This document shows positions 1-64,000 of a stretch of 64,000 nt of DNA, piece by piece. A program made the translations under genes and the position numbers. The notes under the pieces were generated by a model. It saw only the letters and a list, made by a program, of their open reading frames with translations. It was not told the DNA's origin and searched no databases. The stretch is from an uncultured Flavobacteriaceae bacterium. GTDB taxonomy: Bacteria; Bacteroidota; Bacteroidia; Flavobacteriales; Flavobacteriaceae. The stretch is taken from positions 62,001 through 126,000 of the forward strand of contig CANMSN010000004.1 of assembly GCA_947500585.1 (NCBI GenBank), given 5' to 3'. Every line of letters starts with the position of its first letter. Positions within the stretch are counted from its first letter, which is position 1.

Positions 1-327
1 AAAATAGCTTTAGGTTTAAATTGGCATTCAGGTATCCCAAATACAGAACCAGATTTAAATGACACACCAGAAGGTGGCAGAATACCTTATACAAATCCGA
101 ATAGTTCAAACTTAGATGATTATTTACGAACAGATTGTTCTGCTACTTATTCGTTTAATATATCAGAACATGCAAAAGCAACATTAGGAGCGTCTATTTG
201 GAACCTCTTAAATCAAAAAAATATTATCAACAAATATTACAGTTTGAACGATGCAAACGAAATAATTCCCATTGAAAATCAATCTCTTGGTATTACTCCG
301 AACGTAAGTTTTAGAGTACAGTTTTAG
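1..327 (+). CDS. TonB-dependent receptor, C-terminal end (partial)
   Basis: The reading frame is open from base 1 and stops at 327, giving the last 108 residues of a larger protein whose start lies outside the window. The piece alternates polar and hydrophobic residues like a beta barrel, contains the phrase ASIWNLLNQKNIINKYY, which resembles the conserved penultimate strand of TonB-dependent receptors (xVxNLFDxxY), and ends with a terminal phenylalanine (SFRVQF), the usual outer-membrane insertion signal. It would therefore be an outer-membrane receptor for a substrate that cannot be told from this piece. The DUF1800/DUF1501 pair follows on the same strand after 104 bases. Family assignment is reasonably safe; substrate unknown. 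Confidence 0.75.
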   Translation, partial: KIALGLNWHSGIPNTEPDLNDTPEGGRIPYTNPNSSNLDDYLRTDCSATYSFNISEHAKATLGASIWNLLNQKNIINKYYSLNDANEIIPIENQSLGITPNVSFRVQF

Positions 328-431
328 ACGAAATACCATTTTTACCTATGAAATGACTGATTTTTAACGAAAAATACAGTCTTTAGGCAGCTTCCACTAA
401 TCTTTTTTTTAATTTCCTCAAAAATTAATGT

Positions 432-2072
432 ATGGCGTCACTCAATCCGCTAAGTTCAAATTTAGACCTACGCAAGGCAAAACATCTACTCAGGCGGGCT
501 ACTTTTAATTACACAAAAGAGCAGTTAGATACTTTTGTTGGTATGTCAGCTACAGATGCTGTTAACAGTTTAACAATAGATTCTGCAAACACTTTACCTG
601 AACCGTACGATCCATTACCAACAGAATCACCTGATGGATTTTGGATATCTTCATCAGAACTTCCAAATACATTTGACGGTCAAAGTAGAAAACGAGCAAT
701 AATTACTGCTTGGTGGTGGTATAATGCGATGCAACAAACCACTTTAAAGCATAAACTCGCTTTCTTTTTGCATACAAGTTTTCCAGTAGGTAAAGATGAT
801 GGTGTTGGTTCAGCCACTTATTTTTATGATCACATAAATTTATTAGATTTTTATGCTTTTGGCAATCTCAAAACTATAGCTAAAAAACTCCCGTTAGATA
901 ACGGTATGCTTGATTATTTGGATAATACACAAAACAATAAAAACAACCCTAATGACAACTATGCCCGTGAATATTTAGAACTTCATACTGTTTTAAAAGG
1001 TGCACAAATTGGACCAGAAAATTACACGAATTATACCGAAATAGATGTTCAACAAGCTGCTAGAGTGTTTTCTGGTTTTAAAAAACTTGCAGATCGAAGT
1101 ATTATTGATCCAGATACTAATATACCAATGGGGTATATTAATATTAATCAACATGACACAGATGATAAAACATTTAGTAGTGCATTCGGTAATCAAACTA
1201 TAATTGGTAGAGAGACTGAATTAGGAGCATTTGAAGAACTTGATGATTTTGTTGAAATGGTTTTTGCACAACCTGAAACAGCTAAAGCTTATTGCAGAAA
1301 ACTCTATCGCTATTTTGTAAAAAGTGAATGGAGTGAAGACGTTGAAACCGATATTATTGAACCTCTTGCTGAAATACTAATCGCTAATGATTATGAAATT
1401 TTACCAGTGGTAACTACTTTACTTTCTAGCAAACATTTTTATGATGCTGATGATGGCGACCCCACAGACAATATTATTGGAAGCATTATAAAAAGTCCAT
1501 TGCAATTACTATCGGAAATTAGTTCAATGTTTGAATTAGAGTATCCAGATCCAAGTACAAATGCATTATATTATTACAGTAATTTTTTCCAAAATTTTAT
1601 ACATAACAGATTTTTTCGAGCTGCTGGCATGGATTTATACAATCCAGATACTGTAGCTGGTTATCCTGCCTATTACCAAGAACCAAATTTTGATAGATAC
1701 TGGTTTTCGTCAAATACACTTATAGGTCGCTATAGACTCATTGAAAGCTTAGTTGAAGGTAAAAATACAATTAGCGGAGGTGACATTTACGCAAAAATAG
1801 ATACGGTTCTCTTTGTAAAGAATAAAATAGCAAATGCTTCGGACCCTAATTTACTGGTTTCTGAAATTGCCGATTTACTATATCCTGAAAGTATCGATAC
1901 AGATAGAATAAATTACTTTAAAAGCTTTTTAGTAGATGAAGGTTTTCCAGATTATTATTGGACGGGTGTTTGGTTACAATATATAAACGATAATGATGAT
2001 ACCACAATAAGAACACGTTTGGATGCTTTAATTATTGCTATGGTTAATGCAGCAGAATTTCAATTAATGTAA
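432..2072 (+). CDS. DUF1800 family protein
   Basis: This 546-residue protein shows the DUF1800 hallmarks: an N-terminal HLLRRATFNYTKEQLD segment (about residues 16-31) and the central YAREYLELHTV motif (about residues 179-189), which matches the family's NYARELLELHTLG. DUF1800 proteins are of unknown biochemical function and are nearly always encoded beside a DUF1501 protein; that is the case here, 11 bases downstream. No clear signal peptide is visible at the chosen start, although an ATG also occurs 4 bases upstream in another frame. The two genes are probably co-transcribed and act together in or at the envelope. The family call is firm; the function is not known. Confidence 0.88.
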   Translation: MASLNPLSSNLDLRKAKHLLRRATFNYTKEQLDTFVGMSATDAVNSLTIDSANTLPEPYDPLPTESPDGFWISSSELPNTFDGQSRKRAIITAWWWYNAMQQTTLKHKLAFFLHTSFPVGKDDGVGSATYFYDHINLLDFYAFGNLKTIAKKLPLDNGMLDYLDNTQNNKNNPNDNYAREYLELHTVLKGAQIGPENYTNYTEIDVQQAARVFSGFKKLADRSIIDPDTNIPMGYININQHDTDDKTFSSAFGNQTIIGRETELGAFEELDDFVEMVFAQPETAKAYCRKLYRYFVKSEWSEDVETDIIEPLAEILIANDYEILPVVTTLLSSKHFYDADDGDPTDNIIGSIIKSPLQLLSEISSMFELEYPDPSTNALYYYSNFFQNFIHNRFFRAAGMDLYNPDTVAGYPAYYQEPNFDRYWFSSNTLIGRYRLIESLVEGKNTISGGDIYAKIDTVLFVKNKIANASDPNLLVSEIADLLYPESIDTDRINYFKSFLVDEGFPDYYWTGVWLQYINDNDDTTIRTRLDALIIAMVNAAEFQLM

Positions 2073-2083
2073 GCCTAAAGATT

Positions 2084-3715
2084 ATGAAAAGAAGACAGTT
2101 TATCAAATTATCATCTGCGGCTTCTGCAATTGCATTAACGCCTTTTGAATTACAAGCGGCTATAAAATCATTCATGCCTTTTGCAAATTGTCCAGATATT
2201 TCAAACAGAAAGCTAGTACTTATTAACTTAGCAGGGGGAAATGATGGTTTAAATACTTTAATTCCACTAAACCAATATGATCTTTATAGTAATTTAAGAC
2301 CTACTATAAAAGTCCCAATTTCAGGAGCTAATAAGTATATTAATTTAGATAGTACTTTACCAGAAAGTCAACAAATAGGTTTAAATCCTGCATTAACTGG
2401 GTTTAAATCGTTGTATGATAAAAGTTATTTAAGAGTCATGCAATCTGTGGGCTATCCATCGCTAAACAAAAGCCATTTCAAGTCTACTGATTTATATTTA
2501 ACAGGAAATGACGGAAACAGTCTTTTAAATGGTCAAGATACAGGTTGGATGGGGCGTTTTATGGAATTGTATTATTCAGATTTGATTGTAGAAAGTTATC
2601 CGCTAGCGGTAGAAATTGGCTCAAATAAAACATCATTAGGCTTTCATGCCGAAGATGCTCACAATTTATCATTAAATATTTCCGGACAAGATCCAGCTGG
2701 TTACTATTCTGTTTTAAGCGGTTTAGGTGGTGCTCCACCCCTAAATATTCCAGATTCAGATTATGGAAAAGAACTAGAGTTTATAACCAATACCGATGCT
2801 ATATCAAACGTTTACGGGCAAACAATTTCTAATGCTTTTAACAAGGGGAGAAATGATGTAACCTATCCTGATACCGATTTATCAAATCAGTTAAAAACAG
2901 TAGCACGATTAATTAGTGGTGATTTAGAAACCAAAATTTATATGGTACGTATTTCTGGTTTCGATACACATAATGCGCAAGTTGAAACTTCTGGTGATAT
3001 TTTAGGAAAACACCATGAACTATTAACAGACTTATCAGCAAGCACTGAAGCCTTCATAAATGATTTAGAAAGCCAAAACTTATCTGATGATGTAGTTGGA
3101 CTAACGTTTTCAGAGTTTGGTAGAAAAGCCGCAGAAAATGGTAATTTAGGTACAGATCATGGTGAAACAGCTCCCATGTTTGTTTTTGGCAAACCAGTTG
3201 ATGGCGGTGTTTCGGGTACAAACCCAGATTTAACAGAAGCAACTAGTAATAATAATTATCAAATTAAAACCGTACAGTTTGATTACAGACAAACCTTTGC
3301 AAAATTACTACAAGACTATCTTGGTGCAGATGATGCAATTATTGATGCCACATTTTTCAATCACACGCTAAATGACAGTTTTGTTAATTTAAAAATAGAA
3401 AATCTTTTAAAATCGGAGTTCGATATATCAAAAGGTTGTGCTCCGAGCACAATAGCGCCTTTAGAAAATAATAAAAACTGGTTGGTATATCCTAATCCAT
3501 TTAAAGATCGTGTAAATCTATCCAGTGTAAATCGGGTTGAAACGGTTTCATTTAAAATATACAATGCTTCTGGTATTTTGTTAACCGAAACAACACAAGC
3601 ACTAATTGATGGCAAAGCAACTATCAATTTATTTAGATACAGCAGTGGTATTTACTTTTTTGAAATTCTTCTTACAGAAGGAAAAAAAGAAATTCATAAG
3701 GTTATTAAAATATAA
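2084..3715 (+). CDS. DUF1501 family secreted protein with T9SS sorting domain
   Basis: A 543-residue DUF1501 protein. The N terminus carries a twin-arginine-like signal (KRRQFIKLSSAASAIALTP), followed by the DUF1501 opening LVLINLAGGNDGLNTLIPLN and the histidine/aspartate motifs typical of this sulfatase-like fold (GFDTHNAQ near residue 293; FSEFGRKAAENG near 344). From about residue 468 there is a type A T9SS sorting domain: WLVYPNPFKDRVNLS, then KIYNASGILL and a final SSGIYFFEILL...KVIKI. The product is therefore predicted to be exported and then moved by the type IX system to the cell surface or medium. It partners the DUF1800 protein just upstream. Catalytic activity of DUF1501 proteins has not been clearly shown, to my knowledge. 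Confidence 0.9.
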   Translation: MKRRQFIKLSSAASAIALTPFELQAAIKSFMPFANCPDISNRKLVLINLAGGNDGLNTLIPLNQYDLYSNLRPTIKVPISGANKYINLDSTLPESQQIGLNPALTGFKSLYDKSYLRVMQSVGYPSLNKSHFKSTDLYLTGNDGNSLLNGQDTGWMGRFMELYYSDLIVESYPLAVEIGSNKTSLGFHAEDAHNLSLNISGQDPAGYYSVLSGLGGAPPLNIPDSDYGKELEFITNTDAISNVYGQTISNAFNKGRNDVTYPDTDLSNQLKTVARLISGDLETKIYMVRISGFDTHNAQVETSGDILGKHHELLTDLSASTEAFINDLESQNLSDDVVGLTFSEFGRKAAENGNLGTDHGETAPMFVFGKPVDGGVSGTNPDLTEATSNNNYQIKTVQFDYRQTFAKLLQDYLGADDAIIDATFFNHTLNDSFVNLKIENLLKSEFDISKGCAPSTIAPLENNKNWLVYPNPFKDRVNLSSVNRVETVSFKIYNASGILLTETTQALIDGKATINLFRYSSGIYFFEILLTEGKKEIHKVIKI

Positions 3716-3746
3716 GTTACAGCATTATACAACTATTAAAAAGTTT

Positions 3747-4511
3747 ATGAAAGTCCTAAAAACCATTTTATATTTATTGATTCTGATGCTTTCAATGGCT
3801 TCATGCAACAAAGATCTTGACGATATAACTGAAGGTTTTATAGTACGAGATTCTTTAAACATCGAAGACATTGAGTACAAATGGTGGGTTTTAACACATC
3901 GAAATTATGCAAGTCCTGGTATATCGCTTTACAATGAGACGACCTCAACGATTGAATTAAAGTTAGATTTACCTAAAAATTTAGAATCGCCACATGCTCT
4001 TGCATTCGATGGCCAATCGTTATGGGTTGGAGGCGATGGAGAGAACGAATCTATATATCAGCTCAACCCCGAAAATGGTTCCATTATATCTGAAATTAGA
4101 AATATTAAAACTGAAGGCATTGCTTTGATGGATGACTATTTATTCTATTCAAACGATAAGTCAATAAAAAAAATAGAAAAAAACGGCACGCTAGTTGAAA
4201 CCATTTTAACACAAAACTCTTCCTTCAATATTCCAGATATAGCAATTGCTGATAACAACTTGTATTACTTACGCTATTCAGAAAATGAACCTGTAATAAA
4301 GTTAAATTTATCTAGTAAAAATGAAAGTGCGATTCCGATCTCAGAAAGCACAGGCACTTATTGTTTAACTATTTCTAATGATGAAATAATTACAGTGTCT
4401 CCTTTTAACGAAATCACTCATTTTAATTTAAAATCAGGCGCACATATTTCAACTAAAACTACCATTTTAGAAGGCTGGATTACTGCTATTGAACCTTATA
4501 TTCAAGAATAA
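3747..4511 (+). CDS. lipoprotein, beta-propeller-like
   Basis: A 254-residue lipoprotein: a hydrophobic signal ends in the lipobox LSMASC with the acylated cysteine at residue 20. A longer reading frame starts at 3606 inside the previous gene, but the ATG at 3747 fits the signal peptide and is preferred. The mature part has several repeats of the type 'HALAFDGQSLWVGGDG', 'EGIALMDDYLFYSND', 'ISNDEIITVSPFN', which suggests a beta-propeller like glutamine cyclotransferases or SMP-30-type proteins. It starts 31 bases after the DUF1501 gene and probably belongs to the same unit. Specific activity cannot be assigned. Confidence 0.75.
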   Translation: MKVLKTILYLLILMLSMASCNKDLDDITEGFIVRDSLNIEDIEYKWWVLTHRNYASPGISLYNETTSTIELKLDLPKNLESPHALAFDGQSLWVGGDGENESIYQLNPENGSIISEIRNIKTEGIALMDDYLFYSNDKSIKKIEKNGTLVETILTQNSSFNIPDIAIADNNLYYLRYSENEPVIKLNLSSKNESAIPISESTGTYCLTISNDEIITVSPFNEITHFNLKSGAHISTKTTILEGWITAIEPYIQE

Positions 4512-4643
4512 GTATTCATCTTAAGTGTAAAAAATATATAGTTTTATCTCCTAGGTTTTCCTTAAACATCAAAACGTCTAAATAAAATTATTTTAAACCT
4601 TTTTATTTTTTATTTATTAAATTCGAGAACTTAAAAACCTTAA

Positions 4644-5174
4644 ATGGATTTAGAAACACTTGTAGAGAAGTTTACTCAAAAAGATGAAAAAGCTTTTGAG
4701 CAGCTCTATAATATGTATAGCAAAAGTATGCATGGTGTTATTTTTAATATCGTTAGGAATAATGACATTGCAGAAGAGGTGATGCAAGATGTTTTTATAA
4801 AAGCATGGTATAAATCCGATACCTATTCTATTAGTAAAGGTCGTTTTTTTACTTGGCTTTTAAATATTGCCAGAAATGCAGCTATAGATAAAACAAGATC
4901 TAAAAACTTTAAAAAGACAAAACAAAACCTCAATTCTGATTTATTCGTAGATATTATTGAAAGTAATGATAGTTTAGATAGTAAAACTGATGCTATTGGA
5001 ATAAAAAAATTTGTAAATAAACTTGCAAAAAAATGCAAAGACGTTATTGACCTTTTATATTTTAAAGGCTATACCCAAACTGAAGCTTCTGAAAAATTGG
5101 ATATGCCAATCGGCACAATAAAAACGAGAAACAGAAATTGTATTAAAGAACTTAGAAGTATGGTATTAAGTTAA
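4644..5174 (+). CDS. ECF-type RNA polymerase sigma factor
   Basis: A 176-residue sigma-70 family protein of the extracytoplasmic-function class. Region 2 lies at residues 20-95 (AFEQLYNMYSKSMHGV, IAEEVMQDVFIKAW, FFTWLLNIARNAAIDKTR) and region 4 with a helix-turn-helix at about 120-172 (KDVIDLLYFKGYTQTEASEK, then LDMPIGTIKTRNRN). It ends one base before the start of the anti-sigma gene at 5176, so both are translationally linked. The layout and sequence resemble SigK/RskA pairs. It would direct polymerase to a stress or envelope regulon when released by its partner. Confidence 0.93.
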   Translation: MDLETLVEKFTQKDEKAFEQLYNMYSKSMHGVIFNIVRNNDIAEEVMQDVFIKAWYKSDTYSISKGRFFTWLLNIARNAAIDKTRSKNFKKTKQNLNSDLFVDIIESNDSLDSKTDAIGIKKFVNKLAKKCKDVIDLLYFKGYTQTEASEKLDMPIGTIKTRNRNCIKELRSMVLS

Positions 5175-5175
5175 A

Positions 5176-5979
5176 ATGGATATTAAAGCTTACATAGAAT
5201 CTGGAATTTTAGAGCTATACGTAGCTGGAACACTTTCTGAAAAAGAAAACAAGGAAGTGCATGTGCTTATGCAACAACATCCAGAAATATTACAAGAAGT
5301 TTTAGATATAGAAGCTGCAATAATAAAATTAACCTCTGCGGCTTCAAACCAAGATACAAACCATGTTTTAAACGTAGTAAAAAAAGAATTAAACTTTAAT
5401 AAAAATGACACCAAAGTTATTTCTATACAAAAACCCAAATATAACTGGTTAACCTATACCGGTTGGGCTGCATCTGTTATTTTAGGTATTGGTTTATTAT
5501 GGACAATTAATCAAAACAACCAATTACAATCAGATATTCAAGTTGCAGAAATACAGCAATCCTTATTGGAAACCCAAATTGAAAACTCTAAAAACAGTTT
5601 AAAAGAAGCCAATACTTTAATAGCCGTTCTGCGAGATAACAATATTACACAAGTTCGACTTAAAGGACAAAGTAATTTTGAAAGCACCTATGCAAAAGTA
5701 TATTGGGATAAAAACGAACAACGCATTTTCTTAGATGCCCAAGGCTTACCAGAACCACCTTCGGGAATGGTTTACCAAGTATGGTCGCTCAAATTAAGCC
5801 CGCTTACTCCAACCAGTTTAGGCATAATAGATAATTTCACAAGTGACGAAAACAAAATTTTTGAAATTGAAAACGCTAACGAAAGTGAAGCTTTTGGCAT
5901 TACTTTAGAACCTGCTGGAGGAAGTGCATCGCCTACTATGGAGCAGCTTTACACGCTTGGTGTTGTTAGTGTTGGTTAA
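5176..5979 (+). CDS. anti-sigma factor, RskA type
   Basis: A 267-residue single-pass membrane protein. The N-terminal about 80 residues are the cytoplasmic sigma-binding part (IESGILELYVAGTLSEKENK is the typical anti-sigma-K opening). One membrane segment lies at about residues 90-112 (WLTYTGWAASVILGIGLLWTI), followed by a short coiled coil (QLQSDIQVAEIQQSLLETQ) and the RskA C-terminal domain (VYWDKNEQRIFLDAQGLPEP, GMVYQVWSLK, FGITLEPAGGS). It holds the upstream ECF sigma factor at the membrane. The gene starts one base after the sigma stop codon. No zinc-binding HxxxCxxC motif is visible, as expected for the RskA subclass. Confidence 0.9.
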   Translation: MDIKAYIESGILELYVAGTLSEKENKEVHVLMQQHPEILQEVLDIEAAIIKLTSAASNQDTNHVLNVVKKELNFNKNDTKVISIQKPKYNWLTYTGWAASVILGIGLLWTINQNNQLQSDIQVAEIQQSLLETQIENSKNSLKEANTLIAVLRDNNITQVRLKGQSNFESTYAKVYWDKNEQRIFLDAQGLPEPPSGMVYQVWSLKLSPLTPTSLGIIDNFTSDENKIFEIENANESEAFGITLEPAGGSASPTMEQLYTLGVVSVG

Positions 5980-6039
5980 AATTTCAATAAAATAAATATT
6001 TATAGTATTTATAATTAAAATCAAATAGAGGAATAATTA

Positions 6040-6057
6040 TAATCGATATTTCGATTA
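6040..6057. promoter_or_regulatory. palindrome upstream of small gene, possible operator
   Basis: The 18 bases TAATCGATATTTCGATTA form an inverted repeat with 7-base arms and a 4-base centre. It lies 20-37 bases before the ATG at 6077. A near-match to the flavobacterial -7 box, TAACTTTA, overlaps its end at 6056-6063. A regulator binding here would cover the promoter. This is inference from position only. Confidence 0.35.
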
Positions 6058-6076
6058 ACTTTACTAAATTACTATC

Positions 6077-6301
6077 ATGAAATTAAATTTATTGTCTTGT
6101 GAAGCTCAAAGACCAGATAAAAGAGCAATAGCTAGATGTTTCGCAGACATATCATTTAATATTAATGAATCCTTATCAAATGAACTTACTGATATACTCT
6201 TGGAAGGAGATGCCATAGATATTGAAGTAGAAGATAAAAGCTCTGGTTCGGCATTAAGAGCTTTAAGGAAACTTAATATTGACTATGAGATAATTGATTG
6301 A
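6077..6301 (+). CDS. small conserved-looking protein of unknown function
   Basis: A 74-residue acidic protein with no signal peptide or membrane segment: it starts MKLNLLSCEAQRPDKRAIAR and ends RALRKLNIDYEIID. The C-terminal pattern (A..ALRKLNIDYEII after an acidic strand AIDIEVED) suggests a small alpha/beta fold. I do not recognise a family. Support that it is real comes from the separate intergenic region, the near-promoter and palindrome just upstream, and codon use like the neighbours. It ends 9 bases before the stop of the opposing TonB-dependent receptor gene, so the two are convergent. Confidence 0.6.
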   Translation: MKLNLLSCEAQRPDKRAIARCFADISFNINESLSNELTDILLEGDAIDIEVEDKSSGSALRALRKLNIDYEIID

Positions 6302-6310
6302 ATAGTAAAC

Positions 6311-8539
6311 TTAAAATTTATAACTTATAGATCCTTTTATAAAAAATGGAGTACCTGGTGTAAAATGAATTTCTTCAACAGGCTGAACTTCATTTTGTAA
6401 TCTAGATTCCGTTGCAAATTGTGTTTCATTCCATTCCGTATCAAAAAGATTTTCTATAACCAATCCTAAAGTAATATTATTAAATACATAGTTAACACTT
6501 AAGTCTGTTACTAAATAACCATCGGCAACAATACTGTTATCTTGATTTGCTGGTCTATCATCAATATATCTATACTTAATACTTCCTGAAAATCCTTTAT
6601 CATTTTTAACCGATATACCTCCTGCAATTGTAAAATCTGGAGCTAGGGGGATATAGTTTTCACCCTCTGAATCCTCTATACTTCTTGCATTAGTGTAAGT
6701 GGCATCCGTATCAAAATACAACCAATTATTAAATTGATAACGCCATCCAAAATCTAAACCATAACGCCCTGTTTTTCCACTTGGTTCAACAATTCCTGCA
6801 TCACCTACATAAACAAACTCTTGTTCTAAAAACAAATACCAAACAGCTGTATTTAAAATCAGTTTTGGTGTTGGTTTCCAAATATTACCAAAATCAACTC
6901 CGTAAGCACGTGGTAAAATATTTTCTTCCTGTTTTATAACTACAACACGCGCATCGTTAGAGTGAAAGCCAATGCCTGTTTTTAAAAACCATTGGAGGTT
7001 ATTATTAGTATTATAAAAGAAATTAAGCTTTGGATTAACAATAGATTTAGTTTCAGCTAGTGTTGCACCACTATTTAGCAACTTATCATGATATAAAAAC
7101 TTAAAATAATCAAAACGTAATGCTGGTGCAACAGTTAATTTTCCTAATTCAAATTCCGCATTTATAAAAGCATCAATATTAGTTTGATTTATATCACCTA
7201 ATTGTACAGACTCTTTTATTGTTGTTTTATTTATGGTTTTAGACAATTCATTACCATTTGAAATATCGTGCCTTAAACCTAAGCCGTAATTTAAATTTAC
7301 TGATGTTAGCCCTAAAAAAGTTTCTGTTTTAAAAGCTGTATTCATACCAAAAACATCTCTGGTCTCTTTTTGCTTTATCTGATCACCATTAATTGGGTCT
7401 TCCAAAAAGAAGGTGAAATTAGAATACAATTCAAAATCATAATTCGAATAAAAAGCATTGGTTTTAAAAGTGGTTTCATCTGAAACTTGCTTTGTAAATT
7501 CTACATTAAAATTAGTACGTGATGTATTACCACCCTCAGTATTATCAATAGCTCCAAAACGAGAAATACTACCATCATCAACCGCACGCTGTGGTATTTG
7601 TCCGGAAGCATCCCAACGACTCGTAAAATGAGATGCTGTTAAAGTTAACTTATCATTTTTAGGTGTGTAAACTACATATTTTCCAAAGAGATTAAGTCTA
7701 TTAAAATTTTGAGGCGATTCAAAAGGACCATCACCTGTTAAATATTCAAAAGCAAAATATGCATTTTGATTCTTCAAGTTCTGTAAAACATTAAACATTC
7801 CTAAAGTACGCAGGGTATTAAATTTACCAATACTTAAAGCAACTAAACTTTCATTTAAATAATCTTTTGTTGAGAAATTTACATAACCAGCAGTATTAAA
7901 ATCACCTTCTTTTGCGTAATAAGGCCCTTTACCAAAATCTATTTTATTTACAGTTTCTGGTATTACAAAATGCAAATCGCTATAACCTTGCCCGTGTGCA
8001 TGCGATACCATATTTACTGGCATCCCATCAACTGAAATTGATACATCAGTTCCATGATCTACATCAAAACCTCTTAAAAAGAGCTGTTCTGCTTTACCGC
8101 CTCCTGCATGCTGCCCTATAATTAGGCCTGGTGCTTTTCGTAATACTTCTTGTGATGAATTTACGGGGTTTGTATTTAAATCTAAACGTGTTATGGTATT
8201 AAGTGCATTTAATTGTTCTGAAATAACCAATTCATCTAATTGATACGCTTTTTCGGTTAATACTATACTTAAAACTTCATTTAAATTCTCAATTACTAAA
8301 ATCTTATTATCATACCCCAATAAGCCTATTTTTATAGAGTCGCCTACTTTAGTATCGTTTAAAATAAACATACCATTTTCTGAAGTATGCGCATGACTTT
8401 TAGAATTTAAATTATAAACATAAGTGGCTTCCAAAGGTTGATTATATTTATTTAAAACTTGCCCTTTTAGTTGCTGACTGTAATTATAATTAAACATAAA
8501 TAAAGCTGTTATAAACATCAATTTTTTTAAAAATCTCAT
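6311..8539 (-). CDS. TonB-dependent outer membrane receptor
   Basis: A 742-residue receptor. After a signal peptide (MRFLKKLMFITALFMFNYNY) there is a carboxypeptidase-regulatory-like domain (about residues 24-95, QLKGQVLNKYNQPLEATYV), then a plug with LRGFDVDHGTDVSISVDGMP and SHAHGQGYSDLHFVIPETV, and a 22-strand barrel ending FFIKGSISYKF with terminal phenylalanine. It is the last gene of a minus-strand run: DUF4331 N-half, DUF4331 C-half lipoprotein, TPR lipoprotein, receptor (21-base gap to the TPR gene). The substrate is unknown; the His-rich plug sequence SHAHGQG is notable. The locus probably builds a secreted or surface uptake or binding system. Confidence 0.9.
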   Translation of the reverse strand: MRFLKKLMFITALFMFNYNYSQQLKGQVLNKYNQPLEATYVYNLNSKSHAHTSENGMFILNDTKVGDSIKIGLLGYDNKILVIENLNEVLSIVLTEKAYQLDELVISEQLNALNTITRLDLNTNPVNSSQEVLRKAPGLIIGQHAGGGKAEQLFLRGFDVDHGTDVSISVDGMPVNMVSHAHGQGYSDLHFVIPETVNKIDFGKGPYYAKEGDFNTAGYVNFSTKDYLNESLVALSIGKFNTLRTLGMFNVLQNLKNQNAYFAFEYLTGDGPFESPQNFNRLNLFGKYVVYTPKNDKLTLTASHFTSRWDASGQIPQRAVDDGSISRFGAIDNTEGGNTSRTNFNVEFTKQVSDETTFKTNAFYSNYDFELYSNFTFFLEDPINGDQIKQKETRDVFGMNTAFKTETFLGLTSVNLNYGLGLRHDISNGNELSKTINKTTIKESVQLGDINQTNIDAFINAEFELGKLTVAPALRFDYFKFLYHDKLLNSGATLAETKSIVNPKLNFFYNTNNNLQWFLKTGIGFHSNDARVVVIKQEENILPRAYGVDFGNIWKPTPKLILNTAVWYLFLEQEFVYVGDAGIVEPSGKTGRYGLDFGWRYQFNNWLYFDTDATYTNARSIEDSEGENYIPLAPDFTIAGGISVKNDKGFSGSIKYRYIDDRPANQDNSIVADGYLVTDLSVNYVFNNITLGLVIENLFDTEWNETQFATESRLQNEVQPVEEIHFTPGTPFFIKGSISYKF

Positions 8540-8560
8540 GATAAATAACTATTTACTTTT

Positions 8561-9853
8561 CTATATATTTTGAATGTTCTTAGCCATTAGTGGACCAAGT
8601 TCAAAAGTACTTTCTAGAAGTTGTTTTTTCAAATTTTTTGCTTTCTTAATTTCACCATTTGCCTTATATATTTGAGCTAAATGAAATAAAGTTTCTGGCT
8701 CAAAAGTTTTCCCTACTACATGGTTTTCCATAACTTTTAATGCTCCTTTAACATTACCATGATTATAATACGTCCAAGCTAATAAATCGTATGACTGTGG
8801 TGTTGGGCGATTTTCAATTTCTGTTTTTGCTATCTTTAACGCATCAGATCGTTTTAATTGATTTTCAGCATAAATAAGCACATTATATTTATTATACATA
8901 TTGCCATAAAGTTTATTGTTTACAACTTCTGCATATAACTTCATTGCTGCTTCTCTAGCATCTATATCGTCTTTAAATTCAGCTATTTCTGCTTTTAACA
9001 AATAATAATCTGGAGCATTATAGTACGCTGTAATACTATTTAAAATACGCATGGCTTCATCTGCATTTTTTTCATGAGAGTAAACAATCCAAGCAATGCC
9101 TTTTTTTGCATAAGCATCATTATTATCAATTTCTAAAGCCTTTAAATAATGATTATATGATTTTTTAATTTTACCGGCATGCCCATAATAATCTGCTAAA
9201 TTAGTATATACCCATTGTTTTGTTGATGCCAAATTTGATGACTCTGCTATTACTTTAGCTTGTTCCATATATTTTATGGCTGCATCTAAATCTCCTCGAT
9301 GATCTGACCATTTTGACAGCCGAATTAAATAATCGAAATCATTATTATCATTGCCAAATGCATCTAAATAGCTTTTTGCAAGTTTATAATTCCCTAGTTC
9401 TAAATGGACATCAAATAGCATTTTTTTTGTAGACTCTAAGTTTTCACCTATACGTTCTGCTTTCTTTAGTAATTCAAGAGATTCTTTAAACCTGTGCTGC
9501 GAAATGTAATTACGTGCTAAAGATCTTAAATAAGATGTTTTACTATAATTTGTCATTTTATTTGCTTTAATAAGGCTTTTTTCAGCTTTAATAAGTAATT
9601 CTATTTCACCTGTTTTATTAAATAGTTGAGATTGAGATGCCGCAACTTTAGCTAAATATGGAAACTGATCTGGTTCTTTTTCTAGCTTTTTTTTCCAAAA
9701 CATATAATCTTCCATAGTTAATTGCAACATCTCATTTTTATCAACATTTAAATAAAGGTTATAATCGTTTTTACTTGTAATCTTATTTGGAGCGTTATTA
9801 CAGCTTACAATAAGCAGCAACACTACAAATATTATTATATTAATAAGTTTCAT
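8561..9853 (-). CDS. TPR-repeat lipoprotein
   Basis: A 430-residue lipoprotein with lipobox LLIVSC (cysteine at residue 18). The mature protein is a run of tetratricopeptide repeats, e.g. NLADYYGHAGKIKKSYNHYL and ALEIDNNDAYAKKGIAWIVY, and AQIYKANGEIKKAKNLKKQL near the C terminus. Such proteins serve as periplasmic or outer-membrane scaffolds. It lies between the DUF4331-like lipoprotein gene (84 bases upstream, with a hairpin between) and the TonB-dependent receptor gene (21 bases downstream). It most likely works with these, but its partner cannot be proven from sequence. Confidence 0.82.
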   Translation of the reverse strand: MKLINIIIFVVLLLIVSCNNAPNKITSKNDYNLYLNVDKNEMLQLTMEDYMFWKKKLEKEPDQFPYLAKVAASQSQLFNKTGEIELLIKAEKSLIKANKMTNYSKTSYLRSLARNYISQHRFKESLELLKKAERIGENLESTKKMLFDVHLELGNYKLAKSYLDAFGNDNNDFDYLIRLSKWSDHRGDLDAAIKYMEQAKVIAESSNLASTKQWVYTNLADYYGHAGKIKKSYNHYLKALEIDNNDAYAKKGIAWIVYSHEKNADEAMRILNSITAYYNAPDYYLLKAEIAEFKDDIDAREAAMKLYAEVVNNKLYGNMYNKYNVLIYAENQLKRSDALKIAKTEIENRPTPQSYDLLAWTYYNHGNVKGALKVMENHVVGKTFEPETLFHLAQIYKANGEIKKAKNLKKQLLESTFELGPLMAKNIQNI

Positions 9854-9897
9854 GATTTTTGTTTTTAGGTATTGTATTCTTTATTAGTTTAAAAATA

Positions 9898-9928
9898 TCA
9901 GAGTATATCTATATGATATACTCTGATA
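9898..9928 (-). terminator. hairpin with T-tract, minus strand
   Basis: A perfect 13-base inverted repeat (ATCAGAGTATATC, 5-base loop, GATATACTCTGAT). Read on the minus strand it is followed by ATTTTT, the form of an intrinsic terminator. It begins 10 bases after the stop of the lipoprotein gene at 9938 and precedes the TPR gene, so it may stop or lower transcription between the two DUF4331-type genes and the TPR/receptor genes. Confidence 0.65.
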
Positions 9929-9937
9929 AGGAGCTTT

Positions 9938-10495
9938 CTACCAAGGAGAGGCTAAATAAGGAAATGAGGTTAAAAAGGCTTTGTCATTTGCATCTACATT
10001 ATCGTTTGATAGCCCTGGATTTTCCATAAAATCTTCACCGCCAAAAATTAACAACAATTCTACTGTAATTACATCATCAGCTAAGGCTCTTCCAGTTAAA
10101 ACATTTGTTCCATCAAAAAAAGTTGTAGTTCCATCTAAGGATACGTTTAAAACATCTGTTGCTAATAAGCTTGTAAATGCTGAAGCATCTTGACCAAGAG
10201 CATTCATACCTCCGTTAGCATAAGCAGGACTTAAAGCCAATAAGTTGGCTTCAAATTTGCTTTGAAATGCAGCGTTTTGTGCTGTTGGAACTGTTACGTT
10301 ATATGTATCTTTATCTGTACTTGCAACAAAAACAGTATTTACAGCAGGTCTACCCATTTGATCTTCTTGAGAATACGTTCCAGAAAAGTCTATTACTTTT
10401 GGATGAACAGAATCATCATCATTTGAGCAATTAAACATAGCAAACGATGCTATTAAAGCCATTACTAATACCTTTATATTTTTTATAGTTTTCAT
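9938..10495 (-). CDS. lipoprotein matching the C-terminal half of DUF4331
   Basis: A 185-residue lipoprotein (lipobox FAMFNC, cysteine 23). Its mature part carries, in order, motifs that I recognise from the C-terminal half of full-length DUF4331 proteins: QMGRPAVNTVFV (compare family RLGNPLVNEVVIP), LLATDVLNVSLDGTT, GRALADDVITVELLL (compare GRRLADDVVDIELR) and the closing VDANDKAFLTSFPYLASPW (compare GVDANDVPFLSSFPYLAxPH). The N-terminal half of the domain is absent here but is encoded by the next gene upstream (10521-11171), 25 bases away. Together the two equal one DUF4331 protein. DUF4331 function is unknown. Confidence 0.8.
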   Translation of the reverse strand: MKTIKNIKVLVMALIASFAMFNCSNDDDSVHPKVIDFSGTYSQEDQMGRPAVNTVFVASTDKDTYNVTVPTAQNAAFQSKFEANLLALSPAYANGGMNALGQDASAFTSLLATDVLNVSLDGTTTFFDGTNVLTGRALADDVITVELLLIFGGEDFMENPGLSNDNVDANDKAFLTSFPYLASPW

Positions 10496-10520
10496 AATTA
10501 TAATCTTTAAATTGTTTTAT

Positions 10521-11171
10521 TTACTTTCTTTTTGATTCTACCCAAGTATTAATAGTTCCTGAACCACCAATCATAGATTTTGGCACTTCTACAACTACAG
10601 ACATAACATTGCTCCCTGCAAACGTATCTGATCCTGGATCGTTAAAACTCGTAGCTGTACCCCCTATAATTGCTGAATATTGAGCAAAATCCATAAAGAA
10701 AGGATCGTCACGTGGTCCTGCAAAAAAGCTCATACCCGCATTTGTTTCAATAATAGCGTTTGTACCGTAAGGTGTAATATCTACAACACCTCCAATAGTA
10801 GAATTATTTAAAATTGTACTATTTAAACCTGTTTGAGATGGTACTGTTGGTCCAAAGAAATACATTTTACCATCTCTAGGAATAGCTTGAATCACTAAGT
10901 CTTCAACATTATCACCAGTGTTATCAATGTTAATTTCAATTAATACGTTTTCATCAAACACTGCGTTACCTGTGGCTGAAGGACTTAATAACCCTTGCAT
11001 ATTTGCCACAAAAACTAAGTTATTTGTATTTTCACCTTGAAAGGCATAAAAATCAGTAATATCACTATTACCACCTTGTACAGCAGGCGCATCTATATGG
11101 TCTGCTGCAACAATAAAGAAACTAGCCAAAGCTATAATTCCTAACCCTAATACTGTTTTAAAATTTTTCAT
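10521..11171 (-). CDS. secreted protein matching the N-terminal half of DUF4331
   Basis: A 216-residue exported protein; a longer frame begins at 11216, but the ATG at 11171 gives a proper signal peptide (MKNFKTVLGLGIIALASFFIV). Directly after it comes ADHIDAPAVQGGNSDITDFY, the start motif of DUF4331 (family form SSHREAP....ADitDfYAF). Later MYFFGPTVPS, FFAGPRDDPFFMDF and MSVVVEVPKSMIGG also match the family's first half (AGPRDDPFF is characteristic). The protein stops after TINTWVESKRK, where full-length family members continue into the region carried by the next gene. First gene of a four-gene minus-strand locus. Confidence 0.85.
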   Translation of the reverse strand: MKNFKTVLGLGIIALASFFIVAADHIDAPAVQGGNSDITDFYAFQGENTNNLVFVANMQGLLSPSATGNAVFDENVLIEINIDNTGDNVEDLVIQAIPRDGKMYFFGPTVPSQTGLNSTILNNSTIGGVVDITPYGTNAIIETNAGMSFFAGPRDDPFFMDFAQYSAIIGGTATSFNDPGSDTFAGSNVMSVVVEVPKSMIGGSGTINTWVESKRK

Positions 11172-11327
11172 AATTTTTGAGATTTTGTTATTTGTTAAAT
11201 TTTGACTCTCAGCCATACCTACGAAGAAATAGAAATAACGGTTTTGTTAAAATTTTGTTAACACAAAAGCCTTATGATTATTAGATATAAAATTTATCTT
11301 TACTGCAAATTATAACTTCAGTTAAAG

Positions 11328-12506
11328 ATGAATCCATCAGCCTCGGGTTGGATAAAGAAATTGATTAAAGAAGTCAGTAGAAATGATACATTATATCATT
11401 ATGATAAAGCATCTTTTTATGAAGCTTTAAGGGCTTGTGGTTTTATTTATGGAAGTAATATACAGGTGGTTGCAAATATTATTGACAAAAATGACCTTAC
11501 TGAGGAAGAGCTTTCTAAAACTAATTTATGCCTTGCTTTTTTATACACCTATCATAATTCTGATACTGAAATTGAATTTATAGATAGTGTTATTGGGTTT
11601 TATACTGATATTAACGAACTGAAAATATCTTTTTTCCAAGATCTGTTGGGTGGTAAAAAATCAAGTGAACAACTTGAGAAAATAATTCATAAACGCATCC
11701 AAATTGATGACAACGTTTTAACCAAAAACTTTAATTATTTTATAATAAATGCGTTGCTTTATATAGATGTATTAGCCTATCAAGAATATTTAAAGACCCA
11801 ATCTATTTCAATTGATTATATAAAAAACTTAGAAGCTTCAATTGCATCTATTTCATTAGATGTGTTAAATTCTAAAGAAATAAAAAACCAATATGACGAT
11901 AGTTTAATAAAGCTTTTTGAATCATCTTTACGTTATCAAAATAATATTCATGTAGATTATAAAGAAGCTGTAAAGCTTATAAATTCGCCTTTAAAAAAAT
12001 ACTACATTATAGATTTAGCTTGTATGGCTAGCTGGAGTGATAGGGTTATTGACAAAAACGAACAATTATTTTTATTGAAATTAGGTTCAGATTTAAAACT
12101 GAATAAAGCTCGAGTAAAAAAATCCATAGATACCGTTAATAGCTTTTACACTGAAAATAAAGATAATATTGCCTTACTAAGTTCTAAAAATATAGTGCAG
12201 AGTTTTTACAATAACTCAAGTAAAATAGTGACTAAATTAATCTCTAGGAATAGCAAACGTTTATACCAAGAATTAAAAGATAGTAAAGAACTTATGATAT
12301 TACTATCGCAATCTACAGTTAGAGATTTAAGTGGTGAAGAGCAAAAAAAAGTACAAGACCAACTTTTAGATATTTTTAAATCTATACCAAGTTTAGCAAT
12401 TTTCATGTTACCTGGTGGCGCATTATTATTACCTCTTGTAGTTAAATTTATTCCTAAGCTTCTTCCTTCAGCTTTTGATGAAAATAGAATTGACGAGGAA
12501 AAATAA
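11328..12506 (+). CDS. LETM1-related biofilm-associated protein
   Basis: A 392-residue protein. The C-terminal about 40 residues (SIPSLAIFMLPGGALLLPLV then KFIPKLLPSAF) form the hydrophobic LETM1 signature (IP...F..PGG..LLP....P.LLPS). The N-terminal part is helical and unlike other well-known domains; the middle has a TerB-like acidic stretch (LACMASWSDRVIDKNEQLFL). NCBI-style naming for this flavobacterial family is LETM1-related biofilm-associated protein; LETM1 domains in mitochondria relate to cation exchange and ribosome binding, but the bacterial role is not settled. It precedes lpxD on the same strand by 59 bases. Confidence 0.75.
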   Translation: MNPSASGWIKKLIKEVSRNDTLYHYDKASFYEALRACGFIYGSNIQVVANIIDKNDLTEEELSKTNLCLAFLYTYHNSDTEIEFIDSVIGFYTDINELKISFFQDLLGGKKSSEQLEKIIHKRIQIDDNVLTKNFNYFIINALLYIDVLAYQEYLKTQSISIDYIKNLEASIASISLDVLNSKEIKNQYDDSLIKLFESSLRYQNNIHVDYKEAVKLINSPLKKYYIIDLACMASWSDRVIDKNEQLFLLKLGSDLKLNKARVKKSIDTVNSFYTENKDNIALLSSKNIVQSFYNNSSKIVTKLISRNSKRLYQELKDSKELMILLSQSTVRDLSGEEQKKVQDQLLDIFKSIPSLAIFMLPGGALLLPLVVKFIPKLLPSAFDENRIDEEK

Positions 12507-12565
12507 GTTTTTTTATTTTTTTTCTAGTAGATTTACAACTAGTACTAACCACCAACAAAACTTAG

Positions 12566-13558
12566 ATGAAATCATACAGTATAAGTGAAATTAATGACAT
12601 TTTACAGGGCGAATTAATTGGAAATACAACGCAATTAATAGATGGTCCTGAACAATTAAATAATGCAAAAAATAATCATATCACTTTTATAGGAAGTTTA
12701 AAATATGTGAAACTTTGGGAAGCATCTAAAGCCAGTGCTGCTATTGTAAATGATAATTTAACTGTTGAAGCTGGAGATAACCGCGCATTAATAAAAGTAA
12801 AAAATGCCGATTTAGCCATGGCTAAAATATTAGAACTTTTCAATCCGCCAGCTCCAGTGTTTGAAACAGATATTCACCCAACAGCAGTAATTCATAAAAC
12901 TGCAAAAATTGGAAATGGCTGTAAAATTGGTGCAAACTGTTATGTTGGTAAAGATGTAGATTTAGCCGATGGTGTTATACTTTACCCAAATGTATGTGTG
13001 TTTGATGAAACCACAATTGGTAATAATACGGTTGTTTGGTCAGGAACTGTTATTCGGGAGCGTTGTATTATTGGTAGTCATTGCATTTTTCATACTAATG
13101 TTAGTATTGGCGCCGACGGGTTTGGGTATAGACCAAGTGATGATGGCCGAGGTTTGGTTAAAATACCACAAATTGGTAATGTTATCATTGGTCATTATGT
13201 AGAAATTGGTGCAAACTCATGTGTAGACAGAGCTAAATTTAGTTCAACCATTGTTGGCGATGGTTGTAAAATAGATAACCTCGTACAAATTGCACATAAC
13301 AGTGTTATGGGACGTTCTTGTATTATGGCAGGACATAGCGGACTTGCAGGATCAGTAACCTTAGGTGATGGTGTAATTATTGGCGGAAGCGCTTCTATTA
13401 AAGACCATACAACTATAGAATCTGGCGCAACAGTTGGGGCAGGTTCTGGTGTTATGAATAATGTAAAAGCTGGTGAAACTGTTTTAGGATATCCTGCTCA
13501 AGATGCTAAAGCCATGTTGAAACAATGGGTTGCTATGCGTAGATTAGTTAAAAAGTAA
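12566..13558 (+). CDS. lpxD: UDP-3-O-(3-hydroxyacyl)glucosamine N-acyltransferase
   Basis: A 330-residue protein (family about 330-350) of lipid A synthesis: it transfers a 3-hydroxyacyl chain from acyl-ACP to the 2-amino group of UDP-3-O-acylglucosamine in the cytoplasm. The N-terminal uridine-binding domain spans about residues 1-100 (NHITFIGSLKYVK). A left-handed beta helix of hexapeptide repeats follows (IGNGCKIGANCYVGKDV; IHPTAVIH; IGADGFGYRPSDDG), with the catalytic histidine expected in LVQIAHNSVMG (about residue 241) and HSGLAGSVTLGDG after it. The C terminus ends in a short helix (AMLKQWVAMRRLVKK). It sits just before the cassette array. Confidence 0.96.
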   Translation: MKSYSISEINDILQGELIGNTTQLIDGPEQLNNAKNNHITFIGSLKYVKLWEASKASAAIVNDNLTVEAGDNRALIKVKNADLAMAKILELFNPPAPVFETDIHPTAVIHKTAKIGNGCKIGANCYVGKDVDLADGVILYPNVCVFDETTIGNNTVVWSGTVIRERCIIGSHCIFHTNVSIGADGFGYRPSDDGRGLVKIPQIGNVIIGHYVEIGANSCVDRAKFSSTIVGDGCKIDNLVQIAHNSVMGRSCIMAGHSGLAGSVTLGDGVIIGGSASIKDHTTIESGATVGAGSGVMNNVKAGETVLGYPAQDAKAMLKQWVAMRRLVKK

Positions 13559-13576
13559 ACTTTTTATTTTTACGGG

Positions 13577-13650
13577 ATAACGACAACAAAAAACTTACCA
13601 TATCCTGATATATTTACGGGATATGAACAATAAAAGTAACTATATAACAA
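13577..13650 (+). repeat. right-arm remnant of an attC-like site, 5' edge of the cassette array
   Basis: Directly before the first GTT box (13651) the sequence GTAACTATATAACAA resembles the right arms of the three complete sites (CTAATCATAG.., CTAACCATACAC..), which also end at a GTT box. Upstream are ATAACGACAAC and a short hairpin (CATATCC..GGATATG). I read it as the degraded or truncated site marking the 5' end of the array; an attI-like site is an alternative. Confidence 0.4.
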
Positions 13651-13682
13651 GTTGTGCATAATTCAAGAAAACACTAACAAAT

Positions 13683-14138
13683 TTGGGAATTTTAGACAAA
13701 ATTTTTAAGCGAAATAATAAATCTTCTGAGGATTATAATATGAATTCACTAGATTTTAAAGACGCGGATTCAATACTGGGTATTGTAGTTCAATTGAATA
13801 AAGACATTTGGAGTGACACAAGTAAATGGGAAAAGAATAATCTAAAAATGATACAATATCTGACAAGACTACTCTTAAATTATCCAGACGACACTAGAGC
13901 TCTAACTAATCTTGGTGCAACACTTTCTGATAGTGGAAAACACAAAGAAGCTCTGTATGAGTTATTAAAAGCTGAAAAATTGAAATCAAATGACGCAAAT
14001 CTTTATCGCAACATCGGAATTGCAAAAATGAACGTCAATGAAGAGAGACAAAATGCAAAAGAATATTTTAAAAAAGCTGACACATTGAAATCTGATAATT
14101 TGACATTTGAAGCTTATTTTGACCCTCAAGGACATTAA
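13683..14138 (+). CDS. cassette 1: small TPR-like protein
   Basis: A 151-residue cytoplasmic protein beginning at a TTG codon (sequence after it: GILDKIFKRNNKSSEDY), 32 bases after the cassette-start GTT box. No ATG upstream in the cassette fits. The second half contains tetratricopeptide-like helices (LTRLLLNYPDDTRALTNLGA, SDSGKHKEALYELLKAEKLK, SNDANLYRNIGIAKM). It stops 5 bases before the cassette-end box at 14144. Nothing indicates a specific partner. TPR domains mediate protein contacts. It is the only gene of its cassette. Confidence 0.65.
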   Translation: MGILDKIFKRNNKSSEDYNMNSLDFKDADSILGIVVQLNKDIWSDTSKWEKNNLKMIQYLTRLLLNYPDDTRALTNLGATLSDSGKHKEALYELLKAEKLKSNDANLYRNIGIAKMNVNEERQNAKEYFKKADTLKSDNLTFEAYFDPQGH

Positions 14139-14143
14139 AAAAC

Positions 14144-14336
14144 TATGCACAACAATACCTATAATTAATGCGGGAGCAAGTGCTAGCCGAAATGTTGGCT
14201 GATTTGCATTGTCGCAAAAGCTTTTTCCCTATTTTTATCTTAACAAACTAAAAAACGCCAAAAGCTTTTGCTTGTGCTAGGCTTGAAGTTCGCTGAATTT
14301 CTGCGCCGCACTAATCATAGCCTGAGCGTTAGCCAC
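14144..14336 (+). repeat. attC-like palindromic site 1 (cassette 1/2 junction)
   Basis: Runs from the end box TATGCACAAC to the next start box GTTAGCCAC, 193 bp. Main stem: CTATAATTAATGCGG (14159-14173) against CCGCACTAATCATAG (14306-14320), 13 of 15 pairs; both mismatches are left A with right C, i.e. T-G wobbles on the bottom strand. An inner stem pairs GCAAAAGCTTTT (14214) with AAAAGCTTTTGC (14260). The spacer to the box is 5 bases on the left and 7 on the right, an asymmetry like that of attC sites. Confidence 0.7.
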
Positions 14337-14343
14337 AAGTTGA

Positions 14344-14814
14344 ATGAGCAAACTAATTGAAAAACCACATCTAATTTTCTTGTTTTCGATTCCGATTATT
14401 ATTTTAAGTGGATTATTGAGTTCAAATGGGACTTTAGATATAAATATTCATGATACCTATTTCGTATTTAGTCAAAATCATTTGACAATTTTGATTTCAA
14501 TATTTTTTGGGATTATTGGGTTTGGATATTGGGCTATGTTAAAAAATAATAGAACCTTATCCCATTGGCTAAATCTAATTCACATTGTACTGACCTTTGG
14601 AGGATTAATATTAATAATATACTTTTTGAATCAAATTGTAGAAACTAATGCACATTCGAAATCAGACGATTTCGCTCGAAATATACAAATGGAAATGCAA
14701 ATTTATTTTGTTGCCTTAATCTCTTTGTTTGGACAAATATTTTATCCCATAAATTTAATACGCGGACTTACTAAAAAATCCAATTATAACGTTCAAAAAA
14801 AATGGGAAAAATAA
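14344..14814 (+). CDS. cassette 2: four-helix membrane protein resembling part of COX1
   Basis: A 156-residue membrane protein starting with ATG 16 bases after the GTT box of cassette 2. Four membrane segments are visible: LIFLFSIPIIILSGLL, LTILISIFFGIIGFGYWAML, WLNLIHIVLTFGGLILIIYF and IYFVALISLFGQIFYPINLI. Between the first two lies LDINIHDTYFVFSQNHL, which closely resembles the cytochrome oxidase subunit I motif (..HDTYFVVAHFHYV). It is far too short to be an oxidase subunit and lacks the other haem/copper histidines. It overlaps the next ORF by 13 bases. Function unknown; a COX1-derived accessory or decoy protein is possible. Confidence 0.6.
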   Translation: MSKLIEKPHLIFLFSIPIIILSGLLSSNGTLDINIHDTYFVFSQNHLTILISIFFGIIGFGYWAMLKNNRTLSHWLNLIHIVLTFGGLILIIYFLNQIVETNAHSKSDDFARNIQMEMQIYFVALISLFGQIFYPINLIRGLTKKSNYNVQKKWEK

Positions 14815-15113
14815 TATGTCATCGACACGGAGAACAATCTTTTCACGAAATTTGCGAACATTTATATTCGTGTTTCGTCAATGGAATTAAATCACCTGTT
14901 CACTCGATTGGAATTCTGAACCTCAGACTATGTGCAAATTGTTATGAAACTCATACATTTAAAGAAATCAATAACTTAAGTATTGAAAAAATACATAACG
15001 CATCTGATTCTAGGCAAATAGAGGAAACACTAACCAACAAGTACAATTTAATTAATAAAAAAGTTGTTTGCGCAGAATGCTATTCGGATTTTAATAAAAA
15101 AACCAGTGGCTAA
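14802..15113 (+). CDS. cassette 2: cysteine-rich small protein, probably zinc-binding
   Basis: A 103-residue soluble protein that overlaps the preceding membrane-protein gene by 13 bases, so the two are translationally linked in one cassette. It carries CHRHGEQSFHEICEHLYSC near the N terminus, LCANCYETH in the middle and VVCAECYSDF at the C terminus; the paired CxxC motifs suggest zinc ribbons. The stop codon TAA lies inside the cassette-end box GTGGCTAAC, so the coding region runs to the recombination boundary itself. I do not recognise a family. Confidence 0.6.
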   Translation: MGKIICHRHGEQSFHEICEHLYSCFVNGIKSPVHSIGILNLRLCANCYETHTFKEINNLSIEKIHNASDSRQIEETLTNKYNLINKKVVCAECYSDFNKKTSG

Positions 15114-15319
15114 CACCGTGTATAATTAATTGCTACGCAAATTAGTAAACTTAACCATCTCGATAATATTCGTATATTTCCTAAACGGAAAAATGAAAGG
15201 TTAAAACCTTGCTCCTTTCCAGCGCTTTTTGCCTACCTCCTTGCGTCGGCTGCTTCGGCAAGCCTAAACTAGAAGCAAGCTTTAAGTCGCAACTAACCAT
15301 ACACAAACACGTTCTAAGC
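15106..15319 (+). repeat. attC-like palindromic site 2 (cassette 2/3 junction)
   Basis: From GTGGCTAAC to GTTCTAAGC, 214 bp. Main stem: GTGTATAATTAATTGC (15118-15133) against GCAACTAACCATACAC (15289-15304), 13 of 16 pairs; all three mismatches are left A with right C (T-G on the bottom strand). Spacers to the boxes: 3 bases left, 6 right. The interior holds secondary imperfect arms, including a GC-rich stretch CTTGCGTCGGCTGCTTCGGC. Confidence 0.7.
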
Positions 15320-15335
15320 AAGCAAAAAAACTAGA

Positions 15336-16430
15336 TTGGAAGAATATAAATACAACGGATTTAATTATATAAAGGACTATCAAAATACTGAAGTGCCGAT
15401 AATTATTGAACACGATAAAAAGAAACCTGAAAACGTTTTTAAATTTTATAGTTTATCAAAATATAGTATTGATGCGCTGATAAAAGGATATTTTTATACC
15501 TCCCATCCAATTGAATTAAATGATATTCTTGATAGTAGTCCATTCCTATTTTATACTTCAAAACCCTTGGATTTTGAATACTATGACAAATTCTTAGGTT
15601 TTCTCTACGAAGGTAAAAAAGACCAGTTAATAAAGTATTATAAAGAGGATGCAAGTGAACCTAATCTTTGCAAAGGCTATATATTCCAACTTTGGGAAAC
15701 AATGACCAATATTTTTGGAATAATTTCAACTACTGGTAAGGAGAATAATCCATTGATGTGGCCCCACTACACGCAAGAAAAAGGTTTTCAGATAAAATTC
15801 AATACCAACGAACTTGAAAAGTCTATTCCTGAAAAACTAGCAGAGGGAGAAGAATTTTTAGGAATTTACCCTGTTAATTACACTCCTATGTTACACCCAA
15901 TTAATATAAGTCAATTCGGAGCAATGTTTATTCCTTTTTACTATGGAGCTACTGTAAAACTTGATAAATGGAACTATGAAGATGAATGGAGATTTTTAAT
16001 AGGCAAAAAACAAATGGGAGTTCCATATAGTAAATCTGGATTTAGTCCAAGAGAAGATTATTTGGTAGAAAAAGAAAATCGTTATACTTATTACGATAAG
16101 ACAATTGTAAAAGAAATCACATTGGGAATGAACTTTTTTAATGGACGAGAATTTGAAATTAATCGAGTTGATAAAAAAATTATAAATGTAAAACCGAGAG
16201 AAATTGAATCAAATTGGGAATTTAAAAGTCAACAGAAATTGCTTGACTATCTATGTACTGATTTGAATGATAAATTTTATTATTCTGGAGTAAAATATGA
16301 GTTGGATGAACAAGAAAATCCATATCTAATTAGAACAAAGGAAAAAATGCTGATTGAGAAACTAGATGATGGGTTTTATCAATTGACACGAACCGAAAAC
16401 GTGATTAAACTGATAGAAAAGCCAGCTTAG
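15336..16430 (+). CDS. cassette 3: DUF2971 family protein
   Basis: A 364-residue protein with a TTG start, 25 bases after the cassette GTT box. Residues about 30-60 (KPENVFKFYSLSKYSIDALI, then GYFYTSHPIELNDILDSSPF) are the DUF2971 opening, and the domain continues with GIISTTGKENNPLMWPHYTQ, FQIKFNTNEL and YEDEWRFLIGKKQ, all typical. DUF2971 proteins have no established activity; they are frequent in accessory regions. The stop TAG falls inside the cassette-end box GCTTAGAAC. The last about 60 residues are an added C-terminal extension of unknown role. Confidence 0.75.
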   Translation: MEEYKYNGFNYIKDYQNTEVPIIIEHDKKKPENVFKFYSLSKYSIDALIKGYFYTSHPIELNDILDSSPFLFYTSKPLDFEYYDKFLGFLYEGKKDQLIKYYKEDASEPNLCKGYIFQLWETMTNIFGIISTTGKENNPLMWPHYTQEKGFQIKFNTNELEKSIPEKLAEGEEFLGIYPVNYTPMLHPINISQFGAMFIPFYYGATVKLDKWNYEDEWRFLIGKKQMGVPYSKSGFSPREDYLVEKENRYTYYDKTIVKEITLGMNFFNGREFEINRVDKKIINVKPREIESNWEFKSQQKLLDYLCTDLNDKFYYSGVKYELDEQENPYLIRTKEKMLIEKLDDGFYQLTRTENVIKLIEKPA

Positions 16431-16622
16431 AACAATGTATAAAAAACATAGGGCTTTTGTGTTCAATCAATTGTCTGTGCTCATTTACAATGTCGCCAAC
16501 TATAAAATTTGGCATTTATGAGAAAAAGATAAAAGCAAAATATTTATATTTAGCTAAGTAATAAACCGAAACGAAAGTGCTTATCACCTGCCCTACGTTT
16601 CTTATACGAGACGTTACAAAAC
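16425..16622 (+). repeat. attC-like palindromic site 3 (cassette 3/4 junction)
   Basis: From GCTTAGAAC to GTTACAAAAC, 198 bp. Main stem: GTATAAAAAACATAGGGC (16437-16454) against GCCCTACGTTTCTTATAC (16590-16607), 16 of 18 pairs; both mismatches are left A with right C. Spacers to the boxes: 3 bases left, 5 right. The stem sequence differs from sites 1 and 2 while the fold is kept, so pairing rather than sequence is conserved. Confidence 0.7.
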
Positions 16623-16626
16623 ATTC

Positions 16627-17295
16627 ATGAGATATTTTTTTCTGTTTTTCTTAATAACCATTAATTGCTTTTCTCAAAAAAGCTATTCATTTGATTATTT
16701 AATCGAATATTCCTTTGTATCTTATAAATATTCTACTTCAAATAAAAAAATATACTATCTCACTAATTCAAAAGATAATTCATACTTCGCAAAAATAGAA
16801 AGTTTAGACACTTTGTCCTTTTCTTTAGAATTCATTGCTCAAGATAAAATTTGGACTAAAACCAAAATAGAAAAAAAATATTTTTTTGAGGCAGAGTTTA
16901 TAAAAGGGACTTGTGATAGCATATTAACCCACAGAAATTATTTCAAAGAAAAAACAAAACATTATAAATTTGAGGTATTGTCAGATACCATCATAAACAA
17001 TTTGTCTTTAGAAAGATATAAACTCATGTTCATTGGTAAGCGCAAAGGAAAACGATCAAACCCAATTGGTTCCAACCTTTATATTATTGAAGATTCAACG
17101 AAATTTCATTTACCAACATTAACACATCCTACAGCTTTTGGAGAATGGAAAGAAGAAGGGCAAATTCCTAATGGAATATTTAAAGAAAAAATTTTCTTGG
17201 ATTTCGAAGATAATGTTGCAGAAAAACATATACTAAAGGATTATTATATGACAAACAAAACTTTAATTATTCCAGAAGATTGTTTGGAACAATGA
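16627..17295 (+). CDS. cassette 4: secreted protein of unknown function
   Basis: A 222-residue protein starting with ATG 14 bases after the GTT box. It has a signal peptide (MRYFFLFFLITINCFSQKS, cut expected after CFS or SQ) and then an all-beta pattern with many Tyr/Phe/Lys residues (SFDYLIEYSFVSYKY, YLTNSKDNSYFAKIESL), like GLPGLI-type or other small flavobacterial outer-surface or periplasmic proteins. No cysteine anchor for lipidation in the standard place. The stop lies 3 bases before the end box GTTTTGTAAC. Specific function unknown. Confidence 0.6.
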   Translation: MRYFFLFFLITINCFSQKSYSFDYLIEYSFVSYKYSTSNKKIYYLTNSKDNSYFAKIESLDTLSFSLEFIAQDKIWTKTKIEKKYFFEAEFIKGTCDSILTHRNYFKEKTKHYKFEVLSDTIINNLSLERYKLMFIGKRKGKRSNPIGSNLYIIEDSTKFHLPTLTHPTAFGEWKEEGQIPNGIFKEKIFLDFEDNVAEKHILKDYYMTNKTLIIPEDCLEQ

Positions 17296-17298
17296 AAC

Positions 17299-17370
17299 GT
17301 TTTGTAACATACGTATTAAACAAATAAATTAAGTATTTATGATTATACAACTAAACAGATACAAGCAATA
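17299..17370 (+). repeat. left-arm remnant of an attC-like site, 3' edge of the array
   Basis: After the end box GTTTTGTAAC (17299-17308) the sequence ATACGTATTAAAC fits the left-arm pattern of the complete sites (AAC, short spacer, GTATAA...), but no convincing right arm or further GTT box follows before the LytTR gene at 17388. The terminal site seems shortened to about 60-70 bases, with only AT-rich self-complementarity. Confidence 0.4.
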
Positions 17371-17387
17371 ACCAAAAAAGTGAAGAA

Positions 17388-18143
17388 TTACTCCAACCAC
17401 CCCTTAAAATCTTTAACCCGTTCTCTAGCTACTATCACGTCATCATCGTTATAAGTATTTAGTTTTATTTGTAAACGTGAATTGGTATAGCTTACCATAT
17501 CTTTAATAGCATTAATATTCACAAAAAACTTACGGTTAATACGGAAAAAGGTTTGTGGCTCAAGTTCATCTTCTAACTGTTCTAAAGTCGTATCTAAGAG
17601 GTAATTTCTACCCTCAGTGGTATATAAATATGTACCTTTATTTTCGCTGTAAAAACATTCTATATCATCAATATTAATAAGTTTTAAGTGCTGTCCCACT
17701 TTTACAGAAAATCGTTTTTTATACTCACGATCTATTGGGTTTACTAATAACTTTTTTATATCATTAAAATCTAAAGTCACAGCTTGATTTTGTGGCGTGC
17801 GTGCTTTATACTTTTTTACTGCAATAGCTAAATCATCTTCATCAATAGGTTTTAAAAGGTAATCGATACTATTTAGCTTAAAAGCTTGTAAAGCATATTC
17901 ATCATAAGCGGTAGTGAAAATTACGGCACTTTTAATAGCTATAGCTTCAAAAATCTCAAAAGATAAGCCATCACTTAACTGAATATCTAAAAAAATTAAA
18001 TCTGGGTGCTGATTGTTTTGAAACCATGCTATAGATTCTTCTACAGAATGCAACATAACATCAGTTGTTAAATCTAATTTTTGTAGCATGCGCTGTAAGC
18101 GTCTTGCTGATGGCTTTTCGTCTTCAATTATGATTATATTCAT
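17388..18143 (-). CDS. LytTR family response regulator
   Basis: A 251-residue response regulator. The receiver domain spans about residues 1-120, with acidic residues EDE (7-9), phosphoacceptor aspartate 53 in DLIFLDIQLSDG, and the threonine/lysine switch in FTTAYDEYA and DYLLKPIDE. The LytTR DNA-binding domain follows at about 140-250 (KKRFSVKVGQHLKLINIDDI, FFRINRKFFVNINAI). It is the last gene of a minus-strand operon after the sensor kinase and two 2TM proteins and will be the kinase's partner. The cassette array ends about 80 bases away. Confidence 0.94.
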   Translation of the reverse strand: MNIIIIEDEKPSARRLQRMLQKLDLTTDVMLHSVEESIAWFQNNQHPDLIFLDIQLSDGLSFEIFEAIAIKSAVIFTTAYDEYALQAFKLNSIDYLLKPIDEDDLAIAVKKYKARTPQNQAVTLDFNDIKKLLVNPIDREYKKRFSVKVGQHLKLINIDDIECFYSENKGTYLYTTEGRNYLLDTTLEQLEDELEPQTFFRINRKFFVNINAIKDMVSYTNSRLQIKLNTYNDDDVIVARERVKDFKGWLE

Positions 18144-18198
18144 GAATTTGATTTTTTATTTAAAAAAAAGATAAAATGATGATTCCATTTATAATGAC

Positions 18199-18546
18199 TT
18201 ATCGCATTCTATTTTTATCCTTTTCCATATATTCCTTAATCTTTTTGTCTTCCCAAGACTTTCCAAAAAGCAAGTTTTTTCCAAATATACCCAAGGCATG
18301 AAACCCTAAACCAATTCCCCAGAAAAACGCTGTTGAAAATGTTCCATAATGCCAAATATTTCCGTCTGAATTTACAGCAATCATTACAATTAAAAAGATA
18401 TTTACTGCCAAATACCAGAAGGCGTGCCAGTAAAATCCTTTAAGTTCTTTTAGTCTTTTTTCTGCTCTTAAATAAGCGTCTTCTTTTCTGTAATCTGTTA
18501 TGTCTTTATATTCTTGAAGTTCCATAATATTCATTTTTAATTCCAT
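18199..18546 (-). CDS. 2TM domain protein
   Basis: A 115-residue membrane protein with the 2TM domain: AYLRAEKRLKELKGFYWHAF leads into the first membrane helix (WYLAVNIFLIVMIAV) and the second is in FFWGIGLGFHALGIF, followed by the conserved FGKSWEDKKIKEYMEK tail. It overlaps the upstream 2TM gene by 10 bases. 2TM proteins are commonly found with LytTR two-component systems in Bacteroidota; a role in sensing or tuning the kinase is inferred. It is the most diverged of the three 2TM copies in this operon. Confidence 0.85.
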   Translation of the reverse strand: MELKMNIMELQEYKDITDYRKEDAYLRAEKRLKELKGFYWHAFWYLAVNIFLIVMIAVNSDGNIWHYGTFSTAFFWGIGLGFHALGIFGKNLLFGKSWEDKKIKEYMEKDKNRMR

Positions 18547-18842
18547 CTTCTATTTTCTTCTTTTTCCATTAATTCTCTTATTTTTCTTTCTTCCCATTTT
18601 CTACCAAGAAAACCATCATGCACAAATACTTGATAGGCATGAAAACTTAAACCAATACCCCAACCTAGTATGGGAAACCAAAACCAATGAAAATCCCATG
18701 AGGTTTTATAATTTATAAATATTAAAAAGGGTATTACCAAACAGTACGATATCAAATTATAATAAAAACCTTTAATATCTTCTACGCGCTTACGTGCTTC
18801 TAAGTATTTATCTTCCGTATTTATATTTGATAATCTTTGCAT
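18537..18842 (-). CDS. 2TM domain protein
   Basis: A 101-residue membrane protein. Its KYLEARKRVEDIKGFYYNLI, helix ISYCLVIPFLIFINYKT and WFWFPILGWGIGLSFHAY are nearly identical to the C-terminal domain of the adjacent histidine kinase, so the two arose by tandem duplication. It ends with the charged tail GRKWEERKIRELMEKEENRR. Gap to the kinase gene is 12 bases; overlap with the next 2TM gene is 10 bases. Probably forms mixed oligomers with the kinase in the membrane (inference). Confidence 0.87.
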   Translation of the reverse strand: MQRLSNINTEDKYLEARKRVEDIKGFYYNLISYCLVIPFLIFINYKTSWDFHWFWFPILGWGIGLSFHAYQVFVHDGFLGRKWEERKIRELMEKEENRRWN

Positions 18843-18854
18843 AATCCTTAATTT

Positions 18855-20192
18855 TTAGTTCCAGCGGTTATCATCTTCTTCTTGCATAAATTGTTCTATT
18901 TTACGCCTTTCCCAATTTCTACCAAAGGCACCATCGTTAACAAACGTTTTAAAAGCCTGTATTGCCAAACCTAAACCCCAACCCAACATAGGAAACCAAA
19001 ACCATTGGAAACCCCAATATGTTTTATAATTGATAAATACTAAAAAGGGTATAACTAAGCAATATGAAATTAAACTGTAATAAAAGTTTTTAAGTTCTTC
19101 AACATGGTTACGTGCACGCAAGTAACTGTCATCTATTAATGATTGTTGTGTTCTCATAACTGAAATTTGTTTTGTAAGCATTGGTATAGCAACTGCAAAC
19201 CTATTTGCTTCTTTATTTATATATACTTTTTTATTGGTTAACAAATTGTAGCGTTGCTTAATATTGGTTAAACCTACACCACTACTCTTTTTTACTATTT
19301 GTTTAGGTTGTAAATTATTTTCTACTACCAAATTATCTCCATCTTCATAAATTTTAATATGTAATGGTTTACTAGAAGTAACCATATTATGCTTCACAGC
19401 ATTTTCTAATAATAACTGTAATGATAATGGCACAACTTTACTTTCTGGATTTGATGCTTTATCTGGCATTTCAAAAACAATGCTATCTTCAAATCGCATT
19501 TTAAGCAACAACATGTAGGTTTTTGCAAATTGCAGCTCTTCATCAACGGTAACTAATTCTTTATTTTTCTGTTCTAGAACATATCTATAAACTTTTGATA
19601 AAGAGGTAGTAAACCGTTGCGCATTTTCTGGATTTTCCTCAATTAAACTGGTTAATACATTTAAACTATTGAATAAAAAATGAGGATCTAATTGGTTTTT
19701 TAAGGCATCAAACTTAGCACTTGCTGTACCTGCTATTACTTTTTGTTCTTTTATTTTATTTTGTTGGTATCTATTATAGAAATATATAAAATGAAATATG
19801 CTTAGTATAGTTAAAGTAATCCATAATCCAAATTGGTAATAGCTAAACTTTTCGTTGGCTAAAAACTCGGTAAATGGTTTATCTGAGTAGATTGAAAACG
19901 TAAAAGCTCTGAGAAAAAACAAACCTGTTAAAGTGATAATTGTAGAACCTAAAATTCCAAGAACAATTCTTTTTACAGTATCATTTTTTTTCCAATTTCG
20001 ATTACTCATATAGTCGAAAAAGAACATGTTAGAATATCCAAGAACAAAAGAATAGAGTTGATAAAACCCAAAATTTATTAAAGCTGCATTGGTACTTTTA
20101 AAATTAAAACCATTATCAATAAAACTTCCCACAATGAATACGGCGCATCCGATTATGAAGGTTATAAAAATTTGTTTTATATTTTTTGACAT
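18855..20192 (-). CDS. LytS-type sensor histidine kinase fused to a 2TM domain
   Basis: A 445-residue kinase. Four N-terminal membrane helices span about residues 8-140. The His_kinase domain has the phosphoacceptor histidine 171 in LDPHFLFNSLNVL, an N-box LLLENAVKHN (asparagine 264) and a G-box SGVGLTNIKQRY. The ATPase part ends near residue 345 and the last 100 residues (from methionine 346, codon at 19155-19157) form a full 2TM domain nearly identical to the downstream 101-residue protein. An internal start at 346 could also yield the free 2TM domain. The kinase would phosphorylate the LytTR regulator at the end of the operon. Confidence 0.92.
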   Translation of the reverse strand: MSKNIKQIFITFIIGCAVFIVGSFIDNGFNFKSTNAALINFGFYQLYSFVLGYSNMFFFDYMSNRNWKKNDTVKRIVLGILGSTIITLTGLFFLRAFTFSIYSDKPFTEFLANEKFSYYQFGLWITLTILSIFHFIYFYNRYQQNKIKEQKVIAGTASAKFDALKNQLDPHFLFNSLNVLTSLIEENPENAQRFTTSLSKVYRYVLEQKNKELVTVDEELQFAKTYMLLLKMRFEDSIVFEMPDKASNPESKVVPLSLQLLLENAVKHNMVTSSKPLHIKIYEDGDNLVVENNLQPKQIVKKSSGVGLTNIKQRYNLLTNKKVYINKEANRFAVAIPMLTKQISVMRTQQSLIDDSYLRARNHVEELKNFYYSLISYCLVIPFLVFINYKTYWGFQWFWFPMLGWGLGLAIQAFKTFVNDGAFGRNWERRKIEQFMQEEDDNRWN

Positions 20193-20216
20193 GGTATAAT
20201 TATTAATTACAATTAT

Positions 20217-20840
20217 TTATTTTTTGCAAGATTCTAAAAGTTGTTCCACACGTTCTTTTCCCCAGTTTGGATGAAACGGTGTTTCTGGTTTAAAGTTAGT
20301 AAAAAGTTCTAAGGCATGTTCTAAATCTTTACAAAATGGAGCGGTATCTTGTCCAAAATATTTAGCACTATTCATATTCCATTCTGCTTTAGAAGACACC
20401 ACTCTTGGGTTTTCTGGCGCTATTACTTCTGCTTTAGTATAGAGTTCTATTACTTTTCCAGATAAAGTCATGCCATAAGTGGCACCATCATAAGCTACCC
20501 ATGCGGTATGCAATAATGCTTGAAGCACCATTATTTCAGGATTATTTTTACTAATTGCTGTTGCATCGTTAATTAAATTTTGTGCTTTTTTTAGTTGCGC
20601 TGATAATTTTTCTTCATCTCTTAAACCAAAACTATTTAGAATATTAACTTGAGCTGCATAATATGGTGGCAACCAATTATCTGGTTCTGCTTTAGCTATA
20701 CGTTCAAATAAATTTGACGCTTCGGTTGGGTTATTGCTACCCCAAAGCTCAAAGGCTTTTTGCATGCCCTTTTCATAATTACCTTGTGCACTTATTACAC
20801 TTGTAAAAACTATTGATACTATAAGTATTAGATTTTTCAT
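20217..20840 (-). CDS. exported TPR-like protein
   Basis: A 207-residue protein with a signal peptide (MKNLILIVSIVFTSVISAQG). The mature part is helical with TPR-like spacing (AFELWGSNNPTEASNLFERI, AKAEPDNWLPPYYAAQVNIL, LYTKAEVIAPENPRVVSSKA). It lies 24 bases before the histidine kinase gene and 11 bases after a DUF2141 gene, so it is part of the same minus-strand operon. Possibly a periplasmic accessory to the sensor system. No enzymatic motif seen. Confidence 0.8.
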   Translation of the reverse strand: MKNLILIVSIVFTSVISAQGNYEKGMQKAFELWGSNNPTEASNLFERIAKAEPDNWLPPYYAAQVNILNSFGLRDEEKLSAQLKKAQNLINDATAISKNNPEIMVLQALLHTAWVAYDGATYGMTLSGKVIELYTKAEVIAPENPRVVSSKAEWNMNSAKYFGQDTAPFCKDLEHALELFTNFKPETPFHPNWGKERVEQLLESCKK

Positions 20841-20851
20841 GTTTATTATTT

Positions 20852-21277
20852 TTAAAGTTTAATATTTTGAGTGATTGATTTATTGTTTACTTCAAATTTT
20901 GCATCTTCCCATTTTGGTGGCCCCATAAATCCTCTTGCATTATTAGAGCATCCATAATCTTCTTTAGGAATTCCTAAAAAATTACTATCCATTTTATTAT
21001 TGTCATTTTCATCATGATACATGGAGATTGCGTAGATTCCTTTTGGGATGTTTTTAAAAGTTACAGTACAAGACTTGTTTTCTATTTTAGTAACTAAAGA
21101 TTTATAACCTTTATTCAAAAAGTTTGACTCAGAGTCGAAAATTGATACATATACCTTCCCAGTATTACTATTTAAATTTGAAATGTTTACAGTTATATCT
21201 GGATTTTTATCTGTTTGAGCAAATGTAAAACTGATATTTATGATAACTAGACATAAGATTTTAATAAGTGTTTGCAT
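20852..21277 (-). CDS. DUF2141 domain secreted protein
   Basis: A 141-residue exported protein (signal MQTLIKILCLVIINISFTFA). The rest is the DUF2141 domain: ISNLNSNTGKVYVSIFDSES, FKNIPKGIYAISMYHDENDN (the family's calcium-like DxNxN segment: HDENDNNKMD), NFLGIPKEDYGCSNNA and the closing KFEVNNKS. These small beta-sandwich proteins of unknown function are found in the periplasm or outer membrane of Bacteroidota. It is the first gene of the two-component operon; its upstream region up to the TonB gene terminator (about 200 bases) should hold the operon promoter. Confidence 0.88.
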   Translation of the reverse strand: MQTLIKILCLVIINISFTFAQTDKNPDITVNISNLNSNTGKVYVSIFDSESNFLNKGYKSLVTKIENKSCTVTFKNIPKGIYAISMYHDENDNNKMDSNFLGIPKEDYGCSNNARGFMGPPKWEDAKFEVNNKSITQNIKL

Positions 21278-21422
21278 GATAGTTTGTTTTTTAATTACAT
21301 GACAAATATCTAATGCAAATACAGATTTTTAAAAAGCGACTTACCGAATTGTATTTTTTTATGGATGAAATGTTGTTTTAACCATAAATCACTCTAGTTA
21401 TAGCATAAATAAGAAGAAAATT

Positions 21423-21462
21423 AAAAAGACCAAGAATGTATTAAAACAACTCTTGGTCTTTT
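21423..21462 (-). terminator. intrinsic terminator of the TonB-like gene
   Basis: AAAAGACCAAGA (21424-21435) pairs exactly with TCTTGGTCTTTT (21451-21462) across a 15-base loop. On the minus strand it follows the stop of the TonB-like gene by about 25 bases and ends in a run of T. Confidence 0.75.
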
Positions 21463-21487
21463 GCTAAAATATTAACTATTCAAAAAA

Positions 21488-22219
21488 TTATTGTTCAGCA
21501 TATTTAAAAAATATAGGTACAGCATAAGCCACTTTTACTGGTTTACCACGTTGCTTACCAGGTTTCATTTTTGGTAACTTTCCAATAATACGTTCTGCTT
21601 CTCTTTCAAGTATCTCATCGGGCCCTCTAGAACGAACATTAGTAGTATGACCTTTAGAATCAATAACAAAAACTACTGATACTCTTCCTTGTATACCAAG
21701 TTCTAATGCAGATTGTGGATAATTAAAATTCTTTACCACATGCTCTTGCATTTTTTTCTGAAAACAATCTTTAGTGGCCTGTTTCGATAAACCTTCACAA
21801 CCAGGAAAAACTGGCACTTCCTCAATTATAGAAAAAGCAACTTCTACATCTTCATAAACATCTTCAACATGTATATCGCTTACTTGAACGATACGTCGTT
21901 CTTGAAGGGCATCATCCTGATCAATCTCGGTACTTTCAATAACAGTTTCTTCAATTTCTTCAATATCTTCAACAATTTCAACTGTTTCGCTTACCACTGC
22001 TGGCGGTGGCGGTGGCGATGCCGTATTCATACTTACTAAGGGTATCTCCTCTTCTATTTCTTGATCTACATTAATAATATCCATTACTATATCACTTTTT
22101 TCATAAGTTTTATGTTCTAATGCACGCCAAGACAAAAGCAACATCAAATTAAGACCAATAGCAAAATAAAGGCTGCTATTACGGCCTATTTCTATTTCTG
22201 GGTTCTTTTTAGCTTTCAT
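21488..22219 (-). CDS. TonB family energy-transducing protein
   Basis: A 243-residue protein with a short cytoplasmic N terminus, one membrane helix (SLYFAIGLNLMLLLSW), a periplasmic linker rich in Pro and Glu (ASPPPPPAVVSETVEIVEDI), and a C-terminal TonB domain from about residue 165 (NYPQSALELGIQGRVSVVFV, IDSKGHTTNVRSRGPDEILE, GKPVKVAYAVPIFFKY). The VPVFPGCEGL stretch before it is typical for Bacteroidota TonB proteins. It links proton-motive force at the inner membrane to outer-membrane receptors. It is a single gene with its own terminator; exbB/exbD are not adjacent. Confidence 0.9.
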   Translation of the reverse strand: MKAKKNPEIEIGRNSSLYFAIGLNLMLLLSWRALEHKTYEKSDIVMDIINVDQEIEEEIPLVSMNTASPPPPPAVVSETVEIVEDIEEIEETVIESTEIDQDDALQERRIVQVSDIHVEDVYEDVEVAFSIIEEVPVFPGCEGLSKQATKDCFQKKMQEHVVKNFNYPQSALELGIQGRVSVVFVIDSKGHTTNVRSRGPDEILEREAERIIGKLPKMKPGKQRGKPVKVAYAVPIFFKYAEQ

Positions 22220-22331
22220 GACTTTAATATTTAGTACTATAAAATTATTTGAATTCCCAATAAAGAAGTATGATAATTGTCATATTCTTATAAATATTAT
22301 ATATAATTGATTATACCACAATGCATTAAAT

Positions 22332-22361
22332 AAAAAAAGCTACCTTTTTTAGGTAGCTTTT
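22332..22361 (-). terminator. intrinsic terminator of the Hsp20 gene
   Basis: AAAAGCTACCT and AGGTAGCTTTT form an 11-base perfect stem with a 5-base loop; on the minus strand it is followed by further T residues. It lies about 40 bases after the stop codon of the Hsp20 gene at 22399. Confidence 0.8.
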
Positions 22362-22398
22362 AAGTCTAGTGAAATTTAACTAATTCAATTCTTAATAC

Positions 22399-22875
22399 TT
22401 ATGAAATTTTAATAGTTACAGGCGGTTTTTGTTTTGCCTCTTCTTTTTTAGGAAGATGAACATGTAAAATACCTTCGTTATAACTTGCATTTATTTTACT
22501 ATCATTTACCGTTTCTGGTAAGGTAAATGTTCTTTTAAATGAAGAATATCCAAATTCTCTACGTGTATATTCTTCATCATGGTTTTCGTGTTCTTCTTTT
22601 AGTTCGGCAGAAATAGATAAAATTTTGTTTTCTAGATTAATATTAAAATCAGACTTTTTTAATCCGGGAACTGCCATTTCCACAATAAAAGCATCAGCTA
22701 CTTCTTTAATATTAACTTTTGGTAATGAAATACCTGTATTAAAATTTGAAGTTACTAATGAAGGGAAATCAACTAACGAAAAATCATCAAACCAACTTGA
22801 TAACGATGGGAAGTTAGATGTTCTATTTGTTTTTGCTAAACTTCCATTTTTTGGCAATGTTGCTAAATTACTCAT
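22399..22875 (-). CDS. Hsp20/alpha-crystallin small heat-shock protein
   Basis: A 158-residue small heat-shock chaperone. The alpha-crystallin domain occupies about residues 47-145 (LPKVNIKEVADAFIVEMAVP, LKKSDFNINLENKILSISAE, YTRREFGYSSFKRTFTLPET) with the characteristic NASYNEGILHVHLPKKEE (A.x.N-G-V/I-L motif) and an IxI-like C-terminal KPPVTIKIS. It forms oligomers that bind unfolding proteins. It is transcribed alone, with a terminator downstream and a 380-base intergenic region upstream. Confidence 0.95.
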   Translation of the reverse strand: MSNLATLPKNGSLAKTNRTSNFPSLSSWFDDFSLVDFPSLVTSNFNTGISLPKVNIKEVADAFIVEMAVPGLKKSDFNINLENKILSISAELKEEHENHDEEYTRREFGYSSFKRTFTLPETVNDSKINASYNEGILHVHLPKKEEAKQKPPVTIKIS

Positions 22876-23256
22876 TTTTAAAAAATTTTAAGTTAAACAT
22901 TTATTATTCAATAATTTAACACCTAAAAAGCAAATAAAATACCAAAATACAAGACACGCAAAAATGTCATTTTTCTTTAATATTTTTTTAACAGAATTCT
23001 GACATTTTTTCATTTTTTACCCTTGTTTAAATCGTAAACTTTAAAGATGATATACTTTTGACTTTGTCAGAAAAAAATATGACTTCGTTTAACATTGTAT
23101 GCAAAATCATTAAAAACGAATTCGTATCAAATAATTTTACATTATTGTGAAATAAGAATTCCACAAACCCTATTTTTTGTTAAAAACAATTATTTTTAAA
23201 AATAAGATCATTCATTTGATTCTATTTAATATATTTGTCTCTCAATAAGATTGAAA
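22876..23256. other. 380-base intergenic region with repeated TGTCA/TGACA motifs
   Basis: The divergent region between hsp20 and the AAA ATPase gene. It holds TGTCATTTTT (22965), CAGAATTCTGACATTTTTTC (22992-23011, including a 10-base palindrome) and TTTGTCAGAAAAAA (23063). These may bind a stress regulator of hsp20. There is no ORF of note. The -7 box for the ATPase gene is near its end. Confidence 0.35.
23230..23237 (+). promoter_or_regulatory. -7 promoter box TATATTTG
   Basis: Exact match to the Bacteroidota -7 consensus TAnnTTTG, 19 bases before the ATG at 23257. No clear -33 TTG at the usual distance. Confidence 0.45.
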
Positions 23257-24687
23257 ATGATAAGAGAAATTTCTAAAGATCAGGTATTAGATCGCATTCG
23301 CTTTGAAAATCCATGGTGGATTGAAGGTAAAATTGAGGCTGATTACAATGAAATGCCACGTAGATTATACTTTGAACTCTTCAAACCATTAGTAAAAGAG
23401 AGAGAAATTAGAAGAGCTGTGGTTTTAATGGGACCAAGAAGAGTTGGTAAAACAGTTATGCTCTATCACATGGTTCAAGAACTAATTGACAATGGAGCAA
23501 ATCCTAAGAAAATAATTTTTATAACTATTGAAAACCCTATATATAATAATATTTCTCTTGAACAACTTTTTAATTATTCAAAAGAAGCAACTGGTCTTAC
23601 CGACAGATTTGATTGGCACATAATATTTGATGAAATACAGTACTGTAGAAATTGGGAAGTACACTTAAAATCATTAGTAGACAGTTATAGAAAAGATAAA
23701 TTTATTGTCTCAGGATCTGCAGCAGCTGCCTTAAAATTTGCAAGTAATGAAAGTGGAGCAGGTCGATTTACTGATTTTCTACTCCCGCCGCTTACTTTTA
23801 ATGAATACATATCTTTAAAAGGTTTAGATAGACTTATTAAGCCAATACAGTTAAAATGGAATGATAAGCAAACAGAATTTTTTTCAACAAGCCATTTAAA
23901 TGAGCTAAATAGACATTTTTTAGATTATATTAACTTTGGAGGATATCCAGAAGTTATACTTTCTGAAAAAATTCAAGCAAACCCAGGTAGGTACATTAGA
24001 CAAGATATTGTAGACAAAGTTATACTAAGAGATTTGCCTAGTCTTTATGGTATAAGCGACACAAGAGAATTATATTCTTTGTTCACAACAATTGCATACA
24101 ACAGTGGAGGTGAGTTTTCGCTTGAGACTTTAAGTAAGCAGTCGCAAGTACCTAAAAACACCTTAAAAAAGTACATAGAATATTTAGAAGCTGCATTCCT
24201 TATAAAACAAGTAAAACGAATTGACCAAAGTGGAAAAAGATTTAAACGAGATAATTTTTTTAAAATTTATCTAACAAATCCTTCATTAAGAAGTGCTTTA
24301 TTTACTCCTATTACATCTACTGATGAAATGATAGGAAACATGGTTGAGACAGCCATATTTGCTCAATGGATGCATAGAGATTGGTTTACGCCCTATTATG
24401 CCAGATGGAACAATGGTGAAGTAGATATGGTAGGACTTAGCGATAATAAATTAAAGCCTATTTGGGCTCTCGAAATCAAATGGTCTGACCGATATTATGA
24501 AAAACCAAAAGAATTAAAAAGTTTAATTAAATTTTGTCAAGAAAATAATATTGCGACACCAATTGTTACGTCTATAAGTAAAGAGGGGGATATAGAATAT
24601 GCAGATATCCATTTTCAATTTTTACCATCATCAGCCTATGCTTACACAATTGGTAAGAACACGCTTGATATTAAAATAAATAAATAG
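23257..24687 (+). CDS. AAA ATPase with DUF4143 nuclease-like C terminus
   Basis: A 476-residue ATPase (an in-frame TTG at 23251 would add two residues; the ATG is preferred). It has Walker A GPRRVGKT (about residues 59-66), Walker B HIIFDEIQ (about 125) and the sensor-like IVSGSAAAAL, followed by the DUF4143 segment (LTFNEYISLKGL; RDLPSLYGISDTRELY). The C terminus has GEVDMVG and ALEIKW, the spacing of a PD-(D/E)xK nuclease core. This widespread bacterial family (ATP-binding protein, DUF4143) has no agreed role. Stands alone between hsp20 (divergent) and a CIA30-like gene 22 bases downstream. Confidence 0.88.
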   Translation: MIREISKDQVLDRIRFENPWWIEGKIEADYNEMPRRLYFELFKPLVKEREIRRAVVLMGPRRVGKTVMLYHMVQELIDNGANPKKIIFITIENPIYNNISLEQLFNYSKEATGLTDRFDWHIIFDEIQYCRNWEVHLKSLVDSYRKDKFIVSGSAAAALKFASNESGAGRFTDFLLPPLTFNEYISLKGLDRLIKPIQLKWNDKQTEFFSTSHLNELNRHFLDYINFGGYPEVILSEKIQANPGRYIRQDIVDKVILRDLPSLYGISDTRELYSLFTTIAYNSGGEFSLETLSKQSQVPKNTLKKYIEYLEAAFLIKQVKRIDQSGKRFKRDNFFKIYLTNPSLRSALFTPITSTDEMIGNMVETAIFAQWMHRDWFTPYYARWNNGEVDMVGLSDNKLKPIWALEIKWSDRYYEKPKELKSLIKFCQENNIATPIVTSISKEGDIEYADIHFQFLPSSAYAYTIGKNTLDIKINK

Positions 24688-24709
24688 ACTATAAATCGAA
24701 AAAATTAAA

Positions 24710-25240
24710 GTGAAACTCAGCACATTATTTTTAACCCTAATTATACTTCAAACAACTATGACCATATTCGATTTTAATACTAAAAGCAATATTACTAATT
24801 GGCAAATTGTTAATGATGTGGTAATGGGTGGTAAATCTAACAGCGATTTTACAATAAATAAAGACGGTTTTGGTGTTTTTAAAGGAAAAGTGTCTTTAGA
24901 AAATAATGGCGGATTTGCTATGGTGCAATATCATTTTGATACTAAAAAAGTTAATGACTTTACTAAAGCTTGCATCACATTAAAAGGTGATGGAAAAACC
25001 TATCAATTCAGAATAAAAACCCATAATAGTGATAGACATTCTTATATTGCTTCTTTTGACACTTCTGGAGAATGGCAAACTATTGAAATTCCGTTTAACA
25101 CCATGCAACCAGCCTTTCGTGGTAGAAAACTAGACATTGGAAATTACCAAGGACAACAGATGGAAATGATTGCCTTTTTAATAGGTAATAAAAAAGAAGA
25201 AGCTTTTGAGTTACAGATTGACACCATTGAATTAAAATAA
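24710..25240 (+). CDS. CIA30 family protein
   Basis: A 176-residue protein that starts with GTG and has an N-terminal signal-like hydrophobic stretch (LSTLFLTLIILQTTM). The rest is the CIA30 domain: NWQIVNDVVMGGKSNSDFTI (family WxxVNDxVMGGxS), GVFKGKVSLENNGGFAMVQY, YQFRIKTHNSDRHSYIASFD and MIAFLIGNKKEEAFELQID. Named after the mitochondrial complex I assembly factor NDUFAF1; bacterial members bind carbohydrate-like folds and their job is unclear. It follows the ATPase gene by 22 bases. Convergent with the cystathionine beta-synthase gene, with a dispersed repeat between. Confidence 0.85.
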   Translation: MKLSTLFLTLIILQTTMTIFDFNTKSNITNWQIVNDVVMGGKSNSDFTINKDGFGVFKGKVSLENNGGFAMVQYHFDTKKVNDFTKACITLKGDGKTYQFRIKTHNSDRHSYIASFDTSGEWQTIEIPFNTMQPAFRGRKLDIGNYQGQQMEMIAFLIGNKKEEAFELQIDTIELK

Positions 25241-25255
25241 ATCACAGTTAAAAAG

Positions 25256-25285
25256 TAGATTTCTGCTTTCGCAGGAATGACAAGA
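25256..25285. repeat. dispersed hairpin repeat (TAGAT..TTCTGC/GCAGGAATGACAA)
   Basis: A copy of a short repeat also found at 33024, 34459, 35171 and (diverged) 40142: TAGAT, a CC-rich hairpin, then GGAATGACAA. Here TTTCTGCTTTCGCAGGAA forms the hairpin between two convergent genes and may act as a terminator for both. Confidence 0.6.
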
Positions 25286-25287
25286 CA

Positions 25288-26646
25288 TTACAACGCACTA
25301 ATAATATCGTATTTTGTTATAATTTGATATGAGTCATTATCTAACTTAACCAAAACGGCATTGTTATCTCTATTAAAGAGTTTAGAAATATTCTCGATAG
25401 AGGTGTTTTTCTCAACTATTGGAAACGGTTTATTCATCACCTCTTTTATTGGTAAATCTGAAATATCTTTATTTTCAATATATTTTCTCAATAAATCTGC
25501 TTCATCAATAGCACCAACAAATCCTGTAGAATCTTCAACAGGTATTTGAGATATTTTATACTTTTTCATACGCTCAATAGCATGCGATACGAGTTCTTCG
25601 GTTTTAACAGTAACCAATGGTTTATCGTCTGAACTATTTATAAGATCTGCAGCAGATTTGACATCATCTTCAATAAAACCACGTTCGCGCATCCATTCGT
25701 CATTAAACATTTTACCAACATAACGACTACCATGATCGTGAAACAAGACAACTACAACATCATCTTCCTTAAAATGGTCTTTTAATTGCAACACCCCTTT
25801 TATAGCTGCACCAGCAGAATTTCCCAAAAACATACCTTCTTCTTTGGCTAGTCTTTGTGTATAAATGGCAGCATCTTTATCGGTTACTTTTGTAAAACCA
25901 TCAATAACACTAAAATTTACATTTTTAGGTAAAATATCTTCACCAATTCCTTCGGTGATATATGGATAAATTTCATTCTCATCAAATATTCCTGTTTCAT
26001 GATATTTTTTAAATACCGATCCATAGGTATCAACGCCCCAAACTTTTACGTTCGAGTTTTGTTCTTTTAAGTATTTACCAACACCAGAAATAGTACCTCC
26101 TGTACCTACTCCAACTATAAAATGCGTTACTTTTCCTTCTGTTTGCTTCCAAATTTCAGGACCTGTGCTTTCATAATGTGCAGTTGCATTACTTGGATTA
26201 TCGTATTGATTAACGTACCATGAATTTGGTGTTTCTTCAGCAAGTCTTTTGGAGGTAGAATAATATGATTTAGGGTCATCAGGTTCTACATTCGTTGGAC
26301 AAACCACTACTTTACTACCCACAGCCCTAAGAATATCCATTTTCTCTTTACTCTGTTTATCGCTAATTACACAAACCATTTTGTACCCTTTTACAATGGC
26401 TGCAAGTGCTAAACCCATGCCTGTATTACCAGAAGTTCCCTCTATAATGGTGCCTCCTGGTTTTAAACGTCCGTCTGCTTCAGCATCTTCAATCATTTTT
26501 ACAGCCATTCTATCTTTTGTAGAATTACCGGGATTAAAGGTTTCGTATTTTGCCAAAACTAAACAAGGTAATGATTTCGTTAAGGTATTTAGCTTTACCA
26601 TGGGTGTATTTCCAATGGTTCCTAATATATTTTCTGCGTATTCCAT
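25288..26646 (-). CDS. cystathionine beta-synthase
   Basis: A 452-residue PLP enzyme joining serine and homocysteine to cystathionine. The catalytic fold-II domain takes residues 1-330: PLP lysine in FNPGNSTKDRMAVKM, phosphate-binding EGTSGNTGMGLALA, and FIVGVGTGGTISGVGKYL. Two CBS repeats follow at about 335-452 (DKPLVTVKTEELVSHAIERM; NKPFPIVEKNTSIENISKLF). With both CBS modules it matches the full-length CBS rather than cysteine synthase; serine sulfhydrylase activity is also possible. A -7 box sits 17 bases upstream of the start. Confidence 0.92.
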   Translation of the reverse strand: MEYAENILGTIGNTPMVKLNTLTKSLPCLVLAKYETFNPGNSTKDRMAVKMIEDAEADGRLKPGGTIIEGTSGNTGMGLALAAIVKGYKMVCVISDKQSKEKMDILRAVGSKVVVCPTNVEPDDPKSYYSTSKRLAEETPNSWYVNQYDNPSNATAHYESTGPEIWKQTEGKVTHFIVGVGTGGTISGVGKYLKEQNSNVKVWGVDTYGSVFKKYHETGIFDENEIYPYITEGIGEDILPKNVNFSVIDGFTKVTDKDAAIYTQRLAKEEGMFLGNSAGAAIKGVLQLKDHFKEDDVVVVLFHDHGSRYVGKMFNDEWMRERGFIEDDVKSAADLINSSDDKPLVTVKTEELVSHAIERMKKYKISQIPVEDSTGFVGAIDEADLLRKYIENKDISDLPIKEVMNKPFPIVEKNTSIENISKLFNRDNNAVLVKLDNDSYQIITKYDIISAL

Positions 26647-26662
26647 AGCGTAAATTTCTATG

Positions 26663-26670
26663 CAAATTTA
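26663..26670 (-). promoter_or_regulatory. -7 promoter box (TAAATTTG on minus strand)
   Basis: Exact TAnnTTTG on the minus strand, 17-24 bases before the start of the cystathionine beta-synthase gene. No obvious -33 element. Confidence 0.4.
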
Positions 26671-26731
26671 AGGTAATTGTTAAACTTAAAAGGTAAATGT
26701 TAGTTATAGTTGGTTTTAGAATCTCTAAATA

Positions 26732-27967
26732 TCAATCGAAACGTATCGCTTTTACTGGCGATATTTTGGTAATGATGTATGACGGTACTAAAAGCATAAG
26801 CAAACACAAAACGAGCGTTCCAATATTTAAAGCAAAAACATACCCAAAACTAATATAAACTGGAGCTTCTGTAACGTAATACACACTTGGGTCTAACGGG
26901 AATAATTTGAGATATTTTTGAGCAAAAAGCAATCCTAAACCAAAGATATTTCCCCAAAACAAACCTAATAAAATAAGGTACGAAGCATTATAAATAAAAA
27001 GCTTGCGAATACTCCAATTATTGCTCCCCAAAGCTTTTAAAATACCTATCATTTGCGTACGTTCTAGTATTAAAACCAATAGTGCAGTTATCATATTTAT
27101 ACCTGCAACTAAAATCATAATACCTATAATACCATAAATGTTTTTATCAAATATAGTTATCCATTCAAAAATTGAAGCATACTTTTCGATTACCGTTTGT
27201 GTGTTAAAAGTTGATGGTGTGTTTTGATAAATTTCAATGCCTTTTCTTTCAATTTGAGAGTAATCGTCAATAAATACCTCAAAGTTCCCAATTTGATCCT
27301 CTTCCCATTTATTAATACGCTGAATATGGCGCAAATTTCCAATAAGGTACTGTTCATCTAAATCTTGAAAGCCTGAATTATAAATACCAACTATTTTACA
27401 TTTTAAAGAATTTGGCGGTTTTTGTATATCGTCTTTTGAAAACAATATTTGAAAATCTTCACCCAATTTAAACGTTAATCTGTTAGCCAAATATTCAGAT
27501 ATTAAAACTTCTTCACTATATTTTTTTTCAAAAGATGGCAACCTGCCTTCAATTAAAAATTCCTTAAAATATTGCCAATTATAATCGTTTCCAACACCTT
27601 TTAAAACAACACCTTCAAAGTCGGTTTCTGTTCTAATGACACCAAATTTGGTAGCCACAGCCTGCACATGACGAACGCCATCAACTGATTTGAATTCTGG
27701 ATAAAAATCTTGTTTACTTGAAATTGGATATACACTTTCCCGTGAATTGTTACTATCATAATTACTAATAGTTACATGCCCATTAAACGCCACAACTTTG
27801 TCACGAATTTTTTGTTGTAAACCAATACCTGTGGCAATAGCAATCATCATAACCACAATACCAATAGCAATGGCGGCAATACCAATTTTTATTATTGGTG
27901 CCGATATACTACTTTTATACGCTTTACTACCAATAATGCGTTTAGCTATAAAATACTCGTAATTCAA
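26732..27967 (-). CDS. FtsX/LolE-like ABC transporter permease
   Basis: A 411-residue permease with a TTG start (then NYEYFIAKRIIGSKAYKSS, the normal opening of this flavobacterial family). One N-terminal membrane helix (PIIKIGIAAIAIGIVVMMIA), a large periplasmic MacB-like domain (about 45-265), and three C-terminal helices with the FtsX signature (GIIGIMILVAGINMITALLV; LILLGLFWGNIFGLGLLFA; NIGTLVLCLLMLLVPSYI). It resembles LolC/E lipoprotein-release permeases. The ATPase is not adjacent. Divergent from the DUF1343 gene. Confidence 0.87.
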   Translation of the reverse strand: MNYEYFIAKRIIGSKAYKSSISAPIIKIGIAAIAIGIVVMMIAIATGIGLQQKIRDKVVAFNGHVTISNYDSNNSRESVYPISSKQDFYPEFKSVDGVRHVQAVATKFGVIRTETDFEGVVLKGVGNDYNWQYFKEFLIEGRLPSFEKKYSEEVLISEYLANRLTFKLGEDFQILFSKDDIQKPPNSLKCKIVGIYNSGFQDLDEQYLIGNLRHIQRINKWEEDQIGNFEVFIDDYSQIERKGIEIYQNTPSTFNTQTVIEKYASIFEWITIFDKNIYGIIGIMILVAGINMITALLVLILERTQMIGILKALGSNNWSIRKLFIYNASYLILLGLFWGNIFGLGLLFAQKYLKLFPLDPSVYYVTEAPVYISFGYVFALNIGTLVLCLLMLLVPSYIITKISPVKAIRFD

Positions 27968-28019
27968 ATTTTGTAATAGGGTTAAAAAATTCTATTCATT
28001 TAAATTTAAAACATATTTA

Positions 28020-29405
28020 ATGTACAAATTTAATATTATAACAGAGTTTTGTTTTTTTTGTCATAAATGCCCATTATGGGCTTTCAAAAATACAGTTTTA
28101 TTATTTGTTTTAGTAATGATTTCTTGTGCTAACTTATCAAAGGCAGAAGTTGGAAGACAGAATACTGAAGTTGATACTTCCACTGCCTTCAGTTCTGAAG
28201 TTCAGGATGACAAAAATGATTCAATTAAAAAAAATGTTATAGTTGGCGCAAATCAGATTGGCAAGTATTTAAATTTACTACAAGGAAAGCGTGTTGGAAT
28301 AGTTGCAAACCAAACTTCAGTTATTTTTAAAAATGCTAAAGATTCCATTTTTGAAGCTTACCCCAATGGCGAAATAGAACTTAGCCATATTCAAACTAAT
28401 GCTATTCTTTTTACTCATCTGGTTGATTCATTATTATCACTAAATGTAAATGTAAAAACAGTATTTGCTCCAGAGCATGGTTTTAGAGGTAAAGCAGATG
28501 CTGGAGAATTGATTAAAGATGGCGTTGATACCAAAACAGGATTACCAATAATTTCGCTTCACGGGAAGAACAAAAAGCCTACTGCCAAACAACTTGAAGG
28601 ACTAGATATTGTTGTTTTTGATATTCAGGATGTAGGTGTTCGATTTTACACTTACATTTCAACATTACATTATATTATGGAAGCTTGTGCAGAACAAGGC
28701 ATTCCTGTTTTAATACTTGATAGACCAAACCCAAACGGACATTACATTGACGGTCCAACTTTAGAAATTGAGAATAAAAGCTTCTTAGGCATGCACCATA
28801 TACCTCTAGTACATGGCATGACTATTGGCGAATATGCACAAATGATTAACGGTGAAAACTGGTTAGAAAATGATGCGCAATGTAAAATAACTATTATTCC
28901 TATAAAAAATTATACACACAACACTTTTTATAGTTTACCTATTAGACCTTCACCGAATTTACCAAACGATCAGGCTATAAAATTATACCCTAGTCTTGGG
29001 CTTTTTGAAGGCACTAATATAAATGCTGGTCGTGGTACTGAATTTCAATTTCAACGTTATGGCTCACCTTTTTTAGATAAAGACTTTTTTAAATTTAGCT
29101 ATACGCCTATTCCTAATTTTGGAGCTAAATACCCAAAACATGAAAATGTGCTTTGCTATGGCGAAGATTTAAAAAATGAAGCATTAAACGGTTTTATGAC
29201 ACTAAAATGGGTGATTCGTGCCTATCAAAACTCAACCGATAAATCTTTGTTTTTTAATACGGACAATTTCACAAAACACGCTGGAACACATAAATTACAA
29301 CAACAAATTGAAGCAGGTTTAAGCGAAACTGAAATTAAAGCGACTTGGAAAAGTGGTTTAGACGCTTTTAAATTAGTCCGTGAAAAGTATTTAATTTATG
29401 ACTGA
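28020..29405 (+). CDS. DUF1343 family exo-beta-N-acetylmuramidase (NamZ-like), lipoprotein
   Basis: A 461-residue protein. The lipobox VLVMISC is reached after an unusually long N terminus, so the true start may be internal. The DUF1343 core has KRVGIVANQTSV, FAPEHGFRGKADAGE, LHGKNKKPT, VVFDIQDVGVRFYTYISTL and LDRPNPNGHYIDGPTLE, all family signatures; NamZ members release N-acetylmuramate from peptidoglycan ends. Residues about 50-66 (VDTSTAFSSEVQDD), between the lipobox and the domain, are encoded by a dispersed repeat copy (28171-28215). A serine hydrolase gene follows by 21 bases, plausibly a partner in cell-wall recycling. Confidence 0.88.
   Translation: MYKFNIITEFCFFCHKCPLWAFKNTVLLFVLVMISCANLSKAEVGRQNTEVDTSTAFSSEVQDDKNDSIKKNVIVGANQIGKYLNLLQGKRVGIVANQTSVIFKNAKDSIFEAYPNGEIELSHIQTNAILFTHLVDSLLSLNVNVKTVFAPEHGFRGKADAGELIKDGVDTKTGLPIISLHGKNKKPTAKQLEGLDIVVFDIQDVGVRFYTYISTLHYIMEACAEQGIPVLILDRPNPNGHYIDGPTLEIENKSFLGMHHIPLVHGMTIGEYAQMINGENWLENDAQCKITIIPIKNYTHNTFYSLPIRPSPNLPNDQAIKLYPSLGLFEGTNINAGRGTEFQFQRYGSPFLDKDFFKFSYTPIPNFGAKYPKHENVLCYGEDLKNEALNGFMTLKWVIRAYQNSTDKSLFFNTDNFTKHAGTHKLQQQIEAGLSETEIKATWKSGLDAFKLVREKYLIYD
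28171..28215 (+). repeat. dispersed repeat inside the DUF1343 coding region
   Basis: TTGATACTTCCACTGCCTTC, AGTTCTGAAG and TTCAGGATGACAA follow each other here; the pattern resembles the intergenic copy at 36973 (TTGAGATACTTCGACTGCGC, then TCAGTATGACAG). The frame is kept, and it lies in the disordered linker after the lipobox. Confidence 0.55.
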
Positions 29406-29426
29406 TTCTACATTATCTAAATATAT

Positions 29427-30503
29427 ATGAAAAAAACTGGAATTATACTTTTTGTTCTTATTCACCTACTTTTTTCATGTAAAAGTACAGTTGGCACTTT
29501 TAAAAATAACCCAACAAGCCCTAAAGACTTTGCTTCTAATTTTTTAATAAAAGAAAAAATTCCAGGAATGTCTATTTCCGTTTCTAAGAAGGGAACGCTT
29601 ATTTGGTCGCAAGGATTTGGATATTCAGATATTCAAAATAAAACAAAGGTTTCATCAACTAAAACTCAATTTAGAATAGCTAGTATTTCTAAACCTATTT
29701 CTGCTGTTGCTTTAGCGACTTTAGTTGATAAAAATGAACTTGATTTTGATTCTAGTATTTATACGTATTTACCAAATTATCCTAAAAAACAATATGATTT
29801 TACTATTAGGCAAATTGGTGGACATACTGCTGGAATAAGGCACTATAAAGGCACTGAATTTTTATTAAACAAGAAGATGTCTATTACTGAAGGTTTGAAT
29901 ATATTTAAACATGACTCGCTTTTGTTTAAGCCACAAAGTGGTTACAAATACAGTACTTATGATTGGAATTTATTAAGTGAGATTATTCAAAAAGTAGCTC
30001 AAACGCCTTTTAATGATTATGTACAAAAGGTACTTTTTAAGCCTTTGAACATGGCTTCTACTACATTAGATGTTTCAGATTCCATAATGCCAAATAGAAC
30101 AAAATTCTATATAAAAACAGATGCTGATAAAATTATTTTAGGACCAGAAGTAAGTAATGAATATAAAGTTGCTGGTGGTGGTTTTCTATCTACATCAGAA
30201 GACTTAATCAAGTTTGGAAATGAAATCATTTCTCCTCAGATAATTTCAGAAACATCGTTAAAAGAACTCGTTAAACCACAAATTCTTGAATCTGGAAAAA
30301 GTACCCATTATGGTATTGGTTTTAGTGTTGGTAAAACAAAAAATAAAACACCAGTATATAGTCATTCTGGTGGTGGTGTTGGAGCTACTACATTACTGTT
30401 AATATATCCTGAAGAAGAAGTGGTAATCGCTATTTTAACTAATTTATCAAGTGTACCTATATTCGATTTAGGAAAATCATTAGAATCTGTTTTCTTAGAT
30501 TAA
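29427..30503 (+). CDS. serine hydrolase (beta-lactamase family), lipoprotein
   Basis: A 358-residue lipoprotein (lipobox IHLLFSC, cysteine 18). It has the class C beta-lactamase/DD-peptidase signature: serine 86 and lysine 89 in FRIASISKPISA, the tyrosine motif YSTYDWNLLSEI (about 172) and HSGGGVGATTLL (about 313) in the place of the third motif. Likely a D-alanyl peptidase or esterase acting on cell-wall material in the periplasm. It follows the DUF1343 gene by 21 bases and ends 3 bases before the stop of a convergent gene. Confidence 0.9.
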   Translation: MKKTGIILFVLIHLLFSCKSTVGTFKNNPTSPKDFASNFLIKEKIPGMSISVSKKGTLIWSQGFGYSDIQNKTKVSSTKTQFRIASISKPISAVALATLVDKNELDFDSSIYTYLPNYPKKQYDFTIRQIGGHTAGIRHYKGTEFLLNKKMSITEGLNIFKHDSLLFKPQSGYKYSTYDWNLLSEIIQKVAQTPFNDYVQKVLFKPLNMASTTLDVSDSIMPNRTKFYIKTDADKIILGPEVSNEYKVAGGGFLSTSEDLIKFGNEIISPQIISETSLKELVKPQILESGKSTHYGIGFSVGKTKNKTPVYSHSGGGVGATTLLLIYPEEEVVIAILTNLSSVPIFDLGKSLESVFLD

Positions 30504-30506
30504 GAA

Positions 30507-31376
30507 TCAAAAAATTGACTTTAAAATTTCAACTAACCTATCAGGATAATCGGTAATAATTCCATTTACTTCAAATTCTATCATGCGTTTCAAATCTTCT
30601 TTTTTGTTGACTGTCCAGGGGATAATTTCAAATCCTTTAGATTTATAATGTTCAACCATATTTTTGTGAAGTAACTTAAAATACGGACTGATAATTTCTG
30701 GTTTAAAACTGAGTTGATTTAACTTTTCAGCAACACTTTCACCTTCATCAACCAATAAAGCAACCTTCATTTTTGGTGCTTGTTTTTTAATTGCTTCCAA
30801 AATACGTAAATCAAAACTCTGTAAATTGGTTTCATTAAATGCCTTATTTCTATTAACAACTTCTAAAACTAACGCAACAAATTCTTGAGGTTTAGGAGTA
30901 AAAATATCATCATATTCTGGTTTAGCTTTAATTTCAATATTAAATTTAATCTCTGGATTTTTGTCTTTTGTTTTCTGTATGACCTCTGCTAAAGATGGTT
31001 TATAAGCTTTTATTTTTTCTTGTTTTACGAACTTAGGATGAAATTTTGTGCCACAATCAAACTGTTTGATAGTATCAAAAGTCATGTCATATAAATTGTA
31101 CTTTTTATCGTCAGATTTTGGAATTTCATTGCCTATAACATCCAAACAAATCGTTCTACTCATAAAAGGCTCGTGAGATACTACAACTATATTATCTTTT
31201 GAAATAGCAACATCTAACTCTATAGTATGCACGCCCAAATCTATTGCTTTTAAAAAGGCTGGAAGAGTATTTTCTGGTTGCAACCCTCTGCAACCTCTGT
31301 GCCCTTGAACATCTATGGGTTTTGATGTATTACAATTCATAAATAAAAATAAGATTAAAACTATTTTAATTTTCAT
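30507..31376 (-). CDS. glycerophosphodiester phosphodiesterase, lipoprotein
   Basis: A 289-residue enzyme; the ATG at 31376 is chosen because it begins a lipoprotein signal (MKIKIVLILFLFMNC, cysteine 15), although the frame is open further upstream. The GDPD motifs are clear: GHRGCRGLQPENTLPAF, GVHTIELDVAISKD, VVSHEPFMSRT and the final NGIITDYPDRLVEIL. It splits glycerophosphodiesters into an alcohol and glycerol 3-phosphate in the periplasm. Its start overlaps the end of the sterol-desaturase gene by 11 bases, so the two are translationally linked. Confidence 0.92.
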   Translation of the reverse strand: MKIKIVLILFLFMNCNTSKPIDVQGHRGCRGLQPENTLPAFLKAIDLGVHTIELDVAISKDNIVVVSHEPFMSRTICLDVIGNEIPKSDDKKYNLYDMTFDTIKQFDCGTKFHPKFVKQEKIKAYKPSLAEVIQKTKDKNPEIKFNIEIKAKPEYDDIFTPKPQEFVALVLEVVNRNKAFNETNLQSFDLRILEAIKKQAPKMKVALLVDEGESVAEKLNQLSFKPEIISPYFKLLHKNMVEHYKSKGFEIIPWTVNKKEDLKRMIEFEVNGIITDYPDRLVEILKSIF

Positions 31377-32211
31377 TCTTATTTGGTATAATCGTAGGTC
31401 TCTGATATTTTTGAAATGGTTGAATAAGTAAATCTTTAATATTACTATTCTTTTTCTCATCAGGAAACACATCAACACCATACACGATTTTATTGGTATC
31501 CAATTTCATGTAGGTTCCAAAAAGTCTGTCCCAAACTGAGAAAATATTCCCGTAATTAGAATCTGTGTATGGTAGTTTATAATGGTGGTGTACTTTATGC
31601 ATATCAGGCGATACAATAATATAACTTAATAAATCATCTACTTTTTTAGGTAATTTGATGTTGGCGTGATTAAACTGCGTGGCTACAACTGATAACGATT
31701 GATATAAAAAAACAAGTGCTATAGGTGTGCCAATTACAAATATGCCCGCAAGTGTAAAAACATAACGAATTAAGCTTTCCAAAGGGTGATGTCTATTAGC
31801 TGTAGTTGTATCTACATGATGATCAGAATGATGCACTAAATGCACCATCCAGAGTGGTTTAACTTTATGTTCTATTAAATGCGGTAAATAAGCACCAATA
31901 AAATCTATTAAAAAGATTCCTAAAACACAATACAACCATATGGGCATTTCTGGAAGCCAATTTAAAATGCCGAAGTTGTTTACCACTACCCAATCTGCCG
32001 ATTTTAAAAATAAAAATGCTAACGGAAGATTAACCAAAATGGTTGTTAATGTGAAGAATATATTTGGTACTGCATGTTTCCATTTTTTATAATTAACTCC
32101 AAATAAAGGCACAATGCCTTCTATAATCCAGAATAAAGTTAAACCTCCAACAATAATTAAACCTCTATGTAGTGGCGGAATGGTTTCAAAATAGTTTAGT
32201 AGTGTTTCCAA
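31366..32211 (-). CDS. sterol desaturase/fatty acid hydroxylase family membrane protein
   Basis: A 281-residue di-iron membrane protein with a TTG start. It shows the three histidine boxes HLIEH, HLVHHSDHH and DMHKVHHHY within the FA_hydroxylase domain (about residues 95-225) and five or six membrane helices (GLIIVGGLTLFWIIEGIVPL; WLYCVLGIFLIDFIGAYL). Such enzymes hydroxylate or desaturate lipids such as carotenoids or ceramides; the substrate cannot be told. Overlaps the GDPD gene downstream by 11 bases. Confidence 0.9.
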   Translation of the reverse strand: METLLNYFETIPPLHRGLIIVGGLTLFWIIEGIVPLFGVNYKKWKHAVPNIFFTLTTILVNLPLAFLFLKSADWVVVNNFGILNWLPEMPIWLYCVLGIFLIDFIGAYLPHLIEHKVKPLWMVHLVHHSDHHVDTTTANRHHPLESLIRYVFTLAGIFVIGTPIALVFLYQSLSVVATQFNHANIKLPKKVDDLLSYIIVSPDMHKVHHHYKLPYTDSNYGNIFSVWDRLFGTYMKLDTNKIVYGVDVFPDEKKNSNIKDLLIQPFQKYQRPTIIPNKNEN

Positions 32212-32253
32212 AAGTATATTTTGTTTTAAATAGTACGCATTTTGATTGAATTA

Positions 32254-32374
32254 TGTCAATTCGAGTGAATTTCGCGATTAAAATGAGTGAAATTTGTATC
32301 GAGAATAATAATTTTAGGTATTAAAATAGTTCTCGATACAATTTTTCGTACCTCAAAATTACTCGAACTGACAT
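32254..32374. repeat. 121-bp imperfect inverted repeat
   Basis: TGTCAATTCGAGTGAATTT at one end pairs with AAATTACTCGAACTGACA at the other, and TTGTATCGAGAA pairs with TTCTCGATACAA inside. It lies in the intergenic gap between the sterol desaturase and YkgJ genes and looks like a non-autonomous miniature element or structured repeat. Confidence 0.6.
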
Positions 32375-32419
32375 TTTATATTAGTTAGTACTAAAATTTA
32401 CAACGAATTCTAAATATAC

Positions 32420-32911
32420 TTATTTTATACTTTGTTTCATAGCTTCAACAATATTAAATGCAGCAGGACAAATAGCGATATTTTTTAAAGTTAAATTTGA
32501 AATTTGCTGAAACTTTTTTCTATCGGTATGCGGAAATTCTCTACATGCTTTTGGTCTTACCTCGTAGATGGAACAGTAATTATCTGCTCCTAAAAAGGTA
32601 CATGGCACACTTTGTAATACATAATCATTGTCTTCATCAATACGTAAATATTGGTCAATGAATTTCTGTGTTTTCATTTTAAAATGCTTTGCAATTCTAT
32701 CCACATCTTTATCTGTAAATAGCGGGCCTGTGGTTTTACAACAGTTGGCACATTCTAAACAATCGGTGCGTTCAAACTCTTGCTCATGCAATTCTTGCAT
32801 CATGTAATCCAAGTTTTTGGGCGGTTTCTTTTTTAGCTTTGCAAAGAATTTTTTGTTCTCGTTATGCTTATCTTTGGCGAGCTTTGGAAGATTTTTAATG
32901 ATGTCTTGCAT
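32420..32911 (-). CDS. YkgJ family cysteine-cluster protein
   Basis: A 163-residue soluble protein with the YkgJ zinc/iron-chelating signature: CLECANCCKTTGPLFTDKD (about residues 54-72), VPCTFLGADNYCSIYEVRPK and ACREFPHTD. Six to eight conserved cysteines could bind a metal or Fe-S cluster. Function unknown in most bacteria. It is a lone minus-strand gene, separated from its neighbours by repeats on both sides. Confidence 0.9.
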   Translation of the reverse strand: MQDIIKNLPKLAKDKHNENKKFFAKLKKKPPKNLDYMMQELHEQEFERTDCLECANCCKTTGPLFTDKDVDRIAKHFKMKTQKFIDQYLRIDEDNDYVLQSVPCTFLGADNYCSIYEVRPKACREFPHTDRKKFQQISNLTLKNIAICPAAFNIVEAMKQSIK

Positions 32912-33023
32912 GGTGTAAAATTAGACATTTAGATTTATTTGACCTTTTAGATTAGTTAAATTTTTAACTCAGCTATTACAAGGAGCTAAGTTGAAGTACT
33001 TTATAGTTTCAAAACTAAATAAT

Positions 33024-33053
33024 AGATTCCCGCCTACGCGGGAATGACAAAAA
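33024..33053. repeat. dispersed hairpin repeat (TTCCCGCCTACGCGGGAATGACAA)
   Basis: Copy 2 of the hairpin repeat (AGATTCCCGCC and GCGGGAATGACAAAA). It lies immediately before the GTG start of the methyltransferase gene, so it would be in the leader. Confidence 0.7.
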
Positions 33054-33054
33054 C

Positions 33055-33771
33055 GTGAATATGCGAGACCTTTTCGGACAAGCTTTATTAGATTATCAAA
33101 ACAGCGTTTCGACAGGCTCAATGACCGAGGATATTGTAACGTGGACAAACATTTCTGACAAGGATGTTTTGCCGCTCCCCTATTTATTTAGAGATTACAA
33201 AGACATGCCCAAATTAGAACAAAAAGCTTTGAAACTATGCAGAGGCTCCGTTTTAGATGTGGGATGTGGTTCTGGAAGTCATAGTTTATATTTACAGAAA
33301 ACGAGTTTTAATGTTAAAGCCATAGATATTTCAAAAGGAGCTATTGAAGTAGCGCAGAAACGCGGTGTTTTGACTGCCAAAGTATTGAATATTTTAGATG
33401 AAACTGAAACCTTTGATACCATTTTATTATTGATGAATGGTACAGGGATTTTTCAAGAATTAGTTCAAGTTTCAAAATACTTGTCACATTTAAAAAGTTT
33501 ACTAAAACCTAACGGCCAAATTTTAATTGATTCCTCAGATATTAAATATATGTACGAAGATGAAGATGGTGGTTTTTGGATGGATACTAACTCCGACTAT
33601 TACGGAGAACTCGATTATTTTTTAAGTTATAAAGGTGAAAAAGAACTACCTATGAAGTGGTTGTATCTTGACTTTAACACTTTGAAATTAGCTTGTGAAA
33701 CGGTTGGGTTAACCTGTGAATTGGTTTTAGAAGGTGACCATTTTGATTATTTGGCGCAATTGTCATTATAG
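33055..33771 (+). CDS. SAM-dependent methyltransferase
   Basis: A 238-residue class I methyltransferase (GTG start; an ATG lies two codons later). The SAM-binding motif I is VLDVGCGSGSHSLYL (about residues 63-77), followed by the acidic motif II (KAIDISKGAIEVAQKRG) and DTILLLMNGTGIF. Substrate unknown. The N-terminal region (DYQNSVSTGSMTEDIVTW) contains a dispersed repeat in frame (33104-33127). It ends inside the 3' end of the opposite-strand gene at 33747 (25-base overlap). Confidence 0.87.
   Translation: MNMRDLFGQALLDYQNSVSTGSMTEDIVTWTNISDKDVLPLPYLFRDYKDMPKLEQKALKLCRGSVLDVGCGSGSHSLYLQKTSFNVKAIDISKGAIEVAQKRGVLTAKVLNILDETETFDTILLLMNGTGIFQELVQVSKYLSHLKSLLKPNGQILIDSSDIKYMYEDEDGGFWMDTNSDYYGELDYFLSYKGEKELPMKWLYLDFNTLKLACETVGLTCELVLEGDHFDYLAQLSL
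33104..33127 (+). repeat. dispersed repeat inside the methyltransferase coding region
   Basis: GTTTCGACAGGCTCAATGAC matches the core of the intergenic repeat at 36973 (CTTCGACTGCGCTCAGTATGAC). It encodes SVSTGSMT without breaking the frame. Confidence 0.55.
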
Positions 33772-34382
33772 TAATTAACTATTTGAACTAAATCTTCTCT
33801 TTTAAATTCATTGTTTTCAAACTTAGTTATTAAATCTGGGCAATCACTAAAATATTCTGTTGCTCGTTTTTTAAAAGATTTTAATTCAATATAATTGAAG
33901 ATCACCGCTTCTTCATCATCCTTAATCAATAATGATTCTTCAAAAACACTACCTAAACTAGTATTAGTAACTCCTCTTCTAACCAATTTTAAATTACCGT
34001 CTATAACTAATTCAGCAAAACCAAGCTTCACTTTATTTTCATTCTTTTTTTTAATAATTGGAATATAAGTTGCTTTCCTTTTTACTCTTTTCCTTTTTTC
34101 TTTATAATCTAAATGAAAAATAACTGAATCAACTTCTACAGGCGTAAACTTTGTACTTTTTCTCTGTTTTATTTCAACATTTATATATCGCAAATATTCA
34201 TCTGTAAATAATGACAAAACCAAATTATTAGGATTTTTTGATTCAAGCATTGTTAACCTAGCTTTTCCTTTTAATTGTGTACTATCAGATAAATAAACTT
34301 CCGCATCGGTCCAATCCCGGTATTGAGCTTCAGCACTAAATGTTAAAAAAAATAATATTAATAAAGGTAAACTCTTCTTCAT
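33747..34382 (-). CDS. secreted protein of unknown function
   Basis: A 211-residue protein with a signal peptide (MKKSLPLLILFFLTFSAEA). The mature part has charged beta-rich stretches (DAEVYLSDSTQLKGKARLTM; KLGFAELVIDGNLKLVRRGV) resembling small flavobacterial exported proteins. I recognise no family. It is convergent with the methyltransferase gene and overlaps its 3' end by 25 bases, an unusual but not rare arrangement. A hairpin repeat separates it from the next minus-strand gene upstream. Confidence 0.7.
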   Translation of the reverse strand: MKKSLPLLILFFLTFSAEAQYRDWTDAEVYLSDSTQLKGKARLTMLESKNPNNLVLSLFTDEYLRYINVEIKQRKSTKFTPVEVDSVIFHLDYKEKRKRVKRKATYIPIIKKKNENKVKLGFAELVIDGNLKLVRRGVTNTSLGSVFEESLLIKDDEEAVIFNYIELKSFKKRATEYFSDCPDLITKFENNEFKREDLVQIVNYYNDNCAK

Positions 34383-34458
34383 TCTTTGTCTTTTGAATAA
34401 ATATAAACTATTAGTTCTAAAAAAATCTCAAATTTTGTTTTTTAACGGATATTTTAAA

Positions 34459-34489
34459 TAGATTCCTGCCTTCGCAGGAATGACAAAAT
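34459..34489. repeat. dispersed hairpin repeat (TTCCTGCCTTCGCAGGAATGACAA)
   Basis: Copy 3 of the hairpin repeat, at the end of the DUF1287 gene; likely also acts as a transcription stop for that gene. Confidence 0.7.
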
Positions 34490-35070
34490 TATTTAATAAA
34501 CCTGTAATGCCCAATTATTTTAAAATCAAACAAACAGTCTTCAAAAACTTGCCCATTACCAATATTATGAACGATTAAAAAGCGTTTACCATCATTTGAT
34601 TTTTTATTTACTACAATACCAATGTGAGTTATAGCGCCTCCTAAATTCCAACATACTATATCTCCAGGAAGATAATCTTTAGGATTATTAGTTATTGCTT
34701 TTTCTGCGCCTTCTCTTTTAAAATAAGTCATTAAGTTTGGCACACGCCTGTGATCAATATTCTTATCAGTGGTTTTTAAACCCCAAATTTTCGGATATAA
34801 ATTAAAATGCGCTTTCATATCTTCATGCACTTCCTTTTGTAAATCAATACCCATTTTCCGAAAAGCTCTTATAATCACATCAGTGCAAACACCTTTATCA
34901 CTCGGTAAATCTCCATTCGGATAATCAATAGAGAAATAACTTGGATCATAAGTTACTTTTTGTTTTGTTAATTCTAATGCAGCATCAGAAAGTGTTAACT
35001 CCTGTATTGCGTTTTGAGAAATACATAAGTTAAAACAGAAAACTAATATTATTAGAAGTTGTTTTTTCAT
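34489..35070 (-). CDS. DUF1287 family secreted protein (NlpC/P60-like fold)
   Basis: A 193-residue exported protein; the ATG at 35070 is preferred over the longer frame because it begins the signal peptide (MKKQLLIILVFCFNLCISQN). DUF1287 features are YDPSYFSIDYPNGDLPSDKG, GVCTDVIIRAFRKMG with the candidate catalytic cysteine, LPGDIVCWNLGGAITHIGIV with the histidine, and the closing HYRFIK. The family is related to papain-like NlpC/P60 enzymes that cut peptidoglycan or amide links. The cysteine and histidine are both present. Flanked by hairpin repeats. Confidence 0.88.
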   Translation of the reverse strand: MKKQLLIILVFCFNLCISQNAIQELTLSDAALELTKQKVTYDPSYFSIDYPNGDLPSDKGVCTDVIIRAFRKMGIDLQKEVHEDMKAHFNLYPKIWGLKTTDKNIDHRRVPNLMTYFKREGAEKAITNNPKDYLPGDIVCWNLGGAITHIGIVVNKKSNDGKRFLIVHNIGNGQVFEDCLFDFKIIGHYRFIK

Positions 35071-35170
35071 CAAATAGATTACGTTTCCATTTAAAAGATT
35101 ACTATGTTGCTTTACTTCTTGTAATGACAAATACGATGAGATTTTGAAACGAGTTACGGATGACTATATG

Positions 35171-35200
35171 AGATTCCCGCCTTCGCGGGAATGACAAAAT
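35171..35200. repeat. dispersed hairpin repeat (TTCCCGCCTTCGCGGGAATGACAA)
   Basis: Copy 4 of the hairpin repeat, 9 bases from the stop of the outer-membrane barrel gene on the minus strand. Confidence 0.7.
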
Positions 35201-35208
35201 TAGGCTAC

Positions 35209-36945
35209 TTAGAAATCAAACTTAAACGTTGCGCCAGCTAAAAACTGAATACTCTGTACTGGATAATTTTGCCAACGTTGGTATGCATTGTTCGCAATAT
35301 TATTAGACTTTGCAAATACTGAAATTTGGTCATTTATATGATACCCTACATGTACATTGGCATCAAAATAACTTTCTAAAATTGTTGGTGCAAAATCTGT
35401 AGGTACAAAAACGCCTTCAAGTTCTAAGATATCTTTACGTTCTCCGATATAAAATAGATTAGCACCTGCAAACCAGTGTTCGTCTATTTGATAATCTAAA
35501 AACAACGATCCTTTTACATCAGGTAAATTCCAAGCTTCAGCTTGATTGTCTGTGGAATACGTAAAATATTCTGCTTTTAAGCCTAGTTTGAAATTCCTAT
35601 TTACATCAACATTTATTTCACCCGACACACCAAAAGTATCCACATTATCATAAACAATTCCAAAGGAATTTCCATAGTCATAACTATTTTGTGGTGATAG
35701 ATTTCTAATTGCATTTGTTTTATAAAGTGCCTTATTTCTATCAGCAATATAACTTCCGTTAACGCTATAACTCATATTACTTGACAACTTTCCTTTTAAT
35801 CCTATATATGCATTATACTGTTGGTCTGTTGGTATAATGAATAAGGTTGGTGACACAAACGGATTTTCGGTAGCAAAATCGTAGTAAGAATTCTGAATTA
35901 ATCCACCTTCAATTCCTCCATAAGCAATTAATACATCATTTACTAAACGATACGTAGCGGTAATATTTGGGTAGATATAAAAATTACTATCGCCAGTATC
36001 TCTATCATTTGAATATACTGCTGTAACTCCGAGGTGTAATGTTAAATCATCTTGTTTCATTTCGTAAGTTGGTGAAAGAGCTATCTGAAAATTACCATAA
36101 ATTAATTCATCAGTAGTAAAGTAATTTCTATCAAACGTACCTCCTAAATAATCAATTTTTAAATTGGTAGAAATTTCTTCTCCATTAATAGGCACATCAA
36201 CTTCGGCATTAGCAATGAATCTGTTTTCACCTGAGCCTTGATTATCACCAAAACGTCTGAAAAAGAAGTTTCCTGATTTAATATAGGTGTCTTCAAAACT
36301 AATATCACCACCAAAATGGGCACTGAAAAACGAATGACCAACATCTAAAGTATTTGCAAATGCTTGGTCGTTAGCATAATTTTCAGGTAAACCATACCAA
36401 TTATACTTTTGATGTTGAAAACCAGCTTCAACATTCCAAGCTAAATCTCTTAAACGCGATGAGTAATTCACATTGATTTTGGAGTTTGAAAAGCCATTAT
36501 CTAAAAGAATATCCTCAATACCACCAGCTGATGAATGATGGCTTAAATACCCGCCAACACTTTCATTTCTACTAATAGCATGGTTTAAATATACTTCTCC
36601 TAAAATAGTGGTGTAAGTGCCCACACCAAGTGTTGCATAATTATCAAATAATTTAACAGGTTTTGCCTTTTCTACAACCGCAGCTTTTCCTTTTGCTGGT
36701 GTAAAGGTTGAAGCCACAGGGAAAGAAAAAATATTATACTTTATCTCTTTTTTTGTTTCTGTAGTTTCATCATCTAAAGAAGGAACTTCTTTGACCTTAA
36801 AGGCATCAGATATTGACGGAACATAAGGCTTTACTACGTCTATAACCCCAGTATTTATAGTATCGTTTTTTCTATTTTGAGAAAATCCGAAGCTTACACC
36901 TAATGTGATAAATACAATTAATATTTGTTTTATGTGCTTTCGCAT
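35209..36945 (-). CDS. outer membrane beta-barrel protein, TonB-receptor-like without plug
   Basis: A 578-residue protein with a signal peptide (KHIKQILIVFITLGVSFGFS) and then an 80-residue Pro/Lys-rich linker (VVKPYVPSISDAFKVKEVPS), after which a barrel runs to the C-terminal IQFLAGATFKFDF with terminal phenylalanine. Barrel strands resemble those of TonB-dependent receptors (IDEHWFAGANLFYIGERKD; YHINDQISVFAKSNNIANNA), but no plug domain or TonB box is seen. It is 64 bases after the large TPR gene, with a repeat (36973) between, and forms a pair with it. Function unknown. Confidence 0.82.
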   Translation of the reverse strand: MRKHIKQILIVFITLGVSFGFSQNRKNDTINTGVIDVVKPYVPSISDAFKVKEVPSLDDETTETKKEIKYNIFSFPVASTFTPAKGKAAVVEKAKPVKLFDNYATLGVGTYTTILGEVYLNHAISRNESVGGYLSHHSSAGGIEDILLDNGFSNSKINVNYSSRLRDLAWNVEAGFQHQKYNWYGLPENYANDQAFANTLDVGHSFFSAHFGGDISFEDTYIKSGNFFFRRFGDNQGSGENRFIANAEVDVPINGEEISTNLKIDYLGGTFDRNYFTTDELIYGNFQIALSPTYEMKQDDLTLHLGVTAVYSNDRDTGDSNFYIYPNITATYRLVNDVLIAYGGIEGGLIQNSYYDFATENPFVSPTLFIIPTDQQYNAYIGLKGKLSSNMSYSVNGSYIADRNKALYKTNAIRNLSPQNSYDYGNSFGIVYDNVDTFGVSGEINVDVNRNFKLGLKAEYFTYSTDNQAEAWNLPDVKGSLFLDYQIDEHWFAGANLFYIGERKDILELEGVFVPTDFAPTILESYFDANVHVGYHINDQISVFAKSNNIANNAYQRWQNYPVQSIQFLAGATFKFDF

Positions 36946-36972
36946 ATGTTTTTGTTTACGTTTTTGATTATT

Positions 36973-37002
36973 GAGATACTTCGACTGCGCTCAGTATGAC
37001 AG
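36973..37002. repeat. dispersed repeat (ACTTCGACTGCGCTCAGTATGACA)
   Basis: Intergenic copy of the second repeat family, between the TPR and barrel genes. Its relatives occur in frame inside genes at 28171, 33104 and 63866. Confidence 0.65.
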
Positions 37003-37009
37003 TTTAATT

Positions 37010-40000
37010 TTAATTTCCTTCTGGCTGAATCGATGAATTTGTTTTAGCTTCCTCCCGCTTGATTTTAGTTAACTCTGCTTTAGCTTCATCTACAACATCA
37101 TTAAATGCTGCAAAGTTTTCAATCACACTTTCTAAAATATAAGTAGCTTGAAAGGCATCGCCTAAAGCATGGAAATTCTTTGCCATAAGTACTAAACCTT
37201 TAGCACTAAAATATTTATATCCTGAAAAATCTTTAGCTAATTTTTGAACTGAGGTATTGGATGCTTCATGCAAGCCTTCTTTATTTTTGAAATAGGCATT
37301 ATAATATAAAGCTTCTGCAGCTGCTTCGCCTGTGGCTACTTTTTCAACTTGTGTGAAAGCCGTTTTTGCGCGATCTTCATCACCCATTTTTATAGCTGAA
37401 CGTGCTATAATTATGTAGGCATCACTTTTTATTTTATTATCAATTTTTGAGTTTGTTAGAACTTTTTCTGCATAGGCTATCGCTTCATCATATTGTTTTA
37501 ATTCATAATTGGCTTTCATTAAATTAGATTGTGCAAAAACAATATTCTGAGGAAAATTTGCTTCCTCTTCTAATCTTAATAACAACGGCATAGCAGTATT
37601 CCAATCTTTAGATTCTAAATAAAATTGTGATAACCGTGACAAGGCCTCCTCAGTATATTCATTTCTTGATGCTTCAACAACATATTTGTAATGCGGAGCT
37701 GCGTTTGCTGTTAAATCTTTCTTGTAATATAATTGCGCTACGTAAAAATGAGTTTGTAAAGCATGTAACCCATTTGGGAAATTATTTATATAACCGTTAA
37801 ATTGTTTGATGGCTTTATCTGTATTATTATCCAAATACTGTTTTTCGGCAGCTTCGTAGGTTGCGTTATCTAATTCAGCATCAGTAACTTCAACATAATC
37901 TAAAGTACGAACCCAAGATGCATAATCATCTACACGACCAATATCTATATAAATTAACCGTGCAGTAGAAACGGCTTGAACAGCTTCTGGAGTTCCAGGA
38001 TAATCACTAGCTACTTTTTTAAATTTTGTTAGCGCGCGTTCATTTTCGCTTCCATTATAATACACTAAACCTTGACGTAATAATGCTTTTGGAACAAAAG
38101 AACTCATTTTATACTCGCTACTTAAACGGTTATACATTTGCATTGCTTTTTCCGTTTCGTTTGCTTTTACATACGAATTTCCTAGCTCGTACATGGCATC
38201 ATCACGCAATTTTGAATTAGGATATTTTGAAATAAAATCTTCTAACTCCTTTATTTTTTTGGAAGAATTACCCGTATAACCTGTACTAATTGCTTTTTGA
38301 AAAAACGCATAATCCGATTCTATTTCGTTTAATTTGATAGCTTTTTCGTAAGCATTAATAGCATTTTTATATTCGCTAGACACAAAATGTCCGTCTCCCA
38401 AACGCAAATAAGCATCATTCAATCTTACTTTATCGTCAGTCTTTTTATCAATAAATTGATTGAAATATTGGGTAGCTTGCGGATAGTTTTTTTGTTTAAA
38501 ATACGTGTAAGCTAAATTATAATCTATATTTTCCATTTCTGGAGTTGATGAAGATTCTGGCATTTGCTGAAATTGTTTGAAACCAATTAAAGCATCATCA
38601 TAATTAGTTAAATTATAGTCGGCTTCTGCTTTCCAAAATGTTGCTCTCGCTTTAAATTTTGCATCTCTTTGTTCTTTTAAAGAGGCATCAAAAAGTGATT
38701 CTGCTTCCAAATACTGGCTTTCATTATATAACTCAATTCCTCTGTAAAATGCTACTTTTTGGTAAGCCACTTTATTTTCAAAACTATTTTTACCTTCTAA
38801 TAATTTTAGGGCTTCTTCATAGTTTTTTGAAGTAATGTAAGAATCGATTAAAAGGGTTTCAATTTCTTCTTTATAACCTGTTTCTGGGTATTTATTAAGA
38901 TAACCTGCCAAAACTTGCGGTGCCGATTGATACGGATTACCTATTTCGTAACTAATCTTAGCATAATTTAGCCATGCATCTTCTTGAATTTTTAAATCGA
39001 AATCCATTTGTGAGGCATTTCTAAACGCATTTAAAGCTTCCTGTTTTTTATCAACATTTATGTAGCTTTCGCCTAAGTGATAATAGGCATTTTGAGCAAT
39101 GGAATTTGTGCCACCAACAATTTTATTAAACTCGGAAATGGCATTATCATAATCACCTTGCTTGTAATGTGCATAGCCTAATTGATAATAATCCGTATTA
39201 TTCCATTTACCAGTTCGGTCTCTCTTTCCTTTCTTCCCTTGGTATTCTGTTAAGTATGGAATGGCTTCAGCATATTGCTCTAAATTGAAATAACTTTCTC
39301 CTATAATTTTTGATAGTTCAGAAATTTCAAGTTCATAAATTGTTTGCGATAATCTTTCTTTTGATAATTCAATAGCCTTTTCAAAATTTCCTAATTTAAA
39401 ATTTAAATCGGCTTGATAGTAAGACAATTTCTCTTTGTAACGTTCTTGATTGTTTACTTGCTCGAAATATTCATTGGCTTGATCGTAATCATCACCTTCA
39501 TAAGCCATAAAACCGATGTAATACTTTGCCTGCGAACCATACTCTTGAGAGTTTTCAACCTTACTTAAATATTTTTTAGCATCTTTATATTGCTTTGTTG
39601 TAAATGCCGTATACCCATTATTAAAATAATATTTCTGTTTTTCTTTTTTTCCAAGCGCATTCTCATCCACTTTATCATACCATTTTCTAGCATGAGCATA
39701 TTTACCATTAGTAAAATAATAATCGGCAACATCTACAAATGCTGTGTTTCGTTTGGTACTTGTTGGATATTCTTTTACAAAATCTTCTACCAAACCATCT
39801 GCATTGTGCTGATTTAATCGTACGGCACAATTGGCTATATAATATGCGCAATCTGACTGTAAAATATTTTCATCAGCTGTTTTTTTAACCTGCCTAAATA
39901 ATGATTGCGCTGCTAAATATTGTTGATTATTGTAAAGTGACAAAGCCTTTTGATAATCAACCAAACTACTGGTGTATGTTGCTGATTGTTGGGCTATAAT

Positions 40001-40054
40001 TTGAAAACTAAAACTTATTCCCAGCAATAGGGAAAGTATATTATTTCTAGTCAT
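37010..40054 (-). CDS. large TPR-repeat protein (periplasmic or outer membrane)
   Basis: A 1014-residue protein with a signal peptide (NNILSLLLGISFSFQIIAQQ) and no lipobox. It consists almost wholly of tetratricopeptide repeats from about residue 30 to 990, e.g. FNNGYTAFTTKQYKDAKKYL, QLGYAHYKQGDYDNAISEFN and YELGNSYVKANETEKAMQMY. At this size it could embrace an outer-membrane partner; the barrel gene follows immediately. Similar TPR/barrel pairs are conserved in flavobacteria, I believe. A -7 box (40081) precedes the start by 27-34 bases. Confidence 0.87.
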   Translation of the reverse strand: MTRNNILSLLLGISFSFQIIAQQSATYTSSLVDYQKALSLYNNQQYLAAQSLFRQVKKTADENILQSDCAYYIANCAVRLNQHNADGLVEDFVKEYPTSTKRNTAFVDVADYYFTNGKYAHARKWYDKVDENALGKKEKQKYYFNNGYTAFTTKQYKDAKKYLSKVENSQEYGSQAKYYIGFMAYEGDDYDQANEYFEQVNNQERYKEKLSYYQADLNFKLGNFEKAIELSKERLSQTIYELEISELSKIIGESYFNLEQYAEAIPYLTEYQGKKGKRDRTGKWNNTDYYQLGYAHYKQGDYDNAISEFNKIVGGTNSIAQNAYYHLGESYINVDKKQEALNAFRNASQMDFDLKIQEDAWLNYAKISYEIGNPYQSAPQVLAGYLNKYPETGYKEEIETLLIDSYITSKNYEEALKLLEGKNSFENKVAYQKVAFYRGIELYNESQYLEAESLFDASLKEQRDAKFKARATFWKAEADYNLTNYDDALIGFKQFQQMPESSSTPEMENIDYNLAYTYFKQKNYPQATQYFNQFIDKKTDDKVRLNDAYLRLGDGHFVSSEYKNAINAYEKAIKLNEIESDYAFFQKAISTGYTGNSSKKIKELEDFISKYPNSKLRDDAMYELGNSYVKANETEKAMQMYNRLSSEYKMSSFVPKALLRQGLVYYNGSENERALTKFKKVASDYPGTPEAVQAVSTARLIYIDIGRVDDYASWVRTLDYVEVTDAELDNATYEAAEKQYLDNNTDKAIKQFNGYINNFPNGLHALQTHFYVAQLYYKKDLTANAAPHYKYVVEASRNEYTEEALSRLSQFYLESKDWNTAMPLLLRLEEEANFPQNIVFAQSNLMKANYELKQYDEAIAYAEKVLTNSKIDNKIKSDAYIIIARSAIKMGDEDRAKTAFTQVEKVATGEAAAEALYYNAYFKNKEGLHEASNTSVQKLAKDFSGYKYFSAKGLVLMAKNFHALGDAFQATYILESVIENFAAFNDVVDEAKAELTKIKREEAKTNSSIQPEGN

Positions 40055-40080
40055 TAAAGATTCGTTTTTGATTTGATGTT

Positions 40081-40088
40081 CAAAGATA
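40081..40088 (-). promoter_or_regulatory. -7 promoter box (TATCTTTG on minus strand)
   Basis: Exact TAnnTTTG on the minus strand, 27-34 bases before the start of the large TPR gene. Confidence 0.45.
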
Positions 40089-40141
40089 AATAAAGAATTG
40101 CGCTTTTTAATTGAAAGTTAAAAAATCAAAATGCTTTATTT

Positions 40142-40170
40142 TAGATCCCAAAACTAGTTCGGGATGACAA
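40142..40170. repeat. diverged hairpin repeat (TAGATCCC..GGGATGACAA)
   Basis: Same frame as the other hairpin repeats (TAGAT, CCC, loop, GGGATGACAA) but with a different loop, AAAACTAGTTC. Confidence 0.55.
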
Positions 40171-40380
40171 TTGCAAAATGAAACCTCGATATAAAATATC
40201 TCGGAATTACTTTTCAATTCAATCTAAAATCTATAACGTAATAATCGTGCCATAATTATAAACCGGGTTATTAAATGTTAAATTTCAATAGAAAATAAAG
40301 GAAAGTTTTAAGCGTTAGCTTTTAAGATTTAACTTTTTAGTAATACTTTTACAATACTTAATAAAACTACAGCTATTTTT

Positions 40381-41064
40381 ATGTCTCGACCTATTTTACA
40401 ACTAAAAGACGCATCTATCTATCAAGGGGATAGTTTAGTACTTTCAAACGTAAATGTAGAAATTTACAAAGGTGATTTTGTCTATTTAATTGGGAAAACC
40501 GGAACGGGCAAAAGTAGTTTTATGAAAACGCTTTATGGCGATTTAGCTTTGAAAGATGGAGAAGGACACATAGTAGATTTTGATTTAAAAAACCTGAAAG
40601 AAAAAGATATTCCTTTTTTAAGACGCAAACTAGGTGTTGTTTTTCAAGATTTCAAACTCCTAATTGACAGAACTATAAATGATAATTTACTATTTGTTTT
40701 AAAGGCTACTGGTTGGAAAGACAAAAAAGAAATGGATACTCGTGTTCAGGAAGTTTTAGCTAAAGTAGATATGAAAACTAAGGGTTTTAAATTTCCGCAT
40801 GAGCTTTCTGGAGGTGAACAACAGCGGATAGCCATTGCAAGAGCTTTACTAAACAACCCAGAACTTATTCTTGCAGATGAGCCTACTGGTAACTTAGACC
40901 CACAAACGAGCGTTGAAGTTATGGAAGTTCTCCAAGATATTAATAAAAACGGGAATACCATTTTAATGGCAACACATGATTATGCACTTTTACTTAAATA
41001 CCCAAGTAAGACTTTGAAATGTGATGAGAATGCGGTTTATGAGGTGGTGCAAAGGAAAAATTGA
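40381..41064 (+). CDS. ftsE: cell division ATP-binding protein FtsE
   Basis: A 227-residue ABC ATPase. Walker A is GKTGTGKSS (about residues 38-46), the signature [16 protein letters not shown] (about 140-155) and Walker [14 protein letters not shown]. Length and the sequence [20 protein letters not shown] match FtsE, which with the permease FtsX regulates septal peptidoglycan hydrolysis. No ftsX gene follows; instead a glycosyltransferase begins two bases after the stop. In Bacteroidota ftsE and ftsX are usually separated in this way, as far as I know. Confidence 0.92.
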
Positions 41065-41066
41065 TT

Positions 41067-41924
41067 ATGCTTTCAATTTTGATACCAACATATGATTACG
41101 ACATTACCAAACTTGTAAAAGAGCTAGTTAAACAGTGTAATACATGTAAAATACATTTTGAGATTTTGGTTTATAATGATGGTTCAAAATCTGATATTAA
41201 CCTAAAAAATAAAACTATAAATTCTATTCAAAATTGCATATTTGTTGAATTACCAGAAAATATTGGCAGGAGTGCTATTAGAAATTTAATGGGCACAAAT
41301 GCCAATTACGATCATCTACTCTTTTTGGATGCGGATGTTTTACCTTACAATAAAAACTTTATTGAAAATTATCTTAAAAATTTAATTAGTCCAGTAGTCT
41401 TTGGTGGATTAACTTATACTGAAGATATACCTAGAAAACCTAATAAATTAAGATGGTTATACACAAAAAAAAGAGAAAGTATAAAAGGAATTCATGCATC
41501 AAACTTCTTGATTAAAAAAAGTATATTTTTATTATACCCCTTTGATATCAATTTAACAAAATATGGCTATGAAGATGTTTTATTTTTTAACCTTTTAACT
41601 GAAAAGAATATCGAAATAAAAAAAATTAATAATCCTGTAGTCCATTATGGTAATGATGATGCTGTCACTTTTTTGGTAAAAACAGAACAAGGAATAAAAA
41701 ATTTAATTTTTTTGACAAATCGAAATAGTATTAGAAAAGAAAGTTATAAAATAATAAAGGTATACGACTTTTTAAAAAAATTAAAAATAGATGAAGTCAT
41801 TTCCTTTATTTTTAGAATATCAAAACCATTACTCAAAAAAAATTTTAATTCTAACTACCCGTCTATTTTTTTATATGATTTTTATAGATTAGGCTATTTT
41901 TGTTCAATTAAAACAAAACAATGA
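41067..41924 (+). CDS. glycosyltransferase family 2
   Basis: A 285-residue GT-A enzyme. It opens MLSILIPTYDYDITKLVKEL and contains the nucleotide-sugar motif LLFLDADVLPYNKN, plus GRSAIRNLMG and YGYEDVLFFN in the acceptor half (an ED.. motif). A frame start at TTG 41061 overlaps ftsE; the ATG at 41067, two bases after its stop and preceded by AAGGA, is chosen. It overlaps the next gene by 4 bases (ATGA). Adds a sugar to a lipid-linked glycan; donor and acceptor unknown. Confidence 0.87.
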   Translation: MLSILIPTYDYDITKLVKELVKQCNTCKIHFEILVYNDGSKSDINLKNKTINSIQNCIFVELPENIGRSAIRNLMGTNANYDHLLFLDADVLPYNKNFIENYLKNLISPVVFGGLTYTEDIPRKPNKLRWLYTKKRESIKGIHASNFLIKKSIFLLYPFDINLTKYGYEDVLFFNLLTEKNIEIKKINNPVVHYGNDDAVTFLVKTEQGIKNLIFLTNRNSIRKESYKIIKVYDFLKKLKIDEVISFIFRISKPLLKKNFNSNYPSIFLYDFYRLGYFCSIKTKQ

Positions 41925-42859
41925 CTCCTTTTTTCTCTGTTATAATTCCGCTATTTAATAAGGAAGTTTTTATAGAAAATACCATAAAAAGTGTACTAAA
42001 TCAAACTTTTCAAGACTTTGAAATTATCATTGTTGATGATGGAAGTACTGATAATAGTTTTAAAATTGCATCCGCTTATAAAAGCGACAAAATAAAGTTA
42101 TTTAAACAACCTAACCAAGGAGTCTCTACAGCGAGAAATAATGGTGTTAATAATGCCAAAGCAAAGTATATTGCATTATTAGATGGTGATGATTATTGGT
42201 ACGAAAATCATTTATCTGAATTAAAAAAACAAATTGATTTGTTTCCTGAAGCTGGTTTGTTTTGTAATAGCTATGAGGTTTTTTATACTAGCACATTTAA
42301 AAGAAAAGCGCATTTCAACTTTGAATATCATGAAGATTGCTTGCTTGTTGAAGATTTCTTTAAAGCCAGTATTATTAATTGTTTAGCTTGGACTTCAGCT
42401 GTAGCATTTTCAAAAGAAAAATTTAACGCAATTGGAGGCTTTGACCCCTATTTAAAAACAACTCAAGATTTAGATTTATGGATTAGGATAGCCTTAAAGT
42501 ATAGAGTCTCCTTTAATCCTAAAATAACTATGTCTTACAAATTATATGTAAATGATAGTTTATCAAAAAATGAATTTAATACGATTCGTTATAATTTTAA
42601 CAATAAATTTTTAGCTGAAGAAAAAACTAATACATCCTTAAAATTGTATCTTGATAAAAATAGATACGCGCTTGCATTGAGGTGTAAAATGAATAACGAT
42701 TATGAAATTTATAATAAACTAAAAAAGGAAATTGACTATAAAAATTTAAACTTTAAACAAAAACTATTATTAAAACTTCCTAAAGGATTAGTTAGAACTA
42801 TTAAGTCTTTTCAAGTTTTTTTAATTGAGAAGAATATCTATTTAACGGCTCACAAATAA
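41921..42859 (+). CDS. glycosyltransferase family 2
   Basis: A 312-residue GT2 enzyme. N-terminal GT-A fold: FSVIIPLFNKEVFIENTIKS, QTFQDFEIIIVDDGSTDNS, the DxD motif in YIALLDGDDYW and FNAIGGFDPYLKTTQDLDLW with the catalytic ED-like DLDLW. It belongs to the same cluster as the upstream gene (4-base overlap). Probably acts on the surface polysaccharide made here. Confidence 0.9.
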   Translation: MTPFFSVIIPLFNKEVFIENTIKSVLNQTFQDFEIIIVDDGSTDNSFKIASAYKSDKIKLFKQPNQGVSTARNNGVNNAKAKYIALLDGDDYWYENHLSELKKQIDLFPEAGLFCNSYEVFYTSTFKRKAHFNFEYHEDCLLVEDFFKASIINCLAWTSAVAFSKEKFNAIGGFDPYLKTTQDLDLWIRIALKYRVSFNPKITMSYKLYVNDSLSKNEFNTIRYNFNNKFLAEEKTNTSLKLYLDKNRYALALRCKMNNDYEIYNKLKKEIDYKNLNFKQKLLLKLPKGLVRTIKSFQVFLIEKNIYLTAHK

Positions 42860-42871
42860 ACGATTATAAAA

Positions 42872-43678
42872 TTAAATGGTAAGTACTTTGTACATTTTAA
42901 TTGCACTAACTCCTACGAAATATTTATAAATAACCTCTTTTATTTTTATATGTTTTTTTCGTAAAAGAAAAAAAATAAATTTTAACAAAAAGAGATAACT
43001 GAATTTCCTGTTTTCCATACAATATATTGCAGCTTGTGCTTTAATAAAATCATCGTTTCCCGCATTACTGGTTGAACGATTTAAAGTATGTTTTACCGTA
43101 AACTCATTTTCAAAATTTATAATTAACCCCTTGTTTAAGGCTACTTTTAAAAATAAATATTCTTCACCAGAAGGAAAGTAACTACCAAGACCAAAGTTGG
43201 TATTAAATAATATATTATTATTTAATATATCAACCCTCTTAAATACCATTTCTACAGAAGAAGTTGGACGTATTTTTTTTTTAGTATTAAGAACTTTAGA
43301 CCTTTGGGGATATGTTTTATAGTTATTTCCGCAAAAGGTGTCTATCTTAAAATTAATTATTGACGCTTTCCGATTATTAATAAATGCTTGTTTTACAATG
43401 TCATCAAACCCTTTAACATACTGAATATCATCATCTGCAACTAAACAAATATCTCCAACAGCATTTTGTATTGCTAAATTTCTACTTTTAGTAAGTCCAA
43501 ATTCAAAACTATTTATAACCCGGATTTTTTCGTTGTTTGATCTAAGTAATTTATCTTGAGTAGTTTGATTTATTATTAAAATATTAAACTTGTCATAAAA
43601 ATCAATATTTACAAACATAGCTTCTAGAAACAAAAAGTCTGTTCTATTCATTGTACTTATTAAAATCTCTAAAGTCAT
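42872..43678 (-). CDS. glycosyltransferase family 2 (divergent)
   Basis: A 268-residue GT2 enzyme on the opposite strand of its neighbours: MTLEILISTMNRTDFLFLEA, FGLTKSRNLAIQNAVGDICL and the DxD site LVADDDIQYVKGFDD. The acceptor half has FGLGSYFPSGEEYLFLKVAL. It ends 12 bases after the stop of the convergent gene at 42859. Because it is alone on this strand between two plus-strand GT genes, it may have been inserted separately. Confidence 0.85.
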   Translation of the reverse strand: MTLEILISTMNRTDFLFLEAMFVNIDFYDKFNILIINQTTQDKLLRSNNEKIRVINSFEFGLTKSRNLAIQNAVGDICLVADDDIQYVKGFDDIVKQAFINNRKASIINFKIDTFCGNNYKTYPQRSKVLNTKKKIRPTSSVEMVFKRVDILNNNILFNTNFGLGSYFPSGEEYLFLKVALNKGLIINFENEFTVKHTLNRSTSNAGNDDFIKAQAAIYCMENRKFSYLFLLKFIFFLLRKKHIKIKEVIYKYFVGVSAIKMYKVLTI

Positions 43679-43784
43679 ATTAATAATTATATTTGTCTAA
43701 AATATTTTAAACAATATAGTTTAATATATTAAATAGTAAAACAAATCTTTTTAATTTTAAACTTCATTGCGTAAGGAAAAAAAT

Positions 43785-44762
43785 ATGATAGAATTATCGG
43801 TTGCACTTATTACTTACAATAGTGAAAATTACATTAAACAAACTTTAGATTCTTTAATAAAACAAAAATGCACATTTAAATATGAAATAGTAGTTGGAGA
43901 TGATTGCTCTACAGATAATACATTTAAAATTATACAATCATATAAAAATAATTACCCAGAGTTATTTAACATTGAAAAAAATGAGATTCAATTAGGAATT
44001 ATGGGTAACTTTAAGAAAACAATTGATAGATGTATTGGCACTTATGTATTCAATTTTGATGGAGACGATTACGTAAATAGTGATTATGCATTTCAAAAAA
44101 TAGTAGATGTTTTTAAAGGAAAACCTAATTTGGGTATGGTCGATTCTGGTTATGACAAGTATTTTGAATCGAAAAAAAAAATAAAAAAATATATAAACAA
44201 AAACACACTCAAATTAACGAACAGTGAGTATAAAAACCAAATTTTTTTAGGCCGAGTTATACCAATTGGTGTTTGTTTTAAAAAATCTTGTTTAACTAAA
44301 TATGTAGATTTTGACACTTACCTTAGAAAAAAAATAACTATTGAAGATTATCCGACTTTAGTTGATATAGTAGCTAATTGCGATGTAGAAAAAATTGATG
44401 AATCCTTGTTTACTTACAGAATTCATGATAAATCATATTCTTATAACAATGGATTTGAAAGATATTATTTTCTAAGAATACAAATGTTAAATTTATTTAA
44501 TCACTTTAAAGCTAAATACAATTTCAATAAAGATTTGTGTTTAAAATATGAGCAAAAACATTATAAGATGATATTGCATTTAGCTGGTTCACATCAAAAA
44601 AAAGATTTGGGAAAAGAAATGTTTACTAAAATCGAACAAAAAAACATATTTGATCTAATACATTACTTTGCTTCTCAATATAGTTTTATTAGATATTTAG
44701 CTAAAATTAGAAAATTCAAGAATGTAGCCTTACAAAAAATTCGAACATTTTTTAAAAAGTGA
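43785..44762 (+). CDS. glycosyltransferase family 2
   Basis: A 325-residue GT2 enzyme. The ATG at 43785 is chosen over an in-frame TTG at 43767, because AAGGA lies 9-13 bases before it. It opens MIELSVALITYNSENYIKQT, then YEIVVGDDCSTDNTFKI and the DxD motif VFNFDGDDYVN, with YPTLVDIVANCDVEKIDESL in the acceptor part. Convergent with the FdtA-like gene. Donor and acceptor unknown. Confidence 0.87.
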   Translation: MIELSVALITYNSENYIKQTLDSLIKQKCTFKYEIVVGDDCSTDNTFKIIQSYKNNYPELFNIEKNEIQLGIMGNFKKTIDRCIGTYVFNFDGDDYVNSDYAFQKIVDVFKGKPNLGMVDSGYDKYFESKKKIKKYINKNTLKLTNSEYKNQIFLGRVIPIGVCFKKSCLTKYVDFDTYLRKKITIEDYPTLVDIVANCDVEKIDESLFTYRIHDKSYSYNNGFERYYFLRIQMLNLFNHFKAKYNFNKDLCLKYEQKHYKMILHLAGSHQKKDLGKEMFTKIEQKNIFDLIHYFASQYSFIRYLAKIRKFKNVALQKIRTFFKK

Positions 44763-44765
44763 ACT

Positions 44766-45167
44766 TCACGACTTTTTTATAAATTCTTCAAAATCTCGAA
44801 CATAATCTTCTTCCTTATGAATATCTGACGCAATTACCAAACAAACTGCACCATTTGTAAAATTATTGAGCTCATGCCAAACCATATTTGGTATTAAAAG
44901 TCCTTCGCTTGGTTTATTAAGATTAATAATTTCTGTATTGCCTTCTATATCAATTAAAGTCACATCAAAACTACCATTTATGGCAACCAAAAATGTATAA
45001 TGCTCTATATGGGCGTGCTTACCTCTAAAACTATCCCTTGGCACATCATATAAATAAAATACTCGCTTCATTTCAAAAGGAAGAATACCATTTTCTATAA
45101 TTGACAAACCCCCTCTAAAATCTTTATGTTCTGGAATACTAATAATCTCGACTCTGTTTATCTCCAA
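44766..45167 (-). CDS. FdtA/WxcM-like dTDP-sugar isomerase (cupin)
   Basis: A 133-residue cupin. The family pattern is clear: FRGGLSIIENGILPFEMKRV, YDVPRDSFRGKHAHIEHYTF (metal/active-site histidines) and PNMVWHELNNFTNGAVCLVI. FdtA and QdtA convert dTDP-4-keto-6-deoxyglucose to the 3-keto isomer for dTDP-Fuc3NAc or Qui3NAc. The neighbouring DegT gene at 46676 would be the FdtB-like aminotransferase. It overlaps the flippase gene upstream by 10 bases. Confidence 0.88.
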   Translation of the reverse strand: MEINRVEIISIPEHKDFRGGLSIIENGILPFEMKRVFYLYDVPRDSFRGKHAHIEHYTFLVAINGSFDVTLIDIEGNTEIINLNKPSEGLLIPNMVWHELNNFTNGAVCLVIASDIHKEEDYVRDFEEFIKKS

Positions 45168-46648
45168 AATTTAATACTTTTGCTTTTAATATATTGATTA
45201 AACATTTCTTTTAAATTAATATGTTTTTGCAACTTTATAATAGTTATAGATATTGAAAATATAACAACCAATGACATTATAGTATACTTAATTATTTCAT
45301 TTTTTATGTAAAACAAATAGAGCATTATAATAAATTGAAAAATACATAAATAGAAAAGTTTATTGAAACTGGAGTTAAAATTAAATTTATATTTTTTTGT
45401 TACTATGTACTTAATAAAGAGTAAATCAAATATATGGTAAACTAAAAAACCAATTCCTAAACCAGTAAGTCCGTTAACATTATAACCTATAACTATCGAA
45501 ATAAGCATAACACTATAAGAAACTACTTCTGTTATAAAATACAATTTATCATTACCCTTTGCTATTAAAATAAACCCTATAGACCATGATACAGCTTTAA
45601 AAGCTGTTGCTAAAATCCCATAAGAAATCATACCCAAAATTGGCAGAAATTCATTAGAAAAAAGTAACGAAACAATATATCCTTTAAAAACCAAAAAAAT
45701 AATAATGCATGGTGTAATTAGTAAAAGTAAAACATTTGCCTGCTCATTAACTGTTTTACTAACCATGATATCATTATTTGAAACTTCTACTAATCTTGGA
45801 AAAAAGTCTTTACTTAGAGCACTAAAAAAAACAGCCACATACGAATTAATTAATATAAATCCCGCATTGTACAATCCAACTTGTACAATTCCTCCTGTAT
45901 TTGTTATAAATATTTGAATTATAAATCCCACAGCCATATTAACTATACTAGCTAGACTCAAATACATACCAGACCTTAAAATATCCCTACCATCTACAAT
46001 CGTTTTTTTTAAAGGTATTGAGTGTTTTTTTATTTTTAATTTATTTACGTAATGTCTAGATATTATAAAACTAATAAATGCCGTGATTAAAATAACCCAT
46101 GGAATTCCTTTCTCTCCAAAAAAATAATAGATACTTACTGTAGGTATTAAACTAAGTAAGCTTGAAAAAGTAATAGCTTTTGCCAATCTCTTTAATGCCT
46201 TTAAGCCTTGCAATACTGCCATATTACCAACTGACAGTTGGTTGAATAACACAGCTATGGAAATTGTTATAAAAAATAAAGTATAGGTTTTATTACTAAA
46301 GGCGATTTGACTTAACCAAGGTGAAAATATTAAAACTAAAAAAAAACCAATAACACCAGTAATAAAAGCGAGTTTATTGGATAGCTCAACTTTTTCAGAA
46401 ATATCATTATCTTTGTCAGCAAACGCAATTTCTTTTACAGCTGTTATGTCTAATCCACATCTAGTCAATACCTGAATAAAACTTAATGTTGAGCTAAGTA
46501 CACCAAGTATTCCAACTCCAGTTACACCAATAAACAAAGCTGCCATTTTAGTTTTCACAATAGAAACAAACATGTTTATAAACTGAACACCTCCAAACAG
46601 AGATGTTGCTTTCAAAATTTGCTTGTATGTTTTTTTGTTAGCTTCCAA
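45158..46648 (-). CDS. polysaccharide flippase (O-antigen translocase, MATE-like)
   Basis: A 496-residue membrane protein with about 12-14 helices. The start MEANKKTYKQILKATSLFGG and VGVLGVLSSTLS-like segment (ALFIGVTGVGILGVLSSTLS) match Wzx/WzxE O-antigen translocases. It moves lipid-linked oligosaccharide across the inner membrane. It overlaps the FdtA-like gene by 10 bases and follows the DegT gene by 27 bases. No polymerase (Wzy) is next to it. Confidence 0.88.
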   Translation of the reverse strand: MEANKKTYKQILKATSLFGGVQFINMFVSIVKTKMAALFIGVTGVGILGVLSSTLSFIQVLTRCGLDITAVKEIAFADKDNDISEKVELSNKLAFITGVIGFFLVLIFSPWLSQIAFSNKTYTLFFITISIAVLFNQLSVGNMAVLQGLKALKRLAKAITFSSLLSLIPTVSIYYFFGEKGIPWVILITAFISFIISRHYVNKLKIKKHSIPLKKTIVDGRDILRSGMYLSLASIVNMAVGFIIQIFITNTGGIVQVGLYNAGFILINSYVAVFFSALSKDFFPRLVEVSNNDIMVSKTVNEQANVLLLLITPCIIIFLVFKGYIVSLLFSNEFLPILGMISYGILATAFKAVSWSIGFILIAKGNDKLYFITEVVSYSVMLISIVIGYNVNGLTGLGIGFLVYHIFDLLFIKYIVTKKYKFNFNSSFNKLFYLCIFQFIIMLYLFYIKNEIIKYTIMSLVVIFSISITIIKLQKHINLKEMFNQYIKSKSIKFWR

Positions 46649-46675
46649 TTATTAAGCTTAAAGTTCAAATAAAGA

Positions 46676-47776
46676 TTAAAATCTCGATAAAAGATTTATA
46701 ATTTTTTCGGTTTCACTGTCTATTAAGGCTTGGTTTAATGGTATACTTAATATTTCATTATTCAGTTTGCTTGTTATCGGTAAATCTAATTTATTCAATT
46801 CCTGATAAGCAATTTGGTGATGAATTGATTTTGGATAATGAATTGCTGTTTCCACTCCTTTCTCTAAAAGATATGATTTAATCTTATCTCTATATATACT
46901 TTTAATTACAAACAAGTGAAATACATGTTCTTTATTATAATTGTATTTTGGAAGAATTATATGTTCATTATTTATAGACTTAATGAATTTTTCTGCTATT
47001 TGCCTTCTTTTGCTGTTAATGTTATCTAAATACTTTAGTTTTATTCTTAAAATAGCAGCTTGCAATTCATCTAATCTACAATTAAAGCCTTTAATTTCAA
47101 ACAATGAATTCGTTACTTTCCCATAATTTCTTAGCCTAAATATAACTTCAGCCAAATCTGCATTATTTGTTGTTACAGCACCTGCATCCCCTAAAGCTCC
47201 TAAATTTTTAGTTGGATAAAAACTAAAGCCCGCTGCATCTGAAACATTACCAGCTTTACGACCATCTGTAAAAGTAGCTCCATGGGCTTGTGCTGCATCT
47301 TCAATTAGTAATAAATTATATTTTTGGGCAATGGTTTCCAATTTTTTAACATCATACAATAAACCATATAAATGAACTCCTAAAATAGCTTTCGTTTTAT
47401 TTGTTATTACAGGCTCTATTTTTTCAGGATCGATATTAAAACTATTAATATCAGGATCCACTAGAACAGGTTTTAATTTAGAATTACTAATAGATAAAAC
47501 CGAAGCTAAATAGGTATTTGCAGGTACTATTACTTCATCTCCTTCTTTTAATTTACCTAAAATTTTATATCCTTCAAAGATCAATTTAAGTGCATCTAAC
47601 CCATTGCTTACTCCTATGCAAAACTTAGATCCACAATAGGAGGCAAACTCACTCTCAAATTTTAATATATTATCCCCCAACACATAATATCCAGAATCTA
47701 AAAAATCATCAAAAACTTCTTTAAAAGAAGATTCATATGGTTTATTAATTTGTTTTAAATCTAAAAATTTTATCAT
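46676..47776 (-). CDS. DegT/DnrJ/EryC1/StrS sugar aminotransferase (FdtB-like)
   Basis: A 366-residue PLP enzyme, starting at ATG 47776 (MIKFLDLKQINKPYESSF, the standard opening; a longer frame adds five residues). The PLP lysine is in FYPTKNLGALGDAGAVTT, and LLIEDAAQAHGATF and GVSNGLDALKLIF are family motifs. With the FdtA-like cupin it would make a dTDP-3-amino-3,6-dideoxyhexose (Fuc3N or Qui3N). An acetyltransferase (FdtC) is not seen nearby. Part of a minus-strand operon with the flippase. Confidence 0.9.
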   Translation of the reverse strand: MIKFLDLKQINKPYESSFKEVFDDFLDSGYYVLGDNILKFESEFASYCGSKFCIGVSNGLDALKLIFEGYKILGKLKEGDEVIVPANTYLASVLSISNSKLKPVLVDPDINSFNIDPEKIEPVITNKTKAILGVHLYGLLYDVKKLETIAQKYNLLLIEDAAQAHGATFTDGRKAGNVSDAAGFSFYPTKNLGALGDAGAVTTNNADLAEVIFRLRNYGKVTNSLFEIKGFNCRLDELQAAILRIKLKYLDNINSKRRQIAEKFIKSINNEHIILPKYNYNKEHVFHLFVIKSIYRDKIKSYLLEKGVETAIHYPKSIHHQIAYQELNKLDLPITSKLNNEILSIPLNQALIDSETEKIINLLSRF

Positions 47777-47883
47777 ATCATAACTTAACAAATTATATCT
47801 TTTTGGTGTTTAACAATGACTAAATATCATTCCCAGTAATTAATTACTTTGAGATAATACAACAAAAAAATAATACTCACTCG

Positions 47884-49185
47884 CTATTCCTTTTCCGTAT
47901 CCACCCCAAAAAGAGAGCTAGCAAATATGAGTAATATTATGGCATAATACATACTGTAACTTACAAAATGTGCAACAACTGCCCCTTTAACACCATCATA
48001 CATATCAATAAAATAAACACTCGTTATATATATGATAACTACCAGAAAAGCTTCTGTTAAAATATAATGCCAAAACATTTTTTTTGCTAAAAACTGATAA
48101 GCTATTACCATGGATAATACTTTAATAAAATCTCCTAATAATTGCCATAAAAACAAATCTTCAACCGGACTAAACTCTTCTGTAAATATTAATGCAACAA
48201 CGTATGGTCTTAATAAATATATTATTAATAAACCAAATGCTAAAATAGGCATCACCGCTTTATAAAAACTAAATACCTCTTTTTTAAATTCCTTTTTATC
48301 ATCAATTTCAGAAAAACGTGGTAAAATATATAAGGCCATTAAGGAACTAACAAACATCAAATAATATTTAGATATTCGCGTCATAGCTTCCCAAAAACCT
48401 GCATCCTTATAACCTACATTTTCAATAATATAAGATCTAATCGCAATAGCCACTAAAGGTAATATTACAGCAGTAAAAAGAGCCATTAATGAATAATTAC
48501 TCATCTTTTTAAAAAAGCTTAAGCTGACATTACTAACACTAATAAGCGGAACTAAACTACGCCTATTAATAATACCAACTAATGTTATTAAGAATATAAT
48601 AGCTTCTGCAATAACAACTGATATTAAAGCGCCATCTATTTTTTCTTGATAAATTAAAAGTAGAGCAATAGAAACCCCTAGTATTTGACCAATTATATTT
48701 ATTATAATGAGAATTTTATACTTAGAAAACCCGTTCATTATGGAAAATGAAAACATATTTAAAGCATAAAAAGGAAGAACCATAGCGAATACCCTAATTA
48801 TATTAGCATAATCACTATACGTTGGAAAAATAATATCATTAATTAAATCTGCATTGAAGTAACAAAAAAAGGATACCATAATAGTTGATACAAAACCTAC
48901 ATAAAACACCGTAGACAATGTTTTGCTCAACTCTAAAGTATGGTCTTTAAATTCTGAAACATATTTTACAACCCCTCTGTAAAAACCTAGTGTTGCAATG
49001 GTTTGAAAAGAGCTTACAAAATTACGTAAATTACCTACAAGTGCTAAACCTACTGGACCAATAAACACAGCAATAGCTTTAGAAACCAATATGCCAGCTA
49101 CAACTCTAGTAAGAACTGAAGCAGATTGTAATGATGTAACTTTAACTAAAACGTAGTTATTTATATAATCTATTAATCTTTTCAA
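47884..49185 (-). CDS. second polysaccharide flippase
   Basis: A 433-residue membrane protein with a TTG start and about 12 helices (VLTRVVAGILVSKAIAVFIG, LALVGNLRNFVSSFQTIATL, YSLMALFTAVILPLVAIAIR). It belongs to the Wzx/O-antigen translocase group but is only distantly similar to the flippase at 45158. Two flippases in one cluster suggest two exported glycans or a specialised second step. No partner is directly fused. Confidence 0.85.
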   Translation of the reverse strand: MKRLIDYINNYVLVKVTSLQSASVLTRVVAGILVSKAIAVFIGPVGLALVGNLRNFVSSFQTIATLGFYRGVVKYVSEFKDHTLELSKTLSTVFYVGFVSTIMVSFFCYFNADLINDIIFPTYSDYANIIRVFAMVLPFYALNMFSFSIMNGFSKYKILIIINIIGQILGVSIALLLIYQEKIDGALISVVIAEAIIFLITLVGIINRRSLVPLISVSNVSLSFFKKMSNYSLMALFTAVILPLVAIAIRSYIIENVGYKDAGFWEAMTRISKYYLMFVSSLMALYILPRFSEIDDKKEFKKEVFSFYKAVMPILAFGLLIIYLLRPYVVALIFTEEFSPVEDLFLWQLLGDFIKVLSMVIAYQFLAKKMFWHYILTEAFLVVIIYITSVYFIDMYDGVKGAVVAHFVSYSMYYAIILLIFASSLFGVDTEKE

Positions 49186-49380
49186 TTAATATGAGTTTTC
49201 AATTCTTGCAAACTTGGGAATTTATATTAGCAATTAAATTTTTATAATAAACGTTAAATTAAACTCTTTAGTCTATTTAATTTTTTTTGAGAAGTCAAAT
49301 ATACAAAATGATTCAACGATTACAATTTACCGCTAATGATACTGAAGAATTAAAAATTCAAAATTAAGATAAATACTTAA

Positions 49381-49611
49381 CTATACTTTCTTTATTATGT
49401 AGTACAAATTAATTAAGAGTATAGCTATATTGGTTATAATTATTGGCTTTGATATTGGATCTAACAATACCCCATAAACCACAAATAGTAAACATCCAAA
49501 GGAGTTTACTATTCGTAATCTTGTAACAGATTTCATTAAAAATGATACTAAAACCGTAGCCATAGCAGCATATCCTACCCATTCTGTAAATGGAACTCCT
49601 AAGAATTCCAT
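49381..49611 (-). CDS. YgjV-like small membrane protein (SWEET-like fold)
   Basis: A 76-residue protein with three membrane helices: EWVGYAAMATVLVSFLM, IVNSFGCLLFVVYGVLL and IIITNIAILLINLYYII. The SF..KS..RLRI.NS.GC..F..YG pattern matches the YgjV/PQ-loop-like inner-membrane proteins often mislabelled uroporphyrinogen decarboxylase. It ends one base from the typA gene (49613) and is probably co-transcribed with it. Function unknown. Confidence 0.75.
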   Translation of the reverse strand: MEFLGVPFTEWVGYAAMATVLVSFLMKSVTRLRIVNSFGCLLFVVYGVLLDPISKPIIITNIAILLINLYYIIKKV

Positions 49612-49612
49612 G

Positions 49613-51412
49613 TTATATTGATTTATTGCGTTTTCTTTCTACTTCTGTTAAATAGATTTTACGTAATCGTAAGTGTTTTGGTGTTACCTCAACATACTCA
49701 TCTTTTTGAATGTACTCTAAAGCTTCTTCTAAAGAGAATTTTATAGCAGGTACAATCTTCGCTTTATCATCTGCACCAGATGAACGTACGTTACTTAATT
49801 TTTTAGTTTTAGTTACGTTAACCGTCATATCGTCACCACGAGAATTCTCGCCAATTACTTGTCCTTCATAAATGTCTTCACCCGGATCAACAAAAAACTT
49901 ACCTCTATCTTGTAATTTATCAATTGAATAAGGAATGGCCTGTCCCTTTTCCATGGATACTAAAGACCCATTTTGACGCTCAGGAATTCCTCCTTTTAGC
50001 GGCTGATATTCTTTAAAACGGTGCGCCATGATAGCTTCACCAGCTGTTGCAGTTAACAATTGATTACGCAAACCTATAATTCCTCTTGAAGGCACAATAA
50101 ACTCACACACCATGCGGTCTCCTTTAGCCTCCATACTCAACATTTCTCCTTTTCGCATGGTAACCATTTCTATAGCTTTACCTGAAACAGTTTCTGGTAA
50201 ATCGATGGTCATTTCCTCAACAGGCTCGCATTTTACACCATCAATTTCTTTAATAATAACTTGTGGCTGTCCAATTTGTAATTCGTAACCTTCACGTCGC
50301 ATCGTTTCAATTAACACTGATAAGTGTAATACACCACGACCAAATACCATAAATTTATCTGCACTATCCGTTTCTTCAACTCTAAGCGCCAAGTTTTTCT
50401 CTAATTCTTTAGCTAAACGATCTTTTATATGACGAGATGTTACAAATTTTCCATCTTTACCAAAGAAAGGTGAATCGTTAATGGTAAACAACATACTCAT
50501 AGTTGGCTCATCAATAGCTATAGTTTTTAAACCTTCAGGAGTTTCCCAATCGGCAACGGTGTCGCCAATTTCAAAACCATCTAAACCAACAAGTGCACAA
50601 ATATCTCCAGTTTGAACATCTTCAACTTTTCTTCTTCCTAAACCTTCAAAAACATGGAGTTCTTTAACCTTAGATTTTTGAATACTTCCATCTCTTTTTA
50701 CTAAAGAAATATTTTGTCCTGTTTTTAATTCCCCACGTGTTAAACGCCCAATTGCAATTCGACCAGTAAAGGATGAAAAATCTAAAGATGTAATTAACAT
50801 TTGCGTAGTTCCTTCTTCAATTTTCGGAGCAGGAATATGTTCAATAACCATATCCAATAATGGCTCTATATTTTCAGTTTCGTTTTGCCAATCGTCGCTC
50901 ATCCAATTGTTTTTTGCAGAACCATAAACGGTTGGAAAATCTAATTGCCATTCTTCAGCACCAAGCTCAAACATTAAATCGAATACTTTCTCATGTACTT
51001 CGTCGGGCGTACAGTTTTCTTTATCCACTTTATTAATAACCACACATGGTTTTAAACCTAAATCAATAGCTTTTTGTAATACAAAACGTGTTTGTGGCAT
51101 AGGCCCTTCAAAGGCATCAACTAACAATAACACACCATCAGCCATGTTTAATACACGCTCTACTTCACCACCAAAATCAGCGTGACCAGGGGTGTCAATA
51201 ATATTTATTTTCGTGTCTTTATAAATTACAGAAACGTTTTTTGAAGTAATTGTAATCCCTCTTTCACGTTCTAAATCGTTATTATCCAGAATCAAATCTC
51301 CAGTATTTTCATTTTCACGGAAAAGCTGACAATGATACATAATCTTATCAACCAAAGTAGTTTTACCGTGATCTACGTGTGCAATAATTGCAATGTTTTT
51401 AATATTAGCCAT
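49613..51412 (-). CDS. typA: ribosome-binding GTPase TypA/BipA
   Basis: A 599-residue translational GTPase. G1 is AHVDHGKTTLVDKIMY, G2 ERGITITSKN, G3 IDTPGHADFGGEVERVL, G4 NKVDK and G5 GSAKNNW; then EF-Tu-like and EF-G-like domains and the TypA-specific C-terminal domain (VPSRGIIGLRNQLLTATAGE; QDRGKFFVDPGEDIYEGQVI). It assists ribosome biogenesis and cold or stress growth. A -7 box is 24-31 bases upstream. Divergent from kdsA. Confidence 0.96.
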   Translation of the reverse strand: MANIKNIAIIAHVDHGKTTLVDKIMYHCQLFRENENTGDLILDNNDLERERGITITSKNVSVIYKDTKINIIDTPGHADFGGEVERVLNMADGVLLLVDAFEGPMPQTRFVLQKAIDLGLKPCVVINKVDKENCTPDEVHEKVFDLMFELGAEEWQLDFPTVYGSAKNNWMSDDWQNETENIEPLLDMVIEHIPAPKIEEGTTQMLITSLDFSSFTGRIAIGRLTRGELKTGQNISLVKRDGSIQKSKVKELHVFEGLGRRKVEDVQTGDICALVGLDGFEIGDTVADWETPEGLKTIAIDEPTMSMLFTINDSPFFGKDGKFVTSRHIKDRLAKELEKNLALRVEETDSADKFMVFGRGVLHLSVLIETMRREGYELQIGQPQVIIKEIDGVKCEPVEEMTIDLPETVSGKAIEMVTMRKGEMLSMEAKGDRMVCEFIVPSRGIIGLRNQLLTATAGEAIMAHRFKEYQPLKGGIPERQNGSLVSMEKGQAIPYSIDKLQDRGKFFVDPGEDIYEGQVIGENSRGDDMTVNVTKTKKLSNVRSSGADDKAKIVPAIKFSLEEALEYIQKDEYVEVTPKHLRLRKIYLTEVERKRNKSI

Positions 51413-51435
51413 AATTGTGCCCTATTTTAAGCGTG

Positions 51436-51443
51436 CAAAGGTA
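51436..51443 (-). promoter_or_regulatory. -7 promoter box (TACCTTTG on minus strand)
   Basis: Exact TAnnTTTG on the minus strand, 24-31 bases before the typA start. Confidence 0.5.
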
Positions 51444-51603
51444 CTTATAAATAATGGATAAATTATATAGTAAAATCTTTTTACACAATCCTTTGGTTAA
51501 AAATTAACTTAAACAGAAATATATGCTATACTATTCTGATTAATAACCTATTAAATATTTATTTTCTCTATTAAAAGTGCTATGGTTTAAAACTTCATAA
51601 TTG

Positions 51604-51611
51604 TATATTTG
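51604..51611 (+). promoter_or_regulatory. -7 promoter box TATATTTG
   Basis: Exact TAnnTTTG, ending 27 bases before the kdsA ATG at 51638. Supports that start over the upstream TTG. Confidence 0.5.
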
Positions 51612-51637
51612 CAAGCAAAATATTGAGACATCATTTT

Positions 51638-52456
51638 ATGAATCTTCAAGACATCACCAAGTTAAAACATACCAATTCCAATAATTTCTTTCTTTTATGC
51701 GGTCCGTGCGCTATTGAAGGAGAAGATATGGCACTACGCATTGCTGAAAAAGTAATTTCTATTACTAATAAATTAGAAATTCCTTATGTATTTAAAGGTA
51801 GTTTTAAAAAAGCAAATAGAAGTAGAATTGATAGTTTTACTGGTATTGGCAATGAAAAGGCTTTGAAAATTCTAAAGAAAGTATCTGACACTTTTGATGT
51901 ACCAACAGTTACAGATATACATGAGGTTTCTGATGCTGCTATGGCTGCGGAATATGTAGATGTTTTACAAATTCCTGCTTTTTTAGTACGCCAAACAGAT
52001 TTGGTAGTTGCCGCCGCAGAAACAGGGAAAGTGGTTAACTTAAAAAAAGGACAGTTTATGAGTCCAGAAGCTATGAAGCATGCCGTACAAAAAGTAAAAG
52101 ATGCTGGTAGCGATAAAGCGTGGATAACTGACCGTGGTACCATGTTTGGTTATCAAGACATGGTAGTTGATTTTCGAGGAATTCCAACTATGCGAAACTA
52201 TGCGCCAGTGGTTTTAGATGTCACGCATTCTTTACAACAACCAAATCAATCTGCTGGAGTTACAGGTGGACGACCAGATATGATTGAGACCATTGCTAGA
52301 GCTGGTGTAGTAAACAATGTTGATGGTTTATTTATTGAAACACATTTTGATCCTGCAAATGCTAAAAGTGACGGTGCCAATATGCTACATTTAGATAATT
52401 TAGAAAAGCTTTTAACTAACTTGGTCGCTATTAGAAAAACAGTTCAATTACTTTAG
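51638..52456 (+). CDS. kdsA: 3-deoxy-8-phosphooctulonate synthase
   Basis: A 272-residue enzyme joining phosphoenolpyruvate and arabinose 5-phosphate to KDO 8-phosphate, for LPS. The signatures are FLLCGPCAIEGEDMALRI, PYVFKGSFKKANRSRIDSFT, VTDIHEVSDAAMAAEYVDVL, RGTMFGYQDMVVDFRGIPTM and LFIETHFDPANAKSDGANML. The ATG at 51638 is used; an in-frame TTG at 51623 would add five residues. LPS synthesis is also represented by lpxD at 12566 but is not linked here. Confidence 0.95.
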   Translation: MNLQDITKLKHTNSNNFFLLCGPCAIEGEDMALRIAEKVISITNKLEIPYVFKGSFKKANRSRIDSFTGIGNEKALKILKKVSDTFDVPTVTDIHEVSDAAMAAEYVDVLQIPAFLVRQTDLVVAAAETGKVVNLKKGQFMSPEAMKHAVQKVKDAGSDKAWITDRGTMFGYQDMVVDFRGIPTMRNYAPVVLDVTHSLQQPNQSAGVTGGRPDMIETIARAGVVNNVDGLFIETHFDPANAKSDGANMLHLDNLEKLLTNLVAIRKTVQLL

Positions 52457-52473
52457 TTCTTAACAAAAGTTTA

Positions 52474-53202
52474 CTATTTATTCCTACCTACTTCATCTGG
52501 ATATAAAGAAAAAACAGTATCGCTTTGAAATACTTGTTTTGAATCTACATCAATAGCAGATAATTTACCTTTAAATGCTGCCCCTGTATCAATATTCCAA
52601 ACATTTATAGCTTGCATTGGGACTTCAGAATTGTAACGTGTTGTTGGTGTATGACCTATATAAATTTCGGTATAATGTTTTAATCTATTTGGATATAAGA
52701 GTGAATCTATTTCCATATTCGCATCCATGGTTAAAGCCATTTCCCAAAGAGTTCTATCAAAATAAAGCGTTTGTTGATAAACTTCTTTTTCAACACCGTG
52801 CATTGAGGTAAAACCTGCATGAATGAATAGCCTATTTTTATTATCAATATGATACATCGTCATATTTTTAAAAAAATTTAGATGCTTTTCTTTATCAGCA
52901 TCAGAAACCATATTATAACTATCAAGTGTTTCTTTACCGCCATGCATATACCAAATAGGATTTACATCTTTGTCATCTAACCATTTTTCGCACCAAGCAT
53001 CATGATTTCCTTTTATAAAAACACAATCTATCTTTGCTGATAATTCAATTAAAAACTGAATAACTTGCGCCGATTCACTCCAACCATCTACATAATCACC
53101 TAAAAAAATGAGTTTATCGTCGTCTTTTACTTCAATCTTATTTAAAAGCTGAACTAAAGCCTTTAAGCCTCCATGAATATCTCCTATTGTAATTGTTCGC
53201 AT
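52474..53202 (-). CDS. PPP-family metallophosphatase
   Basis: A 242-residue serine/threonine-type phosphatase. The three metal motifs are GDIHGGLKALVQLL (residues 7-20), LIFLGDYVDGWSESA (about 32-46) and FIKGNHDAWCEKW (about 63-75), and later IHAGFT and IGHTPTTRY. Cytoplasmic; a bis(5'-nucleosyl)-tetraphosphatase-like role is possible. Convergent with kdsA, 17 bases apart. A -7 box lies 20-27 bases before the start. Confidence 0.9.
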   Translation of the reverse strand: MRTITIGDIHGGLKALVQLLNKIEVKDDDKLIFLGDYVDGWSESAQVIQFLIELSAKIDCVFIKGNHDAWCEKWLDDKDVNPIWYMHGGKETLDSYNMVSDADKEKHLNFFKNMTMYHIDNKNRLFIHAGFTSMHGVEKEVYQQTLYFDRTLWEMALTMDANMEIDSLLYPNRLKHYTEIYIGHTPTTRYNSEVPMQAINVWNIDTGAAFKGKLSAIDVDSKQVFQSDTVFSLYPDEVGRNK

Positions 53203-53221
53203 AAATGAAATTAGTTTTTTA

Positions 53222-53229
53222 CAAAACTA
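53222..53229 (-). promoter_or_regulatory. -7 promoter box (TAGTTTTG on minus strand)
   Basis: Exact TAnnTTTG on the minus strand, 20-27 bases before the phosphatase gene start. Confidence 0.45.
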
Positions 53230-53270
53230 AGCGATTACATTAAACTAAACCATTTTAGATTGAGTTATAC

Positions 53271-54536
53271 TCAAAAATATTGCCCAATACCAAATACAAA
53301 TCCTTTGGTAGCGTCTTTAGTAATACCATACCCATAATCTATTCTAAAAATGGCATTGTATATTTTTTTATGAATAAACCTAAGCCCTAATCCTGGATAC
53401 ACTTTTACATTATTCTTTTTACTAAAATCGGCAAAATCGCCTCCTGGATTTCGCCATGTACCAGCATCAATAAAAGCATTCCCTTGTAATACAAACCAAT
53501 CTTTTTCGTATAATGTTTGGCGATATTCAGTATTTAAAACAATAACTCCTGTACCTCTATCGATGGTATTTCCAACACCACGAACATTCAAATTATTATC
53601 TACTGAAAATGGTGCAAAAGGTGTTTCATCATTAGTTGATAAACCTAATCGCAATCTATTTGCCCAATTTCCTTTTTCACCTATGCGTTTAAAGATGAAA
53701 AAATCATTCCAACCTATAAAAAAGTCCGGTAATGCATCATTAGTAGAAGTAACATATTGGAAGTTAAACTGACTTCTAAATCCAGATACATATTGATAAA
53801 AATAATCTAGTTTATTATATTCATAAATACCTTTTACTAACCATTTATGCACATTTAATTCTCTTGGTACGTTAGGATTTGTAGCACCAAATTTATACTG
53901 ATAATCTTCGACAAAATAGTTTAACCCAAGTTCTAATCGGTTACTAAAATTGAATTCGTATAACCCTAAAATTTCAGCAGACTTGTTATTATACTTATAA
54001 TTTGACGATGTATTATCGAAAAAAACAGGTTCTTGCGTGCTTAAATCTTGTAAATTTAACGCTAAACCTAATTTATTTGAAAATAAATAGGGTGCTCTAA
54101 AGTTTAGAGCATAACTATCATAAATATCCTTTTGATAAAAACCTCCAAACGTTATATTTCTTCCAAATACATTAAATTCATATAAGCCTAATCGATAGGC
54201 GAATTCATCATTATCTGTTGTATAAACATTTGCAGAGGGAATTAATGTGAAGTTTTCTTCAATATTATAAAATACATTGTACTGATTATCTTCTGATAAG
54301 AAAACTTGATAATAAGCATGTGATACTGAAGGCAAACGTTTTAATCTGAGAATATCGTTTTCAATAGTTGTAGAATCTAAAATAGTACTAGGTTTTATTT
54401 TAGAAATGCTTTTTATAAATGATGTTTTTAACTTTTTATTGCCTTGTATTTTTAAATCGTGAACAAAAGATTCTTGAGCATAAACGCCTGAAGTTATCAA
54501 ACCAAACAATAGTAATACGTGTACTAATTTTTTCAT
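53271..54536 (-). CDS. BamA-like outer membrane barrel protein with POTRA domain
   Basis: A 421-residue protein with a signal peptide (MKKLVHVLLLFGLITSGVYA) and one POTRA-like domain (VHDLKIQGNKKLKTSFIKSI; RLKRLPSVSHAYYQVFLSED), then a barrel of the Omp85 type ending IFRIDYGYGITKDATKGFVF and GIGQYF. It has the RGVGNT and GLRFIHK elements of the family and a terminal phenylalanine. It may insert or secrete one partner; the overlapping GH113 gene upstream (4 bases) suggests a link. Not the main BamA, which has five POTRA domains. Confidence 0.85.
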   Translation of the reverse strand: MKKLVHVLLLFGLITSGVYAQESFVHDLKIQGNKKLKTSFIKSISKIKPSTILDSTTIENDILRLKRLPSVSHAYYQVFLSEDNQYNVFYNIEENFTLIPSANVYTTDNDEFAYRLGLYEFNVFGRNITFGGFYQKDIYDSYALNFRAPYLFSNKLGLALNLQDLSTQEPVFFDNTSSNYKYNNKSAEILGLYEFNFSNRLELGLNYFVEDYQYKFGATNPNVPRELNVHKWLVKGIYEYNKLDYFYQYVSGFRSQFNFQYVTSTNDALPDFFIGWNDFFIFKRIGEKGNWANRLRLGLSTNDETPFAPFSVDNNLNVRGVGNTIDRGTGVIVLNTEYRQTLYEKDWFVLQGNAFIDAGTWRNPGGDFADFSKKNNVKVYPGLGLRFIHKKIYNAIFRIDYGYGITKDATKGFVFGIGQYF

Positions 54537-55543
54537 TCAAGCAGAGATTTGTATTGTTTACGTATCAATGCTTCTACTGGTTTATTTTGAGGCGTAAACA
54601 TAAAATCATCTTTACCCCCAGCGTTTTCATGATTATGAAACCACTTCCAAATAAAACCACCAGCAAACCAATCTTCTTTCCAAAAGGTTTCAAACAAAGC
54701 CTGTGTTGTGTTGGTTTGCGCTTCAAGATTTACTTGATTCATACTCCTATCGCTTACCCAAGGTTTCTTTCCTGAATAATCAACACTTCTATAACCATAC
54801 TCTGTAAATAAAATAGGTTTATCATGTTTTTGAGACATATTATAAATGACTTGTTTATGAGTTTTCCAACCTTCTAAACATTCTTTAACAGTTGGTGTTT
54901 TACTATCACTTACTGGAAAATACGCATCAACACCAATGTAATCTAGTTCGCTCCAAAAAGGAGTGCGTTTAAACTCATCCCAATTGGCGGCATAAGTCAA
55001 CTTGCCATTATATTTGGCTTTTATCTTTTTTATTAAAGCATTCCAAAATTCTGGTCTGTTTTCAATAAATTTTTCTAACTCAGTACCAATACAAAATAGT
55101 TCTGCTTCAACCTCGTTTGCCAAATCTGCATATTCTAAAATAAAACTTGTATAAGAAGCTTCTAAAGTTTTCCAATCGGCTTCATTCTTCATTTCTATAA
55201 AACCAGTAAACTCACCTCGCCAAACCCAAATTTGGGGTTTAATCATGATTTTAATTTGCTGTTTTCTGAGTTCTTGAATATATTGTTGAGCTCCATTTCT
55301 AGTTTCGCCAAACCACTGCCTATCTGTATTATGAATAATTTCTGGATGCTCTAAATTTTTAATAAAACCAAAGGGCATAACTGCAGCATAATTAGCATTT
55401 ACGTGAACTACTGGTTTTATATGAGCGTCATTTATAGCGTCTCTTGAAGCCACAAAACTTACCCCATTAATTTTAGCAGTTTGAGGTTTGCAAGATTGTA
55501 TTGCTAAAACTGATAAAAAAAAGAGGTACTTAAATGGCTTCAT
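54533..55543 (-). CDS. GH113-like glycoside hydrolase, lipoprotein
   Basis: A 336-residue lipoprotein (lipobox AIQSC, cysteine 18). The TIM barrel resembles GH113 (beta-1,4-mannanases): FCIGTELEKFIEN holds the proposed acid/base glutamate and PILFTEYGYRSVDY the nucleophile glutamate; IMIKPQIWVWRGEFTGFIEM and YIGVDAYFPVSDSKTP are also family-like. It sits in the periplasm or on the outer membrane. The C terminus overlaps the start of the BamA-like gene by 4 bases (shared ATGA). Confidence 0.85.
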   Translation of the reverse strand: MKPFKYLFFLSVLAIQSCKPQTAKINGVSFVASRDAINDAHIKPVVHVNANYAAVMPFGFIKNLEHPEIIHNTDRQWFGETRNGAQQYIQELRKQQIKIMIKPQIWVWRGEFTGFIEMKNEADWKTLEASYTSFILEYADLANEVEAELFCIGTELEKFIENRPEFWNALIKKIKAKYNGKLTYAANWDEFKRTPFWSELDYIGVDAYFPVSDSKTPTVKECLEGWKTHKQVIYNMSQKHDKPILFTEYGYRSVDYSGKKPWVSDRSMNQVNLEAQTNTTQALFETFWKEDWFAGGFIWKWFHNHENAGGKDDFMFTPQNKPVEALIRKQYKSLLE

Positions 55544-55580
55544 AGAAGAGAGATTTAAACTCCTAATTTACTATTAATCA

Positions 55581-56468
55581 TTAAAATAATGCTCTTAAAC
55601 CAATGTTAAATGTTTGCCCTAAACCTGTATCGTTTCCACGAACAAAGTTTGTGTAAAGCGTTTCTATATTTAAAACATCTGTTAATTGATATTTTACGCC
55701 ACCTCCTAATGCTGTAAAGTCTTGAGAAAAATCATTACCCGCATCAATTAACTGAGAATGTTGAACTAATGCTAAAACAGTGAATTTAGAACTAGGAAAA
55801 TAGCTTAAAAACACTCCAGGTGTTAAACGTATACTGTTATTGGCAAAACTATCTTCCTTTTTCCCGAAATTATATTCTGTATTTAACTCAGAAAACAATT
55901 GCCAATCGCCTCCAGAAAAGCTATAATCGTAGAAAAATCTGTTCTGAAAAATAAAGCCTTTTTGATCTAAAAACACTCCATTTTCAACTTCATTATCAAT
56001 TAAAGGAATATGAAAGGCTGTTTGAATAGTAAAATTACTAACACTTTTAATGGGGTTAAACTTTATAGCTGGAGCAAAAGATGTAAATCCTGAACGTGCT
56101 GAATTCGCTTCACCATCAAACTTAAAAACATCTAAAGCATCTCGCCCTCCTACAACGTTTGAACGAAACTCTAATAAAAGTCCAACATTGAAATTGTTAT
56201 TATTTGAAACTCCAGTAAACACATCAATTGTAGAAGTAAAAAATGTATTTCTTGGAATAGTTTGCTTATCGCCGTTAGGACCAAATAAATCTTTAGTTTC
56301 TGTATATAAATTATTAAACCATTTTATATCCCACTGTCCTTTCTTTAAAAGTTTTGATGGTGTATACGTTTGAATAACACTTCCTTGGCTTTTTTCTTGT
56401 TCTTCATCTTGTGAATAACCTGAAAAGGTTATGGCTACAAATATTAGTATTGCTATTATTTTTTTCAT
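55581..56468 (-). CDS. outer membrane porin-like protein
   Basis: A 295-residue protein with a signal peptide (MKKIIAILIFVAITFSGYSQ) and beta-strand alternation throughout (FNVGLLLEFRSNVVGGRDAL; SSKFTVLALVQHSQLIDAGN), ending TFNIGLRALF. It resembles transporter-type barrel proteins of unknown substrate. It is 38 bases from the GH113 gene and 71 bases from the DUF547 gene, all on the minus strand. Confidence 0.75.
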   Translation of the reverse strand: MKKIIAILIFVAITFSGYSQDEEQEKSQGSVIQTYTPSKLLKKGQWDIKWFNNLYTETKDLFGPNGDKQTIPRNTFFTSTIDVFTGVSNNNNFNVGLLLEFRSNVVGGRDALDVFKFDGEANSARSGFTSFAPAIKFNPIKSVSNFTIQTAFHIPLIDNEVENGVFLDQKGFIFQNRFFYDYSFSGGDWQLFSELNTEYNFGKKEDSFANNSIRLTPGVFLSYFPSSKFTVLALVQHSQLIDAGNDFSQDFTALGGGVKYQLTDVLNIETLYTNFVRGNDTGLGQTFNIGLRALF

Positions 56469-56505
56469 AATTGAGTTTGTTTTATTGTTTGTTTACTTTC
56501 CAATA

Positions 56506-56538
56506 AGACCTGTCAGGTTTTAAAAACCTGACAGGTCT
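56506..56538. repeat. perfect palindrome with 16-base arms
   Basis: AGACCTGTCAGGTTTT and AAAACCTGACAGGTCT around a single central base. It lies directly after the stop of the DUF547 gene on the minus strand and may end its transcript. A comparable palindrome is a known dispersed type in Bacteroidota. Confidence 0.7.
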
Positions 56539-56539
56539 G

Positions 56540-57253
56540 CTATTGTGTATTAATAGTCCAGTCATAAGGAAAGTAGCTTAACTTGAATTTGTTATCTAAT
56601 TTTTCTGTTCTGTATTTATTTATGAAGTCAATTTCAGTTTCACCATTCATGGTAAAATCGGCTTTATACCACTCCATAATTTGAGAGGCTTCTACACGTT
56701 TCTTTTTAGTATTCACTTTTAAAAACGAACTATTTATTGCCTTTTTTGTTTGTTCTTCTAATTGTTTATTAAGCGTATTAGGTAAATAAGCATCATTAAT
56801 TAAAGGAGGACATCCAACCGCACCACATACTAGCACAAAGTGAAAACGGGCATCGTTAAATTGTGCTCTTAAAAGGGTATGCTCAATATCATTTAAAGTG
56901 ATGTTTTTTCCAGCCAAACTATATGTAGTTTTATCAAAAAACCCTTTATTATCAAGTGGTGAATTTGTTGGATAATTATCAACGATGCCTTTTATTACCG
57001 ATAAATTATAGGCATTAATCCAAAAGGCTTGATAGTTACTCGCATCGTCTTTAGAAATCGAAATTCCTTCAGCTATTTTTAAAATGCTATTAAGTTCTTC
57101 TTGATTATCATGAATATTTGAATAGGCTACTTTTCCATTAGACACGTTTGCTTTAAAAAAAGCATCCGCTTTAGACAAAAAGGTATTTAAATCTTGTGAA
57201 AACCCTTCAAAAGAAATCAGAGCTATGATGATGATTATAAATTGTTTTTTCAT
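56540..57253 (-). CDS. DUF547 family secreted protein
   Basis: A 237-residue exported protein (signal MKKQFIIIIIALISFEGFSQ). DUF547 motifs are FWINAYNLSVIKGIVDNYP, LNDIEHTLLRAQFNDARFHF and LVCGAVGCPPLINDAYLPNT, with the conserved cysteines and histidines. The family is widespread, with no known reaction. It is divergent from the FAD-oxidoreductase/polyferredoxin pair at 57466, from which it is separated by a 212-base region. Confidence 0.88.
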   Translation of the reverse strand: MKKQFIIIIIALISFEGFSQDLNTFLSKADAFFKANVSNGKVAYSNIHDNQEELNSILKIAEGISISKDDASNYQAFWINAYNLSVIKGIVDNYPTNSPLDNKGFFDKTTYSLAGKNITLNDIEHTLLRAQFNDARFHFVLVCGAVGCPPLINDAYLPNTLNKQLEEQTKKAINSSFLKVNTKKKRVEASQIMEWYKADFTMNGETEIDFINKYRTEKLDNKFKLSYFPYDWTINTQ

Positions 57254-57465
57254 TTTTCTTAATTATTAAATTTTAAGCTTTGCAAAGTAACTGCACTTAG
57301 GTCGCATAAAATTTCAGGTAATTACAAAGAGATTGAAAAAAATCAGCGTCTTACTTTACTAAAAATCCTTACACAAGCCCTTCAATTTAAACTTGTTCTA
57401 AATTAATATGTTAAACTTAAGTTCTTATCTTTAACTTCGACCTAACATCCTCAACAACCAAAATT

Positions 57466-58764
57466 ATGGAGCATATCGTTATTATTGGAAACGGAATATC
57501 TGGTGTTACTGCTGCAAGACATATTCGTAAACTTTCAGATAAAAAAATCACTATCATTTCTACCGAAACGGATTATTTTTTCTCCCGTACTGCACTTATG
57601 TATGTGTATATGGGACACATGAAATTTGAACATACCCAACCTTATGAAAATTGGTTCTGGAAGAAAAACAGAATTGAACTAAAAAAAGGCTATGTAAAGT
57701 CTATTGAAACAAAAAATAAAACACTTCATTTTGCTGAAGGCGACACACTTCAATATGACAAACTCATTATAGCAACAGGCAGTAAACCCAATAAATTCGG
57801 GTGGCCAGGGCAAGATTTAGATGGTGTTATGGGTATGTACCACAAACAAGATTTAGATAATCTTGAAAAATATGCACCAAATAATAAAGTATGTAAACGC
57901 GCCGTAATTGTTGGTGGCGGTTTAATAGGTATTGAGCTTGCAGAAATGTTAAATTCCAGAAATATTCCTGTTACCTTTTTAGTAAGAGAAGCTAGCTTTT
58001 GGAACGGTGTTTTACCAAAAGGCGAAAGCGAAATGATTAACCGACACATAAAAAATCATCATATAGATTTACGGTTAAGCACTAATTTAAAAGAAATAGT
58101 TTCTGATGAACATGGTAAAGTAAAATCTATAATTATTCAAGAAACAGGTGAAGAAATTGCTTGCGATGTAGTTGGATTAACAGCTGGTGTATCTCCAAAT
58201 ATCAATTTTATAAAAGATTCAAGTATTGAAACTGGAAAAGGTGTAAAAGTAAATCGTTATTTAGAAACCAATATTCCAGATGTGTATGCAATTGGTGATT
58301 GTGCCGAACAGCACGAAGGTATAAACGGCCGCAGACCAATTGAAGCGATTTGGTACACAGGGCGTATGATGGGAGAAACTTTAGCACAAACCATTTGCGG
58401 AAATAGAATGCAATACAACCCCGGACATTGGTTTAACTCCGCCAAATTTTTAGATATTGAATATCAAACCTACGGGTGGGTATTTTCTAAACCAAAAGAA
58501 AACGAAGTGCATTTTCATTGGAAACATGAAGACAACACAAAATGCATAACCGTTTGTTACAATAAAAACACAAATGAATTTTTAGGTATAAATACCTTCG
58601 GAATTAGAATGCGTCATGAAACATTTGACACATGGCTTACTGAAAAACGAGATGTAGATTATGTAATGAATAATCTTCCAGAAGCTAATTTTGATCCTGA
58701 ATTCTATAGCCATTATGAAGCTGATATTCTTTCAGCTTATAACCAGAAATTACAAATCGTATAA
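57466..58764 (+). CDS. NAD(P)/FAD-dependent oxidoreductase
   Basis: A 432-residue flavoprotein of the NADH:rubredoxin/nitrite reductase type. The FAD-binding GNGISGVTAARHIRK is at about residues 8-22, the NAD(P)-binding VGGGLIGIELAEML at about 150, and the second FAD motif VYAIGDCAEQHEG at about 270. The C-terminal about 110 residues (AKFLDIEYQTYGWVFSKPKE; WKHEDNTKCITVCYNKNTNE) form a family-specific domain. It starts an operon with the membrane polyferredoxin (2-base gap), to which it could pass electrons. Confidence 0.9.
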   Translation: MEHIVIIGNGISGVTAARHIRKLSDKKITIISTETDYFFSRTALMYVYMGHMKFEHTQPYENWFWKKNRIELKKGYVKSIETKNKTLHFAEGDTLQYDKLIIATGSKPNKFGWPGQDLDGVMGMYHKQDLDNLEKYAPNNKVCKRAVIVGGGLIGIELAEMLNSRNIPVTFLVREASFWNGVLPKGESEMINRHIKNHHIDLRLSTNLKEIVSDEHGKVKSIIIQETGEEIACDVVGLTAGVSPNINFIKDSSIETGKGVKVNRYLETNIPDVYAIGDCAEQHEGINGRRPIEAIWYTGRMMGETLAQTICGNRMQYNPGHWFNSAKFLDIEYQTYGWVFSKPKENEVHFHWKHEDNTKCITVCYNKNTNEFLGINTFGIRMRHETFDTWLTEKRDVDYVMNNLPEANFDPEFYSHYEADILSAYNQKLQIV

Positions 58765-58766
58765 TT

Positions 58767-60356
58767 ATGAGCAATAAAATAAATCATAGCATGTCTTTAG
58801 CAAAACCAGACGCTGTAGACATTACAAACAAACAAAAAGTGGCACTAGCTACAGGAATTGTTGGTTTGTTCATTTTAACGCTTGCACTTTTCAATACTGA
58901 TTTCCCAAATAAAGGGTTATTTCTAACACTAGCATTAGGGTTAATAAGCATTGGAACCGTTATCTATTCCAGAGAAGCTTATTTAACCAAATTAGAAGGC
59001 ATTAAAAATGATGGTGTTTGGTTTAAATCGATTTCCTCAAGAGGTATTTGGGGCTGGATAGTTGGCATAATATTAACTTCATTTTATATTGTACTATACT
59101 TCTTTCCTAAGTATTTAGGATTAGGAACAAATGGTGCTGAAAACACAGGTTTAATAAGTTTATTCGACCCTTTAAGCAAACTATTAAGCGGAAGACCTGC
59201 AAGCCAATGGTTTGTTTACGGAACCCTATACACACTAGCTATTTTAGCTTTTGGATATAAATTTATATTAAAATACAGACACAATCGTTACCAACAAATA
59301 CGTACCGTTTCTGTTATGTTTTTTCAATTAGGCTTTGCTTTTTTGATTCCTGAATTTATGTATGTCATGAATAACGATTTACCGTATTATGATTTAAAAT
59401 CTATGTGGCCACTTAACTACTATATTTTTGATGAATGGTCTGTAAATGGTTTTCTTTCTAACGGAAATGTTGGTTTGGCATTAATACTTTTTGGAATTAT
59501 TACAATCTTTGTTATTTCACCTATTTTAACCTATAAATTCGGAAAACGTTGGTATTGCTCATGGGTTTGTGGATGTGGTGGATTAGCAGAAACTATAGGA
59601 GATCCTTTCAGGCAATTATCCTCAAAAAAAATGTCGGCATGGAAATTAGAACGTTGGTTAATCCATACTGTTTTAGTCTTTTCTGTAGTCATGACAACAG
59701 CCATGGTTTATACTTATTTAGGTTATGACAAAAATGATTTTTGGTTAACAAGAGGTCTTTTTATTGCTTTAGTTATTGGTTTTTTAACCTTAGTTTTCGC
59801 GTGCGTTATGTTCTTTAAAAGAAAAGAATTAGGAAAAGATGCAAAATATGGAGCTATTGGTTTCTTTATGGTTATCGCAGTATTATTGATTATGCATTTT
59901 ACAGGAACCACAAATCATGTATTTTATATTAAAGGGAATGCACTAAGATCTGCTTACGGCTTATATATTGGCTCCATATTTTCAGGAGTTATTGGCACAG
60001 GTTTTTATCCTATTTTAGGAAGTCGTTCTTGGTGTCGTTTTGGTTGTCCAATGGCAGCCATTTTAGGGTTTCAACAACGATTATTTTCAAAATTCAGAAT
60101 AACCACAAACGGCGGACAATGTATTTCTTGTGGAAACTGTTCCAACAGTTGCGAAATGGGAATTGATGTGAGACACTATGCTCAAAAAGGTGAAAACATA
60201 GTGCGTTCGAGTTGTGTGGGTTGTGGAATTTGTTCTGCAGTTTGCCCACGAGGTGTACTTAAATTAGAAAATGATGGTATGGAAGGTCGTATTAACCCAA
60301 CTGAAATATTATTAGGAAACGATGTTGATTTGATGGATCTGGTGAATAAAAAATAA
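58767..60356 (+). CDS. membrane-bound 4Fe-4S polyferredoxin (NapH/NosR-like)
   Basis: A 529-residue membrane protein with about eight to ten helices. It has the CxxxCP-type cluster motifs WYCSWVCGCGG and WCRFGCPMAA in the NapH domain, and C-terminal ferredoxin motifs CISCGNCSNSCEMG and CVGCGICSAVCPRG. Such proteins carry electrons between a cytoplasmic flavoprotein and periplasmic or membrane partners. The upstream FAD oxidoreductase (2-base gap) is the probable partner. No terminal reductase is next to it. Confidence 0.9.
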   Translation: MSNKINHSMSLAKPDAVDITNKQKVALATGIVGLFILTLALFNTDFPNKGLFLTLALGLISIGTVIYSREAYLTKLEGIKNDGVWFKSISSRGIWGWIVGIILTSFYIVLYFFPKYLGLGTNGAENTGLISLFDPLSKLLSGRPASQWFVYGTLYTLAILAFGYKFILKYRHNRYQQIRTVSVMFFQLGFAFLIPEFMYVMNNDLPYYDLKSMWPLNYYIFDEWSVNGFLSNGNVGLALILFGIITIFVISPILTYKFGKRWYCSWVCGCGGLAETIGDPFRQLSSKKMSAWKLERWLIHTVLVFSVVMTTAMVYTYLGYDKNDFWLTRGLFIALVIGFLTLVFACVMFFKRKELGKDAKYGAIGFFMVIAVLLIMHFTGTTNHVFYIKGNALRSAYGLYIGSIFSGVIGTGFYPILGSRSWCRFGCPMAAILGFQQRLFSKFRITTNGGQCISCGNCSNSCEMGIDVRHYAQKGENIVRSSCVGCGICSAVCPRGVLKLENDGMEGRINPTEILLGNDVDLMDLVNKK

Positions 60357-60403
60357 AACAATTTTAAGTTGTACTAAAGAAGCCATAGTAAAGAAAATTC
60401 AAA

Positions 60404-60880
60404 ATGAAATACATTACCCTATTCTTATTCGTTTTAATTTCAACAAATAATTTCTCCCAAAAAAAATATCATAAATCTTACTACGAAAACGGAAAAATTA
60501 AAGCTGAGGGTTGGTTTGAAAACAATAAAAAAGTTGATTATTGGAAATTTTATTACAAAAACGGAACTGTTGAAAAAGAAGGTCATTTTTCAAACAATCA
60601 ACCTATAAATTATTGGTATTTTTACACCGAAAATGGCACTAAAAAAAGTGAAGGGCATTTTATAAACGGACAAAAAGCAAACTGGTGGTTATTTTATGAC
60701 GCTATGAAAAAAATAAACCATAAATGTCAACTAAAAAATAATCAGAAAAACGGATATTGTCTTATGTACAAAAATGAAAAAATAGTATCTGCCGCTAAAT
60801 ACAAAGCTGGAAAAAAAATTAAAAGTTGGACTAATTTTAAAGCCTTCAAAAAAGAAAATAATTTATTAGATCTTAAATGA
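60404..60880 (+). CDS. MORN-repeat/YwqK-type secreted protein
   Basis: A 158-residue exported protein (signal MKYITLFLFVLISTNNFSQK) with four to five MORN-like repeats: YYENGKIKAEGWFENNKKVD, YYKNGTVEKEGHFSNNQPIN, YTENGTKKSEGHFINGQKAN and KNNQKNGYCLMYKNEKIV. These are often labelled toxin-antitoxin system YwqK family antitoxins; no toxin is nearby and the signal peptide speaks against that. It overlaps the GT2 gene at 60877 by 4 bases. Confidence 0.82.
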   Translation: MKYITLFLFVLISTNNFSQKKYHKSYYENGKIKAEGWFENNKKVDYWKFYYKNGTVEKEGHFSNNQPINYWYFYTENGTKKSEGHFINGQKANWWLFYDAMKKINHKCQLKNNQKNGYCLMYKNEKIVSAAKYKAGKKIKSWTNFKAFKKENNLLDLK

Positions 60881-61569
60881 CCAAAATAAAAGTCATCATT
60901 CCAGCTTATAACGAAGCAGATTCCATAGCAAAAGTAATTAACGATATACCAAATACTGTTGAAGAAATTATAGTAGTTAATAATAATTCTAGTGATGCTA
61001 CCGAAGTAAATGCAAAAAAAGCAGGAGCAACCGTTTTAACCGAAAACAACAAAGGCTACGGTTACGCATGTTTAAAAGGCTTAAATTACATAAAAAAACA
61101 AGGTGAAAAACCAGATATTATTGTATTTTTAGATGGTGATTATAGCGATTACCCTGAAGAATTAACCAAAATAATAGACCCTATTTTAAATAACAATATA
61201 GACTTAGTAATAGGCTCGCGAGTTAAAGAGTTGAGAGAAGATGGCTCTATGACTTTGCCGCAAATTTTTGGTAATTGGCTAGCTTCAAGTCTAATGCGAT
61301 TACTTTTCAAAGCAAAATTTACCGATTTAGGTCCTTTTAGGGCAATAAAATATAAAAAACTTTTAGAGCTAGACATGCAAGACAAAACTTATGGTTGGAC
61401 AGTGGAAATGCAACTGAAAGCCATTAAGCAAAATCTTACATATACCGAAGTACCAGTAAATTACAGAAATAGAATTGGAGTTTCAAAGGTGTCTGGTACA
61501 ATAAAAGGAGCTATATTTGCAGGCGCAAAAATCTTGGTTTGGATTTTTAAATACAGTATTAAAAAATGA
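60877..61569 (+). CDS. dolichol-phosphate mannosyltransferase-like GT2
   Basis: A 230-residue GT2 enzyme without membrane helices: KVIIPAYNEADSIAKVINDI, IVVNNNSSDATEVNAKKAGA, DxD in IIVFLDGDYSDYPEEL, and TDLGPFRAIKY. Resembles polyprenyl-phosphate glycosyltransferases that prepare lipid-linked sugars. Translationally linked to the MORN gene and to the larger GT2 gene downstream (both 4-base overlaps). The lipid-linked sugar could feed the membrane mannosyltransferase at 63080. Confidence 0.9.
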   Translation: MTKIKVIIPAYNEADSIAKVINDIPNTVEEIIVVNNNSSDATEVNAKKAGATVLTENNKGYGYACLKGLNYIKKQGEKPDIIVFLDGDYSDYPEELTKIIDPILNNNIDLVIGSRVKELREDGSMTLPQIFGNWLASSLMRLLFKAKFTDLGPFRAIKYKKLLELDMQDKTYGWTVEMQLKAIKQNLTYTEVPVNYRNRIGVSKVSGTIKGAIFAGAKILVWIFKYSIKK

Positions 61570-63056
61570 TTTTAGAAACAATAGTTATTACAATATACAC
61601 CTTTGCATTATTGATGATTTTCACATATGCACTGGCACAACTTAACTTGCTTTTTAACTACTTATCTTCTAAAAAAAATAATGATACTTGCGAGACTTTT
61701 AACTTCTCAAATTCAAATGAAGTCCCTCTAGTAACCATACAACTTCCAGTTTTTAACGAGATGTATGTTATGGAACGTTTATTAGATAATATTGCTAAAA
61801 TTGACTATCCTAAAAATAAATTAGAAATTCAAGTTTTAGATGATTCTACTGATGAAACTGTTGAATCTACAAGAAAACATATTGAGTCCTTACAAAGTAA
61901 TGGCTTGGATATTAAACATATTACTAGAACAGATAGAAAAGGTTTTAAAGCGGGTGCATTAAAAGAAGGGTTAAAAATTGCTAAAGGTGAATTTATTGCA
62001 ATTTTCGATTCTGATTTTCTTCCAGAAGAAGATTGGTTAAAACGTACCATTCCTTATTTTAAAAATCCAAAAATAGGTGTTGTACAAACACGATGGGGAC
62101 ATATAAACCGCAACTTTTCTATACTAACCAAAATACAAGCATTTGCTCTAGATGCACATTTTACTTTAGAACAAGTAGGCAGAAACAGCAAAGGACACTT
62201 TATAAATTTTAACGGTACTGCTGGGGTATGGCGTAAAGAATGTATTATTGATGCTGGAAATTGGGAAGGAGACACTTTAACTGAAGACTTAGATTTAAGC
62301 TATCGCGCTCAATTAAAAAACTGGGAGTTTAAATACCTTGAAGATGTTGAAACACCTGCTGAACTTCCTGTAGTTATAAGTGCAGCACGTTCTCAACAAT
62401 TTAGATGGAACAAAGGAGGTGCAGAAAACTTCAGAAAAATGATGTGGCGCGTTTTAAAAAACCAAAACATTTCAGCAAAAACGAAAATACATGGGCTATT
62501 GCATTTACTTAACAGCACCATGTTTTTAAATATTCTTATTGTAGCTATTTTGAGTATTCCAATGCTTTATATAAAAAATGAATATGCACATTTAAAGTCT
62601 TACTTTTTAGTAATGAGTTTCTTTGTTATTAGCACGCTTATCTTTTTTGTTTGTTATTGGTTTATGTATAAAAACATTTACGGAAGTGGTATAAAAAACT
62701 TCGTGAATTATATAGTTATGTTCTTTGTGTTTTTCTCTATAGCTATGGGCTTTTCTTTACACAATACTATAGCTGTATTAGAAGGGCATTTAGGTAAAAA
62801 AAGTGAATTTGTTCGTACACCAAAATTCAATATGAGTAAATTTAAAGATAACTTGAAGAATAATAAATACATTAAAAAAACCGTTTCTGTTCATGTTATT
62901 TTTGAAGGCGCACTCATGCTCTATTTTGCGTTTGGCATGTATAGTGCCTTTATAGTTGGCGACCAAGGTGGCGATTTCGGACTCTTCCCTTTTCATCTTA
63001 TGTTATTTTTAGGTTTTGGTTTCGTGTTTTTTAAATCACTTCGCTCTAAAATTTAA
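61566..63056 (+). CDS. membrane GT2 processive glycosyltransferase
   Basis: A 496-residue membrane enzyme. One N-terminal helix, then a GT2 domain with VTIQLPVFNEMYVMERLLDN, DDSTDE, DxD in IAIFDSDFLPEEDW, TLTEDLDLSYRAQL and the QxxRW motif QQFRWNKGGAENF; four C-terminal helices (SYFLVMSFFVISTLIFFVCY). It resembles cellulose/mannan synthase-like and ceramide glucosyltransferase-like enzymes. It overlaps the upstream GT2 gene by 4 bases, and the mannosyltransferase gene begins 23 bases after it. Confidence 0.9.
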   Translation: MILETIVITIYTFALLMIFTYALAQLNLLFNYLSSKKNNDTCETFNFSNSNEVPLVTIQLPVFNEMYVMERLLDNIAKIDYPKNKLEIQVLDDSTDETVESTRKHIESLQSNGLDIKHITRTDRKGFKAGALKEGLKIAKGEFIAIFDSDFLPEEDWLKRTIPYFKNPKIGVVQTRWGHINRNFSILTKIQAFALDAHFTLEQVGRNSKGHFINFNGTAGVWRKECIIDAGNWEGDTLTEDLDLSYRAQLKNWEFKYLEDVETPAELPVVISAARSQQFRWNKGGAENFRKMMWRVLKNQNISAKTKIHGLLHLLNSTMFLNILIVAILSIPMLYIKNEYAHLKSYFLVMSFFVISTLIFFVCYWFMYKNIYGSGIKNFVNYIVMFFVFFSIAMGFSLHNTIAVLEGHLGKKSEFVRTPKFNMSKFKDNLKNNKYIKKTVSVHVIFEGALMLYFAFGMYSAFIVGDQGGDFGLFPFHLMLFLGFGFVFFKSLRSKI

Positions 63057-63079
63057 GGTGTTTATAGTATATTCACTTT

Positions 63080-64000
63080 ATGCTTTTAAATCCTTCGCTT
63101 ATTAAACTTTATAAAATACCATTATTAATGGTGTTTTCAAGCGTCTTATTCTATTGGGCATTTGCATATAATTTGGTAAGAACAGATTATATAAAACTCA
63201 TTACACTCTATATTGGGCTATTCATTATATTCTATAATGTTATAAAACTTTTAAAGCATAATACTAAAGCATTAACCTATTTAGGATTTGGTTTTAGAGC
63301 TATATTTCTTTTAGCCATTCCTAATTTATCACAAGATTTTTACCGTTTTATTTGGGACGGAAGAATAATTTTAGAGGGTGTAAATCCCTATCTATTCACT
63401 GTTGAATCTTTTATAAACAAAGGAGAATTTCCAGTTTCTCAAGCTCAAGAATTGTACATGGGCATGGGGCAATTAAATGCTAGTCATTTTAGTAATTATC
63501 CGCCTATAAATCAACTCTGTTTTGTAATAGCAAATTTATTTTCAGGACATAGTATTCTAACTTCTGTAATAGGTTTAAGGTTAATAATTATTGCAGCCGA
63601 TTTTGGAACACTTCATTTTGGAAAAAAACTTTTAGAAGAATTAAATATCCCTGTTTATAATATCTTTTGGTATATTTTGAATCCGTTTATAATTATTGAA
63701 CTCACAGGCAATCTACACTTCGAAGGTGTTATGATTTTCTTTTTAGTGTGGAGTTTGTATTTGCTACATATTGGTAAATGGAAATGGGCTGGTGTAGTTT
63801 TGGCTTTATCGATTTCTGTAAAATTGATACCCCTTATTTTCTTACCCTTATTTTATCAATGGTTTACTTCGACTACGCTCAGTAAACTAACTAAGCGAAA
63901 TGTCGTTGCGAACGAAGTGCGGTTATCTGGCAAAAAGGAAGCATCTGCTTCGTCTCTTATTCCTCACAATAACGTGGAAAAGACTTCAACGGCTCTTTAC
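63080..64000 (+). CDS. membrane mannosyltransferase-like protein (partial, 3' end outside window)
   Basis: An ATG at 63080 opens a frame that stays open to the window end (at least 307 residues). Several membrane helices are seen (MVFSSVLFYWAFAYNLV; FWYILNPFIIIELTG; WAGVVLALSISVKLIPLIFL). The stretch PNLSQDFYRFIWDGRIILEG, NPYLF, and YPPINQLCF match flavobacterial mannosyltransferases (GT-C type: QDxYRFxWDGR). From about residue 263 the sequence WFTSTTLSKLTKRNVVANEV onward is encoded by dispersed repeats (63866-63979) without frame break. Uses lipid-linked sugar, perhaps from the GT2 gene at 60877. Confidence 0.82.
   Translation, partial: MLLNPSLIKLYKIPLLMVFSSVLFYWAFAYNLVRTDYIKLITLYIGLFIIFYNVIKLLKHNTKALTYLGFGFRAIFLLAIPNLSQDFYRFIWDGRIILEGVNPYLFTVESFINKGEFPVSQAQELYMGMGQLNASHFSNYPPINQLCFVIANLFSGHSILTSVIGLRLIIIAADFGTLHFGKKLLEELNIPVYNIFWYILNPFIIIELTGNLHFEGVMIFFLVWSLYLLHIGKWKWAGVVLALSISVKLIPLIFLPLFYQWFTSTTLSKLTKRNVVANEVRLSGKKEASASSLIPHNNVEKTSTALY
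63866..63979 (+). repeat. two dispersed repeats inside the mannosyltransferase coding region
   Basis: First ACTTCGACTACGCTCAGTAA, a copy of the repeat at 36973; then an imperfect palindrome GTTGCGAACGAAGTGCGG ... CTGCTTCGTCTCTTATTCCT and CACAATAACG. The frame stays open. Confidence 0.6.

Follow-up and report, generated by a model that had tools for sequence, protein, structure and literature searches.

The insert and its host gene

The window analysed here is a 64-kb stretch (C4:62001-126000) of the 3.76-Mb draft genome of a Flavobacteriaceae bacterium (G000, hereafter the source genome). Its last gene, which starts at position 63080, continues for 582 bases beyond the window and comprises 500 codons in all (L002:1080-2582). 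An earlier note, made from the sequence alone, had described this gene as a membrane mannosyltransferase carrying two tandem in-frame repeats at positions 63866-63979 that create no stop. Both repeats were found at this location (Table 1), one belonging to a family that we term F4 and the other to a family that we term F1, and both are read in frame within an intact gene. The remainder of the gene, which the note had proposed to obtain, stays open to its stop, ruling out a pseudogene or frameshift beyond the window end.

Table 1. Coordinates of the host gene, its insert, and other repeat copies recognised in the window.
Feature	Position	Strand	Basis
F3 copy between genes	25259..25281	+	Pattern match
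F3 copy outside long ORFs	33026..33048	+	Pattern match
F3 copy between genes	34462..34484	+	Pattern match
F3 copy between genes	35173..35195	+	Pattern match
F4 copy between two genes	36980..36993	+	Pattern match
Gene of a GT-C type membrane mannosyltransferase (codons 1-307 of 500)	63080..64000	+	Open frame; sub-cut-off family matches; AlphaFold model
Conserved helix preceding the loop, about IPLIFLPLFYQWF	63830..63865	+	Alignment; helix 250-263 in AlphaFold model
F4 repeat ACTTCGACTACGCTCAGT, read as TSTTLS	63866..63883	+	39 exact pattern copies genome-wide
Spacer of 18 nt, F4 to F1	63884..63901	+	Sequence
F1 element of 72 nt (inverted dimer, decayed), translated in frame +0 as VVANEVRLSGKKEASASSLIPHNN	63902..63973	+	Repeat scoring

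The encoded protein displays sub-cut-off matches to GT87, TIGR03459, and MptB, and the solved folds nearest to its AlphaFold model (mean pLDDT 78.5, pTM 0.82) are those of ALG6, GPI mannosyltransferase I, PIGU, and PimE, with 6snh (E 2.1e-4), 9wno, 8imx, and 9dm5 as the top Foldseek matches and only two matches passing E 0.001. Based on these family matches and folds, the host protein is a GT-C enzyme. In the model, the insert-bearing region sits between the conserved helix and a helix at residues 304-329, and consists of a helix at residues 266-282 followed by a loop, of which residues 284-301 have a pLDDT below 50 and are predicted to be disordered.

Six repeat families were considered, with consensuses GTCATTGCGAACGAAGTGAAGCAATCT ... 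CCTCGCAATGAC (F1), GAGATGCTGAAACAAGTTCAGCATGACA (F2), TGGATTCCTGCCTTCGCAGGAATGACA (F3), CTTCGACTNCGCTCAG (F4), CCTCTCGACTGCGCTCGAGGTGACA (F5), and GTCATTTCGAGCGCAGTCGAGAAATCTC (F6). Two copies of the F4 core CTTCGACNNNGCTCAGT (up to two mismatches) are present in the window where 0.14 would be expected, a count of two being reached by 2 of 100 shuffles, and the exact copies counted in the source genome stand against none for the reversed pattern. The F1 element is an imperfect inverted repeat (GTCGTTGCGAACGAAGTG ... CCTCACAATAAC) encoding residues 275-298, with ends decayed to TGTCGT and AATAAC. When up to one mismatch was allowed, GCGAACGAAGTGCGG had a single match in the source genome; it is the element's relatives, not GCGAACGAAGTGCGG itself, that are repeated. 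Scored against the repeat consensuses, the loop reached 17; the best of 100 codon shuffles gave 12, and the best of 15 same-length segments elsewhere in the gene gave 8. A third, decayed F4 just past the insert (from about 63984) was rejected as not significant, with 64 of 1000 codon shuffles equally good.

The three in-frame cases that the earlier note had counted in the window could not be reproduced, as the other recognised copies (four F3, one F4) lie outside long ORFs; the note's other cases may belong to families outside the F1-F6 models. A density of three per 64 kb did not hold more widely either: in 872 kb of the source genome, 10 of the 33 F4 copies lie within genes, and these in only four (the GT-C gene, PurL, a topoisomerase, and PolA, the last assigned from its N-terminal exonuclease domains). 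A fifth gene has a single weak F2 match, and none of 18 F3 copies lies within ORFs of at least 120 codons. The leading 13-mers from 864 kb of this genome derive mainly from F3, F4, and an AAACCTG..CAGGT family. The F3 and F4 copies in the window all face one way though the flanking genes differ in direction, which hints at replication-linked spread, and across the window and the sampled stretches of contigs C1-C3 the strand bias of both families follows contig and GC skew. The window also contains two direct copies of 286 nt (18530-19133), 72% alike, whose starts lie 318 bases apart.

Repeat content of the loop across relatives

We aligned the source-genome protein with the best 80 of 583 candidate orthologues, three of whose translations contain one stop close to the match end, and with 20 distant sequences hand-picked for varied length. 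Across these 101 family sequences, the loop segment, measured from IPLIFLPLF up to the helix that follows, has a length of 30-107 residues. DNA-level scoring covered the 81 sequences other than the hand-picked ones, 4 of which had too short cores. Among the resulting 77 loops, drawn from the best 80 of 583 candidates, 45 match a repeat consensus so well that no more than 1 of 100 codon shuffles scores equally high, a fraction that rises with core length from 3/25 at 10-19 aa to 7/14 at 20-34 aa and 35/38 at 35 aa or more. Nearly all of the loops in the longest class (36 of 38) also score above every same-length segment elsewhere in their own gene. Because long cores match repeat consensuses beyond both codon shuffles and own-gene segments, most of the added loop length is repeat DNA, and many long loops can be read at the DNA level as strings of families F1-F6. 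The same families are found outside the loop: in the 48 genomes searched, drawn from 50 of the 80 orthologue loci (L034 and L091 lying outside this sample), a dispersed F1 pattern was detected in 28 and an F2 pattern in 40, with no match for reversed controls. Copies fetched with their flanks are complete elements, some in arrays, and most have stops mid-element.

On a tree calculated from the alignment with the loop columns removed, the number of carriers nearly equals the minimal number of changes for every family (F1 22/21, F2 12/12, F3 9/9, F4 9/9, F5 5/5, F6 5/4), and for F1 and F2, the two families tested in this way, the scatter of carriers is no different from that of shuffled labels. 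For these counts, the hand-picked distant sequences were taken as non-carriers except L189, assigned by eye; the F1 list includes L076, also by eye, the F4 list includes G000 and L036 (each scoring 14), and cross-matches between F5 and F6 led to L078 and L084 being left out of the former list and L100 out of the latter. Since carriers were set by a similarity threshold and decayed inserts were scored as absent, this scatter is inflated to some extent. In the 66 pairs among 12 F1-bearing GT-C genes, four-fold sites beyond the loop show saturation, with 34% identity, and within F1 identity amounts to 70% at third positions and 67% at four-fold sites; in every one of the pairs, the third positions of F1 are more alike. 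F1 copies at the same site are 71% identical (79 pairs) vs 74% for copies at different sites (152 pairs). With F1 third positions at about 70% despite saturation outside the loop, and with same-site copies no closer than others, the F1s of this loop are unlikely to descend from an old shared insert, and taken together with the scatter of carriers on the gene tree this suggests that insertion recurs. The length range and the comparison of F1 with silent sites also rule out the loop being an old conserved domain.

The main alternative to recurrence is one ancestral insertion per site, inherited and then lost or diverged in most lines, as favoured for the RPE-4, RPE-6, and RPE-7 repeats in the parts used here of a report on Rickettsia japonica (PMC3767692). 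Occupation of the same sites across genera would fit such a history, as would the internal sequence common to some loops (e.g., AAAAAGGAAGC in G000 and L035) and some phylogenetic signal in loop length, with loops of at least 46 aa requiring 25 changes on the tree vs 32.6 for shuffles (smallest 26). It is difficult to reconcile, however, with the silent-site and same-site comparisons above, with the occupation of one loop by different families, or with L034 (107 aa) being sister to L105 (30 aa) with support of 98/84, and we consider it improbable. In these data, which include no empty site from a very close strain, no insertion between strains of one species was seen, and neither a target-site duplication nor a transposase was found.

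Reading frame and insertion sites in other genes

Within the mannosyltransferase loop, most families are read in a single frame: all 13 F1 left arms are in +0, as are all copies of F2 (12/12), F3 (9/9), and F6 (6/6), with F4 in +1 in 7/9 and F5 in +0 in 4/7 cases. F1 right arms are in +0 in 15 cases, and the 2 weaker antisense matches fall in loops with an additional +0 match. The frame is not set by stop avoidance alone, as three to five of the six frames of each consensus are open (F1 left arm 4, F2 3, F3 5, F4 4, F5 5, F6 5). The orientation of F2 and F3, uniform in all of their copies in this loop, likewise exceeds what stop avoidance demands, so that something beyond it must also act. Possibly, a polar peptide is better tolerated than hydrophobic or basic alternatives, or orientation may follow replication.

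A survey of 299 family genomes with the +0 peptide of F1 yielded 26 matches in 22 genomes, 22 of them within open frames of at least 395 codons, namely PurL site 2 (8 genomes, G047 being assigned by coordinates), the GT-C loop (6), Mfd (3), GltX (2, one of them in the source genome), and PurL site 1, a NamZ-like gene (weak match), and a HemN-like gene (1 each); domain assignment by Pfam covered one Mfd and the two GltX proteins. The other two frames that are open in in-gene F1 gave 33 and 38 matches, of which 0 and 1 were in a long frame, many of these matches being the antisense of the same places. A complementary set of 40 F1 copies, picked by DNA pattern (27-nt left arm), included 11 in frames of at least 239 codons, 10 of them in +0 and one (L346) in +2. 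The copies in +0 comprised LeuS (three genomes, one site), GltX (two), PurL site 2 (one), the GT-C loop of L050, methylmalonyl-CoA mutase-related genes (two), and a frame without Pfam match (L335). Open frames in these surveys run from stop to stop, so that a copy near a frame start, such as L346, may precede the gene. PurL, Mfd, and GltX likewise carry F1 in frame +0, each at homologous sites, and LeuS carries its left arm only; at one PurL site the family itself is exchanged (F4 in the source genome vs F1 in L201).

The source-genome PurL (G000:C1:300356-304198, L145:356-4198) carries six F4 copies at two inter-domain sites, which hold other repeats in some relatives. The GltX of the same genome carries an F1 (G000:C8:13079-13153, L265) between the catalytic and anticodon-binding domains, a site also filled by F1 in three further genomes (L282, L337, L343). 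In LeuS, the F1 left arm lies at one place before the editing-domain motif VFTTRPDTIFG (L326, L328, L339), with an extra repeat in L339.

In-gene F1 copies are also mostly uniform in length. Complete elements identified by DNA pattern measure 72 nt in 22/25 distinct cases, the rest being 63, 66, and a doubtful 71 nt (L346). This pattern missed 10/22 in-gene loci of the peptide search; for nine such loci with the peptide shown, the V-to-D length is 24 residues in seven, 28 in L276, and 22 in L285. Outside long frames, 41 strand-matches (one copy may count on both strands) span 71-99 nt, with only 1/41 that is both divisible by three in length and open in +0, and among 15 measured copies (70-95 nt) this applies to 2 (L347, L349). 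The earlier suggestion that such repeats are tolerated is borne out by the intact gene, the variable loop, and its predicted disorder. The companion suggestion, that they are selected to lack stops in certain frames, fits the in-gene copies but not the repeats as such: because F1 outside long frames is so seldom frame-keeping, the frame bias is best understood as a filter on the copies that persist in genes.

Explanations and relation to known repeats

In the mannosyltransferase loop, an intact frame and a uniform reading of recognisable repeats coincide with carriers that are scattered across genera, and silent sites are saturated outside F1 but not inside it. We consider it probable that REP-like repeats insert widely and that selection keeps the frame-keeping copies in a few tolerant loops, of which this is one. 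Several short palindromic families, four of which (F1, F2, F3, F6) have a (C/T)GTCAT...ATGAC end, are dispersed in Flavobacteriaceae genomes. Under such a model they would insert at many places, but inside genes only frame-keeping, stop-free insertions would persist, gathering where a surface loop or linker can accommodate a polar peptide, which is the case in a few proteins. The loop at 63866-63979 would then be a sink in which F1-F6 were gained, stacked, decayed, and lost independently in different lineages. In this reading, hot spots would reflect peptide tolerance and frame filtering rather than target-sequence preference, and the insert peptide would be functionally neutral.

Alternatively, the hot spots could be DNA target sites of transposition or of a replication-linked process, the target fixing orientation and frame. 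The uniformity of both in the mannosyltransferase loop would be expected in that case, and strand usage points in the same direction: in sampled stretches of the source genome, where GC skew is negative in 17 of 18 50-kb blocks, copies are distributed 27 to 6 between strands for F4 and 14 to 4 for F3 (clustered copies counted singly), F4 lies on the majority strand within contigs in 23/27 cases (permutation p 0.004), and the flanks of the GT-C gene have negative skew in 58/72 loci. However, no common flanking sequence was recognised by eye at the GT-C, PurL, Mfd, GltX, and LeuS sites, and F4 is used in both orientations in PurL, which makes target-site choice an unlikely explanation. A further idea is that the stop-free 72-nt F1 represents a gene-adapted lineage that spreads from gene to gene and homes to homologous loops, e.g., when single strands are copied during replication or when one in-frame copy converts another, its 24-residue peptide being under selection to be harmless; this we regard as quite unlikely. 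The loops could also be selected functional modules, such as a peptide tag, or hairpins in the mRNA at which translation would pause between membrane halves. Their recurrence in a few housekeeping proteins and the hairpin of the consensus F1 (-26.5 kcal/mol in one predicted fold, without shuffle comparison) would agree with a function, but relatives with 30-aa loops manage without any insert, copies decay (the outer stem of the window F1 has mismatches, judged by eye), and different families replace each other, so that a selected module seems very improbable.

The insertion of palindromic repeats in frame is a known kind of event, in Rickettsia and in other phyla, and is here unusually clear and recurrent. 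Members of the CGTC superfamily of REPs have a CGTC or TGTC tag, an AT-first stem, and a short loop, and in other phyla also occur inside ORFs, in clusters coding for 43-82 aa and frequently within genes for replication, repair, and tRNA ligases (PMC3733652). F1, F2, F3, and F6 share this type of end ((C/T)GTCAT), and F5 ends in TGTCAC. Judged by eye, F3 fits a stem of 8-9 bp, a loop of 4-5 nt, and a CCA tail (TGTC-ATTCCTGC-GAAG-GCAGGAAT-CCA), and F1, an inverted dimer of two units, has a less regular stem. The present families and the CGTC-tagged REPs are both dispersed, and the CGTC group is described as lacking a dedicated transposase in the sections of PMC3733652 used here; its gene classes are echoed by PolA, topoisomerase, Mfd, LeuS, and GltX. 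Unlike these REPs, most F4 copies, including the one in the window, lack the ATGAC end (present within 8 nt of 2/41 cores in L003-L032, some loci overlapping). The same sections note one same-site case, in two Xanthomonas recB genes, without describing a recurrent multi-family sink, and name Bacteroidetes merely as carriers.

The RPE-4, RPE-6, and RPE-7 repeats of Rickettsia are another close parallel: according to the parts used of PMC3767692, they are in-frame palindromes in conserved genes (DnaE, QueA, PheT) that share an ATGAC motif and the same orthologue sites, with different groups near each other. They belong to another phylum, and there the insert is common to orthologues, whereas here repeated recent gains are supported. 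The combination of in-frame location in conserved genes and ATGAC was found for F1, F2, and F3 but fails for most F4. An NCBIfam scan of one F1 peptide and three carrier proteins, with a library that includes RPE models, listed no RPE family. In a different element family and host, the Correia/NEMIS repeats include an open-frame 107-bp species inside genes and a stop-rich 155-bp form almost only between genes, as far as the portion of PMC2229807 used here goes. REPs have been counted in two Flavobacterium genomes, the word "intragenic" being absent from the portion of that paper used here (PMC12306157), and no description of in-frame repeats in Flavobacteriaceae was found in titles and abstract openings, a search with most subscription papers and supplements outside its scope. 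What is new here is that several families recur at homologous sites and thereby allow hot spot vs one old insertion to be tested. In the parts used of the Rickettsia work (PMC3767692), this question was left open, its authors favouring one old insertion but unable to exclude hot spots. The many recent, apparently independent cases in Flavobacteriaceae, at the GT-C loop, PurL sites 1 and 2, Mfd, GltX, and LeuS, make it testable by comparison of strains. Such inserts also mark protein loops that accept insertions, and provide a natural route for non-coding DNA to supply new peptides to housekeeping enzymes.

Mobilisation of these repeats by the source genome's own Y1 transposases was rejected, as no F-family pair flanks the Y1 genes examined (L115-L118, L120), one of which (L118) has a single F2-like match on one side only. 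With no GTAG end in the consensuses either, the families do not belong to the RAYT-mobilised GTAG REPs or REPINs. One Y1 transposase ORF of 535 codons (L117, G000:C8:119313) has an in-frame, exact F4 core near residue 334. Two others (L116, G000:C1:397195; L118, G000:C10:67884) lie near other palindromes, ATGCGAAGTTT/AAACTTCGCAT and AGACCTCACAGGTTTT/AAAACCTGTGAGGTCT, to which a AAACCTGACAGGTCT pair at positions 56506-56538 of the window is related.
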